A stretch of 60,949 bases of DNA from positions 1 through 60,949 of the forward strand of contig PEWX01000073.1 in the NCBI GenBank assembly GCA_002779995.1. The letters are read 5' to 3'. The notes below the pieces were generated by a model. The model saw only the letters and a program-made list of their open reading frames with translations, had not been told where the DNA came from and ran no database searches. Made by a program: the position numbers and the translations under genes. Source of the stretch: Piscirickettsiaceae bacterium CG07_land_8_20_14_0_80_44_28 (GTDB lineage Bacteria > Pseudomonadota > Gammaproteobacteria > Thiomicrospirales > Thiomicrospiraceae). This document shows, in pieces, positions 1 through 60,949 of this stretch. Each line of letters begins with the position of its first letter. Within the stretch, counting starts at the first letter, position 1.

Positions 1-1
1 T

Positions 2-67
2 CATATCGTGTTTGCTGTATTGAAGAGCGGCAAACCGTTTGATCGAGAATATGAGATTCGTGCTTGA
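2..67 (+). CDS. 3' end of a truncated ORF, possibly a transposase C-terminus
   Basis: The window opens inside an open frame that encodes 21 residues (HIVFAVLKSGKPFDREYEIR then A) and stops at TGA 65-67. The pattern 'AVLKSGKPFD' resembles the last residues of IS110-type transposases, but so short a tail cannot prove it. The stop lies in a perfect inverted repeat, TTGATTT-TAT-AAATCAA (64-80), which could be an element end or a hairpin. Bases 68-130, up to the thrC stop, hold nothing else recognisable. Confidence 0.25.
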   Translation, partial: HIVFAVLKSGKPFDREYEIRA

Positions 68-130
68 TTTTATAAATCAAACACGGTATCTGGGCGTTTT
101 TAGGGGAATAATCGAGGCGCCCGAATGGTA

Positions 131-1609
131 TTATCGATCCAAAAATTCTAAGATAGCCGATTCAATATCATTTTTATCAATCACGCTCTTTTGAGCAATT
201 GGTTTTGCAAACAAGCCGGCAATTTTCGGAGAGATGGGCGTTTCGGCCAATTCAGACACCCTTTTCAGTGCCTTTTCATCATCCGAAAACTTCTCTCCGG
301 TTAACGCATTAGCAACCATGGGCGAAAATTTAGTCCATTCCGCAGTTGAATAAGCAATGGTTTTAATCGTCGGATCTTTCCGGCAAGTATGATAAGGTTT
401 AAAACAAGTTGCAGTATGCGGGCACATTAAATACCCGACCTCAAAGGCTTGTTTAATATAGTCTTTTACCTCGACATCGGTTGAAAAATCCGCCGCAAAA
501 ATACTTTGTATTTGCGCTAATTCGTCCGCAGTCAACGCATAAAACTTTTGCGAATCTAATTGCAACATTAATTCCTTGGTGCGATCTGCGCCAAACAGAT
601 CAAATAGAATGCGCTCAATATTGGAGGATTTTAAAATATCCATGGCAGGTGATGTGGTTGGGATCACAGATTTCCCTCTCAGGTCATACTCGCCGGTCCG
701 AATAAAGTGGGTCAGAATGTTATTTTGGTTAGACGCTATATGAATTTGCGCGACAGGTAAGCCCATTTTATAAGCATAATAACCACCAAGCGCATTACCA
801 AAGTTGCCACTGGGGACATTTAAATAAACACGTTCGCCCAGTGTGATCGCCCCCTGGCGCACCAACTCCAAATAGCTATAAATATGGTAAAGCGTCTGAA
901 AGATAATCCGACCAAAATTCACTGAATTGGCTGCGGACACCGAAATATGTTTTTGTTGCAACTTATCACGAAAAACATCCGAAACCAATAAAGTTTTTAA
1001 TGCCGTTTGCGCATCATCAAAATCGCCATGAATTCCAATTACTTTCAAATTGTCGGCATCTTCTGTCACCATTTGCAAACGTTGAACATCCGAAGTGCCG
1101 CCATCCGGGTACATACACACAACCTGAACATTGTCACGATTTTTAAAGGTTTCTAATGCTGCTGGACCGGTATCCCCGCTGGTTGCGGCGAGTATCAAAT
1201 AGTTTTCATGACGCGCTTTTGCCACTGAAGATAACACCTTCCCAAAAGGTTGTAAGGCCATATCTTTAAAAGCACGTGTTGGGCCATGAAATAATTCACT
1301 CACATACAAGTCGTCATAGACCTTCACCACCGGCACCGGGTTATTGCCATCATCAAACTGGTCATAAAGACTTAAAGCATCGTCAATCACCGTTTCATCA
1401 ATATCAATTTCGAATTGATTCAAGACCGATTTGGCAAGCGTTTTATAGTTGGAGTGTAGATGAGATTGCAAAAATCCGGTATCAAATGTTGGCAGACTTT
1501 CTGGTGAGTAAATCCCGCCGAAAGATGACATTGGGCTTAAAATGGCTTGTGAAAAAGTCATAGAGGTTGGACGTATACCGTCATTTCCCCGTGTTTCAAT
1601 AAAATTCAT
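131..1609 (-). CDS. thrC: threonine synthase
   Basis: Threonine synthase converts O-phospho-L-homoserine to L-threonine with pyridoxal phosphate, in the cytoplasm; it is the last step of the pathway. The protein is 492 aa, longer than E. coli ThrC (about 428). It has the N-terminal threonine-synthase start (MNFIETRGNDG), the PLP-lysine motif HGPTRAFKDMAL with Lys near residue 115, and the ATSGDTGPAA phosphate-binding loop. It is the last gene of the alaC-hom-rpfE-like-thrC run and lies 83 bp after the RpfE-type gene, with no clear terminator between. Family assignment is secure. Confidence 0.96.
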   Translation of the reverse strand: MNFIETRGNDGIRPTSMTFSQAILSPMSSFGGIYSPESLPTFDTGFLQSHLHSNYKTLAKSVLNQFEIDIDETVIDDALSLYDQFDDGNNPVPVVKVYDDLYVSELFHGPTRAFKDMALQPFGKVLSSVAKARHENYLILAATSGDTGPAALETFKNRDNVQVVCMYPDGGTSDVQRLQMVTEDADNLKVIGIHGDFDDAQTALKTLLVSDVFRDKLQQKHISVSAANSVNFGRIIFQTLYHIYSYLELVRQGAITLGERVYLNVPSGNFGNALGGYYAYKMGLPVAQIHIASNQNNILTHFIRTGEYDLRGKSVIPTTSPAMDILKSSNIERILFDLFGADRTKELMLQLDSQKFYALTADELAQIQSIFAADFSTDVEVKDYIKQAFEVGYLMCPHTATCFKPYHTCRKDPTIKTIAYSTAEWTKFSPMVANALTGEKFSDDEKALKRVSELAETPISPKIAGLFAKPIAQKSVIDKNDIESAILEFLDR

Positions 1610-1692
1610 GCTGTTTCCAGTGGTTACTTAATAATGTTGCTATTATACCTTGAGACCTTATGATGTGACATCTTGTTCTAACACGTCACTCA

Positions 1693-2730
1693 TTACAAAT
1701 GGCGGTTCAAGGCTTTACGAAAATGCCAAAATCGTTTTAGATGTTTCGGCGTTAAGTGATAACGTTGCGTTCCGCCAAAGTCCAATAATAATGAATGAAT
1801 TTGTTGCAACTGCAGCTGCTCCAATAGGGGTGAAAACCATTCTACTTCAAGCTGTTTCAAACCCTCTATGCCCGATACCGCCATTGTTTTGTTTGAAAAA
1901 TCATCTAGATGAATTAAATGCTGATCTGACGACTGTTGTGCCGCTAATGTTAGCCAGGCCTGGCTGTTTTTAACCGCATTTTGCGTTAGTGCTTGGGTTC
2001 GCTTGGCCAGCCCTTTTAAATATAAATCATCCGACCACAGGGTTACCTCTTTACGCAAGATCACTTGAGAATGATCATACTGCCCTTCTCCCCAGAACCA
2101 AAGACTATTGATTTCCGGCTGTCCATTCAAGCGTCGCGCTTCATTGACGGGGTGCGTATGAAAGAGCATTTGTGTTTCATTGATCAATTGATGCCAATAG
2201 CGTGCAGCACTCCCTTTTGGGTAAAGACTGTTTACATTCTGATAGATCGCATCGATCAAAGGGGTGGTGGTCAAATCAATAATCTGGGGCAATCGACAAT
2301 ACCAGTCTTGGTGTGACCCCCATTCGAGCTGAAGTCCATCCACTTTAAAATGACGATTAAACGCCTCAAATAACGCCTCAGATTCGGCAGCAGTGATTGA
2401 TAAGGTTTCGGGTGGCATCATGACTAAACTGTCGCGATCGGCAATCATCTGAACAGGTTCGGCTCTGATCCAAAAATCCTTACCGCTATCGGTGATTTGC
2501 GTTGCTGCCATCGTGGAGGCAACGGGCAGCGTCTGCTGTTGATGAAATAAATAGCAACCTCGGCTGTAAAAGTCATCCGCTACCGCACCAAAAGCATCGG
2601 CTTTAGCCAGCAGCACCTGCAAAGCAGGAAGTTTCAATGATGATAATTCCTCACGTGGCTGTGATTTTAAAGTGTCACCCAGTTTGGGAAGCCACAGCGT
2701 CACCGCATGTGAAAATTCAGTCATTTTCAA
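1693..2730 (-). CDS. RpfE-type phosphoglycerate mutase-like protein
   Basis: A 345-aa cytoplasmic protein of the family annotated as 'regulatory protein, RpfE type' or cofactor-independent phosphoglycerate mutase-like. The diagnostic stretch near residues 200-220, NEARRLNGQPEINSLWFWG, followed by an acidic/aromatic segment, is typical of the family. The metal-binding motifs of true phosphoglycerate mutase are not evident, so enzymatic activity is doubtful. It starts 28 bp after hom and precedes thrC, so it is probably co-transcribed with threonine genes. Relatives often sit beside recJ, which is not seen here. The name reflects similarity; its role is not established. Confidence 0.75.
   Translation of the reverse strand: MKMTEFSHAVTLWLPKLGDTLKSQPREELSSLKLPALQVLLAKADAFGAVADDFYSRGCYLFHQQQTLPVASTMAATQITDSGKDFWIRAEPVQMIADRDSLVMMPPETLSITAAESEALFEAFNRHFKVDGLQLEWGSHQDWYCRLPQIIDLTTTPLIDAIYQNVNSLYPKGSAARYWHQLINETQMLFHTHPVNEARRLNGQPEINSLWFWGEGQYDHSQVILRKEVTLWSDDLYLKGLAKRTQALTQNAVKNSQAWLTLAAQQSSDQHLIHLDDFSNKTMAVSGIEGLKQLEVEWFSPLLEQLQLQQIHSLLLDFGGTQRYHLTPKHLKRFWHFRKALNRHL
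1954..1963. repeat. CCAGGCCTGG copy 1
   Basis: Exact copy inside the RpfE-type gene, read there as Gln-Ala-Trp. The right flank is CTGTTTTTAA. Confidence 0.85.
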
Positions 2731-2758
2731 TTTGCCATACGAATTGGGTCATTCGCCA

Positions 2759-4075
2759 TTAATCCAGGGCATCAACCCGAATACGCGCTATTTTACCGTC
2801 TATCGAGTCAAGGGACTCCAATGCGCGAACCGCCGCATTGAAATCGCTTTCCGGCACGGCATTGGTGATCATGACCAACGTCGCATCATCTGGATTTTGA
2901 TTAGAAGGCTCTTGATGTAACAGTTCAATATTGATATTGAAACGGGCCAAAATAGACGTCACCTTCGCTAACACCCCGGCGTTGTCTTTGACAAAAAATC
3001 TTAGATAGAATGCGGTGGTAATGGCATCAATATCAATCACGCTAGCAGTTTCTAATTGATCTAAGCCAAAGCCAAGCGCCGGCACTCGATCATCTGGCGG
3101 CTGATGTAAGCCACGAACCAAATCGACAATATCCGCAACCACTGCACTTGCTGTTGGCCCGGCGCCCGCACCTGGGCCATAATAAAGTGTTGAGCCAACA
3201 TGATTACCACTGACCATGACCGCATTCATAACCCCATTGACTTGTGCAATGAGCACTGAATCGGGAATTAAGGTTGGGTGCACTCTTAATGAATAGCCGT
3301 TATCGGAACGACTGGCAATCCCTAGATGCTTAATTTCATAACCTAATTGCTTGGCAAACTGAATGTCTTCAGCCGTCACTTGACTGATACCTTCGGTATA
3401 AACCTTTTCAAACTGTAGCGGAATACCAAAAGCGATTGAGGCCATAATGGTCAGTTTATGTGCTGCATCAATCCCTTCTACATCAAATGTCGGATCCGCC
3501 TCTGCATAGCCGAGTGCTTGCGCTGTTTTTAACACCTCAGAAAAGTCTGCGCCTGGCTTTTTCATTTCAGTCAGAATATAGTTTCCGGTACCATTAATAA
3601 TCCCTGCAACCCATTCAATTTGATTGGCACTCAACCCTTCTCTAAGGGCTTTTATAATCGGTATACCCCCCGCAACGGCGGCTTCATAAGCAATGGGAAC
3701 GGCCTTTTGCTCAGCCAATTTGAATAACTGATTCCCCTGCTCAGCAATCAAAGCCTTATTTGCCGTCACCACCGGCTTTCCTAATTCAATGGCTCTTTCA
3801 ATGCACTGTTTTGCAATGGTGGTTCCCCCCATTAACTCAACGACAATATCGACTTGAGGGTTTTCGACCACCTCCATTGCCGAGTCCGTAAAGGATAATT
3901 TGTCAACATCCGCTTCTCTTGAAAGGCTAAGGTCTCGAACCGCCACTTGTTCTATCTTGAGGGTGATTTGACCATTTAAACGGCGTTCAATTGTTTTCAG
4001 TGTTTGATTTAAGATAGTTGCCGTGCCTCCGCCAACCGTTCCAAATCCTAATAACCCTATTCTTACTTGCTTCAC
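2759..4075 (-). CDS. hom: homoserine dehydrogenase
   Basis: Reduces aspartate semialdehyde to homoserine, the branch point to threonine and methionine. The 438-aa protein has an N-terminal Rossmann fold (GLLGFGTVGGG, about residues 7-17), a central catalytic domain (AEADPTFDVEG, about 220) and a C-terminal ACT domain (FFVKDNAGVLAKVTSIL, from about 360) expected to bind threonine for feedback control. There is no aspartokinase fusion, so this is the monofunctional form. Translation begins at GTG with GGAGAG just upstream. It lies 17 bp after alaC and 28 bp before the RpfE-type gene, as part of one operon. Confidence 0.97.
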   Translation of the reverse strand: MKQVRIGLLGFGTVGGGTATILNQTLKTIERRLNGQITLKIEQVAVRDLSLSREADVDKLSFTDSAMEVVENPQVDIVVELMGGTTIAKQCIERAIELGKPVVTANKALIAEQGNQLFKLAEQKAVPIAYEAAVAGGIPIIKALREGLSANQIEWVAGIINGTGNYILTEMKKPGADFSEVLKTAQALGYAEADPTFDVEGIDAAHKLTIMASIAFGIPLQFEKVYTEGISQVTAEDIQFAKQLGYEIKHLGIASRSDNGYSLRVHPTLIPDSVLIAQVNGVMNAVMVSGNHVGSTLYYGPGAGAGPTASAVVADIVDLVRGLHQPPDDRVPALGFGLDQLETASVIDIDAITTAFYLRFFVKDNAGVLAKVTSILARFNINIELLHQEPSNQNPDDATLVMITNAVPESDFNAAVRALESLDSIDGKIARIRVDALD

Positions 4076-4092
4076 AGTCTCTCCAACGTTTT

Positions 4093-5283
4093 CTAACCTA
4101 ATAACCCATCATGACGGAACATATCTCGAATACCCCGAATTGCCTGACGGATGCGATGTTCATTTTCAATCAAACCAAATCGAACATAATCATCACCATA
4201 ATCACCAAAGCCAATCCCCGGCGATACCGCAACCTTTGCTTCGGTTAAGAGTTTCTTAGAAAATTCTAAAGAACCCAGTTGTCGATACGCTTCAGGAATC
4301 GGTGCCCAAACAAACATCGTCGCTTTGGGCGGCTCAACATTCCAACCAATTGAATTCAAACCTTGGCACAATACATCACGCCTCGCCTTATACATATCGC
4401 AAATTTCTTGAACACATTGCTGCGGCCCCTCAAGAGCGGCAATGGCCGCGACCTGAATGGGCGTAAAGGTGCCGTAATCCAAATAAGACTTCATTCGTTT
4501 TAACGCATTCACCAAGTCAGGATTTCCAACCATAAACCCAACTCGCCACCCGGGCATATTATAACTTTTGGATAACGTATAAAACTCAACTGCAATGTCT
4601 TTAGCCCCCGGCACTTGTAATATAGACGGCGCTTTATAGCCATCAAAAACAATATCGGCATAAGCCAAATCATGAATCACCCAAATATTATGCTCTTTAG
4701 CGATCGCAACCACTTTTTCAAAAAACGCTAGATCGACGGTTTGCGTGGTCGGGTTGCCAGGGAAATTCAGCACCAACATCTTAGGTGTCGGCCAAGATTC
4801 TTTAATGGCTTTATTAAGCTCTTCAAAAAAATCCACTTCCGGCGTCATCCGAACATGCCGAATATCCGCACCGGCAATCACAAAACCATAAGGATGTATG
4901 GGGTAAGCCGGATTCGGCACCAACACGGTATCGCCCTTTTCAACCGTTGCTAGGGCAAGATGCGCCAAACCTTCTTTGGAGCCAATGGTCACTACGGCTT
5001 CGGTGTTGTAATCTAAATCAACATCGTATTTTGTTTTATACCAATTGCAAATGGCTTTACGCAGTCTTGGAATACCTTGGGAAACCGAATAACGATGTGT
5101 TCCTTCTCTCTGAACCACTTCAATCAATTTATCAACGATATGCTTTGGCGTATCCTGATCCGGATTCCCCATCCCAAAATCAATAATATCCTCACCTCGG
5201 CGACGCGCTTCGGCTTTTAAATCGCCGACAATGTTAAAAACATAAGGGGGAAGTCGTTTAATTCTTTGAAAATCGCCTGTCAC
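4093..5283 (-). CDS. alaC: alanine/glutamate-pyruvate aminotransferase, AlaC type
   Basis: A class I PLP aminotransferase of 396 aa, closest in wording to AlaC, which makes alanine from pyruvate and glutamate. The PLP lysine is in [16 protein letters not shown] (Lys near 239). NFPGNPTT (about 173-180) and the C-terminal VRFG arginine are also family features. Translation starts at GTG. It is the first gene of the run with hom and thrC, an arrangement seen in other gammaproteobacteria, and a plausible promoter lies just upstream. Substrate range is inferred from family similarity. Confidence 0.9.
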
Positions 5284-5315
5284 AGATTTTTAACCTTTAA
5301 TTTAGAGCCTATTGA

Positions 5316-5343
5316 ATACTATTTGACATCTATCTGTCGTCAA
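5316..5343 (-). promoter_or_regulatory. candidate sigma-70 promoter for alaC-hom-thrC
   Basis: On the minus strand: TTGACG (5338-5343), a 16-bp spacer, then TAGTAT (5316-5321). The -35 matches consensus at 5 of 6 and the -10 at 4 of 6. It ends about 33 bp before the alaC GTG. Confidence 0.5.
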
Positions 5344-5384
5344 ATTAACCACACAACAATTGCAGAAACCTAAAATCGTTAATA

Positions 5385-5400
5385 GAGACCTTTTGCATAG
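5385..5400 (+). repeat. GAGACC-family end fragment
   Basis: GAGACCTTTTGCATAG resembles the terminal repeat of the dispersed GAGACC element (right-end form GAGACCTTTGCATGAG), with one extra T. It is probably a remnant. Confidence 0.4.
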
Positions 5401-5457
5401 CGCTTAAGACGTCCAATACTTGGAATCAAATGAGGTGTTTTAACAGAAAAATATAAA

Positions 5458-5498
5458 GAGACCTTTGCACGAGATGGCTACACGCATAAAAAAGTCTC
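5458..5498 (+). repeat. GAGACC dispersed repeat, short 41-bp copy
   Basis: Begins GAGACCTTTGCACGAGATGG and closes with AAGTCTC, so it keeps complementary GAGAC/GTCTC ends but lacks the second half seen in the full copies at 9873 and 36301. Confidence 0.65.
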
Positions 5499-5600
5499 AT
5501 TAAAAATTTTTAACTTAGTAATGATACAGAAACATTTTATTTCGTCAATTGGAAATATAAGGCATAATCCCCCTATTACTCAGATAATAAGCGAGGCACT

Positions 5601-5990
5601 ATGAAATTTACTGAGCATCGCGACTCGAATGTATTCGCGGTAAAACAATACCGGCCAGGCCTGGTCAAAATTAATGACCGAACCCTTTTAAAAAGTTGTT
5701 TTTTAACACAGCATCAACTTATCGAAGATTGGCCTTGCGCTAATTTGGACAGTTTAACAGAAGATAAGTTGATGGAAATCATTCATCTCAAACCGGAAGT
5801 GATTCTATTGGGAACAGGTGAACAACACACATTTCCTGACCGAACTCTATTTGCACTTTGTGCAAGACATGGTATTGGTTTAGAAACGATGAGTAATATT
5901 GCCGCTTGCCGTACTTTTAATGTTTTATCAACAGAAGACCGAGACGTGGTTTTAGCGCTCATTATTGATGCATCACCGGTTCCAACATAG
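5601..5990 (+). CDS. Mth938/DUF498-domain protein
   Basis: A 129-aa soluble protein of the Mth938-like (DUF498, NDUFAF3-related) family. The core LLGTGEQHTFPDR (about residues 72-84), with the later GIGLETMSNIAACRTFNVL, is the family signature. Mitochondrial relatives assist complex I assembly; the bacterial role is unsettled. The gene runs opposite to its left neighbour alaC, and its 3' end overlaps the 3' end of the convergent nlpD-like gene by 29 bp. It may be expressed alone from the spacer upstream. Confidence 0.82.
   Translation: MKFTEHRDSNVFAVKQYRPGLVKINDRTLLKSCFLTQHQLIEDWPCANLDSLTEDKLMEIIHLKPEVILLGTGEQHTFPDRTLFALCARHGIGLETMSNIAACRTFNVLSTEDRDVVLALIIDASPVPT
5655..5664. repeat. CCAGGCCTGG copy 2
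   Basis: Exact copy inside the Mth938-type gene, read as Pro-Gly-Leu, a different frame from copy 1. The right flank is TCAAAATTAA. Confidence 0.85.
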
Positions 5991-6720
5991 GCTTGATATC
6001 GACTTTACGTCCACGATAGCGAGCTTCTACATATAATTGAGGTTCCATTACCTCTCCTGTTTTACCCAAAGTCGCAATTAACTGTTTCTGAGTGACATGG
6101 GCACCTTCAACCACCTGCAATGTATCGTTATGTGCATAAACCGTTAAATAGTCATTATCGTGCTTGATAATCAGCATGGCGCCATATTGGGCGATGCCAT
6201 TACCGGCATAGACAACTTCACCATCATCCATAGCATATACCGCCTCACCTACATTCGCATAGATTCTTAGACCATTTAAACCACTTCGATCTTCAACAAA
6301 CGCATACTTAAGAGTCTTCTTAACCGGCCAAACAAAACCGGGATTAGGCAGCGATTGACTAACAGAAGACAATTGATGGTCAGGCAAACGCGCACCGGAA
6401 AAAGGGACGGTTAAGCGCTGATTCACATACAGCGTATATGGCGGATGTAAATTATTGGCTTTTGCCAGTGCCGCGAGGGCAATATTACAGCTTAATGCAA
6501 TTTTACTCAGCGTATCTCCGGAACGAACCCTGTACTCGCTAGAACAGGTTGCTGTATCAGAGGGGGTCGCACTGTTTTTTGGCTGCTGCTTTGGGGGTTG
6601 TTTGACGGGTTCAAAATACTGACTGCCCTCTGACCAGCCTCTGTAGGTCGCGGGGGCACAACCAACCAACGCAGAAACCAGCAAGATCGATAGAAACCTG
6701 ACAAAAACCCGCTGAGACAT
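5962..6720 (-). CDS. nlpD: NlpD-like LysM/LytM lipoprotein (degenerate peptidase)
   Basis: Envelope lipoprotein of 252 aa. It has a signal peptide with lipobox SALVGC (Cys21), a LysM peptidoglycan-binding domain (YRVRSGDTLSKIA, from about 63) and a C-terminal LytM (M23) domain. The metal ligands of active M23 enzymes are lost: the usual HLHFE motif reads QLYVEARY. This fits NlpD, which activates an amidase at the septum rather than cutting peptidoglycan. It starts directly after the YqaA-type gene, within surE-pcm-yqaA-nlpD. The rpoS gene that usually follows is absent. Confidence 0.88.
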   Translation of the reverse strand: MSQRVFVRFLSILLVSALVGCAPATYRGWSEGSQYFEPVKQPPKQQPKNSATPSDTATCSSEYRVRSGDTLSKIALSCNIALAALAKANNLHPPYTLYVNQRLTVPFSGARLPDHQLSSVSQSLPNPGFVWPVKKTLKYAFVEDRSGLNGLRIYANVGEAVYAMDDGEVVYAGNGIAQYGAMLIIKHDNDYLTVYAHNDTLQVVEGAHVTQKQLIATLGKTGEVMEPQLYVEARYRGRKVDIKPMLEPVMHQ

Positions 6721-7302
6721 TTAGCCAACCTGTTTATATAAAATATATAACCCAATAATGACCATTAAACCATAGCCTAACCAATCAACACTATTACGAA
6801 TGTTTTTTTCATAACGTTCTCCACCAAATTTCATTAAGGTGGCCACCAAAAAAAACCGTGCGCCCCGACCAATAAACGAAGCCAACAAAAAAGGCATCAG
6901 CATCATATTGGTTGCCCCGGCTGCGATGGTAAATAATTTATAAGGAATGGGACTAAAGCCCGCTAAAAAAACAACCCAAATACCATATTCGGCAAAAAAA
7001 CCTTCCACTTGTCGATATTTATCCACCATATTCGCTGATTCAATCAAAGGCCAAATCAATTCCAGCATCCAATAGCCAATCGCATAGCCAAACAGTCCAC
7101 CTACCAAGGAAGCCAAAGTGGTAATCCATGCAAAATAATACGCCTGCTGAGGTCTTGCCAAACACATTGGCATCAGCAATACATCCGGCGGGACAGGAAA
7201 AAAGGAAGATTCTGCGAAGCTCATCCCCCCCAGATACCAAGTGGCCTTAGGGTGATGAGACCATCCTATCACTCGGTCATATAAGGCAGTAAAAATTTTC
7301 AT
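6721..7302 (-). CDS. YqaA/DedA-family inner-membrane protein
   Basis: A 193-aa integral membrane protein of the VTT/DedA superfamily, YqaA branch. It has several hydrophobic segments and the family stretch AGFSPIPYKLFTIAAGATNM (about residues 114-133) with its conserved Pro/Lys/Gly pattern. DedA-type proteins are linked to lipid flipping and envelope homeostasis; the YqaA role is not settled. Its start overlaps the pcm stop by 4 bp and nlpD follows at once, so all are probably translated from one message. Confidence 0.87.
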   Translation of the reverse strand: MKIFTALYDRVIGWSHHPKATWYLGGMSFAESSFFPVPPDVLLMPMCLARPQQAYYFAWITTLASLVGGLFGYAIGYWMLELIWPLIESANMVDKYRQVEGFFAEYGIWVVFLAGFSPIPYKLFTIAAGATNMMLMPFLLASFIGRGARFFLVATLMKFGGERYEKNIRNSVDWLGYGLMVIIGLYILYKQVG

Positions 7303-8039
7303 GAAATTCCTTTATCTAAGCGTGAATCCAAGCCACTTAACATAGGGACAAATAAGACATCCCCCAGATAAGTTTCTTGATAGCCCGTTGACGTTCGCGT
7401 ATAGCCCATTAATTGCTGTGTGTCGCCACCAATTGGAATGACTAATCTTCCGCCTTCGTTTAATTGTTCTAATAACGCTTCTGGAACCCTTTCTGGTGAG
7501 GCAGCGGAAATAATCGCATCAAAAGGCGCTTGTTTTGGCCATCCCCAATAACCATCCGCATAGTCAATATAAACGTTTGGCAATTTCAACTGATTAATGA
7601 CTTTCTGAGCTTTGAGCAACAACGGTTCAATCCGCTCTAAACTATAGACCTCTTTTGACAACAACCCCAATATTGCTGCTTGATAACCTGAACCGGTGCC
7701 AATCTCTAATACCCGGCTGATTGAGCCTGTGGCTTTAAGCCAAGCAGCCATTTTGGCCACCACCCAAGGTTGTGAAATCGTTTGACCATAACCGATTGGC
7801 AAAGCCGTATCTTCATAGGCTCGGCTGGATAAAGCTTCATCGATAAATAAATGGCGTGGGGTAACCCGAATGGCCGTTAATACCGCCTCATCGGCTACGC
7901 CTAAAGAAATGAGCCGCTCGACTAAACGATTACGCGTACGTTGAGACGTCATACCAACCCCTTGATGCTCAGCATAAGCAGGATTAGGGTATACAAGAGG
8001 GGATTCCAAAAAGTCCTTCATACGTTGTCTTGCACCCAA
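7299..8039 (-). CDS. pcm: protein-L-isoaspartate O-methyltransferase
   Basis: Methylates L-isoaspartyl residues in age-damaged proteins with S-adenosylmethionine, starting their repair. The 246-aa protein has the SAM-binding motif VLEIGTGSGYQAA (about residues 110-122), the substrate-side ALPIGYGQTISQPWVVA just before it, and a GGRLVIPIG post-motif. It has about 30 more N-terminal residues than E. coli Pcm (208 aa), so the true start may be the internal MTSQRTRNRLVERL. It overlaps surE by 22 bp and yqaA by 4 bp, the usual surE-pcm pairing. Confidence 0.94.
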   Translation of the reverse strand: MGARQRMKDFLESPLVYPNPAYAEHQGVGMTSQRTRNRLVERLISLGVADEAVLTAIRVTPRHLFIDEALSSRAYEDTALPIGYGQTISQPWVVAKMAAWLKATGSISRVLEIGTGSGYQAAILGLLSKEVYSLERIEPLLLKAQKVINQLKLPNVYIDYADGYWGWPKQAPFDAIISAASPERVPEALLEQLNEGGRLVIPIGGDTQQLMGYTRTSTGYQETYLGDVLFVPMLSGLDSRLDKGIS

Positions 8040-8770
8040 TCAGACAAACTTGCTTGCATTTCATAATGGGTTAAATCGATTTTTAGGGGGGTAATCGACA
8101 CAAAGCCATTTTCAACCGCATGGAAATCCGTTCCTTCAGAAGCGTCTTGCGCTTTTCCGGCAGGCCCGACCCAGTAAATTTTTTTACCCCTAGGGTCTAG
8201 CGAAGTGACCACCTTCTCTGAACAATGCCGCGTACCTAAGCGCGTTACTTTGATGCCTTTAATCTCCTCATAAGGGCAGTCCGGAATATTAATATTTAAA
8301 ATGGTTGCTCGATCTAACGGTAACTGATCTAATTGCTTGAATAATTTAAGGAGAACTTGAGTCGCTGTATTGAAATACTGATCCCCGCATAAGGATATGG
8401 CGATGGAGGGTTTACCTAAAAAACGACCTTCTGTAGCGGCTGCAACTGTACCGGAATATAAAACATCATCGCCCATATTGGCACCTGCATTAATACCGGA
8501 AATGACCATATCGGGTTGGAAATCCATAGCGCCGTTTATTCCCAAATGCACACAATCCGTTGGGGTTCCATTCACACTGTAAACATGCTCACCATGAGAT
8601 TGAATGCGCAACGGTTCCATTAGAGTCAAGGAGTTACTGGCGGCACTGCGATTACGGTCTGGAGCAATTAAACGTAATTCTGAATGTAAATTAAGTTGAT
8701 GTAAACAGTGCCACATAGCACGAATGCCGGGGGCATCATAACCATCGTCATTTGACAGTAAAATTTTCAT
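8018..8770 (-). CDS. surE: 5'/3'-nucleotidase SurE
   Basis: A metal-dependent phosphatase acting on nucleoside monophosphates and short polyphosphates, associated with stationary-phase survival. The 250-aa protein begins MKILLSNDDGYDAPGI, with the metal-binding Asp-Asp at residues 8-9, and contains VNGTPTDCVHLG and VISGINAGANMGDDVLYSGTVAAA, both strongly conserved. It is the first gene of surE-pcm-yqaA-nlpD; the 116-bp spacer to the divergent Smr gene must hold its promoter. Confidence 0.97.
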   Translation of the reverse strand: MKILLSNDDGYDAPGIRAMWHCLHQLNLHSELRLIAPDRNRSAASNSLTLMEPLRIQSHGEHVYSVNGTPTDCVHLGINGAMDFQPDMVISGINAGANMGDDVLYSGTVAAATEGRFLGKPSIAISLCGDQYFNTATQVLLKLFKQLDQLPLDRATILNINIPDCPYEEIKGIKVTRLGTRHCSEKVVTSLDPRGKKIYWVGPAGKAQDASEGTDFHAVENGFVSITPLKIDLTHYEMQASLSDWVQDNV

Positions 8771-8886
8771 AGTCGCCTTTTAAAGATAAACCTACACTCA
8801 TCGAAACAGGTTCAGTAAAATAGAGCAGCTTTAATCGAGATGCCTAACATAGCGTTCAGTCAATTCGGGAAACATTATTATATAGT

Positions 8887-9444
8887 ATGTCAAAACTAAC
8901 GAATGAAGATAAATCCCTATTTGCCGAGGCAGTTAGTGATGTCACCAAACTCAACACCACATCCAAAGTTGCCTTAACGCATCCCCTACGCCAAAAAAAC
9001 AGTGTGGGTAGACAGTTGCTAACGTCAAGTCATATCCTCTCTACAACACGCCATCAGGATGAAGAAACGACGACCGTCGATGCACAGCAAAAACTGACAT
9101 TCAAACGTCCTCAATTGGATGCCAAAGCATTTAAGCGTCTCAAAAGTGGACTTTTTCAAACGCTATGGCAACTGGATCTTCATGGATTAACCGAAACAGT
9201 TGCTGACCAGCAGTTGCAGCATTTTATCCATGAGGCAGTTGCTGAAAACGCCCGTTATTTAGTGATTATTCACGGTAAAGGCTACAATTCAGATATACAT
9301 AAACCCGTTCTTAAAAACTTAGTCAATCAACGATTAAGAAGTTTCCCGCAGGTATTGGGATTTTGTAGCGCTCAACCTAAAGATGGCGGGTCCGGTGCTG
9401 TTTATGTTTTTTTACAAAAGCTAAAGCCCCACCACACCATTTAA
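8887..9444 (+). CDS. Smr-domain protein
   Basis: A 185-aa protein with a variable N-terminal half (about 1-90) and a C-terminal Smr domain: LDLHGLTETVADQQL (from about 97), VIIHGKGYNSD (about 126-136) and the closing GGSGAVYVFL. Smr domains of this SmrA/YdaL type are nucleic-acid endonucleases or nicking enzymes; the substrate here is unknown. It is transcribed away from surE and converges on ftsB with 8 bp between stops. Confidence 0.88.
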   Translation: MSKLTNEDKSLFAEAVSDVTKLNTTSKVALTHPLRQKNSVGRQLLTSSHILSTTRHQDEETTTVDAQQKLTFKRPQLDAKAFKRLKSGLFQTLWQLDLHGLTETVADQQLQHFIHEAVAENARYLVIIHGKGYNSDIHKPVLKNLVNQRLRSFPQVLGFCSAQPKDGGSGAVYVFLQKLKPHHTI

Positions 9445-9452
9445 GAGCCCCT

Positions 9453-9806
9453 CTAATCTACTTGTTCCAATGACCCAGGCGCTTTAAGCGGAGAATCGAC
9501 AGGCTGTTCTATCACTGGTTTTACCGGTTGACTCGGTAATTCAATGACTTTAATAAAGACCTCATCTTCCGCAATCATCCCCAGTTTTTGTCGTGCTAAG
9601 GTTTCAATAGCTTTGGGACTCGATTGCAATGCTGTGACTTCTTTCTTTAAGAGTGCATTTCGCTTTTCTAGCGCCTCAATTTCAGTTTGAAGGTCATCTA
9701 ATTTTGATTGGAGGGAAACCCATTCGCCAATTCCGCCATCTGAAGACAGCAAACGAATTTGTAAGATAAAAATGATGATGGCTAATGCCAGCATGAACGC
9801 TTTCAC
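9453..9806 (-). CDS. ftsB: cell-division protein FtsB
   Basis: Small bitopic inner-membrane protein of the FtsQLB divisome complex. The 117-aa product has one N-terminal membrane segment (about residues 4-20), then a coiled coil (LQSKLDDLQTEIEALEKRNA) and the conserved IETLARQKLGMI segment, with a Pro-rich tail. It follows eno, as in E. coli, but is separated from it by a GAGACC repeat element. Confidence 0.93.
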   Translation of the reverse strand: MKAFMLALAIIIFILQIRLLSSDGGIGEWVSLQSKLDDLQTEIEALEKRNALLKKEVTALQSSPKAIETLARQKLGMIAEDEVFIKVIELPSQPVKPVIEQPVDSPLKAPGSLEQVD

Positions 9807-9872
9807 ACAACCCCTAGTTCTGATTGAAAAACACGCACTCAGTCATTGCAACCCAGCGTGCTTGTTTTCAGT

Positions 9873-9952
9873 GAGGCCTTTGCATGAGTGGGACGCGAAA
9901 GGAAAATTTCAACCATTTTTATTCGTGCATCCATCTCGTGCAAAGGTTTCTC
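9873..9952 (-). repeat. GAGACC dispersed repeat, full copy between eno and ftsB
   Basis: About 80 bp. Read on the minus strand it begins GAGAAACCTTTGCACGAGATGG-like sequence and ends with CCCACTCATGCAAAGGCCTC. The two ends are imperfect inverted repeats, so the transcript could fold. It is clearly homologous to the copy at 36301-36386, sharing the core ACGAATAAAAATGGTT. Confidence 0.8.
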
Positions 9953-9960
9953 AGTCATAT

Positions 9961-11283
<1,323 letters not shown>

Positions 11284-11329
11284 TCAGCGTAACCCATAAA
11301 AATGTAAACGAGATGACAATTCATTCAGA

Positions 11330-12172
11330 TCATTCGGATGGGTTGATTGTCTCAATAAACCCATGGGATTTGACCAGGTCATCTATAGCCTTTAAGGTCT
11401 CTAATAAGGGCTTTAAATGATCTATTGGCCACATATTTGGCCCATCAGATAAAGCTTTTTCAGGTGTAGGATGGGTTTCCATAAATAACCCAGAAATCCC
11501 CGTTGCCATCGCTGCACGCGCTAAGACGGGCACCATTTCTCGTTGTCCGCCAGAGGTTGTACCTTGTCCGCCAGGCTGTTGAACTGAATGCGTGGCATCA
11601 AACACTACCGGGCACCCTGTTTGGCGCATTGAAGCCAGGCCACGCATATCCGAAATAAGGGTGTTATAGCCAAAAGAAGTGCCTCTATCACACACCATAA
11701 TCTGATCATTGCCAACTTCTCGTGCTTTTAAAACAACCTGATCCATATCCCAAGGCGCTTGAAACTGACCTTTCTTAATATTAACTGGCAATCCTTGTTT
11801 ACAGACATTTTGAATAAAATTGGTTTGTCTCACTAAAAAAGCGGGCGTTTGCATCACATCCACCACACTTGCCACTTCTTCTAACGGGGTATCTTCATGT
11901 ACATCCGTCAACACCGGAACCCCAATGTCCTCTTTAACTTTTTGCAAAATTCGCAAGCCTTCGTCAACCCCTAGGCCTCGAAAACTCTTTGTTGACGAAC
12001 GATTTGCTTTGTCATACGACGACTTATAGATAAATGGAATACCCAAGGAATCGGTGATTTCTTTTAATTGTCCCGCCGTATCAATCGCTAACTGCTCAGA
12101 TTCGATTACACAAGGACCCGCGATTAAAAAGAACGGTTGATCAATCCCAACATTAAAGCCACAGAGTTTCAT
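11330..12172 (-). CDS. kdsA: 3-deoxy-8-phosphooctulonate (KDO-8-P) synthase
   Basis: Condenses arabinose 5-phosphate with phosphoenolpyruvate to KDO-8-phosphate for the lipopolysaccharide core. The 280-aa protein carries [11 protein letters not shown] (about 15-25), [12 protein letters not shown] (about 49-60), PVLTDVHE and [14 protein letters not shown], all family hallmarks. It starts 15 bp after pyrG, so they are co-transcribed; pyrG-kdsA-eno is a common order in gammaproteobacteria. Confidence 0.97.
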
Positions 12173-12187
12173 TATTTATAGTCCTTA

Positions 12188-13846
<1,659 letters not shown>

Positions 13847-13930
13847 TTATCCGGTTTTTAAGCGCTTTATTGCACACAAATCAGTTAACCGAATTGAAGG
13901 TTAAGAATGGAAGCAAATTATAACGGATTG

Positions 13931-15280
13931 TCATGATTTCGGCAATTGCTTTCCACGAAATGTTTTAAGCGAATCATACCCTAAAACACCAACGGGGTTG
14001 CCATCCACTTCAACGACAGGCCAACGCTTCCGATCCCAAACCGGGACTTGATGCTGTTTAAACCACCGCTTTAAGTTTTTCGGTTTGTCCAGCCAATTTG
14101 CCTCCAAACTAGACAAAGACCGAAGATGAATGGTCTGACCTAAAAAAATGGTGTCCAGATGTTTCAAATCGGCCATTAAAGCGGCATTCCAAAATTGTAA
14201 ACCGCTTGGCGAAAAATCCTGCAAACGCACTTGATAGGTTTCCAAAAAATTTTCATAAAAAAACAAGGTTGAGTGATAGATTCTCAAACACCCCTTCGCC
14301 AAATACCGCTGTGGTTGAGATTGAGGATTTTCAACCTCAAACATTTTTTCAATCCAATCTAGAATAGACTGATTTAGTTGGATTTTTAGGTCGAACAAAG
14401 AAACCCAGTAACGAATTAGATTCTTGACTCTAGCAAAATTCGACAGTAATGCCGATGGAACTTGTATTGCAAACGCATTATGCGAGCAAGATTGCAAATC
14501 AATGGCGGCTAATTCGTCCAGCAACCCTAACCCTTCGCCAAGATGATGTGCTGATTGAGCTACATTGGCCTCAAAAAATGGCCAGGCCTGGTTAAATTTT
14601 GGCAAGATTTCATGGCGAATATAGTTTCGTCGAAAGCGTTGATCTGTATTACTTTGATCTTCAATCCAATCCAGCTGATACTGTTGCGCATAGTCACCCA
14701 ACACCGCATAAGGGACATTCAATAATGGGCGATAATGACAGACAGATGAACCAACAACCCAAGAGGTTTTTTTCAGCATTGGCATCGCTGCCAAACCTGC
14801 AATACCGCCTCCCCTAGCCAAGTTTAACAAAAACGTTTCAGCCTGATCTCGTTGATGGTGTGCGGTTAATAACACCGTTTGAGGATCTGCTTGCTCGCAT
14901 AAAGTTTGGTAGCGTTTTTGGCGTGCAATGGACTCCACACCTTGTCGTGCAGTTGACGGTATCTGAATGGCGATGGATTGAAACGCGACACCATATTTTT
15001 CACAAACCTTAGCGCAATGCTTTGCCCAATCTTCAGATTCAGATTGTAGCCCATGATTGATATAGATTGCTTGTAGCCGATGAAGTGGTAATTTTTGAAT
15101 GAGGGCATGCAGCAATACCGTAGAATCCATCCCTCCGCTAAACCCAAGCAAAAATCGGGTGTTATCCGGAAAGTCCGCCATCAATTGCGCAATGGCGAGG
15201 TCTAGGAGGTGAAGGTTATGAATGCCGCTTTGATAGCCATTGAGCCGATTTGAGTCCTTATGCAATCTCAAAATTGCCAT
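13931..15280 (-). CDS. tilS: tRNA(Ile)-lysidine synthase
   Basis: Modifies C34 of the CAU-anticodon tRNA-Ile to lysidine so that AUA is read as isoleucine. The PP-loop motif [14 protein letters not shown] identifies it, with [19 protein letters not shown] and the [10 protein letters not shown] segment downstream; the C-terminal TilS domain is present. The ATG at 15280 is preferred because it overlaps the end of accA by only 23 bp; a start at 15322 is also open. Neither has a strong ribosome site, which suggests translational coupling to accA. Confidence 0.92.
14582..14591. repeat. CCAGGCCTGG copy 3
   Basis: Exact copy inside tilS, read as Gln-Ala-Trp. The right flank is TTAAATTTTGG. Confidence 0.85.
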
Positions 15281-16214
15281 ATTGCATATAACGTTGATAA
15301 CGCTTTTCAAGCAAGGTTTCAACCGGAATTGAGGATAATGCTTGAAGCTGAGTCAATAAAGCTGATTTCAGAGAAGACGCGGCTGCAACAGGGTCACGAT
15401 GCGCACCGCCCAAAGGTTCCGCTACGATTTCATCGACCAACCCAAGCTCTTTTAAGCGTGAAGCGGTAATACCCAGTGCCGCCGCTGCATCTGCGGCATT
15501 AGCGGCATCCTTCCATAAAATAGACGCACAACCTTCAGGGGAAATAACAGAATAGGTACTGTATTGCATCATCATAGTGACATCCCCCACTCCGATCGCC
15601 AAGGCACCACCAGACCCCCCTTCACCAATCACGGTGCAAATGACCGGCACGGTCAATTCTGACATCTCCAATAAGTTTCGAGCGATGGCTTCCGACTGCC
15701 CTCTTTCTTCGGCATTAATACCGGGATAGGCACCTGGCGTATCAATAAAGGTTAAAATCGGTAAATTAAACGTCTCAGCCGTCTTCATTAACCGTAAAGC
15801 TTTTCGATAACCTTCCGGGCGCGGCATTCCGAAATTTCGGGCAATTTTTTCTTTGGTATCGCGACCTTTTTGTTGGCCAATCACCATCACTGCCTGGCCG
15901 TCAATACGCGCCAAACCACCGACAATGGCAGCATCATCGGCAAAAGCACGATCGCCATGCATTTCTTTAAAGTCTGTAAAAATAGCCTCTAAATAATCCA
16001 ACATATAAGGACGTTGCGAATGGCGAGCCACTTGAGCAATTTGAACATCACTTAACCGACTAAAAATGGATTGTGTTAAGTTTTTGCTTTTCTGCTCAAG
16101 CGCTGAAACTTCTTTGAGCAAATCCATATCTTGACCATCTAAATGACGCAATTCATCAATTTTGGCTTCTAATTCGGCGATGGGTTGTTCAAACTCTAAA
16201 AAATCTAGTTTCAT
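15258..16214 (-). CDS. accA: acetyl-CoA carboxylase carboxyltransferase subunit alpha
   Basis: Alpha subunit of the carboxyltransferase that moves carboxyl from biotin to acetyl-CoA, the committed step of fatty-acid synthesis; it pairs with AccD. The 318-aa protein matches E. coli length and contains [19 protein letters not shown] (about 103-121), [18 protein letters not shown] and the oxyanion [15 protein letters not shown] segment. Its 3' end overlaps tilS, the order also found in E. coli, but dnaE, which usually precedes it, is not adjacent here. Confidence 0.97.
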
Positions 16215-16283
16215 TCGGTTCTTTCCTAAATAATGCGCTGAATCAACAGTGCGCTAACACACCTAATAATCAGGGTATTCTAA

Positions 16284-16333
16284 CAAAAAAAGCGGCTGTG
16301 CTGGTATTTTTGTAATCGAGGCACCCAACCGCT
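16284..16333 (-). terminator. rho-independent terminator of ycaO
   Basis: On the minus strand a stem of AGCGG-TT-GGGTGC pairs across a long loop with GCACAGCCGCT (16291-16333), followed by seven T (16284-16290). The stem begins within the ycaO stop codon. Confidence 0.65.
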
Positions 16334-18101
16334 AATCCATCCAATTCGCAGCCAATTTAACTTGGTGAATACGGTCATAAACTGACAGCAGTGCCATATG
16401 GTTTTGACTATTTTTAAAAGCCGCTATCCCCATATCCATCCCGCCAAATAAACACTCACCCTGAATACATTGCCAAACTTTCTCGACCATTTCCTGACCA
16501 AATAACTGAGTTTGAACCTCGACAGGGTAATCGGCTTCCAACCCCTCTAAGACTACTTCCAAAGCAAAGCCCAGTGCACGATAAAACAATGCTTTAGATT
16601 CATCCTCTACAAAATAATGACACACTTGTAATTTTTCATAAGCCATTTCATAGTCTTTCATTGCCAAAAGTAACCACATGGACAACTCAACGATTTTAAA
16701 TTGCTTCCATTCCGACTGTGGATCAGGCAGCAAGCCAATCAAGTTGGCGACACCTTGGTGATCTGCAAAGCCGAGCGACTCAATCGCTTCATAGACCTCT
16801 TCAAAGCGTTGCTCATCCTCAGAGGCGCTAACCGCTTCCAGTAACGCTCGTAAAATTCGTCCCTGATTCTGATTATTGTCCAATAATTCACTCATCGGGA
16901 AGACTTCTGACATCCCGGGAACCACAATTCTGCACGCATGGATACCAAAATGCTGATAGTGAGCAAAATAAACATCCGCTCCTTCTGCTTGAATTTTGGT
17001 AATCAAATCGTCTAATTGCGCTTGAGTCGTGCCTTGAAAATCCCAGGGGACAAATTCAAAATCGGCCTGTTGGGAAATAAAGCGAGCGTGAATTAAACCA
17101 CTGGAATCGATAAAGTGATTTTCAATATTTTCATCTTCAGCAACCAAGCCTTCATCAAATACCGGTACCTGAAATCCATCCAGCAAATCCAAACTCCTTC
17201 CTTGCAAAGACTCAGTCAGGGTTCTCTCCAAAGCCACCTCAAAAATCGGATGTGCGCCAAACGAAGCAAAACACCGCCCCGACTTTTGTTCAAATAAAGT
17301 CACATTCATCACCGGATAACGCCCACAAAGCGAGCTGTCTCGAATTGAGACCTCAATTCCTTGTAAGCGTAAAGCCTGACGCGCATGAACCACATTTGGA
17401 AACTGTTCAATAATGGCTTCTGGCACTTCGGGAAGGCACAAGTTCTCAGTCAGAATTTTACGCTTCACCCAGCGTTCAAACACTTCAGACAAACCTTGTA
17501 CCATCGCTTCTTCAGGAGTATTCCCTGCACTAAGACCATTACTGGCATAAAGATTACTGAACAAATTCATCGGAAAATAAACGGTGTGACCATTTGACGC
17601 TTTCGTTAAGGGTAAACAACGAATCACATCGGAAGCATCATTCAAACTTAACAAATCTTCTGCACATAACTGCTGCTCAGGGTCATAAAGCTGCCATAGC
17701 TCGGGCGTCAAACAGCTTTGGTATTCATCTAATGAAAAAGCTTTCTCATTTGGAAAATAAAGCCCTGTTTCTTCCCAGGCCTGGCCATTTTTAGGGGAAA
17801 TTAAACTCGATTCCAAGTAAAAATCCGAAAAGAAATAATTGGTTTCTAGTCGCTCAAAGAACTCACCCAAAGCACTGGCCAAAGTTGCTTTACGACTGGC
17901 GCCTTTGCCGTTGGTAAATAAAGCCGGACAAAACCGGTCTCGAATATGAACAGAATAGACATTAGGCACGGGGTTCAACCAAGAGGCTTCTTCAATATCA
18001 AATCCTTCCATCAATAAGCGATTTTGTAGCTTTTCAATGGTTTCTTCTAAGCAAGCATCCTTACCTTTAATAAATGTTTGTTCAACCATGGTTTTGTCCA
18101 T
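16332..18101 (-). CDS. ycaO: YcaO-domain protein, E. coli YcaO type
   Basis: A 589-aa protein similar in length and wording to E. coli YcaO (about 586), an ATP-binding YcaO-fold protein reported to assist beta-methylthiolation of ribosomal protein S12 by RimO. The N-terminal half has the ATP-binding elements (FTNGKGASRKATLASALGE about 60-80, GLSAGNTPEEAMVQGLSEVFERW about 190-212); the C-terminal third is the helical extension of this subgroup. RimO is not in the window. No peptide precursor, dehydrogenase or maturation gene lies nearby, which argues against a RiPP cluster. It sits alone between accA and a divergent cytochrome gene. Confidence 0.88.
   Translation of the reverse strand: MDKTMVEQTFIKGKDACLEETIEKLQNRLLMEGFDIEEASWLNPVPNVYSVHIRDRFCPALFTNGKGASRKATLASALGEFFERLETNYFFSDFYLESSLISPKNGQAWEETGLYFPNEKAFSLDEYQSCLTPELWQLYDPEQQLCAEDLLSLNDASDVIRCLPLTKASNGHTVYFPMNLFSNLYASNGLSAGNTPEEAMVQGLSEVFERWVKRKILTENLCLPEVPEAIIEQFPNVVHARQALRLQGIEVSIRDSSLCGRYPVMNVTLFEQKSGRCFASFGAHPIFEVALERTLTESLQGRSLDLLDGFQVPVFDEGLVAEDENIENHFIDSSGLIHARFISQQADFEFVPWDFQGTTQAQLDDLITKIQAEGADVYFAHYQHFGIHACRIVVPGMSEVFPMSELLDNNQNQGRILRALLEAVSASEDEQRFEEVYEAIESLGFADHQGVANLIGLLPDPQSEWKQFKIVELSMWLLLAMKDYEMAYEKLQVCHYFVEDESKALFYRALGFALEVVLEGLEADYPVEVQTQLFGQEMVEKVWQCIQGECLFGGMDMGIAAFKNSQNHMALLSVYDRIHQVKLAANWMD
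17775..17784. repeat. CCAGGCCTGG copy 4
   Basis: Exact copy inside ycaO, read as Gln-Ala-Trp. The right flank is CCATTTTTAG. Confidence 0.85.
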
Positions 18102-18332
18102 TATTTTTTAGAATTGCGCTATCTTATCGAATTTCACCTGCCACCGTGAATCGTTTCGACACAAAAACCTTAAATAATCTCTGCGAAACAAGTTTAATCA
18201 ACCCATTATCCAGCCAATAGACTGGGTTAATAGGGTTATTGATGTTTTTTTTCAAACAAAACATTTAAAATCAGTAAAATGGATTTGCTCATGAATCAAA
18301 TAAGAGCGTCTTATAACCCTTGGAGGATTTTT

Positions 18333-18620
18333 ATGAAACTGTTACAAAAAAGCCTATTGTTGATGTTATTTACCCCTTTATCTGTCATGGCAGAGGTACA
18401 CCCCGGGAAAGTGCTTCATGATGATGCGAATTGCATGAGATGTCATGCTGACTTAGGATATAACCAACCTGAACTAACCAAAATGGCACCAACGGATATT
18501 AAAGGTCTAAAAAAAGCCGTCTCTTTTTGTGACAGCAATCTTAATATCGGCTGGTTTGATGACGAAAAACAAGATGTTGTTGATTATTTAAACAAGACTT
18601 ACTACAAGTTTGACCATTAA
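18333..18620 (+). CDS. small periplasmic mono-haem c-type cytochrome
   Basis: A 95-aa protein with a cleavable signal peptide (residues 1-20, ending SVMA) and one haem-binding motif, CMRCH (Cys34 to His38). A further Cys at 66, in FCDSNLNIGWFDDE, is typical of a family of small cytochromes that end with a '...YLNxxYYKF' tail, as here. It is probably a periplasmic electron carrier; the partner is unknown. The ATG at 18333 is chosen over 18279 because GGAGG lies 7 bp upstream and the signal peptide follows directly. Confidence 0.8.
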   Translation: MKLLQKSLLLMLFTPLSVMAEVHPGKVLHDDANCMRCHADLGYNQPELTKMAPTDIKGLKKAVSFCDSNLNIGWFDDEKQDVVDYLNKTYYKFDH

Positions 18621-19486
18621 GATTGCCTTAAATCTTCAATAAGCTTAAGTTGCTGTTTTAGTTTCTTAAGCGCTTGAGGATTTGCTTTAACCATCCCTTC
18701 ATCTTCAATCAAATCATTTGCATCTTTTAAGATTTTATCCATCGCATCAATCAAAAAATAGATCCGCATTGACTGTTGTATTGTCTCCCAATCTCTCGGC
18801 TGGCTTTTCCAAAGCCGCTGGAGCGGTATATCTTCTGTTAAGTCGCTTTGAATTTGCGCTATGACCGGCAATAGCAATGGAACCGTTTCATAAGGCCAAA
18901 AAGGTCGACCATTTTGCGGATCATAGTAAGCCATCCTTTCACGCTGTGCTAATTTCAAAGCAGGTAAAATTTCTGTCATTCGAATAGAATCTGCTTCAGC
19001 CTGTGTACTCACAAGCTTTTCAACGGGCATAACAGGGGCGTTCGATTTCCAGCGGGAATAACTAATATAAATATTATAACGATCAATAAACAGCAGCTTG
19101 CCTTTGCCCAGCTTCATAACGCTTTCACCGGGAACGATATATTCCAAACCCTCCGTCGAAAGGTGTTTGGTATCTTTCCATAACTCCCAACCCGAGTCGC
19201 CAGTAGTTTGTCCCTGTTCGTTAACAACAATGGGCACACAAGAAAGGCCATAATCATGACCGTCTACAAACTCTTGGACTCGAATTTGATAGTCCCCTTT
19301 TGTGAGTTTCTGGGTAACAATTCCAATGATATAGGCGTCATCTTTAATGGTAGGTTTTGGAAAAGCGACCAGAACCGTTTCACCCAACTTAAAGCTTGGG
19401 GATAAACTTGACAAGGCTGCAGCTTGTGCAGTACTGCTTAGTAACCAAAATATCAATAAAAAAAACTGAATAAAATTATTACGCAT
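18617..19486 (-). CDS. exported protein of unknown function
   Basis: A 289-aa protein with a clear N-terminal signal peptide (hydrophobic residues 6-22, cleavage after AQAA). The mature part starts with a beta-rich stretch around 'FKLGETVLVAFPKPTIKDDAYIIG' (about 31-54) and ends in a helical, Lys-rich tail. I do not recognise the family. Its 3' end overlaps the cytochrome stop by 4 bp, so the two genes converge. It is probably periplasmic or outer-membrane associated and has its own promoter in the 19487-19791 spacer. Confidence 0.7.
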   Translation of the reverse strand: MRNNFIQFFLLIFWLLSSTAQAAALSSLSPSFKLGETVLVAFPKPTIKDDAYIIGIVTQKLTKGDYQIRVQEFVDGHDYGLSCVPIVVNEQGQTTGDSGWELWKDTKHLSTEGLEYIVPGESVMKLGKGKLLFIDRYNIYISYSRWKSNAPVMPVEKLVSTQAEADSIRMTEILPALKLAQRERMAYYDPQNGRPFWPYETVPLLLPVIAQIQSDLTEDIPLQRLWKSQPRDWETIQQSMRIYFLIDAMDKILKDANDLIEDEGMVKANPQALKKLKQQLKLIEDLRQS

Positions 19487-19791
19487 CCATTTCCCCTAAG
19501 GTCGGTCTATCTTGTTAAGTTGAAGTAAAACTTTGTAACCACTTGTAACTAATTGTTATATATATTTAAATAGTCAAAAAAGCATATCACTTAATATCAG
19601 TTGACTACGATATAAGGAAACAATAATACCATTTTGCTAATAGATTGTCTTAGTAAAGATATTTTCTTAAACTGGATTATTTCATCCACAGAACCTGTGG
19701 ATAAAATTGTGTGTAAAAAGGAATTGAAATGAAAAAATGGTTTAAACTCTTAACGCTGAACATCATTGTTTAAATACTAAGCAATCAGGAT
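19487..19791. other. intergenic region upstream of the exported protein
   Basis: A 305-bp A/T-rich spacer. It holds a perfect 19-bp palindrome with a DnaA-box-like half (19684-19702) and a possible 14-codon ORF on the plus strand (19729-19773, MKKWFKLLTLNIIV) with GGAA upstream. Otherwise I see no gene; the promoter of the minus-strand exported protein must lie here. Confidence 0.6.
19684..19702. promoter_or_regulatory. perfect 19-bp palindrome with DnaA-box-like halves
   Basis: ATCCACAGAACCTGTGGAT: 8-bp arms and a 3-bp centre. The right arm extends into TGTGGATAA (19696-19704), an exact DnaA-box sequence on the minus strand; the left reads TCATCCACA, 8 of 9. It could be a repressor operator, a DnaA site or a small hairpin. 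Confidence 0.5.
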
Positions 19792-20475
19792 TTAAAGCAA
19801 CTTGTTACGCTTTGCCTTAGGCTTATCAGCAACGTTATTTCTTAAATAAACAGGCATAGGCAACTTTTCACTTAAATCATAACTCGCTTTCGATCTTTGT
19901 TGGGCAATTATCGCAACCGCTTCTGCTGATGGGTATAGGTCAACCCATAAATTAAACCGCGCTGTTAATTGCGGATAAACAGTCTGTATATCACCAACAC
20001 CTTGCTTTATTCGACTGGCCTCAAGCTGTTCAAGAGTCGCGGCTTCTGACAGTAATTGCGGTGGCTCTGAAACCAGTTTTTCCGATTGTATGCGACAAAC
20101 CTGTAAATAGACTTCATGCATTCGCGCGTCTAAAAGTGCAGCCCACTCGATTTCACCATGATCTTGATAGGCTTGCCATGCCATGGCCTCTAAAGAAGAC
20201 ACAGCTTGCACTGGCTTTTGCCAGCCGAAGGCCAATCCTTGGACAACACCAGCGGCAATCCGCACGCCTGTAAAAGCACCCGGCCCCTCGCTAAAAGCTA
20301 AAACGTCAATAGATTTTTCATCACATTGCGCCTGCTCCAAAACTGCATTCACCATCGGTAAAATCAGATTTGCATGTTGTTGTGGTGCCATTTTAAATTC
20401 GGTAAAACTTCGCTGCCCAATTCTCAAACTCACAGAACAAGCCTGGGTTGAAGATTCTACGGCCAATACATTCAT
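19792..20475 (-). CDS. tsaB: tRNA threonylcarbamoyladenosine complex subunit TsaB
   Basis: Non-catalytic partner of TsaD in making t6A37 on ANN-decoding tRNAs. The 227-aa protein has the ASKHA-like N-terminus (MNVLAVESSTQACSVSL) and AFSEGPGAFTGVRIAAGVVQGLA (about 60-82), the typical TsaB signature. It overlaps the helicase gene upstream by 4 bp, so the two are coupled; the same pairing of tsaB and yoaA is found in E. coli. Confidence 0.94.
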   Translation of the reverse strand: MNVLAVESSTQACSVSLRIGQRSFTEFKMAPQQHANLILPMVNAVLEQAQCDEKSIDVLAFSEGPGAFTGVRIAAGVVQGLAFGWQKPVQAVSSLEAMAWQAYQDHGEIEWAALLDARMHEVYLQVCRIQSEKLVSEPPQLLSEAATLEQLEASRIKQGVGDIQTVYPQLTARFNLWVDLYPSAEAVAIIAQQRSKASYDLSEKLPMPVYLRNNVADKPKAKRNKLL

Positions 20476-22382
20476 TTCAATTTTTCCTTTGCTACTTCGA
20501 CATCATAAACCCACTTGAAGTTGGGCAAACTATTCATAATGAGCTGTCCATAGTTTTTTTGACTGATTCGAGGGTCACACAAGATCAATACCCCGGTATC
20601 AGTGGTATCTCTAATCAAGCGCCCTGCCCCTTGTTTAAGGGCAATAATGGCTTCGGGTATCTGAAAGTGGTAAAAACCATTTAAGCCTTTTTGACGTAAA
20701 TCGGCTTCTCTGGCTTGTACGATAGGGTCATCCGGTGGAATAAAGGGGATACGATCAATTAATACCACTTTCAGTGCTTCCCCTTTTACATCAACCCCTT
20801 CCCAAAAACTGCTGGTGCCTAATAATAAAGCGTGTTCGGTTTCTTTAAAACGATTTAATAAAATGTTCTTTGGCAAATCCCCCTGAACCAACAAAGAACC
20901 TGACCAATGATGTGTCAGTATCGATTTAGCTTCTTGTAAAGCACGATGACTGGTAAATAATAAAAAAGCCCGACCCTCACTCGCTTGTAATAAAGGCCAA
21001 GCGGCTCTTAAACATATTTTAATATAGTCCGGTGAATTAGGCGCCGGCAGACCGATAGGGTGATAAATCATCGCTTGGTTTTTATAGTCGAATGGACTAT
21101 CCCATTGCTGAGTTCTCGCCTCTGACAATCCTAAACGTTGAGCAAAATAGTCAAAACGATGATTGACACTCAGCGTTGCAGACGTAAAAATCCATGCGCC
21201 ACCAGATGCCACTCTTTGCCGACTGAACGGGTCTGCCACACTTAACGGTGTCAAGTTTAATTTAAATCTGGATTGTGTCGACTCTAACCAACGAATCTGA
21301 TTATCTTCCTCAGAGGTTAGCCATTGCTTCATTTGTTTTTCAAAGGTTTGTAGCCGAGTATATAAAGCGGATAGCAACTTGCCTCTATCTGCCAATTGTT
21401 TCAGTGTCTCTGTTAAAACGTTCAAATGCTGATAAAGATTCTGTAAGGCTTCTTCCGCTGGCTTGTCTGTACCAAACTGTTGCCAAGTCCAACGTTTTTC
21501 CCACTTTCCTAAAGCGTCATTGAAGCTTTGAATTTTATCAGCCAACTGTTGCGTTTGTTCCTTTAATTCGATGGTGTCAGGTGATTCAGTCTGATAGGCT
21601 TGCTTAAGATCTCTGACTAATTCTTCAAACTGATAGCGACTGAGATTAAACCCAAGAAACTGAGCCGCGATATCAGGAAGTTGATGGGCTTCATCAAAAA
21701 TATGAATGTCTACATCGGGTAGAACCCCTCCCACGCCTTGCTCACGTAATGCTAAGTCTGCACAAAACAAATGATGGTTCACAATTAATACTTGTGCATC
21801 GGCTGCTTTTTGTTTTATTTTTGGGTAAAAACAATTCGGTTCTGCATGACACTCATTGGCCTGACAAAACTCGAGACGGGCACAAACACGATGCCAAATC
21901 GGATCATTTTCATCCAATGTCGATAATTCTGCTTTGTCCCCCGTTAGGGTTTTTTGATGCCAATCCTGAATGATCGCCAGTTTTTTCCAAACTTCTTTAG
22001 GGTGATGTTCTGTTGTTTCTGCTAATTCAAGCCGCTGTGGACAAAGATAATTTTCACGGCCTTTTAATACCCGAACCGAACCATCGATCTTGCACCATGA
22101 TAATAAACTGGGGATATCTTTATTTAACAGTTGATCTTGGAGGGTTTTTGTCGCCGTTGAAACAATGACTTTTTTACCGGATAATAATGCAGGTATAAGA
22201 TACGCAAAGGTTTTACCGGTACCGGTGCCAGCCTCTGCCAGTAACGTTCCTTGCTGCTCAATAATCTCGGCAACGCATTCTGCCATATCGACTTGAGCAT
22301 CACGCACTTGATAACCCGGCGTTTGCTCGGCTAAGGGGCCACCCGCTTTCAGTAAAGCGGCCAGTTGATTTTTAATGGACAT
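20472..22382 (-). CDS. yoaA: YoaA-type Fe-S DNA helicase (DinG/XPD family)
   Basis: Superfamily 2 helicase of the XPD/DinG group, DNA repair associated. With the ATG at 22382 the product is 636 aa, the length of E. coli YoaA; an upstream start at 22445 adds 21 poorly conserved residues. Walker A is AGTGTGKT (about 51-58), the DEAH box is in HIFDEAHQL, and four Fe-S cysteines lie between them (ENYLCPQRLEL and EFCQANECHAEPNC). A C-terminal GAGRLIRDTTDTG motif VI is present. It is followed directly by tsaB. Confidence 0.9.
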   Translation of the reverse strand: MSIKNQLAALLKAGGPLAEQTPGYQVRDAQVDMAECVAEIIEQQGTLLAEAGTGTGKTFAYLIPALLSGKKVIVSTATKTLQDQLLNKDIPSLLSWCKIDGSVRVLKGRENYLCPQRLELAETTEHHPKEVWKKLAIIQDWHQKTLTGDKAELSTLDENDPIWHRVCARLEFCQANECHAEPNCFYPKIKQKAADAQVLIVNHHLFCADLALREQGVGGVLPDVDIHIFDEAHQLPDIAAQFLGFNLSRYQFEELVRDLKQAYQTESPDTIELKEQTQQLADKIQSFNDALGKWEKRWTWQQFGTDKPAEEALQNLYQHLNVLTETLKQLADRGKLLSALYTRLQTFEKQMKQWLTSEEDNQIRWLESTQSRFKLNLTPLSVADPFSRQRVASGGAWIFTSATLSVNHRFDYFAQRLGLSEARTQQWDSPFDYKNQAMIYHPIGLPAPNSPDYIKICLRAAWPLLQASEGRAFLLFTSHRALQEAKSILTHHWSGSLLVQGDLPKNILLNRFKETEHALLLGTSSFWEGVDVKGEALKVVLIDRIPFIPPDDPIVQAREADLRQKGLNGFYHFQIPEAIIALKQGAGRLIRDTTDTGVLILCDPRISQKNYGQLIMNSLPNFKWVYDVEVAKEKLK

Positions 22383-22501
22383 ATTGGTAATGGGAAAATG
22401 GCCCCTAAGGTTCTCAACATTGTTAAAGCTAAAGCATTTTAACAAAAAAACTAGACAAATCGGCTAAATATCAGTAAAATCCACGCTTTCAAATTTGAAC
22501 C

Positions 22502-22517
22502 GTTGATGTTAATCAAC
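22502..22517. promoter_or_regulatory. palindrome upstream of the L36 paralogue gene
   Basis: GTTGATGTTAATCAAC: 6-bp arms and a 4-bp centre, 24 bp before the start codon. It could be an operator or an mRNA hairpin in the leader. It does not match the usual Zur-box consensus. Confidence 0.35.
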
Positions 22518-22540
22518 ACACTTTGCCTAGGAAAACCATT

Positions 22541-22666
22541 ATGAAAATATTATCTTCATTAAAATCAGCAAAAAATCGCCATAAAGATTGTCAAATTGTT
22601 AGACGTCGTGGCAAGGTTTATGTCATCAATAAAACCAATCCACGCTTTAAAGCGCGTCAACGTTAA
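22541..22666 (+). CDS. rpmJ: 50S ribosomal protein L36, zinc-free (YkgO-type) paralogue
   Basis: A 41-aa basic protein, [18 protein letters not shown] followed by the conserved [19 protein letters not shown] core. It has a single cysteine instead of the four zinc ligands of the classical L36, which marks it as the C-minus form. In E. coli such copies replace the zinc form during zinc limitation under Zur. It is transcribed apart from its neighbours, between yoaA and cheV, with a palindrome upstream and a terminator right after. AGGAAAA precedes the ATG. Confidence 0.93.
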
Positions 22667-22685
22667 GTTTATAAACGTTGGTTAG

Positions 22686-22715
22686 AAAAAAAGGCACCTG
22701 ATCAGTGCCTTTTTT
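22686..22715. terminator. bidirectional terminator between L36 and cheV
   Basis: Stem AAGGCAC / GTGCCTT (22691-22697 with 22705-22711) and loop CTGATCA, with an A run before and a T run after. It suits both rpmJ (plus) and cheV (minus), which converge here. Confidence 0.85.
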
Positions 22716-22731
22716 ATTGCCTATCGAAAGA

Positions 22732-23712
22732 CTAAACAGTCTGCGGGTAATATTTTTCTTCAATTTTATGAATGGTTGCCACAATTAAATCCGTATCCAC
22801 TTTACCCACAAAGTGGTCAGCCCCCATATCCAAAACCTCTCGACTATTATTATCACTGGTCATTGAGGTATGAACAATAATGGGCGTATTACGCGTTTTA
22901 GGGTTGGCTTTCATTTCTTTTATCACCGTATGCCCAGAAGCTTCCGGCATTTCTAAATCGGTAAAGACCATGGACACATCGTCCATATTGTCAAGGGTGT
23001 CCAAATAATTCAACAAAAGTCGGCCATTATCAAAGCCTTGGTAACGAAGTCCCAGTTGGTCAAACACCATGCCCATATACTGTTGAATGGCGCGACTGTC
23101 TTCCGCAAACAGAATTTTACGATTTTTAACCGCATCTGAAATTTGATAACCCTTATCCACTACAGATTTTGCTGAAGCAAATATTTTCTCTGCCATTGAT
23201 GGCATGGCTTCAATCAACAGTTTTTCAATATCTAAAATAAAACACAAGGTATCACTGTTTTCTAGGTAGGTGTGGTTGATGACTTGGTTGGTATTGACAT
23301 TCATATTATAGTTTGAAGCGGGCTTGATATCTGTCCAATTTTTTTCCTCAACCCCGTGTATATGGGCGACTCGCATACCAATAAAATTATGACTGAAATC
23401 TGAAACGATAATAATCGATTTTTCACGCTCTTCATCGCTCATTTCAAACCCCATCCATTTCGGCAAATCAATCACAGGCAAATACACACCTCTCAGTTCA
23501 ATCATTCCTTCAATTAAAGGATTGGCATCTGGCATTTCTGACACTTCATATGCCCTTGCCTCTAAAACTTCACGGACTTTAAAAACATTCATCCCATAAT
23601 ACGGAGGTGTCACATTTTCATGGGGAAACTGTACCTGAAAAATCATTAAACTCATCTGATTGTTTTTACTAAGCTGTGCTGTTTTTTCAACCTGTTCTAA
23701 TGCCGTCGTCAT
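22732..23712 (-). CDS. cheV: chemotaxis coupling/response protein CheV
   Basis: A 326-aa fusion of a CheW-like coupling domain (about 20-170) and a receiver domain (about 195-315). The receiver has the acidic pair in ILFAEDSR, the phospho-acceptor Asp in MVFTDLEMPEASG and the conserved Lys in FVGKVD. It links chemoreceptors to CheA and may act in adaptation. No other chemotaxis or flagellar gene is nearby, so it is an orphan copy; many gammaproteobacteria carry several. The 177-bp spacer upstream ends in a GAGACC repeat. Confidence 0.9.
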   Translation of the reverse strand: MTTALEQVEKTAQLSKNNQMSLMIFQVQFPHENVTPPYYGMNVFKVREVLEARAYEVSEMPDANPLIEGMIELRGVYLPVIDLPKWMGFEMSDEEREKSIIIVSDFSHNFIGMRVAHIHGVEEKNWTDIKPASNYNMNVNTNQVINHTYLENSDTLCFILDIEKLLIEAMPSMAEKIFASAKSVVDKGYQISDAVKNRKILFAEDSRAIQQYMGMVFDQLGLRYQGFDNGRLLLNYLDTLDNMDDVSMVFTDLEMPEASGHTVIKEMKANPKTRNTPIIVHTSMTSDNNSREVLDMGADHFVGKVDTDLIVATIHKIEEKYYPQTV

Positions 23713-23872
23713 ATCTATTCCTAATGTAAATTCCTGAAAAAACGATGAGGTGCGCTAGCACATAACCAACACATCAGCTTTAACTTTAATCGAATTCAAA
23801 ATATTTCTCAAATGAAATCCCTGTTTATATATAGGGAGACTTTTTATAGGTAGGACCAGAGAAAAAAATATG

Positions 23873-23920
23873 GAAAATTTTAACCATTTTTATTCGTGTA
23901 TCCCATCTCGTGCAAAGCTC
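23873..23920 (-). repeat. GAGACC dispersed repeat, half copy reaching into rnhB
   Basis: Read on the minus strand it starts GAGCTTTGCACGAGATGGGA and continues ACACGAATAAAAATGGTTAAAATTTT-like, matching the left half of the full copies. Its left part codes for the last residues and stop of rnhB. The second half has decayed. Confidence 0.7.
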
Positions 23921-24480
23921 GCATATTGTTTAACAGGTTTAAAACTCAGACGATAGCCTGGAATAAGTCCAAATTCAGCTAAACGCTGTAGATGCATAGC
24001 GGTGGGATAGCCCTTATGCCGATCAAATCCATACTGCGGATATTGGTCATGTAAATCTAACATTTGCTGATCCCGATACACCTTTGCCAAAATTGATGCT
24101 GCGCTAATCGAAGCAACCAAACCATCTCCTTTAATGATAGCTTCACAATCACAGTCCAGTTCAGGACAACGATTACCATCCACTAAAACTTTCTGATAAG
24201 GATGTTTCAGACCGGACACGGCTCTTTGCATGGCTAATAATGTCGCTGACAATATATTCATTTGATCAATTTCAGCAGGGGACGCAGTAGCAACATGATA
24301 ATCAATCGCTTCTGCTATTATCGCCTGCGCCAATCCTGTTCGACGTTTCTCAGAGAGTTTTTTCGAATCCTTTAAAGGTAACTGACAATCATTCGGTAAA
24401 ATGACTGCGGCAGCGACCACGTCGCCCACTAAAGGCCCTCTTCCAACTTCATCCACCCCAACTAACTGAGACATTATCAT
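23890..24480 (-). CDS. rnhB: ribonuclease HII
   Basis: Cuts RNA in RNA-DNA hybrids and removes misinserted ribonucleotides. The 196-aa protein has the catalytic motif [12 protein letters not shown] with Asp and Glu at about 9-10, the VDGN aspartate at about 100 and [12 protein letters not shown] (about 127-138). It is the last gene of the lpx block and overlaps lpxB by 4 bp. Its final codons (SFARDGIHE and stop) lie in a dispersed repeat, so the natural C-terminus has probably been replaced; the catalytic core is untouched. Confidence 0.95.
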
Positions 24481-25652
24481 AAGTTAGCCCAATGCTGAAT
24501 GGCTTTGACTGCAATGGCTGATGTATCTTGTTGTAACTGTTCCGCCTGTTCTTTAAAAGCTGACAATTGCAGATGGCGCAGTTTTGGATCTTGAATCAAC
24601 TTAGCCAATGCCAAAGAGATGTTCTGAACGGTTGCTTCTGCTTGAATGTATTCTGGAACCAGTGTTTTTTTTGCCAAAATATTTGGAAGACCAATCCACT
24701 GTGTGGTTGCCAAACGTTTCATGATCCAATAAGAAACCGGGTGGATTTTCATCGCTAATATCATAGGCCTTTGCATCAATGCCGCCTCCAGCGTTGCCGT
24801 ACCCGAAGTGACTAATAATTGATCAGAAGCCGCCATTGCTAATTGCGCCTGCTGATCTAATAGCGTCACCTTTAAGCCGCTGCCATAGTCCGTTATGGCT
24901 TTTTCAATACGCTGTTTTGCCTCAGCATGTATACACGGAATCACAAACTGCATTTTAGGGTGGATGGTTTGAATATGAACAGCAACCTGAATATAAATAT
25001 CTGCCATCAAATGAACCTCACTCATACGAGACCCCGGTAATAACCCGGTGACAGGCACATCCTTTGCTATCGACAAAGTTTCTCTTGCAAATGATTGTGT
25101 CGGAGCTTTTAGCACCTGTGTCGCTAATGGGTGCCCCACACATTTAGCCGGAATACCATACTTTTGATAATATTCCAATTCAAAAGGAAACAACACTAAG
25201 ACTCCATCAACTTGTTTCTTAATGGTCTTTAGACGCTTTTCACGCCAAGCCCAAACAGAAGGTCCCACATAATGAATAGCCGGAATGCCTGCCTGCTTTG
25301 CAGCCGCTTCAATTTTAAAATTAAAATCCGGTGCATCTATGCCAATCACCGCACCGGGACGAGTCTTTAGCAACTGTTGGATACAAAAACGACGAATGGA
25401 AATGAGTTCAGGGAGATGCTTTATCACTTCAAAAAAACCCATGACAGAAAGCTTTTCCATCGGTACCCAGCTCTGTAAGCCCTGAGCAATCATTTGTTGA
25501 CCACCAATCCCTTTAAACTCAGCTTGAGGATAGTCATGCTTTAGTGAACGAATTAAATCCGCACCGAGTAAGTCACCTGAGGCTTCGCCCGCTATGATGA
25601 CAAAGACAATAGGGGCATTTGAAACCAACTCTGAATTAACGGACGACGCCAC
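24477..25652 (-). CDS. lpxB: lipid-A-disaccharide synthase
   Basis: A peripheral membrane glycosyltransferase that joins UDP-2,3-diacylglucosamine and lipid X into the lipid A disaccharide. The 391-aa protein carries [16 protein letters not shown] (about 18-33), [27 protein letters not shown] and [10 protein letters not shown], all LpxB signatures. It overlaps lpxA by 17 bp and rnhB by 4 bp. Confidence 0.97.
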
Positions 25653-26406
25653 GGTGTGAATTTTTGAGAAAGGTTATTAATGAATCTAGGGTGTTACGTT
25701 CATCATTGATGGCATCAATCTCTTGAATGGCTTCTTCTAAACGGTATCCGGTTCGATATAAAGCCCGATAGGATTTTTTAACGAGATTGAGTTGTGCTTT
25801 ATCAAACCCTCGTCGTTTTAACCCTTCAATATTTAGTCCTCTTGGCCCAGCCAAATTACCTGAAACCGTAATAAAATTAGGGACATCTTGGTTAATGACA
25901 CTGCCCATACCACAAAATGCATGTTCTCCAATATGACAAAATTGATGCACTAAGGTATAGCCACCCAAAATTGCCCAATCATTAACAGTAACATGCCCGG
26001 CTAATGCTGAAGCATTAGCAAAAATGACATGATCACCAATAATACAATCGTGTGCAATATGCACCCCTGCCATGACCCAATTATCGTCCCCAATGGTGGT
26101 TTCACCCCGGTCTTGAATCGTGCCGCGATTGACGGTAACATTTTCACGAAAGGTATTATTATGACCAATGGTTAAACGGGTGGGTTCCCCCGCGTATTTT
26201 TTATCTTGAGGCGCCGCACCAATTGAGCAAAACTGAAAAAACTGGTTATTTTCCCCAATCACTGTCGGCCCTGAAATGACAACATGCGGACCAATAACTG
26301 TCCCGGCGCCGATAGTGACATCGGCGTCGATGATACTATAAGCCCCAATCATAACATCCGGCGCGATGTGCGCTTTTTCATCAATAATAGCCGTTGGATG
26401 AATCAC
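25636..26406 (-). CDS. lpxA: UDP-N-acetylglucosamine acyltransferase
   Basis: First enzyme of lipid A synthesis, adding 3-hydroxyacyl from ACP to UDP-GlcNAc. The 256-aa protein has many left-handed beta-helix hexapeptide repeats (about 5-185), catalytic His in GVHIAHDCIIGDHVIF and the C-terminal helical domain. Start MIHPTAIIDEKAHI is typical. It lies 29 bp after fabZ. Confidence 0.97.
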   Translation of the reverse strand: MIHPTAIIDEKAHIAPDVMIGAYSIIDADVTIGAGTVIGPHVVISGPTVIGENNQFFQFCSIGAAPQDKKYAGEPTRLTIGHNNTFRENVTVNRGTIQDRGETTIGDDNWVMAGVHIAHDCIIGDHVIFANASALAGHVTVNDWAILGGYTLVHQFCHIGEHAFCGMGSVINQDVPNFITVSGNLAGPRGLNIEGLKRRGFDKAQLNLVKKSYRALYRTGYRLEEAIQEIDAINDERNTLDSLITFLKNSHRGVVR

Positions 26407-26435
26407 AAAAACCCCTTTTATGGTCCTTATTTAGG

Positions 26436-26873
26436 CTAAACCTTACGCTCTGCACATAACATATCACAAGAGGCAATCAGTTTGCCATCCACACTGGTCG
26501 TGCACTGGAATTTCCAAATGCCTTTTTTATTATTCAAAGCCTTAACTTCAAAATCCAGCCGATCACCCGGAATAGCAGGCTTTCGAAAACGACAATTATC
26601 AACTGCTGCTAGATAATACATCGAAGTCCCATCTGGTTTAACTTGTTGTGTTCTAAACGCTAAAATACCTGTGCACTGAGCCATGGCTTCAATAATCATT
26701 ACCCCAGGCATAATTGGGTTGTCGGGGAAATGTCCGGTAAATTGAGGTTCATTATAGGTGACATTTTTAAAGGCTTTTAAAGAAGCACCCGCCTCAAATT
26801 TGGTAACACGATCCACTAATAAAAACGGGTATCTATGGGGTAAATATTCAAATATCTCTTTAACATTCAACAT
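26436..26873 (-). CDS. fabZ: 3-hydroxyacyl-ACP dehydratase FabZ
   Basis: Dehydrates 3-hydroxyacyl-ACP in fatty-acid elongation; hot-dog fold. The 145-aa protein has [14 protein letters not shown] (about 10-23) and the catalytic segment [22 protein letters not shown] (about 45-66) with His and Glu. Its place between lpxD and lpxA is the classic order, where it competes with LpxA for hydroxymyristoyl-ACP. Confidence 0.97.
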
Positions 26874-26880
26874 CTTATTT

Positions 26881-27918
26881 TTATTCCAGTTTTGTTTTGA
26901 GTTCTTGTACTGCTTTTTCTAAAATTCTAATTTTTTGTGCCATTTCATGTAAATGCTTGCTTCTAACCATGTTTTTTTGCCACTCTGTGGTTGGTATCGC
27001 TGGAAAACCCGAATAATTCCCCGCCGATTTAATCGAATGGGTGACACCGGCTTTAGCACCAAATTGTGCACCATCTGCAAGCTCAATATGCCCATTCACA
27101 CCAACTTGACCCCCAAAAATACAATATTTTCCAACAGTCGTACTCCCGGCAAAACCAACTTGGCTGGCAATAGCGGTGCCATAACCCACTTTAACATTAT
27201 GGGCAATATGAACGAGACTATCGATAATACAGTTGTCTTCAATAATGGTATCTTCAATGGCGCCGCGGTGGATATTTGCATTGACGCCAACAAAGACACG
27301 ATTGCCTATCACCACGCGACCCAACTGAGGAATTTTCTGCCACTCACCTTTATCATTAGCGAACCCAAAGCCTTGACCACCAATGACACAGCCACCGTCT
27401 AAATAAACCTGATCCCCAATAACACTATCAGACATAATCGTCACATTTGGCATAATGACACCCTGTCGACCAATTGTTACCCTGTCCATTACAACGGATC
27501 CTGGTCCAATATAAGTATGATCTTTGATCTCAACACTCGCCCCGATCACTGACTGAGCGCCAATATAAACGCCATTTCCAAGTTTCGCACTTTTATCCAC
27601 CGATGCGCTCGCATCGATTCCCGGCGTAAACTGGAAACCATTTAACAAATCAGAAACTTTAGCAAAGGCATAATAAGGGTTAGAAACCAGCAAACAGTTG
27701 GCGGTGGTCAACGCCTGAAACTCTGGTTTCAGAATCACAGCGCCTGCTTGAGTGGTGTTTAATTCTTGATGTCTCTTAGGGTCGTTAAAAAATGTAATTT
27801 GATCTGCTTGTGCGTGAGCCAAGCTGGAAACCTGACAAATTTCTTGAGAGCCATTCCCAATTAGGGTGACTTCCAAGCCCTGTTCGGTTAAAAAATCGGC
27901 AAGTTCATTTAAATTCAA
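26881..27918 (-). CDS. lpxD: UDP-3-O-acylglucosamine N-acyltransferase
   Basis: Third step of lipid A synthesis. The 345-aa protein has an N-terminal uridine-binding domain, a long hexapeptide-repeat beta-helix (about 100-290), the catalytic His region [13 protein letters not shown] (about 236-248) and a C-terminal helix. It begins 16 bp after skp. Confidence 0.97.
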
Positions 27919-27934
27919 AGGTTCATCTCAAATC

Positions 27935-28486
27935 TTACTGGTTAAAGTTATCACGTTTACTACGATATTCTTTTTCAAGATATTTCAGGACTGCCTCGGT
28001 GATGTCCAAACGGTTATTGGTATAAGCGATGCCTTCATACAGAATTAAGTCATAGGCTTGCTGTTCACCAATTATCCGTATTGCTTTATTGACCTCATTT
28101 TGCAGACTCGCCAACTCTTCATTGCGTCGGATATTAACCAACTCTTGTATATCGTTTCTTTTTCGCTGAATATCACGCGTCATCATGGTAATTTCACGTT
28201 CAGAAGCGGCTTTTTGTGATTCAGATAGAATTAATTGATTTTTTTGATAGTCTTGTTGCATTTGTTCAAGTTTGGCAGCCATCCGCTTTAGCTCGGTCTG
28301 CTGAGGCCCAAATTCCTTTTCAAGACTTTTTCCTGCTGCCTGAGCCTGAGGGGCTTTTTCTAATAGCATCCCTACATTAACTACCCCCAGTTTAACGGAT
28401 TGCGCTTGTACTTGAGTGGCAACCACCCAAAGCAATACGCTCAAAATTGCTATTAGCCTTTTATGCATAACCCTACCCTTAGTCAA
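27935..28486 (-). CDS. skp: OmpH/Skp periplasmic chaperone
   Basis: Binds unfolded outer-membrane proteins between the Sec and Bam machines. The 183-aa precursor has a signal peptide (to about AQA, residue 28), the VKLGVVNVGMLLEKAPQA N-terminal strand, and a long charged coiled coil of about 90 residues forming the tentacle. It sits between bamA and lpxD as in E. coli. Confidence 0.93.
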   Translation of the reverse strand: MTKGRVMHKRLIAILSVLLWVVATQVQAQSVKLGVVNVGMLLEKAPQAQAAGKSLEKEFGPQQTELKRMAAKLEQMQQDYQKNQLILSESQKAASEREITMMTRDIQRKRNDIQELVNIRRNEELASLQNEVNKAIRIIGEQQAYDLILYEGIAYTNNRLDITEAVLKYLEKEYRSKRDNFNQ

Positions 28487-28545
28487 AAATTTTTATTTAT
28501 TGTATCCGATTAATCTTGGTTTTTAAACGTTTTAACACCTTCACA

Positions 28546-30840
28546 CTACATTGGAATCCCTAAGTTAAACTGAAACACTTGGGTGCGATCACCCTCACGG
28601 TAATTCAAGGGTTTTGCCAAACTAAAGGCCAAAGGTCCAACCGGCGTTATCCAAGAAAGGGCTAACCCGGTAGCTGAACGAAACTCCGGTAACTGAATAT
28701 TATTACCCTGATTAAAAACATTCCCCGCGTCAACAAAAAAACTCAGTCGTAAATTGCCAGAATCTTCGACAAAGGGCATCGGGAAAATGATTTCTGCATT
28801 GGTAACAACACGATAGGCACCACCAATCGGACGATTAGATCCTTGAGTGGCAAGATCATAACGTTCCCCTAATGAATTCGCTTCATAGCCTCTTACGGTT
28901 CCAAATCCACCTGCATAAAAATTTTCGTAAAAAGGGATTTCTTTGGTTTTTCCATAAGTTCCCGCGTAAGCCAAATCCCCTTTTAACTTTAAGGTAAAGA
29001 TTGAATTCAATGGAAAATAATGTGAATCTTGTAAATACAGTTTATAAAAAGACAAATCAGAGTTTGTCGGCACCACTAACTCACTGCTCAAATTTAAATT
29101 TCGTCCATCTGTTGAAAAACTGTAACTGTTAGTGGTGTTACTACGCCACCCTAAGGTTAAACGCACCGATTCATTGGCAGTGGCATCTGTTTGAGCAACA
29201 TAATCATTACAGACCAAAAAGGTACTGACACATTCTAATGCCTGTCGATCTAATTTCAGACCATAACTGAGCTTACTCCACTCATCTGTGGGGTAAGAAA
29301 TGCTGGTTCTCACACCGAGATTATTGGTGGTATAGTCAGCAACGTTTAATTGCGCTGCATCAACTTGTCTAAAGTAAAAGGCACCCGTTAAGGAAACGCC
29401 ATATTGGGTAAAATAAGGATCGGTTACGCTAACGTCTGCATATTTAGTGGATGCACTGCTCCTAGCGTTAATATTGGTTCTATAACCAGAACCAATCACA
29501 TTTCGTTCAGTAACCCCTAAAGAAAAGCTAATACCATCGACTTGAGAATAACCCACACCCGCATTAAAAGACCCGGTCGATTGTTCCTCAACCTTAACCA
29601 CTAAATCAACTAAGTCTTTTGTTATTCTCTCCGTCCCCACTCTTGCCGTACGGAAATACCCCAATTGATTTAACCGCAAATTGGACTGGCGAACAGCTTC
29701 TAATGAATAAGGCGCACTTTCAAACTGCCTTAATTCACGTCGAATGACCGTATCCCAAGTTCGAGTATTGCCCTCAATGCGTATACGCCGGACATAAACA
29801 CGGCTTTTGGGTTCAATACGAAAATCTAAACTGACTAAACGGTTGTTTTTGTCCAAATTCGTAATCGGTTCAATTTCAGCAAACGCATAGCCTTCTTCAC
29901 TTAAACGATTACGCAACGCATTGACCGTTTCAACAATTTGCCCACGTGAAAAGTAATCGCCAATTTGGATTTGTAATAACGACTCCAACTCAGTTCTTTC
30001 CAAGACCGGATCACCGCTGAAATCAATTTTCGACACGGTATATTGAGGGCCTTCATTCATATTAATCGTAATAAAGACCTGAGTTTTATCCAATGACAAA
30101 CTGACCTGTGAAGAGGTAACGTCGTATTCAGCAAACCCTCTATCCATATAGTAAGATCGCAAACTTTCGATGTCTGACTCTAGCTTTGGTTTTGCGTACT
30201 TATTTGAATCCCCGATTAAGGCCGTTTCTGTTAATAACAGCTGATTTTTTAAAGTACTATCCAAATAGGTTTTGTTACCAACCAGTGTAATTCGACCAAT
30301 CGTTGCCGGCTTCCCTTCTTCAACTTTAATTAAAAGCGCCACTCGATTCCTTTCCAGCTCAGTGACTTCAATATCCACTTCAGCCGCATAGTACCCCTGG
30401 TTTTGATAGCGTCTTCTTAGATCCAGAATGATGGATTCCATACGCGTATCATTAAAGATACGACCCTGTTTAATCCCCATAGAACTTAAAGCCATCGTCA
30501 TTTCATCTTTGGTAATCAGCTTATTGCCTTCTAGCTTAACCTCTGAAATAGAAGGTCGTTCCAATACTCGAATTTTTAACACCCCTTGCCCGGCTTGAAA
30601 AAAAGCAATATCTCGAAAAAAGCCCGTTTTATAAAGTGCTTGAATACCCTCTTGAATTGTTTTCTCAGTGATTAAGTCACCCACTTCAATCGGTAAATAA
30701 CTTCGAACGGTTTCAAAACTTACCCGCTGATTCCCTTCCAACTCAATTTTTTGAATGGTAAAGCGGGTTTCTGCATGCGCAATTGACAAACTCGCTGCCA
30801 AGGCAGCAAGAATGATAAAATTTAAAAAATGTTTAACCAT
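28546..30840 (-). CDS. bamA: outer-membrane protein assembly factor BamA
   Basis: Core of the Bam complex that inserts beta-barrels into the outer membrane. The product has a signal peptide cleaved at about AHA (residue 23), five POTRA domains (about 24-420) and a C-terminal 16-stranded barrel with the GGFGTVRGYE loop (VRGY/F motif) near residue 655; it ends in ...FNLGIPM. The ATG at 30840 overlaps the rseP stop by 8 bp and precedes a clean signal peptide, so it is preferred to 30873. Confidence 0.97.
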   Translation of the reverse strand: MVKHFLNFIILAALAASLSIAHAETRFTIQKIELEGNQRVSFETVRSYLPIEVGDLITEKTIQEGIQALYKTGFFRDIAFFQAGQGVLKIRVLERPSISEVKLEGNKLITKDEMTMALSSMGIKQGRIFNDTRMESIILDLRRRYQNQGYYAAEVDIEVTELERNRVALLIKVEEGKPATIGRITLVGNKTYLDSTLKNQLLLTETALIGDSNKYAKPKLESDIESLRSYYMDRGFAEYDVTSSQVSLSLDKTQVFITINMNEGPQYTVSKIDFSGDPVLERTELESLLQIQIGDYFSRGQIVETVNALRNRLSEEGYAFAEIEPITNLDKNNRLVSLDFRIEPKSRVYVRRIRIEGNTRTWDTVIRRELRQFESAPYSLEAVRQSNLRLNQLGYFRTARVGTERITKDLVDLVVKVEEQSTGSFNAGVGYSQVDGISFSLGVTERNVIGSGYRTNINARSSASTKYADVSVTDPYFTQYGVSLTGAFYFRQVDAAQLNVADYTTNNLGVRTSISYPTDEWSKLSYGLKLDRQALECVSTFLVCNDYVAQTDATANESVRLTLGWRSNTTNSYSFSTDGRNLNLSSELVVPTNSDLSFYKLYLQDSHYFPLNSIFTLKLKGDLAYAGTYGKTKEIPFYENFYAGGFGTVRGYEANSLGERYDLATQGSNRPIGGAYRVVTNAEIIFPMPFVEDSGNLRLSFFVDAGNVFNQGNNIQLPEFRSATGLALSWITPVGPLAFSLAKPLNYREGDRTQVFQFNLGIPM

Positions 30841-32203
30841 TTGAGATACGTACCACGTCGTTAAATAAAGCAAAAAATGTCAGTGCCAAAATCATTGCTA
30901 ACCCAAGCTTTTGAGCGACCCCCTCAATCGCTTCAGAAACAGGTGAGCCTTTGATTATTTCGATTAGATAGAAGAATAAATGTCCCCCATCCAACACCGG
31001 GATGGGTAATAGGTTCAAAATACCAATACTTAAACTCAATAATCCTAATAAAGATAAAAACGCCACAGTACCATTTTGCAAAGCTTCACCGGAATATTCT
31101 GCAATACTCATCGGTCCGGAAATATTTTGTGCCGACACGGTTCCTAAAATCATCTGTCGAATCATTTCAACGGTTATATCAACCATTTTTAAAGTGTGTT
31201 GCCCGCCTTTTTCTAAGGATTGCCAGATGGAGTAAGTCTGAGTCGTACGGTAAGCTGCCAATGCCTGTTCATCGACCATGACGGTTGCGCCCAAATAACC
31301 AATTGATCGCTCCACTAGGTTTTTTTCACCCAAAGTCACCGACTTTAATAGGACTTGCTGATCACGCTCAATTAAGAACATCATCGTTTGGTTTGGGTTT
31401 ACCTGAATCACATGCACCAACTCAGACCATGTCTCCACGGCATGACCATCAACTTCTAGGATATGGTCTCGAGGCTTAAGTCCCGCCAATTCAGCGGGTG
31501 ATTCTGGCGAGATTTGGTTAATAACAGGCGCTGAGTCAGGTAATTTAGGCTGAAATCCTAACATACTTAACCACTGCTGCTTAGGTTGATTAATGTCTAA
31601 ACCCTGAAGATTTAATACAAGACTTCGCTCTTCAGCCCCGTTAAAAGCGCGTAACGCTAAAATGACAGTCTCTTGCTGATTGACCAATGCCTGCAATAAA
31701 GACTGGTGGACTTCCTGCCAATCCAATACAGGGTGTCCATTTAATGCCAAAATTTGCCAGGCCTGGTCATTATTTGGTAACTGCTCAGCTAAAGCAGATT
31801 GAGGCGTCACTTGATCAAAAACTGGCTTTATGCCTGTCACACCAGAAAAATAAATGAATGAAAAGGCAATCCAGGCAAACAGCAAATTAATAATAGGCCC
31901 TGCCGCCACGACAGCAAAACGTTTATAAACAGATTGACGATTAAAAGCTCTGGGCAAATCTTGTTCTGCTACATCGCCTTCCCGTTCATCAGCAAATCGA
32001 ACATAACCGCCCAATGGAATCCACGCCAGTTGATAACGAGTTTCCCCCCATTGTCGTTTTAAAAACACCTTTCCAAAGCCAATCGAAAAGTGGGTTACCT
32101 TAATATTTAAAAGCCGTGCTGTCATAAAGTGACCCCATTCATGAATGGTAACCAAAATGCTCAGCGCAACCACAAACCCAAAAATAGACCATACAATCGT
32201 CAT
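30833..32203 (-). CDS. rseP: site-2 protease RseP
   Basis: Inner-membrane zinc protease that cleaves anti-sigma-E and remnant signal peptides. The 456-aa protein has the HEWGH zinc motif in its first membrane helix (residues 21-25), two PDZ regions in the middle (about 120-300), and PIPVLDGGHLFFYLIE (about 396-411) in the third helix. It overlaps cdsA by 4 bp and bamA by 8 bp. Confidence 0.96.
   Translation of the reverse strand: MTIVWSIFGFVVALSILVTIHEWGHFMTARLLNIKVTHFSIGFGKVFLKRQWGETRYQLAWIPLGGYVRFADEREGDVAEQDLPRAFNRQSVYKRFAVVAAGPIINLLFAWIAFSFIYFSGVTGIKPVFDQVTPQSALAEQLPNNDQAWQILALNGHPVLDWQEVHQSLLQALVNQQETVILALRAFNGAEERSLVLNLQGLDINQPKQQWLSMLGFQPKLPDSAPVINQISPESPAELAGLKPRDHILEVDGHAVETWSELVHVIQVNPNQTMMFLIERDQQVLLKSVTLGEKNLVERSIGYLGATVMVDEQALAAYRTTQTYSIWQSLEKGGQHTLKMVDITVEMIRQMILGTVSAQNISGPMSIAEYSGEALQNGTVAFLSLLGLLSLSIGILNLLPIPVLDGGHLFFYLIEIIKGSPVSEAIEGVAQKLGLAMILALTFFALFNDVVRISNG
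31757..31766. repeat. CCAGGCCTGG copy 5
   Basis: Exact copy inside rseP, read as Gln-Ala-Trp. The right flank is TCATTATTTGG. Confidence 0.85.
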
Positions 32204-33018
32204 AGCTTAATCACAACCACAGCTTGCCAAATAAAATAAAACATGGGTATCGCCACCAATAAACTATCTGCCCGATCTAAAACTCCGCCATGACCCGGCA
32301 ACAATTGACCACTGTCTTTCAAACCCACTTGACGTTTCATTAAACTTTCAAACAAATCACCAAACACTGAGAAAACGGCAATTGCCATAAAGCCAACGGC
32401 AACAATACCATCAGTGACCTTTAAATCTAACGCCAGATAATTCAACCCAAATCCGGCAACCAATAAAGCCAAAACCCCACCACCAATCACACCTTCCCAA
32501 GTTTTACCGGGACTGACAATTGATGCCAATTTATGCTTGCCAAATCGCCGTCCTGAAAAATAAGCACCCGTATCTAAAGCCCAAATCGTCATCAAACTCA
32601 ACAGAACAATCCCGGGAGAAAACGCTGTCACAAAAGTCATAAAAGCCGTTGCAAAATTCACCAAGACCAATCCACCCAACCCCAAAACCAAAATGGACGA
32701 CTTAATTTGAATATGGGCTTGTGAACGTTGATACTGACTAACCGAAATAACCATAGCCAACATCACCATCAGGGTCATGGCAGCCAAAAGCTGAGTCGAA
32801 GCAAATTGAATTGACAATAGCGACAAAACAACAATCATCAACGCATATTCAAAGCGAAATGCCATGGATTTATTTAAAACAAATCCAGACCACTCCCAGC
32901 CGGCAATAACGGTCATAACCAACGTAAAAATCAACCAGGCCTGGGGAGAATTCAACAACAATAAGCCCGCCACCAGCAAAATCAATAAAATGGCAGTCAC
33001 AATTCTAGGGATCAACAT
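32200..33018 (-). CDS. cdsA: phosphatidate cytidylyltransferase
   Basis: Makes CDP-diacylglycerol from phosphatidate and CTP in the inner membrane, the branch point of phospholipid synthesis. The 272-aa protein has about eight hydrophobic segments and the CDP signature SPGKTWEGVIGG with KDSGQLLPGHGGVLDRADS (from about 233). It overlaps uppS by 7 bp. The dxr gene, often in this block, is not here. Confidence 0.96.
   Translation of the reverse strand: MLIPRIVTAILLILLVAGLLLLNSPQAWLIFTLVMTVIAGWEWSGFVLNKSMAFRFEYALMIVVLSLLSIQFASTQLLAAMTLMVMLAMVISVSQYQRSQAHIQIKSSILVLGLGGLVLVNFATAFMTFVTAFSPGIVLLSLMTIWALDTGAYFSGRRFGKHKLASIVSPGKTWEGVIGGGVLALLVAGFGLNYLALDLKVTDGIVAVGFMAIAVFSVFGDLFESLMKRQVGLKDSGQLLPGHGGVLDRADSLLVAIPMFYFIWQAVVVIKL
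32935..32944. repeat. CCAGGCCTGG copy 6
   Basis: Exact copy inside cdsA, read as Gln-Ala-Trp. The T tract is on the minus strand: TTGATTTTTACG. Confidence 0.85.
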
Positions 33019-33764
33019 TTTGAAACCTGCTCACTGGTTCGACCAAAACGACGCTCTCTTTGCTGAAAAGATTCAATCGCACGATCTAACTGGCGTTCAT
33101 CAAAGTCCGGCCAAAGCGTTTCGGTAAAATAAAATTCGGTATACGCCATTTGCCAAATCAGGAAATTGCTAATCCGTTGCTCGCCACCTGTACGGATCAA
33201 CAAATCCGGTTCCGGCTGATCAGATAAAGCAACATACTCAGATAAGGCATCAGGTGTCAAATCGGATACGGATGCTTCTGGATGCGCCCGCTGCCACTGC
33301 TGTACAGCACTAACGATATCAAATCGACCGCCATAATTGGCCGCTATATTCAAAACCAACCCGGTATTCTGGGCGGTCAATAACTCAGCTTGCGCAATAT
33401 ATTGTTGTAATTCTTCCGAAAACGCTTCTCGTTGACCAATTATTTTCAAGCGCACATTGTTTTCATTTAGCTTAGCCACTTCCTTTTGCAAAGCGACTAA
33501 AAACAACCCCATTAATTTATTCACTTCGTCTTTTGGCCGCTTCCAATTTTCTGTGCTAAAGGCAAAAAGCGTTAACGAACCCACACCGACCTTCGCGCAA
33601 TAGCTCACCACACGTTTGACAGAATTCAAACCCTTTTTGTGGCCAACAAAGCGTGGTAAAAATCGTTTTTTGGCCCAACGACCGTTACCATCCATAATAA
33701 TGGCAAGGTGCTGGGGAAGGGCGGGATGGTTTCTTTGACTCAAAAAAATTCCTAAACTTTGCAA
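33012..33764 (-). CDS. uppS: undecaprenyl-diphosphate synthase
   Basis: Cis-prenyltransferase that builds the C55 lipid carrier for cell-wall and LPS precursors. The 250-aa protein carries IIMDGNGRWAKKR (catalytic Asp at about 25), LTLFAFSTENWKRP and LLIRTGGEQRISNFLIWQ. It heads the uppS-cdsA-rseP-bamA run and is separated from frr by a terminator. Confidence 0.97.
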   Translation of the reverse strand: MQSLGIFLSQRNHPALPQHLAIIMDGNGRWAKKRFLPRFVGHKKGLNSVKRVVSYCAKVGVGSLTLFAFSTENWKRPKDEVNKLMGLFLVALQKEVAKLNENNVRLKIIGQREAFSEELQQYIAQAELLTAQNTGLVLNIAANYGGRFDIVSAVQQWQRAHPEASVSDLTPDALSEYVALSDQPEPDLLIRTGGEQRISNFLIWQMAYTEFYFTETLWPDFDERQLDRAIESFQQRERRFGRTSEQVSKC

Positions 33765-33792
33765 AAAAAAAGAATGGCTAAAAACAAAACAA

Positions 33793-33833
33793 ACAAAAAC
33801 GGCCTCTCAAAGCATCTGCCAAGAAAGGCCGTT
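33793..33833 (-). terminator. terminator after frr
   Basis: On the minus strand stem AACGGCCT / AGGCCGTT (33826-33833 with 33798-33805) closes a 20-base loop and is followed by a T-rich tail. It divides pyrH-frr from uppS-cdsA-rseP. Confidence 0.8.
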
Positions 33834-33906
33834 ATCCCCTCAAGAAAACACCTCGAAGAGGACGACATAACCCGTAATTATGCCGTAAAAACAAAACAAT
33901 TTCAGC

Positions 33907-34464
33907 TTAAATTTCCATCAAACTCTCTTCTTTAACCTTAAGCATTTGATCTACTTCAGAAACATGGGTGTCCGTTACTTTTTGAATACGATCTTCTGCT
34001 TGACGCAATTCGTCATCCGTCATGTCTTTATCTTTATTTAAATTCTTAAATTCAGCATTCGCATCGCGGCGAATATTACGAATAGCCACTTTGGTTTGCT
34101 CTGCTTCAGAACGCGCCAACTTAATAAATTCCTTGCGGCGCTCTTCTGTCAATGGTGGCATCGGAATTCTCATTAAATTCCCGTTGGTGACTGGATTTAC
34201 GCCTAGATCAGACGTCATAATAGCCCTCTCGACAACAGACACCATATTATGCTCCCAAGGCTGCACAGTTAAGGTACGCGCATCCTCGACATTAATGTTC
34301 GCAACCTGACTGATTGGCACATCCGAACCATAATAATCCACTTTTATGGAATCCAAAATACTTGGGTGAGCCCGCCCGGTTCGAATCTTGGCAAAATTCG
34401 ATTCTAAATTTTCAACCGACTTATGCATTCTTGTTGCAGCATCTTCAAATATTGCTTCTTGCAT
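33907..34464 (-). CDS. frr: ribosome recycling factor
   Basis: Works with EF-G to split post-termination ribosomes. The 185-aa protein has exactly the E. coli length and the standard three-helix bundle sequence: KIRTGRAHPSILD (about 26-38) and PPLTEERRKEFIKLARSEAE (about 103-122). It lies 21 bp after pyrH. Confidence 0.98.
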   Translation of the reverse strand: MQEAIFEDAATRMHKSVENLESNFAKIRTGRAHPSILDSIKVDYYGSDVPISQVANINVEDARTLTVQPWEHNMVSVVERAIMTSDLGVNPVTNGNLMRIPMPPLTEERRKEFIKLARSEAEQTKVAIRNIRRDANAEFKNLNKDKDMTDDELRQAEDRIQKVTDTHVSEVDQMLKVKEESLMEI

Positions 34465-34485
34465 CTTTATTTTCCTTAGCCTAAG

Positions 34486-35196
34486 TTAATGCACCAAAGT
34501 GCCTTCATCTTCACCTTGAACAATACGGATAACAGCATCTTTTTTAAACATATCGAAAACGCGAATAGGCATTCCATGATCCCGACACAGAACAAATGCT
34601 GTCATATCCATTACCTGTAAATTCTTACGTATCACATCATCATAACTCAACTCTGTTAACCGAGTCGCATTGGTATCTTTAGAAGGATCCGCAGTATAAA
34701 TACCGTCCACTTTAGTGGCTTTCAAAACGATATCCGCATCTATCTCAATCCCTCTTAGCGCTGCCGCGGTATCGGTGGTAAAAAAGGGACTGCCCGTTCC
34801 CGCTGCAAAAATAGCAATTTGTCCTTGTGCAAGACCTTTTTTAACATGATTTGCATTAAAACCGTGAGAGACGCCTTCGATCGACATGGCTGAATAAATC
34901 ACTGCCGATAGACCAATATCTTCAATCACATCTCGTAATGCCAACGCATTAATAACCGTTGCCATCATTCCCATATGATCCCCCGTCGTGCGCTGAATAC
35001 CCGCTCCTTGGATTTGTGCCCCTCTAAAAATATTACCGCCACCGACAACCAGCCCAACCTCAACACCTAGATCATGTAAAGCCTTCACTTCAAAAACCAC
35101 TTGGCGTAGCGTCGTTGCATCCAGACCAAAATCTCCCGACCCCATTAAGGCTTCACCACTAAATTTTAACAATACACGACGATATTTTAATGCCAT
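34486..35196 (-). CDS. pyrH: uridylate kinase
   Basis: Phosphorylates UMP to UDP; the hexameric amino-acid-kinase type of bacteria. The 236-aa protein has LLKFSGEALMG (about 8-18), GLVVGGGNIFRG (about 48-59), FAAGTGSPFFTTDTAAALR and a C-terminal VRGE-like end. It is separated from tsf by a terminator and co-transcribed with frr. Confidence 0.97.
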   Translation of the reverse strand: MALKYRRVLLKFSGEALMGSGDFGLDATTLRQVVFEVKALHDLGVEVGLVVGGGNIFRGAQIQGAGIQRTTGDHMGMMATVINALALRDVIEDIGLSAVIYSAMSIEGVSHGFNANHVKKGLAQGQIAIFAAGTGSPFFTTDTAAALRGIEIDADIVLKATKVDGIYTADPSKDTNATRLTELSYDDVIRKNLQVMDMTAFVLCRDHGMPIRVFDMFKKDAVIRIVQGEDEGTLVH

Positions 35197-35289
35197 ATTT
35201 TCCCCACCTTCTGTGATCGATCGCTTGATTTAAAAACAACCATACCACCAAATTGAACACCACCCAGCTGTCATTCTCTATTTTAAGTT

Positions 35290-35321
35290 AAAAAAAAGCC
35301 ACGATAGCAAACTATCATGGC
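35290..35321 (-). terminator. terminator after tsf
   Basis: On the minus strand GCCATGATAG-TTTG-CTATCGTGGC (35298-35321), a 10-bp stem with one T-G pair and a 4-base loop, then eight T (35290-35297). Confidence 0.92.
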
Positions 35322-35377
35322 TCCTTTTGCACTTTATCAAGGCAGTTCAGCTAAGAACGCACTTGAAATCAAAACGC

Positions 35378-36262
35378 TTAACCTTTTGCAGCAGCAGCGG
35401 CAGCAGCCACTTCGTCAGCAAAGTTAGTTTCTTCGATCTCAATCCCTTCACCCACTTCCAAACGAACAAAGTTATTAACCGAAGCGCCAGAAGCTTTGAG
35501 CAGCTTTTCAACACTTTGATCTGGGTCTTTAACAAACGCCTGACCCAACAAGGTAATTTCTTGTAAATACTTGCGCATCCGGCCTTCAATCATTTTTTCG
35601 ATAATTTCTGCCGGCTTTCCGGATTCCTGAGCCTGCTCAATTTGGAATTTGCGTTCTTTCTCAACCATTTCTTGATCAACATCATCCACTGAAATAGCAG
35701 ACGGCTTCGCAGCAGCAACGTGCATGGCAATATCCCGAATCAACGCATCATCCCCACCATCCATGGCGACAACAACACCAATTTTCTCACCATGTTGATA
35801 CTGACCAATTTGGCCTGACGTTTCGATGATTTCTGCGCGACGAATCGCCATATTTTCACCGATTTTGCCGACCATTTCACGACGTCTCTCATCAACTGTT
35901 TGTCCATTTGCCATTTTTTCATTCAGAACGGCTTCGACATCAACATGACCACTTGCAAGGACAATTTGAGCGACTTCATCTGCAAAGGTTTTAAATTCAT
36001 CCCCCTTGGCAACAAAATCAGTTTCGCAATTCACTTCAACAATAGCCGCTTTCTTCTTATCATCAGAAATCGCAATCGCCACAACACCTTCTGCTGCAGT
36101 TCTACCGGCTTTCTTATCTGCTCCGGCCATCCCTTTTTTGCGAAGCAACTCGATTGCATCATCCATATTACCATCGGTTTCACCGAGTGCTTTTTTACAA
36201 TCCATCATTCCTGCGCCTGTCATTTCACGCAATTGTTTTACCATTGATGCTGTAACAGCCAT
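35378..36262 (-). CDS. tsf: elongation factor Ts
   Basis: Nucleotide-exchange factor for EF-Tu. The protein has the N-terminal UBA-like motif VKQLREMTGAGMMDCKKAL, the core with VEVNCETDFVAKGDEF, and a C-terminal module near VEKLLKASG. The ATG at 36262 is used; the open frame extends 6 bp to a TTG, but GAGG lies 7 bp before the ATG and the resulting MAVTASMVKQLRE is typical. The gap to rpsB is 212 bp and contains a hairpin and a repeat. Confidence 0.97.
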   Translation of the reverse strand: MAVTASMVKQLREMTGAGMMDCKKALGETDGNMDDAIELLRKKGMAGADKKAGRTAAEGVVAIAISDDKKKAAIVEVNCETDFVAKGDEFKTFADEVAQIVLASGHVDVEAVLNEKMANGQTVDERRREMVGKIGENMAIRRAEIIETSGQIGQYQHGEKIGVVVAMDGGDDALIRDIAMHVAAAKPSAISVDDVDQEMVEKERKFQIEQAQESGKPAEIIEKMIEGRMRKYLQEITLLGQAFVKDPDQSVEKLLKASGASVNNFVRLEVGEGIEIEETNFADEVAAAAAAAKG

Positions 36263-36300
36263 ATTCAAACCTCAAATATTTATACTAAACTAAATGTAAA

Positions 36301-36386
36301 GAGACCGTTTCACGAGATGGATAAACGAATAAAAATGGTTAATTTCTTCACATTTTTCTTTTGATTCCCACTCATGTAAAGGTCTC
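36301..36386 (+). repeat. GAGACC dispersed repeat, full copy between rpsB and tsf
   Basis: An 86-bp element from GAGACC (36301) to GGTCTC (36386). The first and last 20 bases match as inverted repeats at about 15 of 20 positions. It is homologous to 9873-9952 (opposite orientation). It lies in the tsf leader, so it is transcribed and may fold. Confidence 0.8.
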
Positions 36387-36429
36387 GTAGAAACCCGGCG
36401 TTCAAACTTCGCAAACCTGTTTTGAGAAG

Positions 36430-36456
36430 CAAAAACACCCAGGCCTGGGTGCTTTT
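36430..36456 (-). terminator. terminator/attenuator between rpsB and tsf built on CCAGGCCTGG copy 7
   Basis: The palindrome CACCCAGGCCTGGGTG (36436-36451) is extended by an A run on one side and T run on the other, giving a perfect stem with U-tail in both directions. It begins about 20 bp after the rpsB stop. The exact CCAGGCCTGG is 36439-36448. It probably reduces, without abolishing, readthrough into tsf. Confidence 0.75.
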
Positions 36457-36474
36457 TATACCTTAATAATGTAA

Positions 36475-37209
36475 TTAAGCTTCTGCTTTTTCTTCCACAA
36501 ATTCATCATTATCCACAGCCGTTGCAATCGTGCCTTTACCTTCGATAACGGCATCTGCAACAGCGGCTAGGTACAATGAAACCGCACGCACGGCATCATC
36601 GTTACCGGGAATAACATAATCAATATCACTCGGATCATTATTGGTATCAACGACACCCACGACCGGAATGCCTAAGTTTTTCGCTTCCTGAATGGCAATT
36701 TTTTCATTTCCTGTATCAATAATAAAGATTGCATCCGGCATGGCACGCATATCTTTAATACCCCCTAATGAAAGTTCCAACTTCGCTTTTTGGCGCGTAC
36801 GCATCAAAGCTTCTTTTTTGGTGATTTTTTCAAAGGTACCATCTTGCGCTTGAACTTCTAAATCTTTTAGATTTTTAATAGACTGTTTAATGGTTTTAAA
36901 GTTTGTCAACATACCGCCCAACCAGCGGTGGTTAACATAAGGCATACCACAACGTATTGCTTCTTGAGCAACCAAATCACTTGCTGCACGCTTAGTTCCC
37001 ACAAACAACACTGTGCCTTTCTTAGCAGCAATACCGCCTAAAAAATTTAAAGCATCATTAAATAAAGGTAAGGATTTTTCTAGGTTGACGATATGAATTT
37101 TATTGCGTTCACCAAAAATGTATTGTGACATTTTTGGATTCCAATAGCGCTTTTGATGTCCGAAATGAACACCTGCTTCCAGCATTTGGCGCATAGTAAC
37201 TTTAGCCAT
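36475..37209 (-). CDS. rpsB: 30S ribosomal protein S2
   Basis: Structural protein of the small subunit. The 244-aa product begins [27 protein letters not shown] and has [20 protein letters not shown] and [21 protein letters not shown]. It is the first gene of the rpsB-tsf transcript; a consensus-like promoter and a 130-bp leader precede it. In E. coli S2 represses its own operon through the leader; that is likely here but not shown by sequence alone. Confidence 0.98.
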
Positions 37210-37345
37210 GATTTTTCTCCATAAATTGGGTTAAGCCTCCACCTGCCCAACAAACGAACCACTTATATCTGTGTGGCACCCCGCTTGTTGTCTCGGCAAG
37301 TGTGTGGTTTTCTGTTAAAATAACCTTCATTGAAAAGGCGGCGAA
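37210..37345 (-). promoter_or_regulatory. rpsB leader region
   Basis: About 130 bp between the predicted start of transcription and the rpsB ATG, containing complementary GTGTGG/CCACAC segments and a purine-rich ribosome site just before ATG. By analogy with the S2-controlled rpsB leader it may be an autoregulatory target; this is inference. Confidence 0.4.
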
Positions 37346-37374
37346 TTTATACCACAAAGGCGTCAATCAATCAA
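37346..37374 (-). promoter_or_regulatory. sigma-70 promoter of rpsB-tsf
   Basis: Minus strand TTGATT (37369-37374), 17-bp spacer, TATAAA (37346-37351). Spacing is ideal and both boxes match consensus at 4-5 of 6. Confidence 0.75.
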
Positions 37375-37431
37375 CTTTATTTTCCTGCAAACTCTGCACC
37401 TTAGGACAACATTTTACGGAAACCATAGAAT

Positions 37432-38235
37432 ATGACCATTAAAATCAAAACTGCTCAAGAACTTGAAAAACTTCGTATTGCCGGCAAAATCGCTGCAAAT
37501 GTACTGGTCATGATTGAGCCTTATGTCAAAGCGGGCATATCCACAGGAGAACTCAATGCGATTATGACAAAATACATGTCAGAACAAGGCGTTGTTGCTG
37601 CAACCCTTGATTATCATGGATTTCCTGCCGAAAGTTGCATCTCAGTGAATGATGTGGTTTGTCATGGCATCCCCGATTTTGATAAAAAACTTAAAAATGG
37701 CGATATTGTCAATATTGACGTCACCGTTATCAAAGACGGCTACCATGGGGACAACAGTATGATGTATGAAGTCGGAAAGGTAAAGCCTTTCGCCCACAAA
37801 CTCTGCCAAGTTGCTCACGAATGTCTTTGGCTGGGGATTGAGGCCGTTAAACCAAAGGCCACTTTATACGACATTGCTGAAGCCATTGAAAGCCATGCAC
37901 ACCAAAACCATTTTTCCGTGGTTCGAGAATATTGTGGTCACGGCATTGGCGCCAACTTCCACGAAGCGCCACAAGTTATGCACTACACCTCACCGGAACT
38001 CAAACAGATCGAATTACAAGCAGGCATGGTTTTCACCATTGAGCCAATGATTAATCAAGGTAGCTACCATGTTAAAACCCTAGGGCCGAATAAAAAACAC
38101 CCTAAAAATACCATCTTCCCGGTTAAAACGGTCGATCGAAAACTGTCAGCACAATGGGAACACACCATTGCGGTGACCCAAACGGGTTATGAAGTGCTAA
38201 CGCTCAGACCGAACGAAACCCCAGTACTTCCTTAA
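37432..38235 (+). CDS. map: methionine aminopeptidase type I
   Basis: Removes the initiator methionine. The 267-aa protein has the metal-ligand segments NIDVTVIKDGYHGDNS (two Asp at about 97 and 108), GHGIGANFHEAP (His at about 171), FTIEPM (Glu) and WEHTIAVT (Glu). It is divergent from rpsB, as in E. coli, and lies 11 bp before glnD. Confidence 0.97.
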   Translation: MTIKIKTAQELEKLRIAGKIAANVLVMIEPYVKAGISTGELNAIMTKYMSEQGVVAATLDYHGFPAESCISVNDVVCHGIPDFDKKLKNGDIVNIDVTVIKDGYHGDNSMMYEVGKVKPFAHKLCQVAHECLWLGIEAVKPKATLYDIAEAIESHAHQNHFSVVREYCGHGIGANFHEAPQVMHYTSPELKQIELQAGMVFTIEPMINQGSYHVKTLGPNKKHPKNTIFPVKTVDRKLSAQWEHTIAVTQTGYEVLTLRPNETPVLP

Positions 38236-38246
38236 AAAGGTTCAAT

Positions 38247-40904
38247 ATGACTGCCACTGCCAATCTATCCGACACACCTGACAGCTTTGTTTACCATCTA
38301 GACCAGGGAGAACAAACGGCTTCCTTAATCAGTGGCCGAAAACTGCTTCATGATTTTAATGAACAACAATTTATTAAATTTGACCAGGGAGAGCCAGTCT
38401 CAACCTTGTTAACAGAAAGAACCTCATTTATCGACCAGTTACTGAAAAAAATATGGTTTCACTTTTTCAGCAAAGCAGACTCGGAAAACCTATCATTCAT
38501 TGCGATAGGCGGTTATGGTCGTGGCGAATTACAGCCCTATTCCGATATTGATCTATTAATATTAAGTGAACACGCAGAAGACTACCAAGACAAAATTTGT
38601 GAATTCATTACCTACCTTTGGGATCTGGGCTTTGAAGTGGGTCATGCTGTTCGCAATCTAGAGCAATGCATTCAAGACGGTAAAGCGGACATTACCACTG
38701 CCACCAGCTTACTAGAAGCGCGTTGGCTCACCGGCAGCTTTGAACCTTTTTTATCGCTACAAAATGTCTTTAACTTAAAAAGCTTCTGGCCTAGTCATGC
38801 TTTCTTTACGGCCAAACTTGAAGAACAACAAAATCGCCACAAACGCTACCACAACACCCTTTACCAACTTGAACCCAATATTAAAGAAAGTCCCGGTGGG
38901 CTTAGAGATATCCAAACCATCCTTTGGGTTGCCAAAAGACATTTTGGGGCAGATTCCCTTCAAGAACTGTTACAGCACAACTTTATTTCTTTAAAAGAAT
39001 TTAAAGAAATTCAATCGGCATACCATTATCTCAACCGTGTCCGCTTTGCCTTACATCGCCTTAAAAAACGCAACGAAAACCGTTTACTCTTTGACCACCA
39101 ACAACAACTGGCAAAACCGATCTACGATAACAACAACTCGGAAGTGGATATGGTAAAGTCGGTTGAAGCCTATATGAAACCTTATTATCAAAAAGCGCAC
39201 ACCATTGCACGTTTAAATGAGATATTGCTACAACATTTTAAAGAATACATATATCAAGTTGAAGCTGATCAAATTCAAGAAATCAATCCAAGATTTCGGC
39301 TCGTCAATCAATATTTGGACGTCATTAAAGAAAACCTGTTTATTAAAAACCCAACGGCGCTCCTTGAAGTGTTTATTATCATTGAAAACTATGATCAATT
39401 AATCGAAGGGATTCGATCACGCACCATCCGCCTGATTCGTGACAACCTCCACCTAATTGATGACCAATTTCGTTCCGACCCCATTAATAAAGCATTATTT
39501 ATAGAACTGTTTCGCCAACCCAAAGGGGTCAACGCGGCCTTAAAACGCATGTATGCCTACGGTATTTTGGGCGCCTACCTTCCCAGTTTTCAAAAAATAT
39601 CCGGCCTAATGCAATTTAACATCTTTCATGCTTATACCGTCGATGAGCACACCATGTTGGTGATTCGTAATTTAAGACGCTTTTTTATAAAAAAATTCGC
39701 CTATGAATTCCCCACAGCACATCAAATTTCCCAGCAACTTTGCAAGCCTGAGATCCTGCTATTAGCCGGCTTATTCCACGATATTGCTAAAGGGCGAAAT
39801 GGTACGCATGAAAAGCTGGGCTCAATTGATGCCAAAGAGTTTGCCTACAAACACAATCTCAATAAAAACGATTCGGAATTATTAAGCTGGCTGGTACTTC
39901 GCCACTTGGACTTTTCCTATGTTGCACAAAAGAAAGATCTATCCGATCCGAATGTCATTCAACAGTTTGCAAAAAAAATGGGGAGTCAAGAGCGCCTGGA
40001 TCACCTTTATTTGCTCACCCTTGCGGATGTTCGATCAACCTCCGATGAAGTTTGGAATGACTGGAAAAACCAACTTTTCCTACAACTTTATAACAATACC
40101 AGCCAAGCACTCGATGCAACCTCAAATCAACCGAAAGACCGCATTAAGCAAGCTATATACAATAAAGAAAAAGCCAGCGAACAACTCAAAAAACGCGGAT
40201 TAAGCTCCGCTGACTTTCAACCATTTTGGCAAGCTTTTGAAAAAACAGACTTTTTTAACCGTCAAAGTATTGCCGAAATTGCCCGCATTACACGAAGCCT
40301 TTACGATAAAAACCAAGATGACATTAATATACAAGTGCAACCCACCACCGCTCGAGGCGCAACAGAAATCATTATATTCATGCACGACCGAAACTATCTA
40401 TTTGCACAGTTTTCACAAATTCTAGATAAGCTCATGCTAAACATTGTTGAAGCGAAAATCTATTCCGGTGAAAATGATATGACACTCGTTATTATTTACT
40501 GCCTAGATTCAGAAAACAAAAGCATTACCGATGCTAACGTCTTGAGTAATATTGAAGAAACTTTAAAATACCAGCTGTTCCTGAAGGAAGACGCCTTACC
40601 GACCAACCAACCTGAACCACGCCGAATTCGGTGTTTTGAAACGCCAACAGAGATTCGTTTTGAAACCATCACCGATCAACTGATGGAATTAACCATTCAT
40701 ACCAAAGATATTCCTGGATTATTGGCTAAAATCGGTATGGCTTTTCGACAATGTAAAATTCGAGTTTATGATGCAAAAATCAATACCGTCGGTGAAAAGG
40801 CCGAAGACACCTTTATTATCAGCTCAACCAATGATGAAACACTTCATCTGAAACATAAACAGCAAGAACTGCAAGATGCCCTTTTAGAGGCCATTGATTA
40901 TTAA
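38247..40904 (+). CDS. glnD: bifunctional uridylyltransferase/uridylyl-removing enzyme GlnD
   Basis: Nitrogen sensor that adds or removes UMP on PII proteins according to glutamine. The 885-aa product has the nucleotidyltransferase motif IGGYGRGELQPYSDIDLL (about 87-104), an HD phosphohydrolase domain (LLAGLFHDIAKGRNGTHEKLG, about 510-530) and two C-terminal ACT domains (about 700-885). It follows map closely. No PII gene is in the window. The 3' neighbour is convergent. Confidence 0.97.
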   Translation: MTATANLSDTPDSFVYHLDQGEQTASLISGRKLLHDFNEQQFIKFDQGEPVSTLLTERTSFIDQLLKKIWFHFFSKADSENLSFIAIGGYGRGELQPYSDIDLLILSEHAEDYQDKICEFITYLWDLGFEVGHAVRNLEQCIQDGKADITTATSLLEARWLTGSFEPFLSLQNVFNLKSFWPSHAFFTAKLEEQQNRHKRYHNTLYQLEPNIKESPGGLRDIQTILWVAKRHFGADSLQELLQHNFISLKEFKEIQSAYHYLNRVRFALHRLKKRNENRLLFDHQQQLAKPIYDNNNSEVDMVKSVEAYMKPYYQKAHTIARLNEILLQHFKEYIYQVEADQIQEINPRFRLVNQYLDVIKENLFIKNPTALLEVFIIIENYDQLIEGIRSRTIRLIRDNLHLIDDQFRSDPINKALFIELFRQPKGVNAALKRMYAYGILGAYLPSFQKISGLMQFNIFHAYTVDEHTMLVIRNLRRFFIKKFAYEFPTAHQISQQLCKPEILLLAGLFHDIAKGRNGTHEKLGSIDAKEFAYKHNLNKNDSELLSWLVLRHLDFSYVAQKKDLSDPNVIQQFAKKMGSQERLDHLYLLTLADVRSTSDEVWNDWKNQLFLQLYNNTSQALDATSNQPKDRIKQAIYNKEKASEQLKKRGLSSADFQPFWQAFEKTDFFNRQSIAEIARITRSLYDKNQDDINIQVQPTTARGATEIIIFMHDRNYLFAQFSQILDKLMLNIVEAKIYSGENDMTLVIIYCLDSENKSITDANVLSNIEETLKYQLFLKEDALPTNQPEPRRIRCFETPTEIRFETITDQLMELTIHTKDIPGLLAKIGMAFRQCKIRVYDAKINTVGEKAEDTFIISSTNDETLHLKHKQQELQDALLEAIDY

Positions 40905-40950
40905 CGCCAGATAATTTTTTCACACCAAACGAATTTCGTTGGGCAGCCGA

Positions 40951-41331
40951 TTAAGGAAGTGACACCTCAAATAATTCAAAGGCATTGTTATCAGGGTCAC
41001 GAATAAACACCGCACGTCGACCCGAACGACTTTGAGTAAAAGGCACGCCCAACTGCTCAAGTATCGACGTATATTCACTTACAGAATCGACGCGCAATGC
41101 AAAATGCACATCCCACCCGCCATGCTCAGGACGCTTCGCCGCTTGATAAGGATTGGGCAGTTGCATTAAATGCAAACTCTGCCCGTTCAACAAATCTAAC
41201 CAGTAACCGGGGAATCCCAGCTTAGGCCTGTCTAACAAAGGCAGCTCCAATAACGTTTGATAGAACTGTAAGGCGCTATCGGCATCTTCAACAAGAATAC
41301 TGACATGATCAAAGCCTAATACTTTAGCCAT
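40951..41331 (-). CDS. VOC-superfamily (glyoxalase-like) protein
   Basis: A 126-aa single-domain protein with two beta-alpha-beta-beta-beta modules: 'LGFDHVSILVEDADSALQFYQ' at the start, 'WDVHFALRV' in the middle and 'AVFIRDPDNNAFELFEV' at the end. The usual metal ligands (His, Glu, His, Glu) are in plausible positions. Substrate unknown; it could be an isomerase, dioxygenase or resistance type. It starts 17 bp after dapD and so may be co-transcribed. Confidence 0.82.
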   Translation of the reverse strand: MAKVLGFDHVSILVEDADSALQFYQTLLELPLLDRPKLGFPGYWLDLLNGQSLHLMQLPNPYQAAKRPEHGGWDVHFALRVDSVSEYTSILEQLGVPFTQSRSGRRAVFIRDPDNNAFELFEVSLP

Positions 41332-41348
41332 ATTATAATTTATGAGCT

Positions 41349-42248
41349 CTAATCGTTACTGTGAAGCGTGCTATTTAAACCGCTCCACACAGTACCATCT
41401 GTCATAATCGCCTGCACCTGACCCGTTTGGCTGTGACGTCTGAACAACAATTTAGACTGTCCTGATAAGTCACGTGCCGATACAATCGAACCATCCGGCA
41501 TTTTCACTTTTGTGCCTGCCGTGATATACAAACCCGACTCAACGATACAATCATCCCCTAAAGAAATACCCAGGCCTGCATTCGCGCCCAATAAGTTTCT
41601 TTGCCCCATTGAGATCACCTGCTTACCGCCGCCCGACAAGGTGCCCATAATCGAAGCCCCACCGCCAATATCAGAATTTTCACCAATGACGACGCCAGCA
41701 CTGATACGACCTTCAACCATAGAATGCCCTAAAGTACCAGCATTAAAGTTACAGAAACCTTCATGCATCACCGTGGTACCGGGTGCCAAATGCGCCCCTA
41801 AACGTACGCGATCTGCATCCGCAATCCGAACCCCTTCCGGAATCACGTAATCCACCATACGCGGGAATTTATCGATGGACGTTACGGTTAACGAATGCGC
41901 CTCATTGGCAATGGCTTCACGCAAATTTTCAACTTCTGAAGGCAATACCGGCCCGGCACTTGTCCAGGCAACATTCGTCAATAAACTAAATACACCCTCT
42001 AAATTAATCGTATGAGGTTGATAGGCACATTCTGACAATAAATGAAGGCGTAGATAGGCATCTTCTGCCGTGGTCGGCGCCTCATCCACCGAAGCGATTT
42101 CAACCGTCACAAAATCTGCTTTAATCACGCCAGCTTTCAAAGCCAAACAGTTACGGGCGATTTCCTTGTTAGAACGTGGAAACCATACATCCAAGGTCGT
42201 TCCCGTCTTAGCATCGCTATAACGGTGACCGATTCGCTTGATAGTCAT
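41349..42248 (-). CDS. dapD: tetrahydrodipicolinate N-succinyltransferase
   Basis: Adds succinyl to tetrahydrodipicolinate in lysine and diaminopimelate synthesis. The 299-aa protein is the longer DapD form: an N-terminal alpha/beta part, then a hexapeptide-repeat helix with [15 protein letters not shown] and [17 protein letters not shown]. It is divergent from the yffB-like/dapE pair, which supplies later steps of the same pathway. Confidence 0.94.
41570..41579. repeat. CCAGGCCTGC, near-copy (9/10)
   Basis: Inside dapD. On the minus strand it reads GCAGGCCTGG followed by GTATTTCTTT, so it keeps the T-rich flank despite the one mismatch. Read as Ala-Gly-Leu. Confidence 0.6.
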
Positions 42249-42460
42249 ATTCTTCTTCTCTTCATTAAAGTAATAAAAATAAAGCGCCGATTATACAATA
42301 CATCGACCCTCTAATATAGACTCCTCCGTTAAAGCTCATTTGCAACTACTCATCCGCTTCAATTGCGTTCTTTATAAACTTTCGCGCCAATTTCTAACCA
42401 AAAATGTTTTAAAATAACACTTTTGAATACTGTTTCTTAAACACAGGGTCTTTCGCTAGC

Positions 42461-42805
42461 ATGAAGATGATTTTATATGGCATACCCAATTGTGATACCG
42501 TTCGCAAAGCGCGAAAGTTTCTTGAATCCCATCAAATTGACTTTCAGTTTCAAGATTTTCGCAAAAGACCATTGACCATCGACACCCTCCAGGCCTGGTT
42601 AAAACATCACCCCATGAGCGTGATTGTCAATAAACGCAGCACCGCATGGAAACAACTCGATGAACCCCAGCAAACCGCATTAATGAATAGCCAACAGCCG
42701 GCATTACTGATTGAAAATCCCACGCTGATAAAGCGTCCTGTATTGCAAACAGCGCAGCAAGTTTTATTTGGCTTTAATACCAAAGAATATGAAAAGCTCC
42801 TCTAA
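42461..42805 (+). CDS. ArsC/Spx-like thioredoxin-fold protein (YffB type)
   Basis: A 114-aa protein of the ArsC/Spx family. The N-terminus MKMILYGIPNCDTVRKARKF has one active-site cysteine (residue 11) and no CxxC partner; the C-terminal 'LIKRPVL' is the conserved RP motif. The yffB gene precedes dapE in many gammaproteobacteria, as here. Possible glutathione-dependent reductase; role unproven. Confidence 0.88.
   Translation: MKMILYGIPNCDTVRKARKFLESHQIDFQFQDFRKRPLTIDTLQAWLKHHPMSVIVNKRSTAWKQLDEPQQTALMNSQQPALLIENPTLIKRPVLQTAQQVLFGFNTKEYEKLL
42589..42598. repeat. CCAGGCCTGG copy 8
   Basis: Exact copy inside the ArsC/Spx-like gene, read as Gln-Ala-Trp on the plus strand. The right flank is TTAAAACATC. 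Confidence 0.85.
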
Positions 42806-42881
42806 CCTGATAGAACAGATAAACCCGCAACCCCAAATGGGGCGTTATTCAATAAAAGACCTTAAAAAGTGCGAACTCTAA

Positions 42882-44018
42882 ATGACTGAAACCATTCCAT
42901 TAGCCCAATCCTTAATCCAAATCGAATCCATCACCCCAAATGACTATGGTTGCCAAACCCTGATTGCCGAATACCTCCGTCCGCTGGGATTCAACATTGA
43001 ACCCATGCCATTCGGTGAAGTCACCAATCTTTGGGCTAGACGCGGTCAAACCAATCCGTTATTTGTTTTTGCGGGTCATACTGATGTGGTTCCCACCGGG
43101 CCTGCCAGTCAATGGACGCACCCCCCTTTCTCAGCGCACATTGATGATAATGGCATGTTAAATGGACGTGGGTCTGCCGATATGAAAAGCAGTATTGCCT
43201 GTTTTATGGTGGCAGTGAAACAGTTTATAAACCAATACCCGGATGCACCGGGTTCTATTGGCTTTTTAATTACCAGTGATGAAGAAGGCCCGGCGGTTAA
43301 TGGCACGGTGAAAGTGATTGAAACCCTCGAAGCACGCCAAGAAAAAATCGATTATTGCTTGGTTGGAGAACCTTCTAGCAGCCAAACGCTGGCCGACTCC
43401 ATTAAAAATGGTCGCCGGGGTTCTTTAAATGGGAAACTCGTTATTCACGGCAAACAAGGTCACATTGCCTATCCGCAACTGGCTCGCAATCCTATTCATG
43501 AAGTCGCACAAGCACTTTGTAGCTTAACGGAACAGACCTGGGATAATGGCAATGACTATTTTCCCCCCACTGCCTTACAGATATCAAATTTCCATGCGGG
43601 AACCGGTGCCACCAATGTGATTCCCGGCAACTGCGAAATCGACTTTAATTTTCGTTTTTCGACCGAGCAAACCCCGGATTCACTCAAGCAACGGGTTCAT
43701 TCCATTCTGGAGGGTTATGGACTTCAGTATGATCTGCAATGGACATTATCCGGTTTACCCTTTAGCACCCCCTCTGACGGTAAATTAATTGAAGCGGTTT
43801 CAAAAGCCGTTTCCAAAATCATGGGCACACCGCCACAACTGTCTACCGCTGGCGGAACCTCAGATGGTCGATTTATTGCACCAACAGGTGCACAGGTCAT
43901 CGAACTGGGTCCCTTAAACACCACCATTCATCAAGTCGATGAAAGGGTCAGTTGTAACGACTTAGAAAAGTTAACACAGATTTATTATGAAATTCTCATC
44001 CAACTTATGGTGGCATAA
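42882..44018 (+). CDS. dapE: succinyl-diaminopimelate desuccinylase
   Basis: Zinc enzyme that frees LL-diaminopimelate for cell wall and lysine. The 378-aa protein of M20 type has [11 protein letters not shown] (metal His at about 66), [10 protein letters not shown] (about 97) and [11 protein letters not shown] (catalytic Glu), with the dimerisation domain between. The next gene starts immediately at its stop, so the two are translationally linked. Confidence 0.97.
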
Positions 44019-44228
44019 ATGTTGACGGCCTTTTTATTACAACTTATTGTTTTCATCGTTTTTCTGGTCATCATTTGGCCAATCATTAAGAAAGAAAACT
44101 GGAAAGAAAAGTTTATAGACAACCCACAAGCGCGCTCCATTCTCATTGTTTTTATCCTTATTTTGATATTTGTGATGGCGATTTCAGTATTTTTTGATAC
44201 TTTTTATCCGCTCGAACCGCTAAAATAA
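44019..44228 (+). CDS. small two-helix membrane protein
   Basis: A 69-aa protein with two hydrophobic helices (about residues 5-24 and 41-60) joined by a basic/polar loop, ending with a short hydrophilic tail. It begins directly at the dapE stop (TAA then ATG), so it is probably translated by coupling. I do not recognise a family. It is followed 33 bp on by a cyclic-nucleotide-domain protein. Confidence 0.6.
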   Translation: MLTAFLLQLIVFIVFLVIIWPIIKKENWKEKFIDNPQARSILIVFILILIFVMAISVFFDTFYPLEPLK

Positions 44229-44261
44229 TTTTTACTCCAAAAACTTAAAGGAAATCTCCCT

Positions 44262-44735
44262 ATGGCTAGCAACTTTATTTCAGAATCTGTTTTAGGAACC
44301 GACCTCACCCCGGAAGACTGTGAAACCCTTTGCCAAATCGTTGAAAAGAAAGTTTTACAAAAAGGTGAGGTGTTATTTGAACCGGATACGGTTGATGGTA
44401 ATCTTTATATCTTGGTGGAAGGGAAGTTAGAAATTCTAAAAGTGGCGGGTCCCAATAAGACCATTCATATTAATACCATTAAAAAAGGATCACTGATTGG
44501 TGAACTCAGTTTTGTTGACGGTATCGCCCACACCATGCGCTTACAAGCGGCCAATGAAGCCACTGTACTGATTTTACACCATGATGATTTTGAAACCCTT
44601 GGCACCCAAAATCCGGCACTGATGTTTAACGTGATGAAATCCATACTCCGGTTTTCACATCAGCTTCAGCGCAAAATGCTCTATGAAAACCTAGAAATGA
44701 TGCGCATGATTCAAAACCAAGGCAAAACTCAATAA
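44262..44735 (+). CDS. cyclic-nucleotide-binding-domain protein
   Basis: A 157-aa stand-alone CNB domain (about 15-125): 'LQKGEVLFEPDTVDGNLYILVEGKLEIL' and 'IKKGSLIGELSFVDGIAHTMRLQA'. The phosphate-binding cassette has GELSFVDG and no canonical Arg-Ser pair, so cAMP/cGMP binding is uncertain. No DNA-binding domain follows; the C-terminus is helical (LQRKMLYENLEMMRMIQN). AAAGGAAA precedes the ATG. It follows dapE and a small membrane protein in the same direction. Confidence 0.82.
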   Translation: MASNFISESVLGTDLTPEDCETLCQIVEKKVLQKGEVLFEPDTVDGNLYILVEGKLEILKVAGPNKTIHINTIKKGSLIGELSFVDGIAHTMRLQAANEATVLILHHDDFETLGTQNPALMFNVMKSILRFSHQLQRKMLYENLEMMRMIQNQGKTQ

Positions 44736-44858
44736 TCATCAACCTTCCGCCTGGGTTAACGAAGGGCGTATTGTGCAGATAATACGCCGGAAAATCCTAT
44801 TGTTAAGCAGCTTTCCAGCTTTCCCAGCCAAAACAACCAGGCCTGGCCAATTTTCTGA
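44736..44858. other. intergenic region between convergent genes, with hairpin and CCAGGCCTGG copy 9
   Basis: Holds an 8-bp perfect hairpin, GGCGTATT / AATACGCC (44765-44788), without a T run, and an exact CCAGGCCTGG at 44837-44846 with CCAATTTT on its right. These are the likely transcript ends of the two facing genes. Confidence 0.55.
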
Positions 44859-46211
44859 TTAAAACACACTATTCACAAAAACAATAAACACCAAAATCGG
44901 TGCAACCCATTTAATAATCACTTGATAGACAGGTGACCACTTGGCGGGCATCCCTGTTTCCTCATTTCGTTGTTGCTGTGACCAAACCCAACCCACAAAA
45001 ATCGCGGTAAACAACCCGCCTAATGGCAACATCATATTAGAAGTAAGAAAATCCATCGTGTCAAAAAACGTCTTATCGGCAAAGAACGTTTTGTCTTGCC
45101 AAAGATTAAAGGACAACACGCTGCCTAACCCAATTACCCAAGTTATGCTCCCGAGTATCCATGCAGATTTACGGCGACTGTAATGCCAATTTTGCTCCAG
45201 CCAACTGATGGCCGGTTCAATCATTGAAATCGACGAACTGATCGCGGCAAACACCACCATGCCAAAAAATAAAGTGCCAAAAAACCAGCCTCCCGTCATT
45301 TGGCCAAACGCGATTGGCAAGGTTTGAAATAACAATCCGGGACCGGAGCCGGCCTCTAATTCATTGCCAAAAACAATCGAAAAAATCACCAGGCCTGCCA
45401 ACAATGCAATCACCGTATCCGCGACAGCAATCCAAATACTGGCTTTAATAATGGAATAATCATTTGGTAAATAAGACCCATAAACCATCATGGTACCAAA
45501 CCCTAAACTCAGTGTGAAAAAGGCATGACCCAATGCGATTAGCACAGAATTAGCGGACAGCTTATCAAAATCCGCACGAAACAAAAAATCAAAACTGGCC
45601 GCGAATGCGCCCGTTGACATCGCATAGCCCAACAAAATTAATAAAATAACCAACAATCCCGGCATCATAATATTAATCGCGCGTTCAATGCCACTGCGAA
45701 CCCCTTGAATCACAATCCAAACCGTGGTCAACATCACCAAGGTATGCCAAAATAATAACTGCCAAGCATTGCCGACAAAACCATCAAAGTGGGCTTGTGC
45801 TGCATCCGCATCCATACTGATAAAGCTGCCGGACAAACTCTCGAAAAAATATGCCAATGCCCAGCCGGCAATTACTGAATAAAACGATAAAATCAGCAAC
45901 CCCCCTAACAAACCATTAAAACCAAGCCAAACCCATAATTTATTTGCCCCGGTTTTTTTAACTAAATTAGCCATCGCTTGTGGCGGGTTAGCCTGCCCGG
46001 CTCTGCCTAAGCTAATTTCAGCTATTAAAATCGGCAAACCGATTAAGAGGATACACAACAAATAAACCAACACAAAAGCGCCACCGCCATTTTCACCGGT
46101 AATATAAGGAAATTTCCAAAGATTCCCCAAACCAACGGCAGATCCAATGGCCGCCATAATAAAAACCGTTTGCGAGGTCCAAAGAGTGGGTGAAAGTTTT
46201 AACTGTGACAT
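44859..46211 (-). CDS. sodium-dependent transporter, NSS (SNF) family
   Basis: A 450-aa LeuT-fold symporter with about 11-12 membrane helices. The signature 'AAIGSAVGLGNLWKFPYITGENGGGAFVLVYL' (first two helices, about 20-52) contains the sodium- and substrate-site residues. Substrate is unknown, probably an amino acid or amine. The gene is divergent from murB across a 49-bp spacer. Confidence 0.92.
   Translation of the reverse strand: MSQLKLSPTLWTSQTVFIMAAIGSAVGLGNLWKFPYITGENGGGAFVLVYLLCILLIGLPILIAEISLGRAGQANPPQAMANLVKKTGANKLWVWLGFNGLLGGLLILSFYSVIAGWALAYFFESLSGSFISMDADAAQAHFDGFVGNAWQLLFWHTLVMLTTVWIVIQGVRSGIERAINIMMPGLLVILLILLGYAMSTGAFAASFDFLFRADFDKLSANSVLIALGHAFFTLSLGFGTMMVYGSYLPNDYSIIKASIWIAVADTVIALLAGLVIFSIVFGNELEAGSGPGLLFQTLPIAFGQMTGGWFFGTLFFGMVVFAAISSSISMIEPAISWLEQNWHYSRRKSAWILGSITWVIGLGSVLSFNLWQDKTFFADKTFFDTMDFLTSNMMLPLGGLFTAIFVGWVWSQQQRNEETGMPAKWSPVYQVIIKWVAPILVFIVFVNSVF
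45389..45398. repeat. CCAGGCCTGC, near-copy (9/10)
   Basis: Inside the NSS transporter gene. On the minus strand it reads GCAGGCCTGG followed by TGATTTTTTC, again with the T tract. Read as Ala-Gly-Leu. Confidence 0.6.
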
Positions 46212-46260
46212 GCTTTATCCTTTATAATACGAGCAATTACTGTCAAAAATTATAACAGAT

Positions 46261-47295
46261 ATGCATATCCACGCTAATTATTCCCTAAAAAAACGAAATA
46301 CCTTCCATATTGATGTACAGACACGCTATTTGGTCGAAATTAATAAGCAGTCCGATATTCCCACCCTGCGTTCAGATATGAAACTCTCAACCCTTCCATG
46401 GGTAATCATCGGCGGTGGTAGCAATATATTATTAATGAATGACTTAGATAAGGTTGTTGTCACCTGCGCCTACAAAAAAATCAAGGTGATGAAAGAAGAT
46501 CAAGACAATATTTGGCTTTCAGTTGGTGCAGGGATGTCTTGGCATGAATTGGTGCAATATACGGTTGAAAAAGGCTATTGGGGCTTGGAAAATCTAGCCT
46601 TGATCCCAGGCACAGTCGGTGCTGCGCCGGTGCAAAATATTGGCGCTTACGGTGCTGAAGCACAAGACACCATCACCCGCGTACAAGCCTTAAACCTGTT
46701 TACCGGAGAACGAGAAGAATTCCGACATTCTGAATGTCAATTTAGCTATCGCACCAGCATTTTTAAACAACACTACGTGAATAAACTCTTAGTGCACCGT
46801 GTAACCATTCGATTGCACAAACAGCATGCCGGTCACCCTAATCTGATGTATGAACCCTTAAAAGACGCCATTCAAAAACACTACCCGGACGCCAACGAAA
46901 TCACCTCTAAGATGGTATTTGATGCGGTTATTAAAATTCGTGAAGAAAAAATACCGGATCCACGCATCTATGGCAATGCGGGCAGTTTTTTTACCAATCC
47001 CGTCATTTCCGAAAGCTATTTTCAAAAACTTGTCGCTGAATACCCTGATATCCCCCATCATAAAACCCTAGATAACACCTATAAAATACCTGCCGCTTGG
47101 CTCATAGAGCATACGCAGTGGCAAAAAGGACGCAAACTAAAAAATGCGGCCATTTCTGAAAAGCACGCTTTAGTATTAATCAATTCTGGAAATGCCACCG
47201 GGGCAGAAATTGTTGAACTCTCTGAAGCGATTCAAGCTGAAGTCGATCATAAGTTTGGTATTCACTTAGAAAAAGAAGTCATTATCATGAAATAG
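46261..47295 (+). CDS. murB: UDP-N-acetylenolpyruvoylglucosamine reductase
   Basis: FAD enzyme that reduces UDP-enolpyruvyl-GlcNAc to UDP-MurNAc. The 344-aa protein is of the E. coli type I form: 'WVIIGGGSNILLMN', 'LALIPGTVGAAPVQNIGAYG', 'QFSYRTSIFK' and 'GNAGSFFTNPV' (active-site Ser). It converges with mscS. Confidence 0.96.
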   Translation: MHIHANYSLKKRNTFHIDVQTRYLVEINKQSDIPTLRSDMKLSTLPWVIIGGGSNILLMNDLDKVVVTCAYKKIKVMKEDQDNIWLSVGAGMSWHELVQYTVEKGYWGLENLALIPGTVGAAPVQNIGAYGAEAQDTITRVQALNLFTGEREEFRHSECQFSYRTSIFKQHYVNKLLVHRVTIRLHKQHAGHPNLMYEPLKDAIQKHYPDANEITSKMVFDAVIKIREEKIPDPRIYGNAGSFFTNPVISESYFQKLVAEYPDIPHHKTLDNTYKIPAAWLIEHTQWQKGRKLKNAAISEKHALVLINSGNATGAEIVELSEAIQAEVDHKFGIHLEKEVIIMK

Positions 47296-47371
47296 CCCAC
47301 CGTACTAGCAGCCCACTTCCGAGCTGCTTGCCAATCCTACCTGCTTTCGAAAAATCTCCGAAAAATCATTG

Positions 47372-48562
47372 CTATCTCTGTTCGGTTTGGCTAATTTGAA
47401 CTGAATCTTCAACATACAAGGTTCGGGTTGGGAAGGCCATTTCAGCGCCTTTGTCGGCGACGATTTGTGCAATTTTTAACAACACATCTTCTTTAACCTT
47501 ATGAAAAGTCACCCAATCGGTAGTATGAGTAAATCCATAAATCAAAATATCCAAAGTCGATTGATTGTAAACATTAAAGTTGACAATTAAGGTTTGATCG
47601 CTGGCAATTTCAGGATGATCTTGCATCATTTTCCGAATGGCATCGGTAATGCCGGCCACTTTATCAACATCACCATAGCGAACCCCAATGGTTTCGCGAA
47701 TTCTACGGTGCGTCATTCGCGATGGATTTTCTATGGCAATCTGTGAAAAAGTGCCATTGGGAATATACAAAGGGCGTTTATCAAAAGTTCTGACCACGGT
47801 CATTCGCCAACCAATTGACTCCACCGTTCCTTCGATTTCCTTATCCGCTGAACGAATCCAATCGCCAACTGCAAACGGTTTATCCCAATACAGCATTAAG
47901 CCGCCCAATACATTCCCCAAAATATCCTTTGCTGCAAAGCCAACCGCAATCCCGCCCATTCCCCCGAAGGCGATGAGTCCGGTTAAATTTACCCCCATTG
48001 CACTGAGGATAACCAACCCGGTAATAATAAAGACGGTTAACCGAAAGACTTTACCCAAAGCTTCAATGGTAATGGCGTCCCACTTTTTATCTTCTTCCTG
48101 CAAATGAAATAGATAATCTTCCATCTGCCCAACCCAACGCATGGCAAACCAAGCCATTGAGATAATGCCAATCATTGCTTTTAAAGCAGAAATATGCGGG
48201 ATTAAATCAGTGAAAATCGCAAAGTGACTCAGCACCGCCACCAATGCAATTATCCCGCCGGAAAACCAAATATAAAATGAAACAGGAGACACACTGGAGA
48301 CTGAGATCGTTTTAAAAAAAACATAGTGTTTTTTCTTCAAAATTCGATTGAGCAAGCCAATGCTGCTCCGAAAAACAAAGTCGATCATAAAGGTGATCAT
48401 TAGCAATAAGCAAATAATCAACAACCAAGATTGACCCCCTGCCATTTCGACCAACCATCGCCAACCGTCCGGATACAAGTTAATCAATTCACCCAAGCTG
48501 CGATTGACGACTTCGCCAAATACCGATGTATTTTGACTCACTGTTTCTGCCTGCATCTTCAC
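47372..48562 (-). CDS. MscS-family mechanosensitive ion channel
   Basis: A 396-aa membrane protein with several N-terminal helices (about 45-205), the pore helix 'GVNLTGLIAFGGMGGIAVGFAAKDILGNVLGGLM' (about 195-228) rich in Gly/Ala as in MscS TM3, then the beta domain. Protects against hypo-osmotic shock. It starts 43 bp after nagZ and is the last gene of the long minus-strand run. Confidence 0.93.
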   Translation of the reverse strand: MKMQAETVSQNTSVFGEVVNRSLGELINLYPDGWRWLVEMAGGQSWLLIICLLLMITFMIDFVFRSSIGLLNRILKKKHYVFFKTISVSSVSPVSFYIWFSGGIIALVAVLSHFAIFTDLIPHISALKAMIGIISMAWFAMRWVGQMEDYLFHLQEEDKKWDAITIEALGKVFRLTVFIITGLVILSAMGVNLTGLIAFGGMGGIAVGFAAKDILGNVLGGLMLYWDKPFAVGDWIRSADKEIEGTVESIGWRMTVVRTFDKRPLYIPNGTFSQIAIENPSRMTHRRIRETIGVRYGDVDKVAGITDAIRKMMQDHPEIASDQTLIVNFNVYNQSTLDILIYGFTHTTDWVTFHKVKEDVLLKIAQIVADKGAEMAFPTRTLYVEDSVQISQTEQR

Positions 48563-48605
48563 CTCTTCTGCCTAATTGCTTAACGCTCCAGATACTTTTT
48601 GCCCA

Positions 48606-49679
48606 TTACAAGGGCAAAGTGTCCTGTAGCGTTTGTTCCGTAAAGGTTGCCACACTGGCCGCATAAGATTGCCAGATAGGGTTATTCTGTAAGTGTTTCA
48701 TTTTAATATGAGCCTGGCCGTGCAACCGAATGAGCCGGGAATGTGACAATGGATTGGCTTGCCATTCAATCTTAGCAAGCACCTCATCCACCGACTCGAG
48801 CGCATTACACAGCAACACCAGATCACAACCGGCTGTTAATGCCGCCAACACACGGCTTGGCGCATCCCCCCATTCAGATGCCGCATGCATCGATAAATCA
48901 TCACTGATAATGGCACCATCAAAATGACACTTCTGACGCAAAATAGAATGCAACCAAACAGATGAAAAACCAGCCGGTCGCTCATCGACTTTTGGATAAC
49001 AAACATGCGCCGGCATCACTGCGCTCACATCCATTTCAATCAACTTTAAGAAAGGCTGGATATCTCTTTGTAAAATCTCATCAAATCCCCGCGAATCCAC
49101 AGCCACTTCCAGATGCGAATCTGCCTGAATATAACCATGCCCGGGGAAGTGCTTGGCAACAGAAGCCATGCCGGCCGTTTGCATCCCCTTCATCACTTGT
49201 GCCGCCAAACGTCCGACCACAATGGGATCTGCATCAAAGGCTCTATCGCCAATCACTCGACTGTCGCCATAATCCAAATCCACCACCGGCGCAAAACTAA
49301 AATCAACACCTGCCGCCAACAGCTCAGTCGCCATCACCCAACCAACCTTTTCAGCCAATTCCAATGCTTGCCCGGGTTGCTGCTGATAGTAACGACCAAT
49401 CGCTCCCATAGGCGGTAACCGGGTAAAACCGGTTTTAAAGCGCTGAACCCGCCCGCCTTCATGGTCAACCCCAATCAACAATTTAGGGTGACGTAATTGA
49501 TGAATTTGGGTCGTTAACGTCATTAATTGCTCAACCGACTCAAAATTACGGCTAAACAAAATCACGCCAGCCACCAACGGCTCCATTAATCTATCTTTAT
49601 CAACAGAGGTCAACTGCCTCCCTTCGATATCGATCATCATGCTACCTAACGGCATTGCTTGACCTAATAATCTATCCAT
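48606..49679 (-). CDS. nagZ: beta-N-acetylhexosaminidase (NagZ)
   Basis: Cytoplasmic GH3 enzyme that removes GlcNAc from anhydro-muropeptides during cell-wall recycling. The 357-aa protein has 'VDHEGGRVQRF' (about 71-81), the catalytic loop 'AKHFPGHGYIQADSH' (about 175-189) and the nucleophile region 'SDDLSMHAA' (about 259-267). It has no signal peptide. It lies 122 bp after the peptide-permease genes, which supports a recycling role for that cluster. Confidence 0.95.
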   Translation of the reverse strand: MDRLLGQAMPLGSMMIDIEGRQLTSVDKDRLMEPLVAGVILFSRNFESVEQLMTLTTQIHQLRHPKLLIGVDHEGGRVQRFKTGFTRLPPMGAIGRYYQQQPGQALELAEKVGWVMATELLAAGVDFSFAPVVDLDYGDSRVIGDRAFDADPIVVGRLAAQVMKGMQTAGMASVAKHFPGHGYIQADSHLEVAVDSRGFDEILQRDIQPFLKLIEMDVSAVMPAHVCYPKVDERPAGFSSVWLHSILRQKCHFDGAIISDDLSMHAASEWGDAPSRVLAALTAGCDLVLLCNALESVDEVLAKIEWQANPLSHSRLIRLHGQAHIKMKHLQNNPIWQSYAASVATFTEQTLQDTLPL

Positions 49680-49754
49680 CTGTCTCTATATTCTTTATCT
49701 TTCATTCAAAACCCGAAACCCACTCAAAAACCTCTTTTGAATCGTTAAAAACCA

Positions 49755-49764
49755 CCAGGCCTGG
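49755..49764. repeat. CCAGGCCTGG copy 10
   Basis: Exact copy in the 122-bp spacer between dppC-like and nagZ. Both flanks carry a tract: TCATTTTTC to the right, TGGTTTTTAA on the minus strand. Confidence 0.85.
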
Positions 49765-49801
49765 TCATTTTTCAAGCCCCCGGCGCCTTTTAAGGCCGCT
49801 G

Positions 49802-50632
49802 TTAATTAAGCTTTCTAGGTCGCGCTCGGACATCCAGTTTATCTCGCCATTGATCCCCGAGCAAATTCACCCCCAACACCACCAGCATTAATAAAATACC
49901 GGGTGCCCAAACCAGATGCGGCGCTACCAATAAATAGCGCGTGCCTTCCCGTATCATATTCCCCCAAGAGGCATCAGGCGGTTGAACGCCCAGGCCTAAA
50001 AAAGATAAGCCTGCTTCGGAAATCACTGCGCCGGCAATACCAAAAGTCGCCTCGACACCCAAAGGCGCTAAAATCAACGGCAATAAATGCCTAAATATAA
50101 TCAAATAATTCGGAACCGCAAAGGCTCTGGCTGCCAAAATATGTTCGCGATGACGCAAACTCAGTGTTTGTGCTCTCGCCAAGCGGGCATAGCCAACCCA
50201 CCCCACCATCACCAATGCAAACACCACATTTTCAATACCCGGCCCTAAAATCGCTGCTAGGGCGATCGCCAATAATAACCCGGGAAACGCCAAAAAAACA
50301 TCAATAACCTTGGTAACCACCCTATCTAACCAACCACCGTAATAGCCACTCATCATGCCAATAGAAGTGCCAAGGAGACTGGAAAAAATCACCACTAAAA
50401 TCGCCACCAAAAAGGAAGTCTGTGCCCCCATTAACAGGCGATCAAAAATCGGCCGCCCCAATTCATCATAGCCTAACCAGCTTTGGGCATCTGCTGTTGC
50501 CAAGAGTTTATCCAATTGCACTTCGAGTGCTTCATCACCGACAAAAAGTCCTGTAAAAGCCATTAACGCCCAAACCAATACAATCAGATAGGGGATTTTT
50601 TTTAAAAGCCGGATAGAAAATAACTGTGTCAA
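49802..50632 (-). CDS. peptide ABC transporter permease, DppC type
   Basis: A 276-aa inner-membrane permease with about six helices and the EAA-loop signature 'RHLLPLILAPLGVEATFGIAGAVISEAGLSFLG' (about 180-212). The motif 'LGYDELGRPIFDRLLMGAQTS' near the start is typical of DppC/OppC. It starts 9 bp after its DppB partner. No ATPase gene is present in the window. Confidence 0.9.
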   Translation of the reverse strand: MTQLFSIRLLKKIPYLIVLVWALMAFTGLFVGDEALEVQLDKLLATADAQSWLGYDELGRPIFDRLLMGAQTSFLVAILVVIFSSLLGTSIGMMSGYYGGWLDRVVTKVIDVFLAFPGLLLAIALAAILGPGIENVVFALVMVGWVGYARLARAQTLSLRHREHILAARAFAVPNYLIIFRHLLPLILAPLGVEATFGIAGAVISEAGLSFLGLGVQPPDASWGNMIREGTRYLLVAPHLVWAPGILLMLVVLGVNLLGDQWRDKLDVRARPRKLN

Positions 50633-50641
50633 AATATCACC

Positions 50642-51565
50642 CTAGGTTTGAGCACGAATGCGTGGATCCAACCCAGCATAAACTAGCTCGGTTAAACCAT
50701 TCACAGTAATATAAGCTACACTGATAATTAAAATACAGGCTTGCACCACCGGATAATCCCGTCGCTGAATTGAGTCCACCAACAACTGCCCCAATCCGGG
50801 CCAATCAAACACCACCTCGGTAATCACCGCCCCACCCAGCAGGGTTCCCAACTGTAACCCCAAAATAGTCACCACCGGTAACAGTGCATTGCGTAATGCA
50901 TGTTTAGCATACACTTGGGTGGGCGACAACCCTTTGGCTTGCGCAGTTCGAATATAGTCTTCATGGAGTACTTCGAGTAAAGACGCGCGTAACATTCTTG
51001 CCAAAATAGCCGCCAATGCCGTCCCCAAGGTGATTGCAGGTAATACCCACGAAAAAGGCTGGGTTGCTCCACTGACCGGAAACCACGACAAGCCAATCGC
51101 AAACCCTAAAATCAACATAGGACCCAGCCAAAAATTGGGAATGGAAACGCCCAACAATGAAACCGTCATCGAAACGCCATCCGGCCATTTCCCGGCATAA
51201 AGTGCCGCCCAATAGCCGAGTGGGAAAGCCAATAATACCGCCACCATTAAAGCCATCAAAGCCAACTGTAAAGTATAAGGAAACCGTTCAGAAACCAAAT
51301 CACTCACAGGCTGTTGATAAAATAACGACTGACCTAAATCCCCCTGCAAAACACCCGCAAGATAGCTTAAATATTGTTGCCATATCGGCGCATCCAACCC
51401 AAGTTGCGTTCTTAATAGAGCCTCATCGGCCGGGCTGGCCCAATCGCCCAACATCACTGCCACCGGATCGCCCGGCACCAGATGAATAAAGAAAAACACC
51501 AAAGAGCCCACCACCCAAGAAACGAACAACACCGATCCTAACAGCCTGATTAAAAATGCAATCAT
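50642..51565 (-). CDS. peptide ABC transporter permease, DppB type
   Basis: A 307-aa permease: first helix with 'FFFIHLVPGDPVAVMLGD' (about 25-42), the conserved 'GLDAPIWQQYLSYLAGVLQGDLGQSLFY', and an EAA loop 'KHALRNALLPVVTILGLQLGTLLGGAVITEVVF' (about 224-256). Its ATG overlaps the stop of the YkuD gene (ATGA), so translation of the two is coupled. Confidence 0.91.
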   Translation of the reverse strand: MIAFLIRLLGSVLFVSWVVGSLVFFFIHLVPGDPVAVMLGDWASPADEALLRTQLGLDAPIWQQYLSYLAGVLQGDLGQSLFYQQPVSDLVSERFPYTLQLALMALMVAVLLAFPLGYWAALYAGKWPDGVSMTVSLLGVSIPNFWLGPMLILGFAIGLSWFPVSGATQPFSWVLPAITLGTALAAILARMLRASLLEVLHEDYIRTAQAKGLSPTQVYAKHALRNALLPVVTILGLQLGTLLGGAVITEVVFDWPGLGQLLVDSIQRRDYPVVQACILIISVAYITVNGLTELVYAGLDPRIRAQT

Positions 51566-52050
51566 GGCAATATCTCAACCACTGTGCCCGCTTCGACCCA
51601 ATCAAATAACTGAACCAAATCCGCATTACGCATCCGAATACAGCCATGAGATTTTGCCACCCCCATTGGCTCTGAATCGGGCGTGCCATGAAGGTAAATA
51701 TAACGTTGCATTGAATCCACCTCTCCTAATCGGTTAACGCCTTTTTCTAATCCCGATAACCACAAAATACGCGTTAAAATCCAATCTCGATGGGGAAACT
51801 GCTCGGCTAATGCATCACAATATAGCTCACCGGTGGGGCGGCGTCCCACAAAAACCGCATTCAAAGGCTGATGTGCGCCAATTTTGGCACGGATTTGATG
51901 GCGACCCAAGGGGGTTTTCCCGGAATGCTTTTCACAACCCACCCCCTTTAACCCACTGCTGATGGCAAATTCGGCCAAAGGATGCGAAACCTCGGTTTCC
52001 GCTTTAAAAACACGCAAGCATTGCTCAGCAATCGAAACCGTTAAATACAC
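51562..52050 (-). CDS. YkuD-family protein without signal peptide (possible L,D-carboxypeptidase)
   Basis: A 162-aa YkuD-domain protein. The active site 'YLHGTPDSEPMGVAKSHGCIRMRNADLV' contains His121 and Cys137 in SHGCIR, complete. It has no signal peptide or membrane helix; the domain starts at residue 1 (GTG start). Secreted L,D-transpeptidases need export, so this one is probably cytoplasmic, like the YkuD L,D-carboxypeptidases reported in Acinetobacter and Vibrio (ElsL/LdcV), which cut tetrapeptides to tripeptides in recycling. It sits between tetR and a peptide permease, overlapping dppB by 4 bp. Substrate is inference. Confidence 0.8.
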   Translation of the reverse strand: MYLTVSIAEQCLRVFKAETEVSHPLAEFAISSGLKGVGCEKHSGKTPLGRHQIRAKIGAHQPLNAVFVGRRPTGELYCDALAEQFPHRDWILTRILWLSGLEKGVNRLGEVDSMQRYIYLHGTPDSEPMGVAKSHGCIRMRNADLVQLFDWVEAGTVVEILP

Positions 52051-52051
52051 G

Positions 52052-52636
52052 CTAATCCGCCGCTTCAGCTAAAGCCTGAGGTGTAAAAATCGCTAATCGA
52101 TAGACCTGCCAAATCTCCTCCGCTAGATCCATATGATGGTCTTTATGCTTTTGCCGCATTCTAAACCCGGCCTTCATAACCCCTTCAAACAAGGCATTTG
52201 CCCAACCAAATGCAATGGTTGGTTTAATCAAACCCTGTGTTTGAAGTGACTCAAAAAAAGCCGAAAACTCAGCTTCCCAATTCGCAAATAACTCAGCCAA
52301 AGACTCGGGACAGCCTTTTTGCTCAAAAATATCAAATAAAAAATTATAATCTTCCATCAAATGATGGGTATTCTTAACCAGACATTCCATTTGTTTTACC
52401 GGGTGAGTATATTGCTGCTGCGCAACCACTAAATTTTGTGAAATGCGTTCAACAAACTGCTCAACCAAAGCCAATAATATCGAATCCCGACCACAAAAAT
52501 AACGATGTAAGGTCATCCGACTGACACCCGCTTCTTTGGCAACTGTTTTTAATGGCGCGCTGTAATCTTCACGCCAAATCCGTACAGCCGCCAATAAAAT
52601 TTTACTGCGTGTTTCTTTTAATCCTGGGTCTTTCAA
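52052..52636 (-). CDS. TetR-family transcriptional regulator
   Basis: A 194-aa regulator with an N-terminal HTH: 'KILLAAVRIWREDYSAPLKTVAKEAGVSRMTLHRYFCGRDSILLALVE' (about 12-60). The C-terminal ligand domain is of no recognised subtype. It is placed inside the operon, between the binding protein and the YkuD gene, with 11 and 1 bp gaps, so it may control the cluster it belongs to. No operator can be assigned. Confidence 0.88.
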   Translation of the reverse strand: MKDPGLKETRSKILLAAVRIWREDYSAPLKTVAKEAGVSRMTLHRYFCGRDSILLALVEQFVERISQNLVVAQQQYTHPVKQMECLVKNTHHLMEDYNFLFDIFEQKGCPESLAELFANWEAEFSAFFESLQTQGLIKPTIAFGWANALFEGVMKAGFRMRQKHKDHHMDLAEEIWQVYRLAIFTPQALAEAAD

Positions 52637-52647
52637 ATTCTCAATCC

Positions 52648-54210
52648 TTATGAATGCTTTTGCGCCGTCAACAAGCCGTCAAAACGGCCATCTGCATACA
52701 TTGTATATTGGGTTAGCTTTAAAGTTGTAACCGCATATTGATTTTCATACCACAAAGGGACGACGGCTAAATCCTGTTGCAAATGTCGTTGTAATTGCCG
52801 ATAAAGTTGTGCCTGCTCTGTCATACTGTCTGCCTGTGCGGCTGCACGAATCAATTGATCGGCTTGCGGGCTACGATAACGCCCTCGGTTCGCCCCTTTT
52901 GGCGGAATGGCATCAAGGGCAAAAACATACTGAAATATATCCGGACTTTTCACGCCCACCCAAGCCAAACTATACAATTGAAAGCGACCTTGTTTAATAT
53001 CGTTATAAAAAGTTCCCCAATCATAACTTTGAATTTTTAAATCAATGCCAATCCGCTTTAATTGCGACTGATAAATGGTCGCCAGACGAATTCGAGTGGG
53101 GTCTGATGACGTTTTATAACTCAGGGAGATGGTTCCATCAGCATTGACCAGGCCTGGCTGATTTTTCAAGGTTTGTTTCAGTGTTTCCAACAATGTTTTG
53201 GCTTTTTCAGGTCGATAAGGCCACCCCATTAAAGACGCATCGCCCGCCCAATGCTCGGGCACCAACAAGCCACCTGCCAAGCGTCCCTGACCTCTAAACA
53301 TCGCTTGTAAGATCGCCTTCCTATCAATACCGTAAGCCAACGCTTGACGCATTTCAAGCTGTGATAATAACGGGTCTTCAAAGTTAAATCCAATATAACC
53401 AAAGCTGGTACCATGATGCCAAATCACCTTCAATTCCGGCAATTGATCACAATAGGCGGCCAATTCCGGTGACAAATCATTTTGGATCAAATCCAATTCG
53501 GCATTCCGCAATTTCAATACCCGCACCGTCGCATCCTTCACGGGTAAAAAGTGCAACTGAACCCCATCAGGCCGCTCTAAAACCAATAATTGCTCAGATT
53601 GATGTTTAAAAACACAAGGCCCGGAACCCACCGGCTGTTGCTGAAACATGTGCCCTTGCTCAATTAAATCTTTAGGCAGAATGCCAATCACCAATCGCCC
53701 AACAAATAACGCATCCGTTTCATAAAGCTCAAATGACACAGTCCGATCATCCAAGACGTTAATCGCACGAATATTTTTTAAAGAACCTCGATGTGGCGAG
53801 CCTAAGTCGGGATCGAGAATAGAGCGATAAGTGGCAGCAACATCATCCGCCGTTAGCGGTTGACCATGATGAAAAACAGGAAAGGACGTTAAGGTAAAAA
53901 TATATTCAGTCTCACTCAGCTGTTGCCAAGTCGCTAAATCCGCAACCGGCTCAAAAGCCTCGTTAAAATCAATTAATTGATGATAAATCAGCCGGTTCAC
54001 CCGACTCGATAAGGCATCGGTTGCCAAGCGAGGGTCCAGCATTCTTGGTCGAGAGGTCACCCCCATCTTGATTTGCTGACGGCGCGGAGAGGTTGTTTGG
54101 CTACAACCGGAAACCACTGCACCGGCGGCCACTAAGCCATATTTAAGAAACGCTCGGCGTTTTAGCCGGTAGCGGTTTTCTAGCGACTTAAGTGACATTA
54201 AATCAGACAA
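52648..54210 (-). CDS. peptide-binding lipoprotein (SBP family 5)
   Basis: A 520-aa extracytoplasmic solute-binding protein of the DppA/OppA type: 'VTSRPRMLDPRLATDALSSRVNRLIYHQL' near the start and 'LEMRQALAYGIDRKAI' in the middle. The N-terminus has a twin-arginine motif (Arg18-Arg19 in KRRAFLK) and a lipobox VSGC (Cys36), so it is probably a Tat-exported lipoprotein. It is the first transport gene of the cluster and lies 12 bp after the tolC-like gene. Confidence 0.9.
   Translation of the reverse strand: MSDLMSLKSLENRYRLKRRAFLKYGLVAAGAVVSGCSQTTSPRRQQIKMGVTSRPRMLDPRLATDALSSRVNRLIYHQLIDFNEAFEPVADLATWQQLSETEYIFTLTSFPVFHHGQPLTADDVAATYRSILDPDLGSPHRGSLKNIRAINVLDDRTVSFELYETDALFVGRLVIGILPKDLIEQGHMFQQQPVGSGPCVFKHQSEQLLVLERPDGVQLHFLPVKDATVRVLKLRNAELDLIQNDLSPELAAYCDQLPELKVIWHHGTSFGYIGFNFEDPLLSQLEMRQALAYGIDRKAILQAMFRGQGRLAGGLLVPEHWAGDASLMGWPYRPEKAKTLLETLKQTLKNQPGLVNADGTISLSYKTSSDPTRIRLATIYQSQLKRIGIDLKIQSYDWGTFYNDIKQGRFQLYSLAWVGVKSPDIFQYVFALDAIPPKGANRGRYRSPQADQLIRAAAQADSMTEQAQLYRQLQRHLQQDLAVVPLWYENQYAVTTLKLTQYTMYADGRFDGLLTAQKHS
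53148..53157. repeat. CCAGGCCTGG copy 11
   Basis: Exact copy inside the binding-protein gene, read as Pro-Gly-Leu. The right flank is CTGATTTTTCAAG. Confidence 0.85.
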
Positions 54211-54222
54211 TTCAACCCAACA

Positions 54223-55587
54223 TCACATGGACGGTATCAGCGGGTTAGACGGGTTCGATAACACCCGCTCGAACTCGGACAAACTGTCACCATTTAATTG
54301 TCCGACAGCCGCCTCTAATCTCAAGCGACTTAACACCACATTATGCAACGATTCAGCCAGATTCCGTCTTGCCTGAAAACGGTTGGTGCGGGCAGTTAAG
54401 ACCTCCAGTAGATTTTTTAACCCCACTTTATAGCCTTCTTCTGCCGCTTCTAAAAATGCATCATTGGAAATCACTGCGGCACGGTTCGCCTCAACCAATT
54501 CCATGCCTCTTAAAACATTACGAACCTGAATGCGGGCATTAATACGCGCACCTTCTTTGGCATCTCTTAATCCCTCAGTCGCCGCTTTATAGTTCGAACG
54601 TGCTTGTGCAACACGAGCACTGGTGCCGCCCCCTGAATAGAGCGGCACTGTGGCATAAATCCCCATTGATAAATTATTGCGGTCATCATACTGACCCGGA
54701 AACACCGCATTAAAATCGGTATAAGCCAAATTAGAATACTGTGCTTTAAAATCAACACTGACCCAATGCCCCGATTTTTGGGTTTCTACCTCTTTGGAAG
54801 CGATATTGGCCATTTCTGCAACTTGCCTAACCTGAAGATTATGATCTAACGCCAACTGTTCCCACCTGGCCATATCTAAAGCCTGTTTGGGTAAATCCAC
54901 ATTCAACCGAATCACCTTTAGCGACTCAACAGGACGTCCGGTTAATTTCACCAATTCTTCATAGGCAACATCTAAATTATTCTGTGCCAAAATCAATTGC
55001 GATTTTGACAGATCATAAGTCGATTTGGCTTGTAACACATCCGTCTTACTTGCCAAACCGACTTCGGCAGAGGCATTGGCTCTTTCCCACTGAGTTTTAT
55101 CCGCTTCAGTTTTTGCCTGAGCCAAGGCCATATCTTCTTGAGCCAAAAGCACTTTAAAATACCCATCTGCAACCCGAACAATCATATCTTGTTCCGCCAG
55201 TTTTAAATCATATTGCGCCTTTTTCAGTTGAAACTCGGCTTGATCATAGCGCGTCCAATTATCGCGTCGGTATAAAGATTGGGATAATTCTACCGCCAAG
55301 GTACGAGAGGTCACGGAAGCCGATGAAACACTGCTATCATTTTTAACATAATTGGCAGTGGCGTTGATTTGCGGTAACAAGGGCGATTTTGCGATCTCTT
55401 TGGCGTGCTGGCTGGCTTCAAAGGTTGCACGCGCTTGCGCCAACTTTGCATCATGTGCCGCCGCCATTTCATAAATTTCAGTTAATCCGGGCGCGGCGAA
55501 AGCCGTGGGGCTGATCAAAACCATCGCCATCGTTAGCTTTATACAAACGCGCTTGGTTAGCAAAAAAGGATTAGATTTGTTTTTCAT
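54223..55587 (-). CDS. TolC-family outer-membrane efflux protein
   Basis: A 454-aa outer-membrane channel with signal peptide (to about 'AFAA', residue 32). The 'GLTEIYEMAAAHDAKLAQARATF' start of the OEP repeat and long coiled-coil helices with 'YKVGLKNLLEVLTARTNRFQARRNLAES' are typical of TolC. It partners type I secretion or RND/MFS efflux systems; none is adjacent. It overlaps the CYTH gene by 17 bp. Confidence 0.93.
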   Translation of the reverse strand: MKNKSNPFLLTKRVCIKLTMAMVLISPTAFAAPGLTEIYEMAAAHDAKLAQARATFEASQHAKEIAKSPLLPQINATANYVKNDSSVSSASVTSRTLAVELSQSLYRRDNWTRYDQAEFQLKKAQYDLKLAEQDMIVRVADGYFKVLLAQEDMALAQAKTEADKTQWERANASAEVGLASKTDVLQAKSTYDLSKSQLILAQNNLDVAYEELVKLTGRPVESLKVIRLNVDLPKQALDMARWEQLALDHNLQVRQVAEMANIASKEVETQKSGHWVSVDFKAQYSNLAYTDFNAVFPGQYDDRNNLSMGIYATVPLYSGGGTSARVAQARSNYKAATEGLRDAKEGARINARIQVRNVLRGMELVEANRAAVISNDAFLEAAEEGYKVGLKNLLEVLTARTNRFQARRNLAESLHNVVLSRLRLEAAVGQLNGDSLSEFERVLSNPSNPLIPSM

Positions 55588-56071
55588 CAGGACTCCATTG
55601 GCAATAAGGTTTTTGGCTAAGGCTTACATTATAATATCGAGGGATTTCCGTCACTTCATGCGTAACCCACTCAGGCAAAATTAACACGTCATCTTCAGAT
55701 CGTAATTCAACTTCTGCCACCAACAAGCCGCTATTATCGCCTAAAAACTCATCAATTTCCCAAATATGTGACTCTAATGTAACATAATGCCGTATTTTTT
55801 CAATCACAGGCGCCACGCACAGCGTTTCCAACATCTGTTTCGCATCATCCAAATCAATCGTATATTCATACTCATCGCGACTCAAACCGATTTCCAAACT
55901 TTTAATATTAATATTCGCCTGATCGCCTTCAATGCGAATTCTGATCGAGCTTTTGCTGCCCGCTTGGTGAATATCATTTAAATAGCCCTGAGCAAAATGC
56001 ACCTTTTTATAGGCTAAATTCCGCCAGGCCTGGCCTTTTATTAAAAACTTACGTTCAATTTCTCTTGCCAT
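55571..56071 (-). CDS. CYTH-domain (triphosphate tunnel) protein
   Basis: A 166-aa stand-alone CYTH domain. The N-terminal MAREIERKFLIKGQAW contains the EIERK (ExExK) metal/phosphate motif, with 'SIRIRIEGDQANINIKS' next and alternating charged strands through the protein. Such proteins are inorganic tripolyphosphatases or related; the substrate here is unknown. It lies 11 bp after cysM and overlaps tolC-like by 17 bp. Confidence 0.88.
   Translation of the reverse strand: MAREIERKFLIKGQAWRNLAYKKVHFAQGYLNDIHQAGSKSSIRIRIEGDQANINIKSLEIGLSRDEYEYTIDLDDAKQMLETLCVAPVIEKIRHYVTLESHIWEIDEFLGDNSGLLVAEVELRSEDDVLILPEWVTHEVTEIPRYYNVSLSQKPYCQWSPDEKQI
56024..56033. repeat. CCAGGCCTGG copy 12
   Basis: Exact copy inside the CYTH gene, read as Gln-Ala-Trp. 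The right flank is CCTTTTATTAAAAA. Confidence 0.85.
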
Positions 56072-56082
56072 GACGCTCTATC

Positions 56083-57000
56083 TTAAACAAGATGAATTTT
56101 GTCGGTCGGATACACATTGGTCGATAAATAGCGATCTCCACGATCACACACAATCGTGACAATCGTCGCATTCTCAATTTCACTCGCCAACTGCAAAGCC
56201 ACCGCCATGGCTCCACCGGAAGACACGCCGGCAAAAATCCCTTCTTGTGCCGCCATGGCGCGCATGGTGGATTCGGCCTGTTGCTGAGACACCTCTATTA
56301 CACGATCAACGCGCTTGGGATCATAAATTTTCGGCAAATAAGCTTGCGGCCAACGACGAATCCCCGGAATTGAAGCCCCATCCTGCGGCTGAACGCCGAC
56401 AATTTCAATGTGCGGATTTTGTTCTTTCAGATACATAGACGTGCCCATAATGGTTCCGGTGGTGCCCATCGCACTGACAAAATGGGTAATGTTTCCTGAA
56501 GTTGCCTGCCAAATTTCCGGGCCGGTGGTTTTATAATGTGCCAAAGGGTTATCGGGATTAGCAAATTGATCCAATACCGTGCCTTCACCTTTGTCCGCCA
56601 TAGACTGCGCTAAATCTCGCGCCCCTTCCATGCCGGATTCTTTAGAGACCAATAACAATTCAGCGCCATAAGCTGCCATCGCTGCCTTACGCTCCATTGA
56701 CATATTATCGGGCATAATCAATTTCATGCGATAGCCCATCATCGCAGCCGCCATGGCCACAGCGATGCCGGTATTACCACTGGTGGCTTCAATTAAAGTA
56801 TCACCGGGTTGAATGTCACCGCGATTTTGCGCCTGCAAAATCATATTAACCGCAGGCCGATCTTTAACAGACCCGGCGGGATTATTGCCTTCTAATTTAC
56901 CCAACACCACACTATTAGTATCCGCATTCGCCAACCGCTGGATGCGCACCAAAGGAGTATTGCCCACGGTATCCATCAAGCTTAAATAATTGTTGTTCAT
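56083..57000 (-). CDS. cysM: cysteine synthase B
   Basis: PLP enzyme making cysteine from O-acetylserine and sulfide or thiosulfate. From the ATG at 57000 the product is 305 aa, near E. coli CysM (303). The PLP lysine is in NPAGSVKDRPAVNM (about 35-48), with ATSGNTGIAVAMAAA and a C-terminal GVSSGGAMAVA. The longer frame to 57057 would overlap the ubiA-like gene by 32 bp and lacks conservation. Confidence 0.94.
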   Translation of the reverse strand: MNNNYLSLMDTVGNTPLVRIQRLANADTNSVVLGKLEGNNPAGSVKDRPAVNMILQAQNRGDIQPGDTLIEATSGNTGIAVAMAAAMMGYRMKLIMPDNMSMERKAAMAAYGAELLLVSKESGMEGARDLAQSMADKGEGTVLDQFANPDNPLAHYKTTGPEIWQATSGNITHFVSAMGTTGTIMGTSMYLKEQNPHIEIVGVQPQDGASIPGIRRWPQAYLPKIYDPKRVDRVIEVSQQQAESTMRAMAAQEGIFAGVSSGGAMAVALQLASEIENATIVTIVCDRGDRYLSTNVYPTDKIHLV

Positions 57001-57025
57001 TTTTTCTCCAAGGGTATTGCGATGG

Positions 57026-57928
57026 TTATGGTGTTGCCCAAAACAACCCCAGCGCAATTAAAGCGGGGGTTAATAACACCACAGCCACATTCAATGCCAG
57101 TAAACTCGGCGTTTGTTGAAGGTCATTATAATGGTTTTTCACCCCAACTTGTAACGGCCATGCCAGTGCCAGCGTTAAAAAGCCCAATAAACTTTCCATC
57201 GGTAAAATTTTCAACCCCATTAACAGCGCCAATCCCAAATAAGAAACCATCAACGCCCTTCGAAATAAGCTTGAACAAGACGCCCTGCCCTTCGCAATAA
57301 CGAGATTTAAGCGACCCACAGAGTGGTCGGCTTCAACATCGGGAAACTGGTTTAACAACAACAGGTTATTGACCCAAATAAACACCAATAATGACAACCC
57401 AACAATAGTGACAGAGACCGCACCCGTTAATACATAATAACTGCCCACCATCATAATCGGCCCAAATGCCAATCCCGGTGCAATCAAAGAAAAGCCCGGG
57501 CTGCGGGTGATAAAGCGACTATAGGCCACAATCAAAAACAGCCCCATGCCCCCTAAATAGAAAACCGCCAAACCGCGCAAATAGATAAAAAACAGCCCAA
57601 AACTGAACAACATACCCAAACAAAAATAACCAAACCCTGCAACGCTTGACCAATATTGCGGAAAGGCCTGCAAAGCACCACTGCCGCCACTGAACGGGGT
57701 TCTTTCGGTACGATCATCCAATCCCGAAGCGGCATCCTCCGCTTCATTCAATAAATTGACACTGGCATGCGCCATCACTGCACTTAAGGCAATTAACCCC
57801 ATTAAATACGGCGACCACACAAAGCCATCATAAGAGGCCGTTGCCATCACCAAACCCATCAGCACCAGCGGTAACAGTAAAAACGGCGGACGCATCGCGC
57901 GCCGGATAGTGGAGACTTGGCTTAACAT
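57026..57928 (-). CDS. UbiA-family prenyltransferase
   Basis: A 300-aa membrane prenyltransferase with about nine helices. The first Asp-rich region is 'NLLNEAEDAASGLDDR' (about 58-73) and the second 'NQFPDVEADHSVGRLNLV' (about 191-208), so both prenyl-diphosphate sites are present although the first deviates (N-E-A-E-D). It resembles MenA-type enzymes more than UbiA, but the aromatic acceptor cannot be told. It sits 6 bp after an unknown exported gene and 25 bp before cysM. Confidence 0.82.
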   Translation of the reverse strand: MLSQVSTIRRAMRPPFLLLPLVLMGLVMATASYDGFVWSPYLMGLIALSAVMAHASVNLLNEAEDAASGLDDRTERTPFSGGSGALQAFPQYWSSVAGFGYFCLGMLFSFGLFFIYLRGLAVFYLGGMGLFLIVAYSRFITRSPGFSLIAPGLAFGPIMMVGSYYVLTGAVSVTIVGLSLLVFIWVNNLLLLNQFPDVEADHSVGRLNLVIAKGRASCSSLFRRALMVSYLGLALLMGLKILPMESLLGFLTLALAWPLQVGVKNHYNDLQQTPSLLALNVAVVLLTPALIALGLFWATP

Positions 57929-57934
57929 TCTGCG

Positions 57935-58774
57935 CTACTCATTGGATAAATAACCTTCCAATCGTTTTGTCCAACCCGGCAACCAATGCGCCTCATTTCG
58001 ACCAGGCCTGGCATTTTTAACGCGGTTTTGCAAAAGTTGCTGCGCGGTTGACACAAATTCTGGCAAGGCCGTTTCCACTGTCACCGCACTCGGCATTGCC
58101 AATAATACATCCATTAACCCCCAGCCTTCAGCCTGATAGGTTTCTTTAATATTCAACCCTATTCCTTTGAAATTACTATAATCAATTAAAGCAAAAGCGC
58201 CCTGTTTACGCTGTAATAATGCCGCTAAATGTTGCTCAACGATTTGAGTTTGGTGTGGCGTTAATTGCTGCGACACCTCGGCTAATTGCTGACCCAAGCG
58301 CTGCACAATAAAACGCGCCTGCCAATCGGCTGTTTCCAATAACCAGTCGCGTAATTGCTGCATTGCTAGAGAATTTTGCGCCTGTTGAAAGTGCGGCCGA
58401 TCCGGCCAAGGCGGTTTAAAATGAGAAGAATCTTGCAAAACCTGCAACCAAGCGGGCGGCGGCTGGTGCGCCGACACAAACGCCACCATTTCAGGAAAGG
58501 TTTCCACAAAAGGCGCATCAACGCCCTCTGGCATCCAAATAAAATGGCCAATCCCCAAGGAAGGAAACGGCTCTTTCGCGCTCCAAAACGTTAAATAAGC
58601 AGGGTTTTGGTTGGCTTCATTTTGAAACAGCTTTTGCGCCACCCACTGATAATCGGCACTCGTGAGCGAACGCATCTGATTCGCCACCGAAATCGATGCC
58701 TGAACCGGAAGCCAAGCCAACACACTCAAGCCAAACACAAACAGTCGTTGAATCAGCCCCTGCCGAACCATCAT
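57935..58774 (-). CDS. conserved exported protein of unknown function
   Basis: A 279-aa protein with signal peptide (about residues 1-26, ending PVQA). The stretch 'LFQNEANQNPAYLTFWSAKEPFPSLGIGHFIWMPEG' (about 48-83) is a recognisable conserved block in gammaproteobacterial proteins of unknown role; a second block, 'FALIDYSNFKGIGLNIKETYQAEGWGLMDVLLAM', lies near 200. The pattern GIGHFIW and 'E-(x)-GWGL' is somewhat reminiscent of lysozyme-like folds, but I would not assign an activity. It lies 15 bp after the GST gene. Confidence 0.7.
   Translation of the reverse strand: MMVRQGLIQRLFVFGLSVLAWLPVQASISVANQMRSLTSADYQWVAQKLFQNEANQNPAYLTFWSAKEPFPSLGIGHFIWMPEGVDAPFVETFPEMVAFVSAHQPPPAWLQVLQDSSHFKPPWPDRPHFQQAQNSLAMQQLRDWLLETADWQARFIVQRLGQQLAEVSQQLTPHQTQIVEQHLAALLQRKQGAFALIDYSNFKGIGLNIKETYQAEGWGLMDVLLAMPSAVTVETALPEFVSTAQQLLQNRVKNARPGRNEAHWLPGWTKRLEGYLSNE
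58002..58011. repeat. CCAGGCCTGG copy 13
   Basis: Exact copy inside the unknown exported gene, read as Arg-Pro-Gly, a third frame. The right flank is CATTTTTAAC. Confidence 0.85.
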
Positions 58775-58789
58775 GTCAGTGCAAAACCG

Positions 58790-59455
58790 CTAACGACAAA
58801 TCGACGCCAGATAACTATTATTGACATTTTTAATCATGCCAAGATACATTTGCGGCAACTCCTTAACCACCGAAGACGTGACACAAGACTCACTTAACAG
58901 CGCATCAGACCATTTCTGCATTTTCGGCACGTCCGACAAAAAATCCAAGCCAGAAGCTTTCGCCATCAACTCCAACCGCATAAAGAAAGGTGCAAAGGCC
59001 GCATCAATCAAATTAAAGGTATTGCCATTAAAAAACGCCTTGCCACTGTGAACCCCTTCAAGCTGTTTCAACTTGCCGATTAATGTCTCTTGCAATTCAT
59101 TAAACGCCTGCTCCGATTGAGCATGCGCCATTTTAAACATCAACATATTCAAATCGTCCCCAAAAACCATCCAAGCGCGATTTTTTGCTTTAATCAACGG
59201 ATCTTCCGGGTGTAAAGAAGGCGGCGTGACTTCATCCACATACTCCTGAATCACCGCTGACTCAAACAACACCTCTTTGCCCACCTTCAACACAGGCACC
59301 TTTCCCAAAGGCGAAATGCTTTCAAACCATTCAGGCGGATTACTGAGGTCAATGTAAGTAATTTTAAAATCCACTTTTTTGCGCTTTAAAACAATCACCG
59401 CTCTTTGCACAAAAGGACACAGTTTAAAACTCACCAACTCCATTTTATCCGACAT
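58790..59455 (-). CDS. glutathione S-transferase family protein
   Basis: A 221-aa protein with N-terminal thioredoxin-like domain ('LVSFKLCPFVQRAVIVLKRKKVDF', Cys13) and the cis-Pro/GSH segment 'PLGKVPVLKVGKEVLFESAVIQEYVDE' (about 50-76), then the all-helical domain. The CPFVQR motif suggests an omega/SspA-like member with Cys rather than Tyr/Ser activity. It is the first gene of the long minus-strand run that ends with mscS. Confidence 0.88.
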   Translation of the reverse strand: MSDKMELVSFKLCPFVQRAVIVLKRKKVDFKITYIDLSNPPEWFESISPLGKVPVLKVGKEVLFESAVIQEYVDEVTPPSLHPEDPLIKAKNRAWMVFGDDLNMLMFKMAHAQSEQAFNELQETLIGKLKQLEGVHSGKAFFNGNTFNLIDAAFAPFFMRLELMAKASGLDFLSDVPKMQKWSDALLSESCVTSSVVKELPQMYLGMIKNVNNSYLASICR

Positions 59456-59557
59456 CTAAAACTCCCATTTCTGAAAACAAATAAGAACATCATACCGATT
59501 CTGCACGCCAAAATAAATGCAAGCCGTCAATCTACGCTACTTCATAGCCAAAAACAC

Positions 59558-59567
59558 CCAGGCCTGG
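59558..59567. repeat. CCAGGCCTGG copy 14
   Basis: Exact copy between the GST gene and intI, 8 bp after the intI stop. Right flank TCAAATTTTAC; minus-strand flank GTGTTTTTGG. It may help end intI transcription. Confidence 0.8.
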
Positions 59568-59574
59568 TCAAATT

Positions 59575-60561
59575 TTACACCGACAAAACATCAAACGGAC
59601 TCACCACCCCCTGCCCGCCTTGTTTTAACACATGCATATAAATCATCGTGGTTTCAATATTTGCATGCCCCAACAAAGCTTGAATGGTGCGAATATCCGT
59701 ACCCGTCTGCAACAAATGCGTCGCAAATGAGTGGCGAAAAGTATGCGCACTGACTTTTTTAACAATGCTGCACTTTTTCACTGCACGCTTTATCGCCTTA
59801 TTCACCAACGACTGATCTACATGATGACGGCGTGTCAGACCCGAACGCGGGTCATCCGCCAAATTACGGCTGGGAAACACATACTGCCAAGCCAACGCCT
59901 TATCGGCATTCGGATATATTTTCGCCAAAGCATAAGGCAAATACACCGAACCAAAACCCTGTTCCAAATCTTGATCATGCAGCGTTTTTACCTTTTGCAA
60001 CTGCGCCTCCAACAAGGGAATTAAATTGTTCGCCAAAGGCGTCACTCGATCCTTTTTACCCTTGCCATCACGCACCGTAATTTGCCTAAACCCAAAATCA
60101 ATATCCTGAACCCTTAAACGCACCGCCTCAGTAATGCGCAAACCACCCGCATAAAGCAACTTAGTAATCAAACCCGTTGTGCCATCCATTATCGACAAAA
60201 CCTGCCCAACCTCCTCCTTAGTCAACACCACCGGAATGCGCGGTTCTTTGCGCGAGCGACTGGCTTTCACTTCCGTAAAAGGCGCATCAAGTACCTTACT
60301 ATAACAATACACCAACGCATTCAATGCCTGGTTTTGCGTTGACGGCGCCACATTTTGCACAACCGCCAAATCGGTTAAAAACTGGTCAACTTTAGCAGAA
60401 GCATCATTCAACATCTCATCTCGGTTAGCAAAACCATGAAATTTCACAAACCGCCGCACCCAATCGCAATAACTATTCTCAGTAGAATACGCATAACCTT
60501 CTCTGCGTAATTTAGCCCGCATTTCATCTAGCAATGATAATTTTTTTAGCGTATGATTCAT
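59575..60561 (-). CDS. intI: integron integrase IntI
   Basis: Tyrosine recombinase that inserts and excises gene cassettes at attI/attC. The 328-aa protein has the catalytic set Arg142 (GGLRITEA), Lys near 167, His273-x-x-Arg276 (HTFRHSFATHLL), His299 (LLGHANIETT) and Tyr308. The extra segment between patches II and III, 'LAWQYVFPSRNLADDPRSGLTRRHH' (about 223-247), is the IntI-specific insertion that separates integrases from XerC/D. It is read away from the right edge, with attI and cassettes on the other side, as expected for an integron. Frame and start ATG are intact. Confidence 0.95.
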   Translation of the reverse strand: MNHTLKKLSLLDEMRAKLRREGYAYSTENSYCDWVRRFVKFHGFANRDEMLNDASAKVDQFLTDLAVVQNVAPSTQNQALNALVYCYSKVLDAPFTEVKASRSRKEPRIPVVLTKEEVGQVLSIMDGTTGLITKLLYAGGLRITEAVRLRVQDIDFGFRQITVRDGKGKKDRVTPLANNLIPLLEAQLQKVKTLHDQDLEQGFGSVYLPYALAKIYPNADKALAWQYVFPSRNLADDPRSGLTRRHHVDQSLVNKAIKRAVKKCSIVKKVSAHTFRHSFATHLLQTGTDIRTIQALLGHANIETTMIYMHVLKQGGQGVVSPFDVLSV

Positions 60562-60602
60562 AAAAGCGTTACTTCATAATGACAGAAAAACTAAGATAAT
60601 AT

Positions 60603-60630
60603 TCTATAACCTGTCAATTTGACAGGTCAA
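60603..60630 (-). promoter_or_regulatory. promoter of intI
   Basis: Minus strand TTGACC (60625-60630), 16-bp spacer, TATAGA (60603-60608). The start codon is about 42 bp further on. The palindrome at 60609-60627 fills the spacer. Confidence 0.6.
60609..60627. promoter_or_regulatory. perfect palindromic operator in the intI promoter
   Basis: ACCTGTCAATTTGACAGGT, 8-bp arms and 3-bp centre, between the -35 and -10 of intI. It contains CTGT-N7-ACAG, one base short of the E. coli LexA spacing, so SOS control is possible but unproven. Confidence 0.6.
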
Positions 60631-60705
60631 TAGTAATATAAAAGCAAAATAACCCAAAATAACGCGCAATACACTATAACAAGGCAAAAGTGCCTTATAC
60701 TAAAT

Positions 60706-60712
60706 GTTAGGC
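60706..60712 (+). other. probable attI crossover core
   Basis: GTTAGGC fits the GTTRRRY consensus at which cassettes are joined (G-TT). It is upstream of the intI start, on the proper side, and 18 bp before the first cassette ORF. Confidence 0.55.
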
Positions 60713-60729
60713 AAAAAAGGACATAATAA

Positions 60730-60855
60730 ATGATAGAAGAAATAAGGGACAATATTCATCAGGCAGAAACCGAAGGCAATAAAATTGCTATGTTTCACTA
60801 TCAAGTCCTTATTCATGCTAGCAGCTTGTCGGACTTTCCGACCGTAAAATGTTAA
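60730..60855 (+). CDS. first cassette ORF, probably truncated
   Basis: A 41-codon ORF (MIEEIRDNIHQAETEGNKIA and on) that starts 18 bp after the attI core. Its last residues (SSLSDFPTVKC) lie in the GTCGG hairpin next to the transposase, so the original gene was probably cut by the IS insertion. No function recognised. Confidence 0.4.
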   Translation: MIEEIRDNIHQAETEGNKIAMFHYQVLIHASSLSDFPTVKC

Positions 60856-60896
60856 AGTCGCTAGGTATTTAAAATCCCCGAGAAAGTGAAAAATTC

Positions 60897-60949
60897 ATGA
60901 GCGATAAGTTCCGCCAAGTCGACCGAAACACCCTGTTTTTGCTGCCGCC
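60897..60949 (+). CDS. 5' end of an IS1182-like transposase (partial)
   Basis: The frame MSDKFRQVDRNTLFLLPP runs off the window. The 'KFRxVDRxTxxLLPP' start is characteristic of IS1182-group transposases. Only 17 codons are visible, so completeness and identity are unknown. Confidence 0.55.
   Translation, partial: MSDKFRQVDRNTLFLLP

Follow-up and report, generated by a model that had tools for sequence, protein, structure and literature searches.

In the genome of Piscirickettsiaceae bacterium CG07_land_8_20_14_0_80_44_28, a relative of marine sulfur oxidizers, a perfect 19-bp palindrome lies immediately upstream of the chromosomal integron integrase gene intI, where it is probably the main operator for a dimeric repressor other than LexA, be it a host protein or IntI itself. 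We put the probability of this reading at roughly 0.6. As the preliminary description of this DNA had claimed, the palindrome, ACCTGTCAATTTGACAGGT, is found at 60609-60627 of the window (the whole stretch of 60,949 nt that was analysed), a single base separating its two perfectly complementary 9-bp arms. Its core, CTGT-N7-ACAG, was also rightly described as one base shorter than the E. coli LexA box; the N7 spacing, against the N8 of LexA boxes in beta/gammaproteobacteria, is seen both in the window and in the aligned relatives. The gene downstream encodes an intact integron integrase of 328 aa (TIGR02249, scoring 410.5 bits where the cut-off is 265), and 46 bp separate the 21-bp motif AACCTGT-N7-ACAGGTT from its start codon. 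This IntI is 87% identical to that of Hydrogenovibrio sp. SC-1, followed at 85% by Allopseudospirillum japonicum and at 73-85% by Thiomicrorhabdus species. Judged by these closest relatives found, the window very likely belongs to the Hydrogenovibrio/Thiomicrorhabdus group. An attI-type block, TAACATTTAGTATAAGGCA (60691-60709), is found again beside intI in relatives, and the window thus holds the intI gene and the adjoining attI that define an integron platform. We take the attI core to be of the GTTRRRY type. Coordinates are collected in Table 1.

Table 1. Features of the window and of related loci discussed in the text.
Feature	Position	Strand	Basis or remark
intI, integron integrase, 328 aa	window 59575..60561	(-)	TIGR02249; 87% identity to SC-1 IntI
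Main operator O1 (predicted), AACCTGT-N7-ACAGGTT type	window 60608..60628	(-)	sequence; dyad kept in 20 aligned promoters/relics
CTGTCA half-site, place of a second, better operator copy in some relatives (centre near -18)	window 60580..60585	(-)	sequence, alignment
attI recombination site core TGCCTTATACTAAATGTTAGGC, ending GTTAGGC	window 60691..60712	(+)	sequence
Candidate promoter, CTGTCA (60625-60620)-18 bp-TATTAT (60601-60596)	window 60596..60625	(-)	inferred; columns conserved in relatives
Alternative promoter, TTGACC-18 bp-TAGAAT	window 60601..60630	(-)	best consensus match in window; TTGACC not kept in relatives
intI relic with attI and broken intI start	L142 (C97) 2074-2324		good operator
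intI relic without intI	L143 (C42) 588-751		good operator
intI relic	L032 (C45) near 1501		degraded operator
UmuD-like S24 protein, adjoining divergent umuC in source genome	L027 3229-5293		also L114-L123
Short S24 protein, conserved, 153 aa in source genome	L027 17570-18031		also L124-L133

Taken by itself, the palindrome is within chance: a perfect palindrome of the 9-1-9 type occurs once in the whole window, and when the window was simulated 20 times with a first-order Markov model, four of the simulated sequences also had at least one (mean 0.25). What counts as evidence is that it sits in the intI promoter and is conserved. Without gaps, 21 promoters and relic promoters of intI could be aligned, the rows being related and anchored on the motif, which is a source of bias, and their consensus is A-AACCTGT-N7-ACAGGTT-ATACNNTATTAT. 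With one mis-anchored row (G026) dropped, the complementarity of the arms over 20 rows is 0.615 at the operator centre, as opposed to a mean of 0.270 (sd 0.062) over all centres of the alignment; because of the relatedness of the rows and their anchoring, this figure is support and not a probability. The three pairs of the TGT-N7-ACA core are complementary in 17, 19 and 15 of the 20 rows and the outermost pair in 16, and the arms of the dyad are kept in relatives despite differing central 7 bases.

A similar picture emerges from a scan of 21 intI upstream regions, in which the motif was scored out of 20 with a consensus derived from part of the same set (four of the 20 loci from the IntI relative search, L018, L020, L021 and L024, were left out). 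Eight regions score at least 17 at -53 to -59 (the window, L007, L008, L009, L012, L023, L025 and L026), and four have a weaker site at this place (L017, 16; L011, 15; L010 and L019, 13 each). The best scores in 2100 shuffles had a mean of 12.2, 95th, 99th and 99.9th percentiles of 14, 15 and 16.9, and a maximum of 17, which the sites of L009, L012 and L023 only equal. Within the group whose IntI is 73-74% identical, L013 has the core in a palindrome at -108 (score 17) as well as a copy at -80 that scores poorly (14), and the copies in L014 and L075 all fall within the shuffle range. The scan found no such site upstream of the distant intI genes of L015, L016, L022, L078, L081 and L082. L081 and L082, which come from the same family as the source genome, carry a different type of integron, with IntI 52-54% identical and an intI promoter without the operator.

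Seven of the 12 promoters with a site at -53 to -59 precede an intact intI (the window, L007, L008, L009, L010, L011 and L017), and in the other five intI is broken or missing (L012, L019, L023, L025 and L026). Together with G014, which lay outside the upstream scan and has an intact intI and the motif with 0 mismatches, a strong main site stands before five intact intI genes (the window, L007, L008, L009 and G014); before three others, those of L010, L011 and L017, the main site is weak. In this group intI is often broken, a state that Cambray et al. 2011 connect with the loss of LexA control (PMC3108266). Some promoters have more than one copy of the motif. A second copy scoring 16-17 is found at -18 or -19 in L010 (16), L011 (17) and L023, the last having a further copy at -86 with a score of 14, equal to the 95th percentile of the shuffles, and a CTGTCA half-site near -18 is kept in several other promoters, including that of the window. 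Such additional copies, near -18 or farther upstream, point to a small array of operators.

Regarding the promoter, it had been proposed that the palindrome fills the spacer of a good promoter, TTGACC-16-TATAGA. The letters of both hexamers are there, at 60630-60625 and 60608-60603, respectively, but the palindrome overlaps the last three bases of TTGACC, and the pair itself, which relatives do not keep, does not stand as the best candidate. On the intI strand of the window, the promoter scan scores other pairs higher, namely TTGACC-18-TAGAAT (10/12) and CTGTCA-18-TATTAT (9/12). In the aligned relatives TTGACC is not conserved, unlike the columns of TATTAT and of the left-arm TG, and so the -35 element is probably overlapped by the left arm, the right arm falling inside the spacer.

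How closely the motif is confined to intI was followed in the source genome and beyond. Allowing up to three mismatches to CCTGTCAANTTGACAGG, the source genome has 12 matching places: intI, two relics, eight positions inside ORFs and one intergenic site (C88). Additional near-matches lie inside an ORF (C118), in an intergenic region (C52) and in a degraded relic (C45). The strong copies are those at intI and at the relics on contigs C97 and C42. Three intI relics in this genome keep the promoter region, two of them with a good operator, intI being broken or gone. The match on C88, TGCTTGTCAAATTCACAGTTA (L139, near 1217), scores 15/20 and sits in the gap before a DAHP synthase-like gene; it is a possible second target, and both weak intergenic matches, C88 and C52, may be either chance or real further targets. 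At the level of the family, a match with at most two mismatches turns up in 45 of 62 genomes, and a reversed-pattern control also matches in many. Among 49 family loci examined (some overlapping, and part of all the listed places), 22 matches are in an ORF of at least 90 aa, five are at intI or a relic, and 22, representing fewer distinct places, adjoin other genes, either in a gap or at the end of a gene. Of these last, a single place recurred, flanked by the same gene pair in two g2 genomes (L037, L038); one site lies before a clpB-like gene (L100, G051), with an identical copy in G042. Because of the weak intergenic matches on C88 and C52 and the many family matches beside other genes, exclusiveness to intI is not proven: specificity holds for the source genome and for the strong sites, not family-wide.

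On viral contigs the exact palindrome occurs in four stretches. These were taken as chance, since three (L110, L111 and L113, of which L111 and L113 are near-copies) lie inside ORFs, and the fourth (L112), in a gap, is followed by a T-run and is terminator-like. A search of plasmids for similar promoter DNA found none, and the IntI proteins on plasmids are distant, with less than 60% identity in all of the best 5000 records. Around intI and its relics, no regulator-like gene recurs among 27 loci (ORFs of at least 60 aa, short flanks); besides intI and overlapping ORFs, the widest-shared genes are a GST-like gene and its neighbour (window, L025 and G022).

Which protein could bind the site? The preliminary description offered a lineage-specific LexA or another repressor. 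The second half of this proposal gains from the dyad kept at a fixed place in intI promoters. The first half, a LexA site, is not supported, because PF01726, the DNA-binding domain of LexA, is missing in the source genome, which is 99.99% complete, and in 58 of the 62 family genomes. The four family genomes with weak PF01726 matches, two of them above the cut-off, all belong to genus g2 and have no match to the IntI of the window at E 1e-30. The g2 genome inspected (L035 1096-1760) encodes a LexA-like protein of 192 aa, and its gene is preceded by three GAAC-N4-GTTC palindromes; this box differs from the intI motif and resembles the Gram-positive LexA box. Outside this set, six further genomes of unstated completeness were searched. 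PF01726 is found in one, L016, whose intI promoter is without the operator, and is absent from the other five, which include the genomes of an uncultured gammaproteobacterium (L026) and of Allopseudospirillum japonicum (L008).

The proposed comparison with sites before lexA and recA gave no counterpart of the intI motif: its best score is 12 before recA of the source genome and 14 before the gene upstream of recA, and scores in 10 umuD upstream regions are 11-15, where 15 is the 99th percentile of the shuffles. The UmuD-like gene is preceded instead by a different conserved palindrome. This comes close to the outcome that had been named in advance as speaking against LexA, namely a different conserved palindrome upstream of lexA or recA together with no LexA binding at intI.

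Each of the 10 genomes searched encodes two S24-peptidase proteins, one UmuD-like and N-terminally extended (the extension was read in all 10) and one shorter. In both proteins of the source genome, Pfam finds the peptidase only and no DNA-binding domain. By analogy with UmuDAb, the UmuD-like protein is a candidate substitute for LexA; it may act as a repressor, in which case its N-terminal extension could have the DNA-binding role. An AlphaFold model of this protein has a mean pLDDT of 37.9 and carries no conclusion. The short S24 protein, for its part, passes the LexA cut-off through its peptidase half alone. Upstream of the UmuD-like gene, TTGA-N5-GTWAC-N5-TCAA is present in all 10 genomes, which are related, with 0-3 mismatches (mean 1.6), compared with a mean of 4.66 and a lowest mean of 4.2 for shuffles of these regions; among spacers N2 to N8, only N5 stands out. 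This is probably the damage box of the family. The claim is drawn from the 10 umuD upstream regions and not from a search of 62 genomes, where genes were unassigned and most genomes exceeded the reversed control (10 versus 2 in the source genome among the matches listed). The 10 intI promoters compared are 3-6 mismatches away from the box (four in the window), that is, it is not present there. Because intI promoters are without the umuD box, and umuD and recA upstream regions are without the intI motif, an SOS-like repressor of the UmuD type, if present, would have a site other than the intI operator.

The mechanism that we propose on the basis of these sequence comparisons is as follows. A dimeric non-LexA repressor would bind AACCTGT-N7-ACAGGTT, with one half-site over the -35 element and the other in the spacer, and would thereby block RNA polymerase at Pint. 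The integrase would stay silent until some signal lifts the repressor, and the secondary sites would assist repression in some relatives. What the sequences show is the site, where it lies, its conserved dyad and the lack of a LexA DNA-binding domain; we infer protein binding, repression, the promoter and the role of the site mainly at intI. The sequences compared are related, and some of the conservation may be that of the promoter as such. Our confidence in the operator is reduced by the broken intI genes, the three weak main sites before intact intI, and the weak matches elsewhere.

Several other explanations have to be set against this one. IntI could bind the palindrome and repress its own promoter, such that the operator travels with intI and no host regulator is needed. 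The distribution fits well: the motif tracks the IntI lineage, being present at about 80-87% identity (four weakened), altered at 73-74% and absent with IntI of 52-65% identity even within the same family; Allopseudospirillum japonicum, too, has it upstream of an intact intI; and intI is the sole widely shared gene of the neighbourhood. The motif is, however, unlike the attI block, and simple descent of the promoter predicts the same distribution, and we regard self-control by IntI as unlikely, if not negligibly so. It is also conceivable that no regulator is involved at all: the letters would then be conserved simply as part of the promoter and of the sequence next to attI, and a moderately symmetric promoter would happen to form a perfect palindrome in the window. 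The 9-1-9 palindromes in 4 of 20 simulated windows, the hexamer-like letters that overlap the arms and the weak main site before three intact intI would suit such an account. Against it stand the arms, conserved as a dyad although the central 7 bases differ, and the palindrome of L013, which has the identical core but lies elsewhere, at -108. We consider it improbable.

A link to the DNA-damage response would follow if a lineage-specific LexA or the UmuD-like S24 protein bound the site. The half-sites CTGT/ACAG are similar to those of E. coli LexA boxes, the UmuD-like protein with its N-terminal extension is found in 10 of 10 genomes, and UmuDAb substitutes for LexA in Acinetobacter (PMC11332147). 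A LexA is disfavoured by the missing DNA-binding domain in the source genome and in 58 of 62 family genomes, and a UmuD-like protein by the separate box of its own gene, which is missing from intI promoters, and by intI motif scores before umuD (11-15) and source recA (12) that lie within the shuffle range (99th percentile 15). Control of intI through either protein appears quite improbable. We give even less credence to a site for a MerR-like activator in a long-spacer promoter, to which the position of the palindrome in the spacer bears some resemblance, the hexamers of the better pairs being 18 bp apart. MerR-type promoters have the palindrome within a spacer of 19-20 bp, which is longer than the 18 bp here; moreover, the extra copies near -18 in some relatives suit a repressor array better, and no regulator gene recurs beside intI.

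Relative to known systems, the predicted operator is closest in layout to those of LexA-controlled integrases (class 1 and Vibrio chromosomal integrons), in which a palindromic operator overlaps the intI promoter, an arrangement that would silence the integrase (PMC3108266; PMC8876359). It differs from them in the N7 instead of the N8 spacing, in its longer arms AACCTGT/ACAGGTT, in hosts without a LexA DNA-binding domain, and in having no such site before recA or umuD; the E. coli LexA box itself is given as CTGT(N8)ACAG (PMC11332147). Besides the many integrases silenced by LexA, PMC8876359 describes control by FIS, IHF, H-NS, CRP-cAMP and transcriptional interference from Pc. These are likewise independent of LexA; however, they are global factors or promoter interference, whereas here a dedicated perfect operator is predicted whose conservation follows a single IntI lineage. 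In Acinetobacter, the UmuDAb box (TTGA-N4-GTWAC-N4-TCAA; PMC11332147) is comparable as the operator of an S24-type repressor in bacteria without LexA, but is unlike the intI motif in letters and layout; the umuD box of the present family has one more base per spacer (N5 versus N4) and stands before umuD, not intI. Operator control of integrases is already known through LexA; a non-LexA intI operator of this type would be new. The lux box of LuxR-type regulators, ACCTGTA-N6-TACAGGT, shares the outer half-site ACCTGT/ACAGGT with the intI motif; it is 20 bp long and the intI palindrome 19. The LuxR autoinducer-binding domain (PF03472) is absent from six of seven genomes searched, the source genome included, and present in G011.

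The intI promoters analysed by Cambray et al. 2011 had E. coli-type LexA motifs only, other types being completely absent, and an alternative transcription factor was named there as an obvious possibility needing exploration (PMC3108266). Our result bears on this question, which was left open: a conserved predicted operator in a LexA-less lineage is a concrete DNA bait for such a factor, and it points to hosts whose gene capture may answer to something besides DNA damage. In the literature on intI control, searched mostly outside subscription journals, no report of an AACCTGT-N7-ACAGGTT operator was found. Searches on lexA or the SOS response in Thiomicrospira found nothing (Thiomicrospira crunogena with lexA gave only the genome paper of another organism), and those on integrons in Hydrogenovibrio returned carbonic anhydrases only. 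More broadly, and tentatively, as something possible rather than expected, this could be an integron lineage with its own SOS-independent control, in which an operator array bound by IntI or by one dedicated non-LexA regulator is inherited and transferred with intI among LexA-less gammaproteobacteria. If that were true, cassette capture would no longer depend on DNA damage; a different signal, or the amount of integrase present, would govern it.

The window has one further repeated feature. The palindrome CCAGGCCTGG occurs 14 times in the 60,949 bases (for example at 1954, 5655 and 59558), which makes it the most frequent 10-mer, and it is often flanked by A-runs before and T-runs after. It is perhaps akin to an uptake or HIP1-type sequence. 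Contig C97 carries five copies of it in 9.9 kb, and C42 has four in 4.4 kb.
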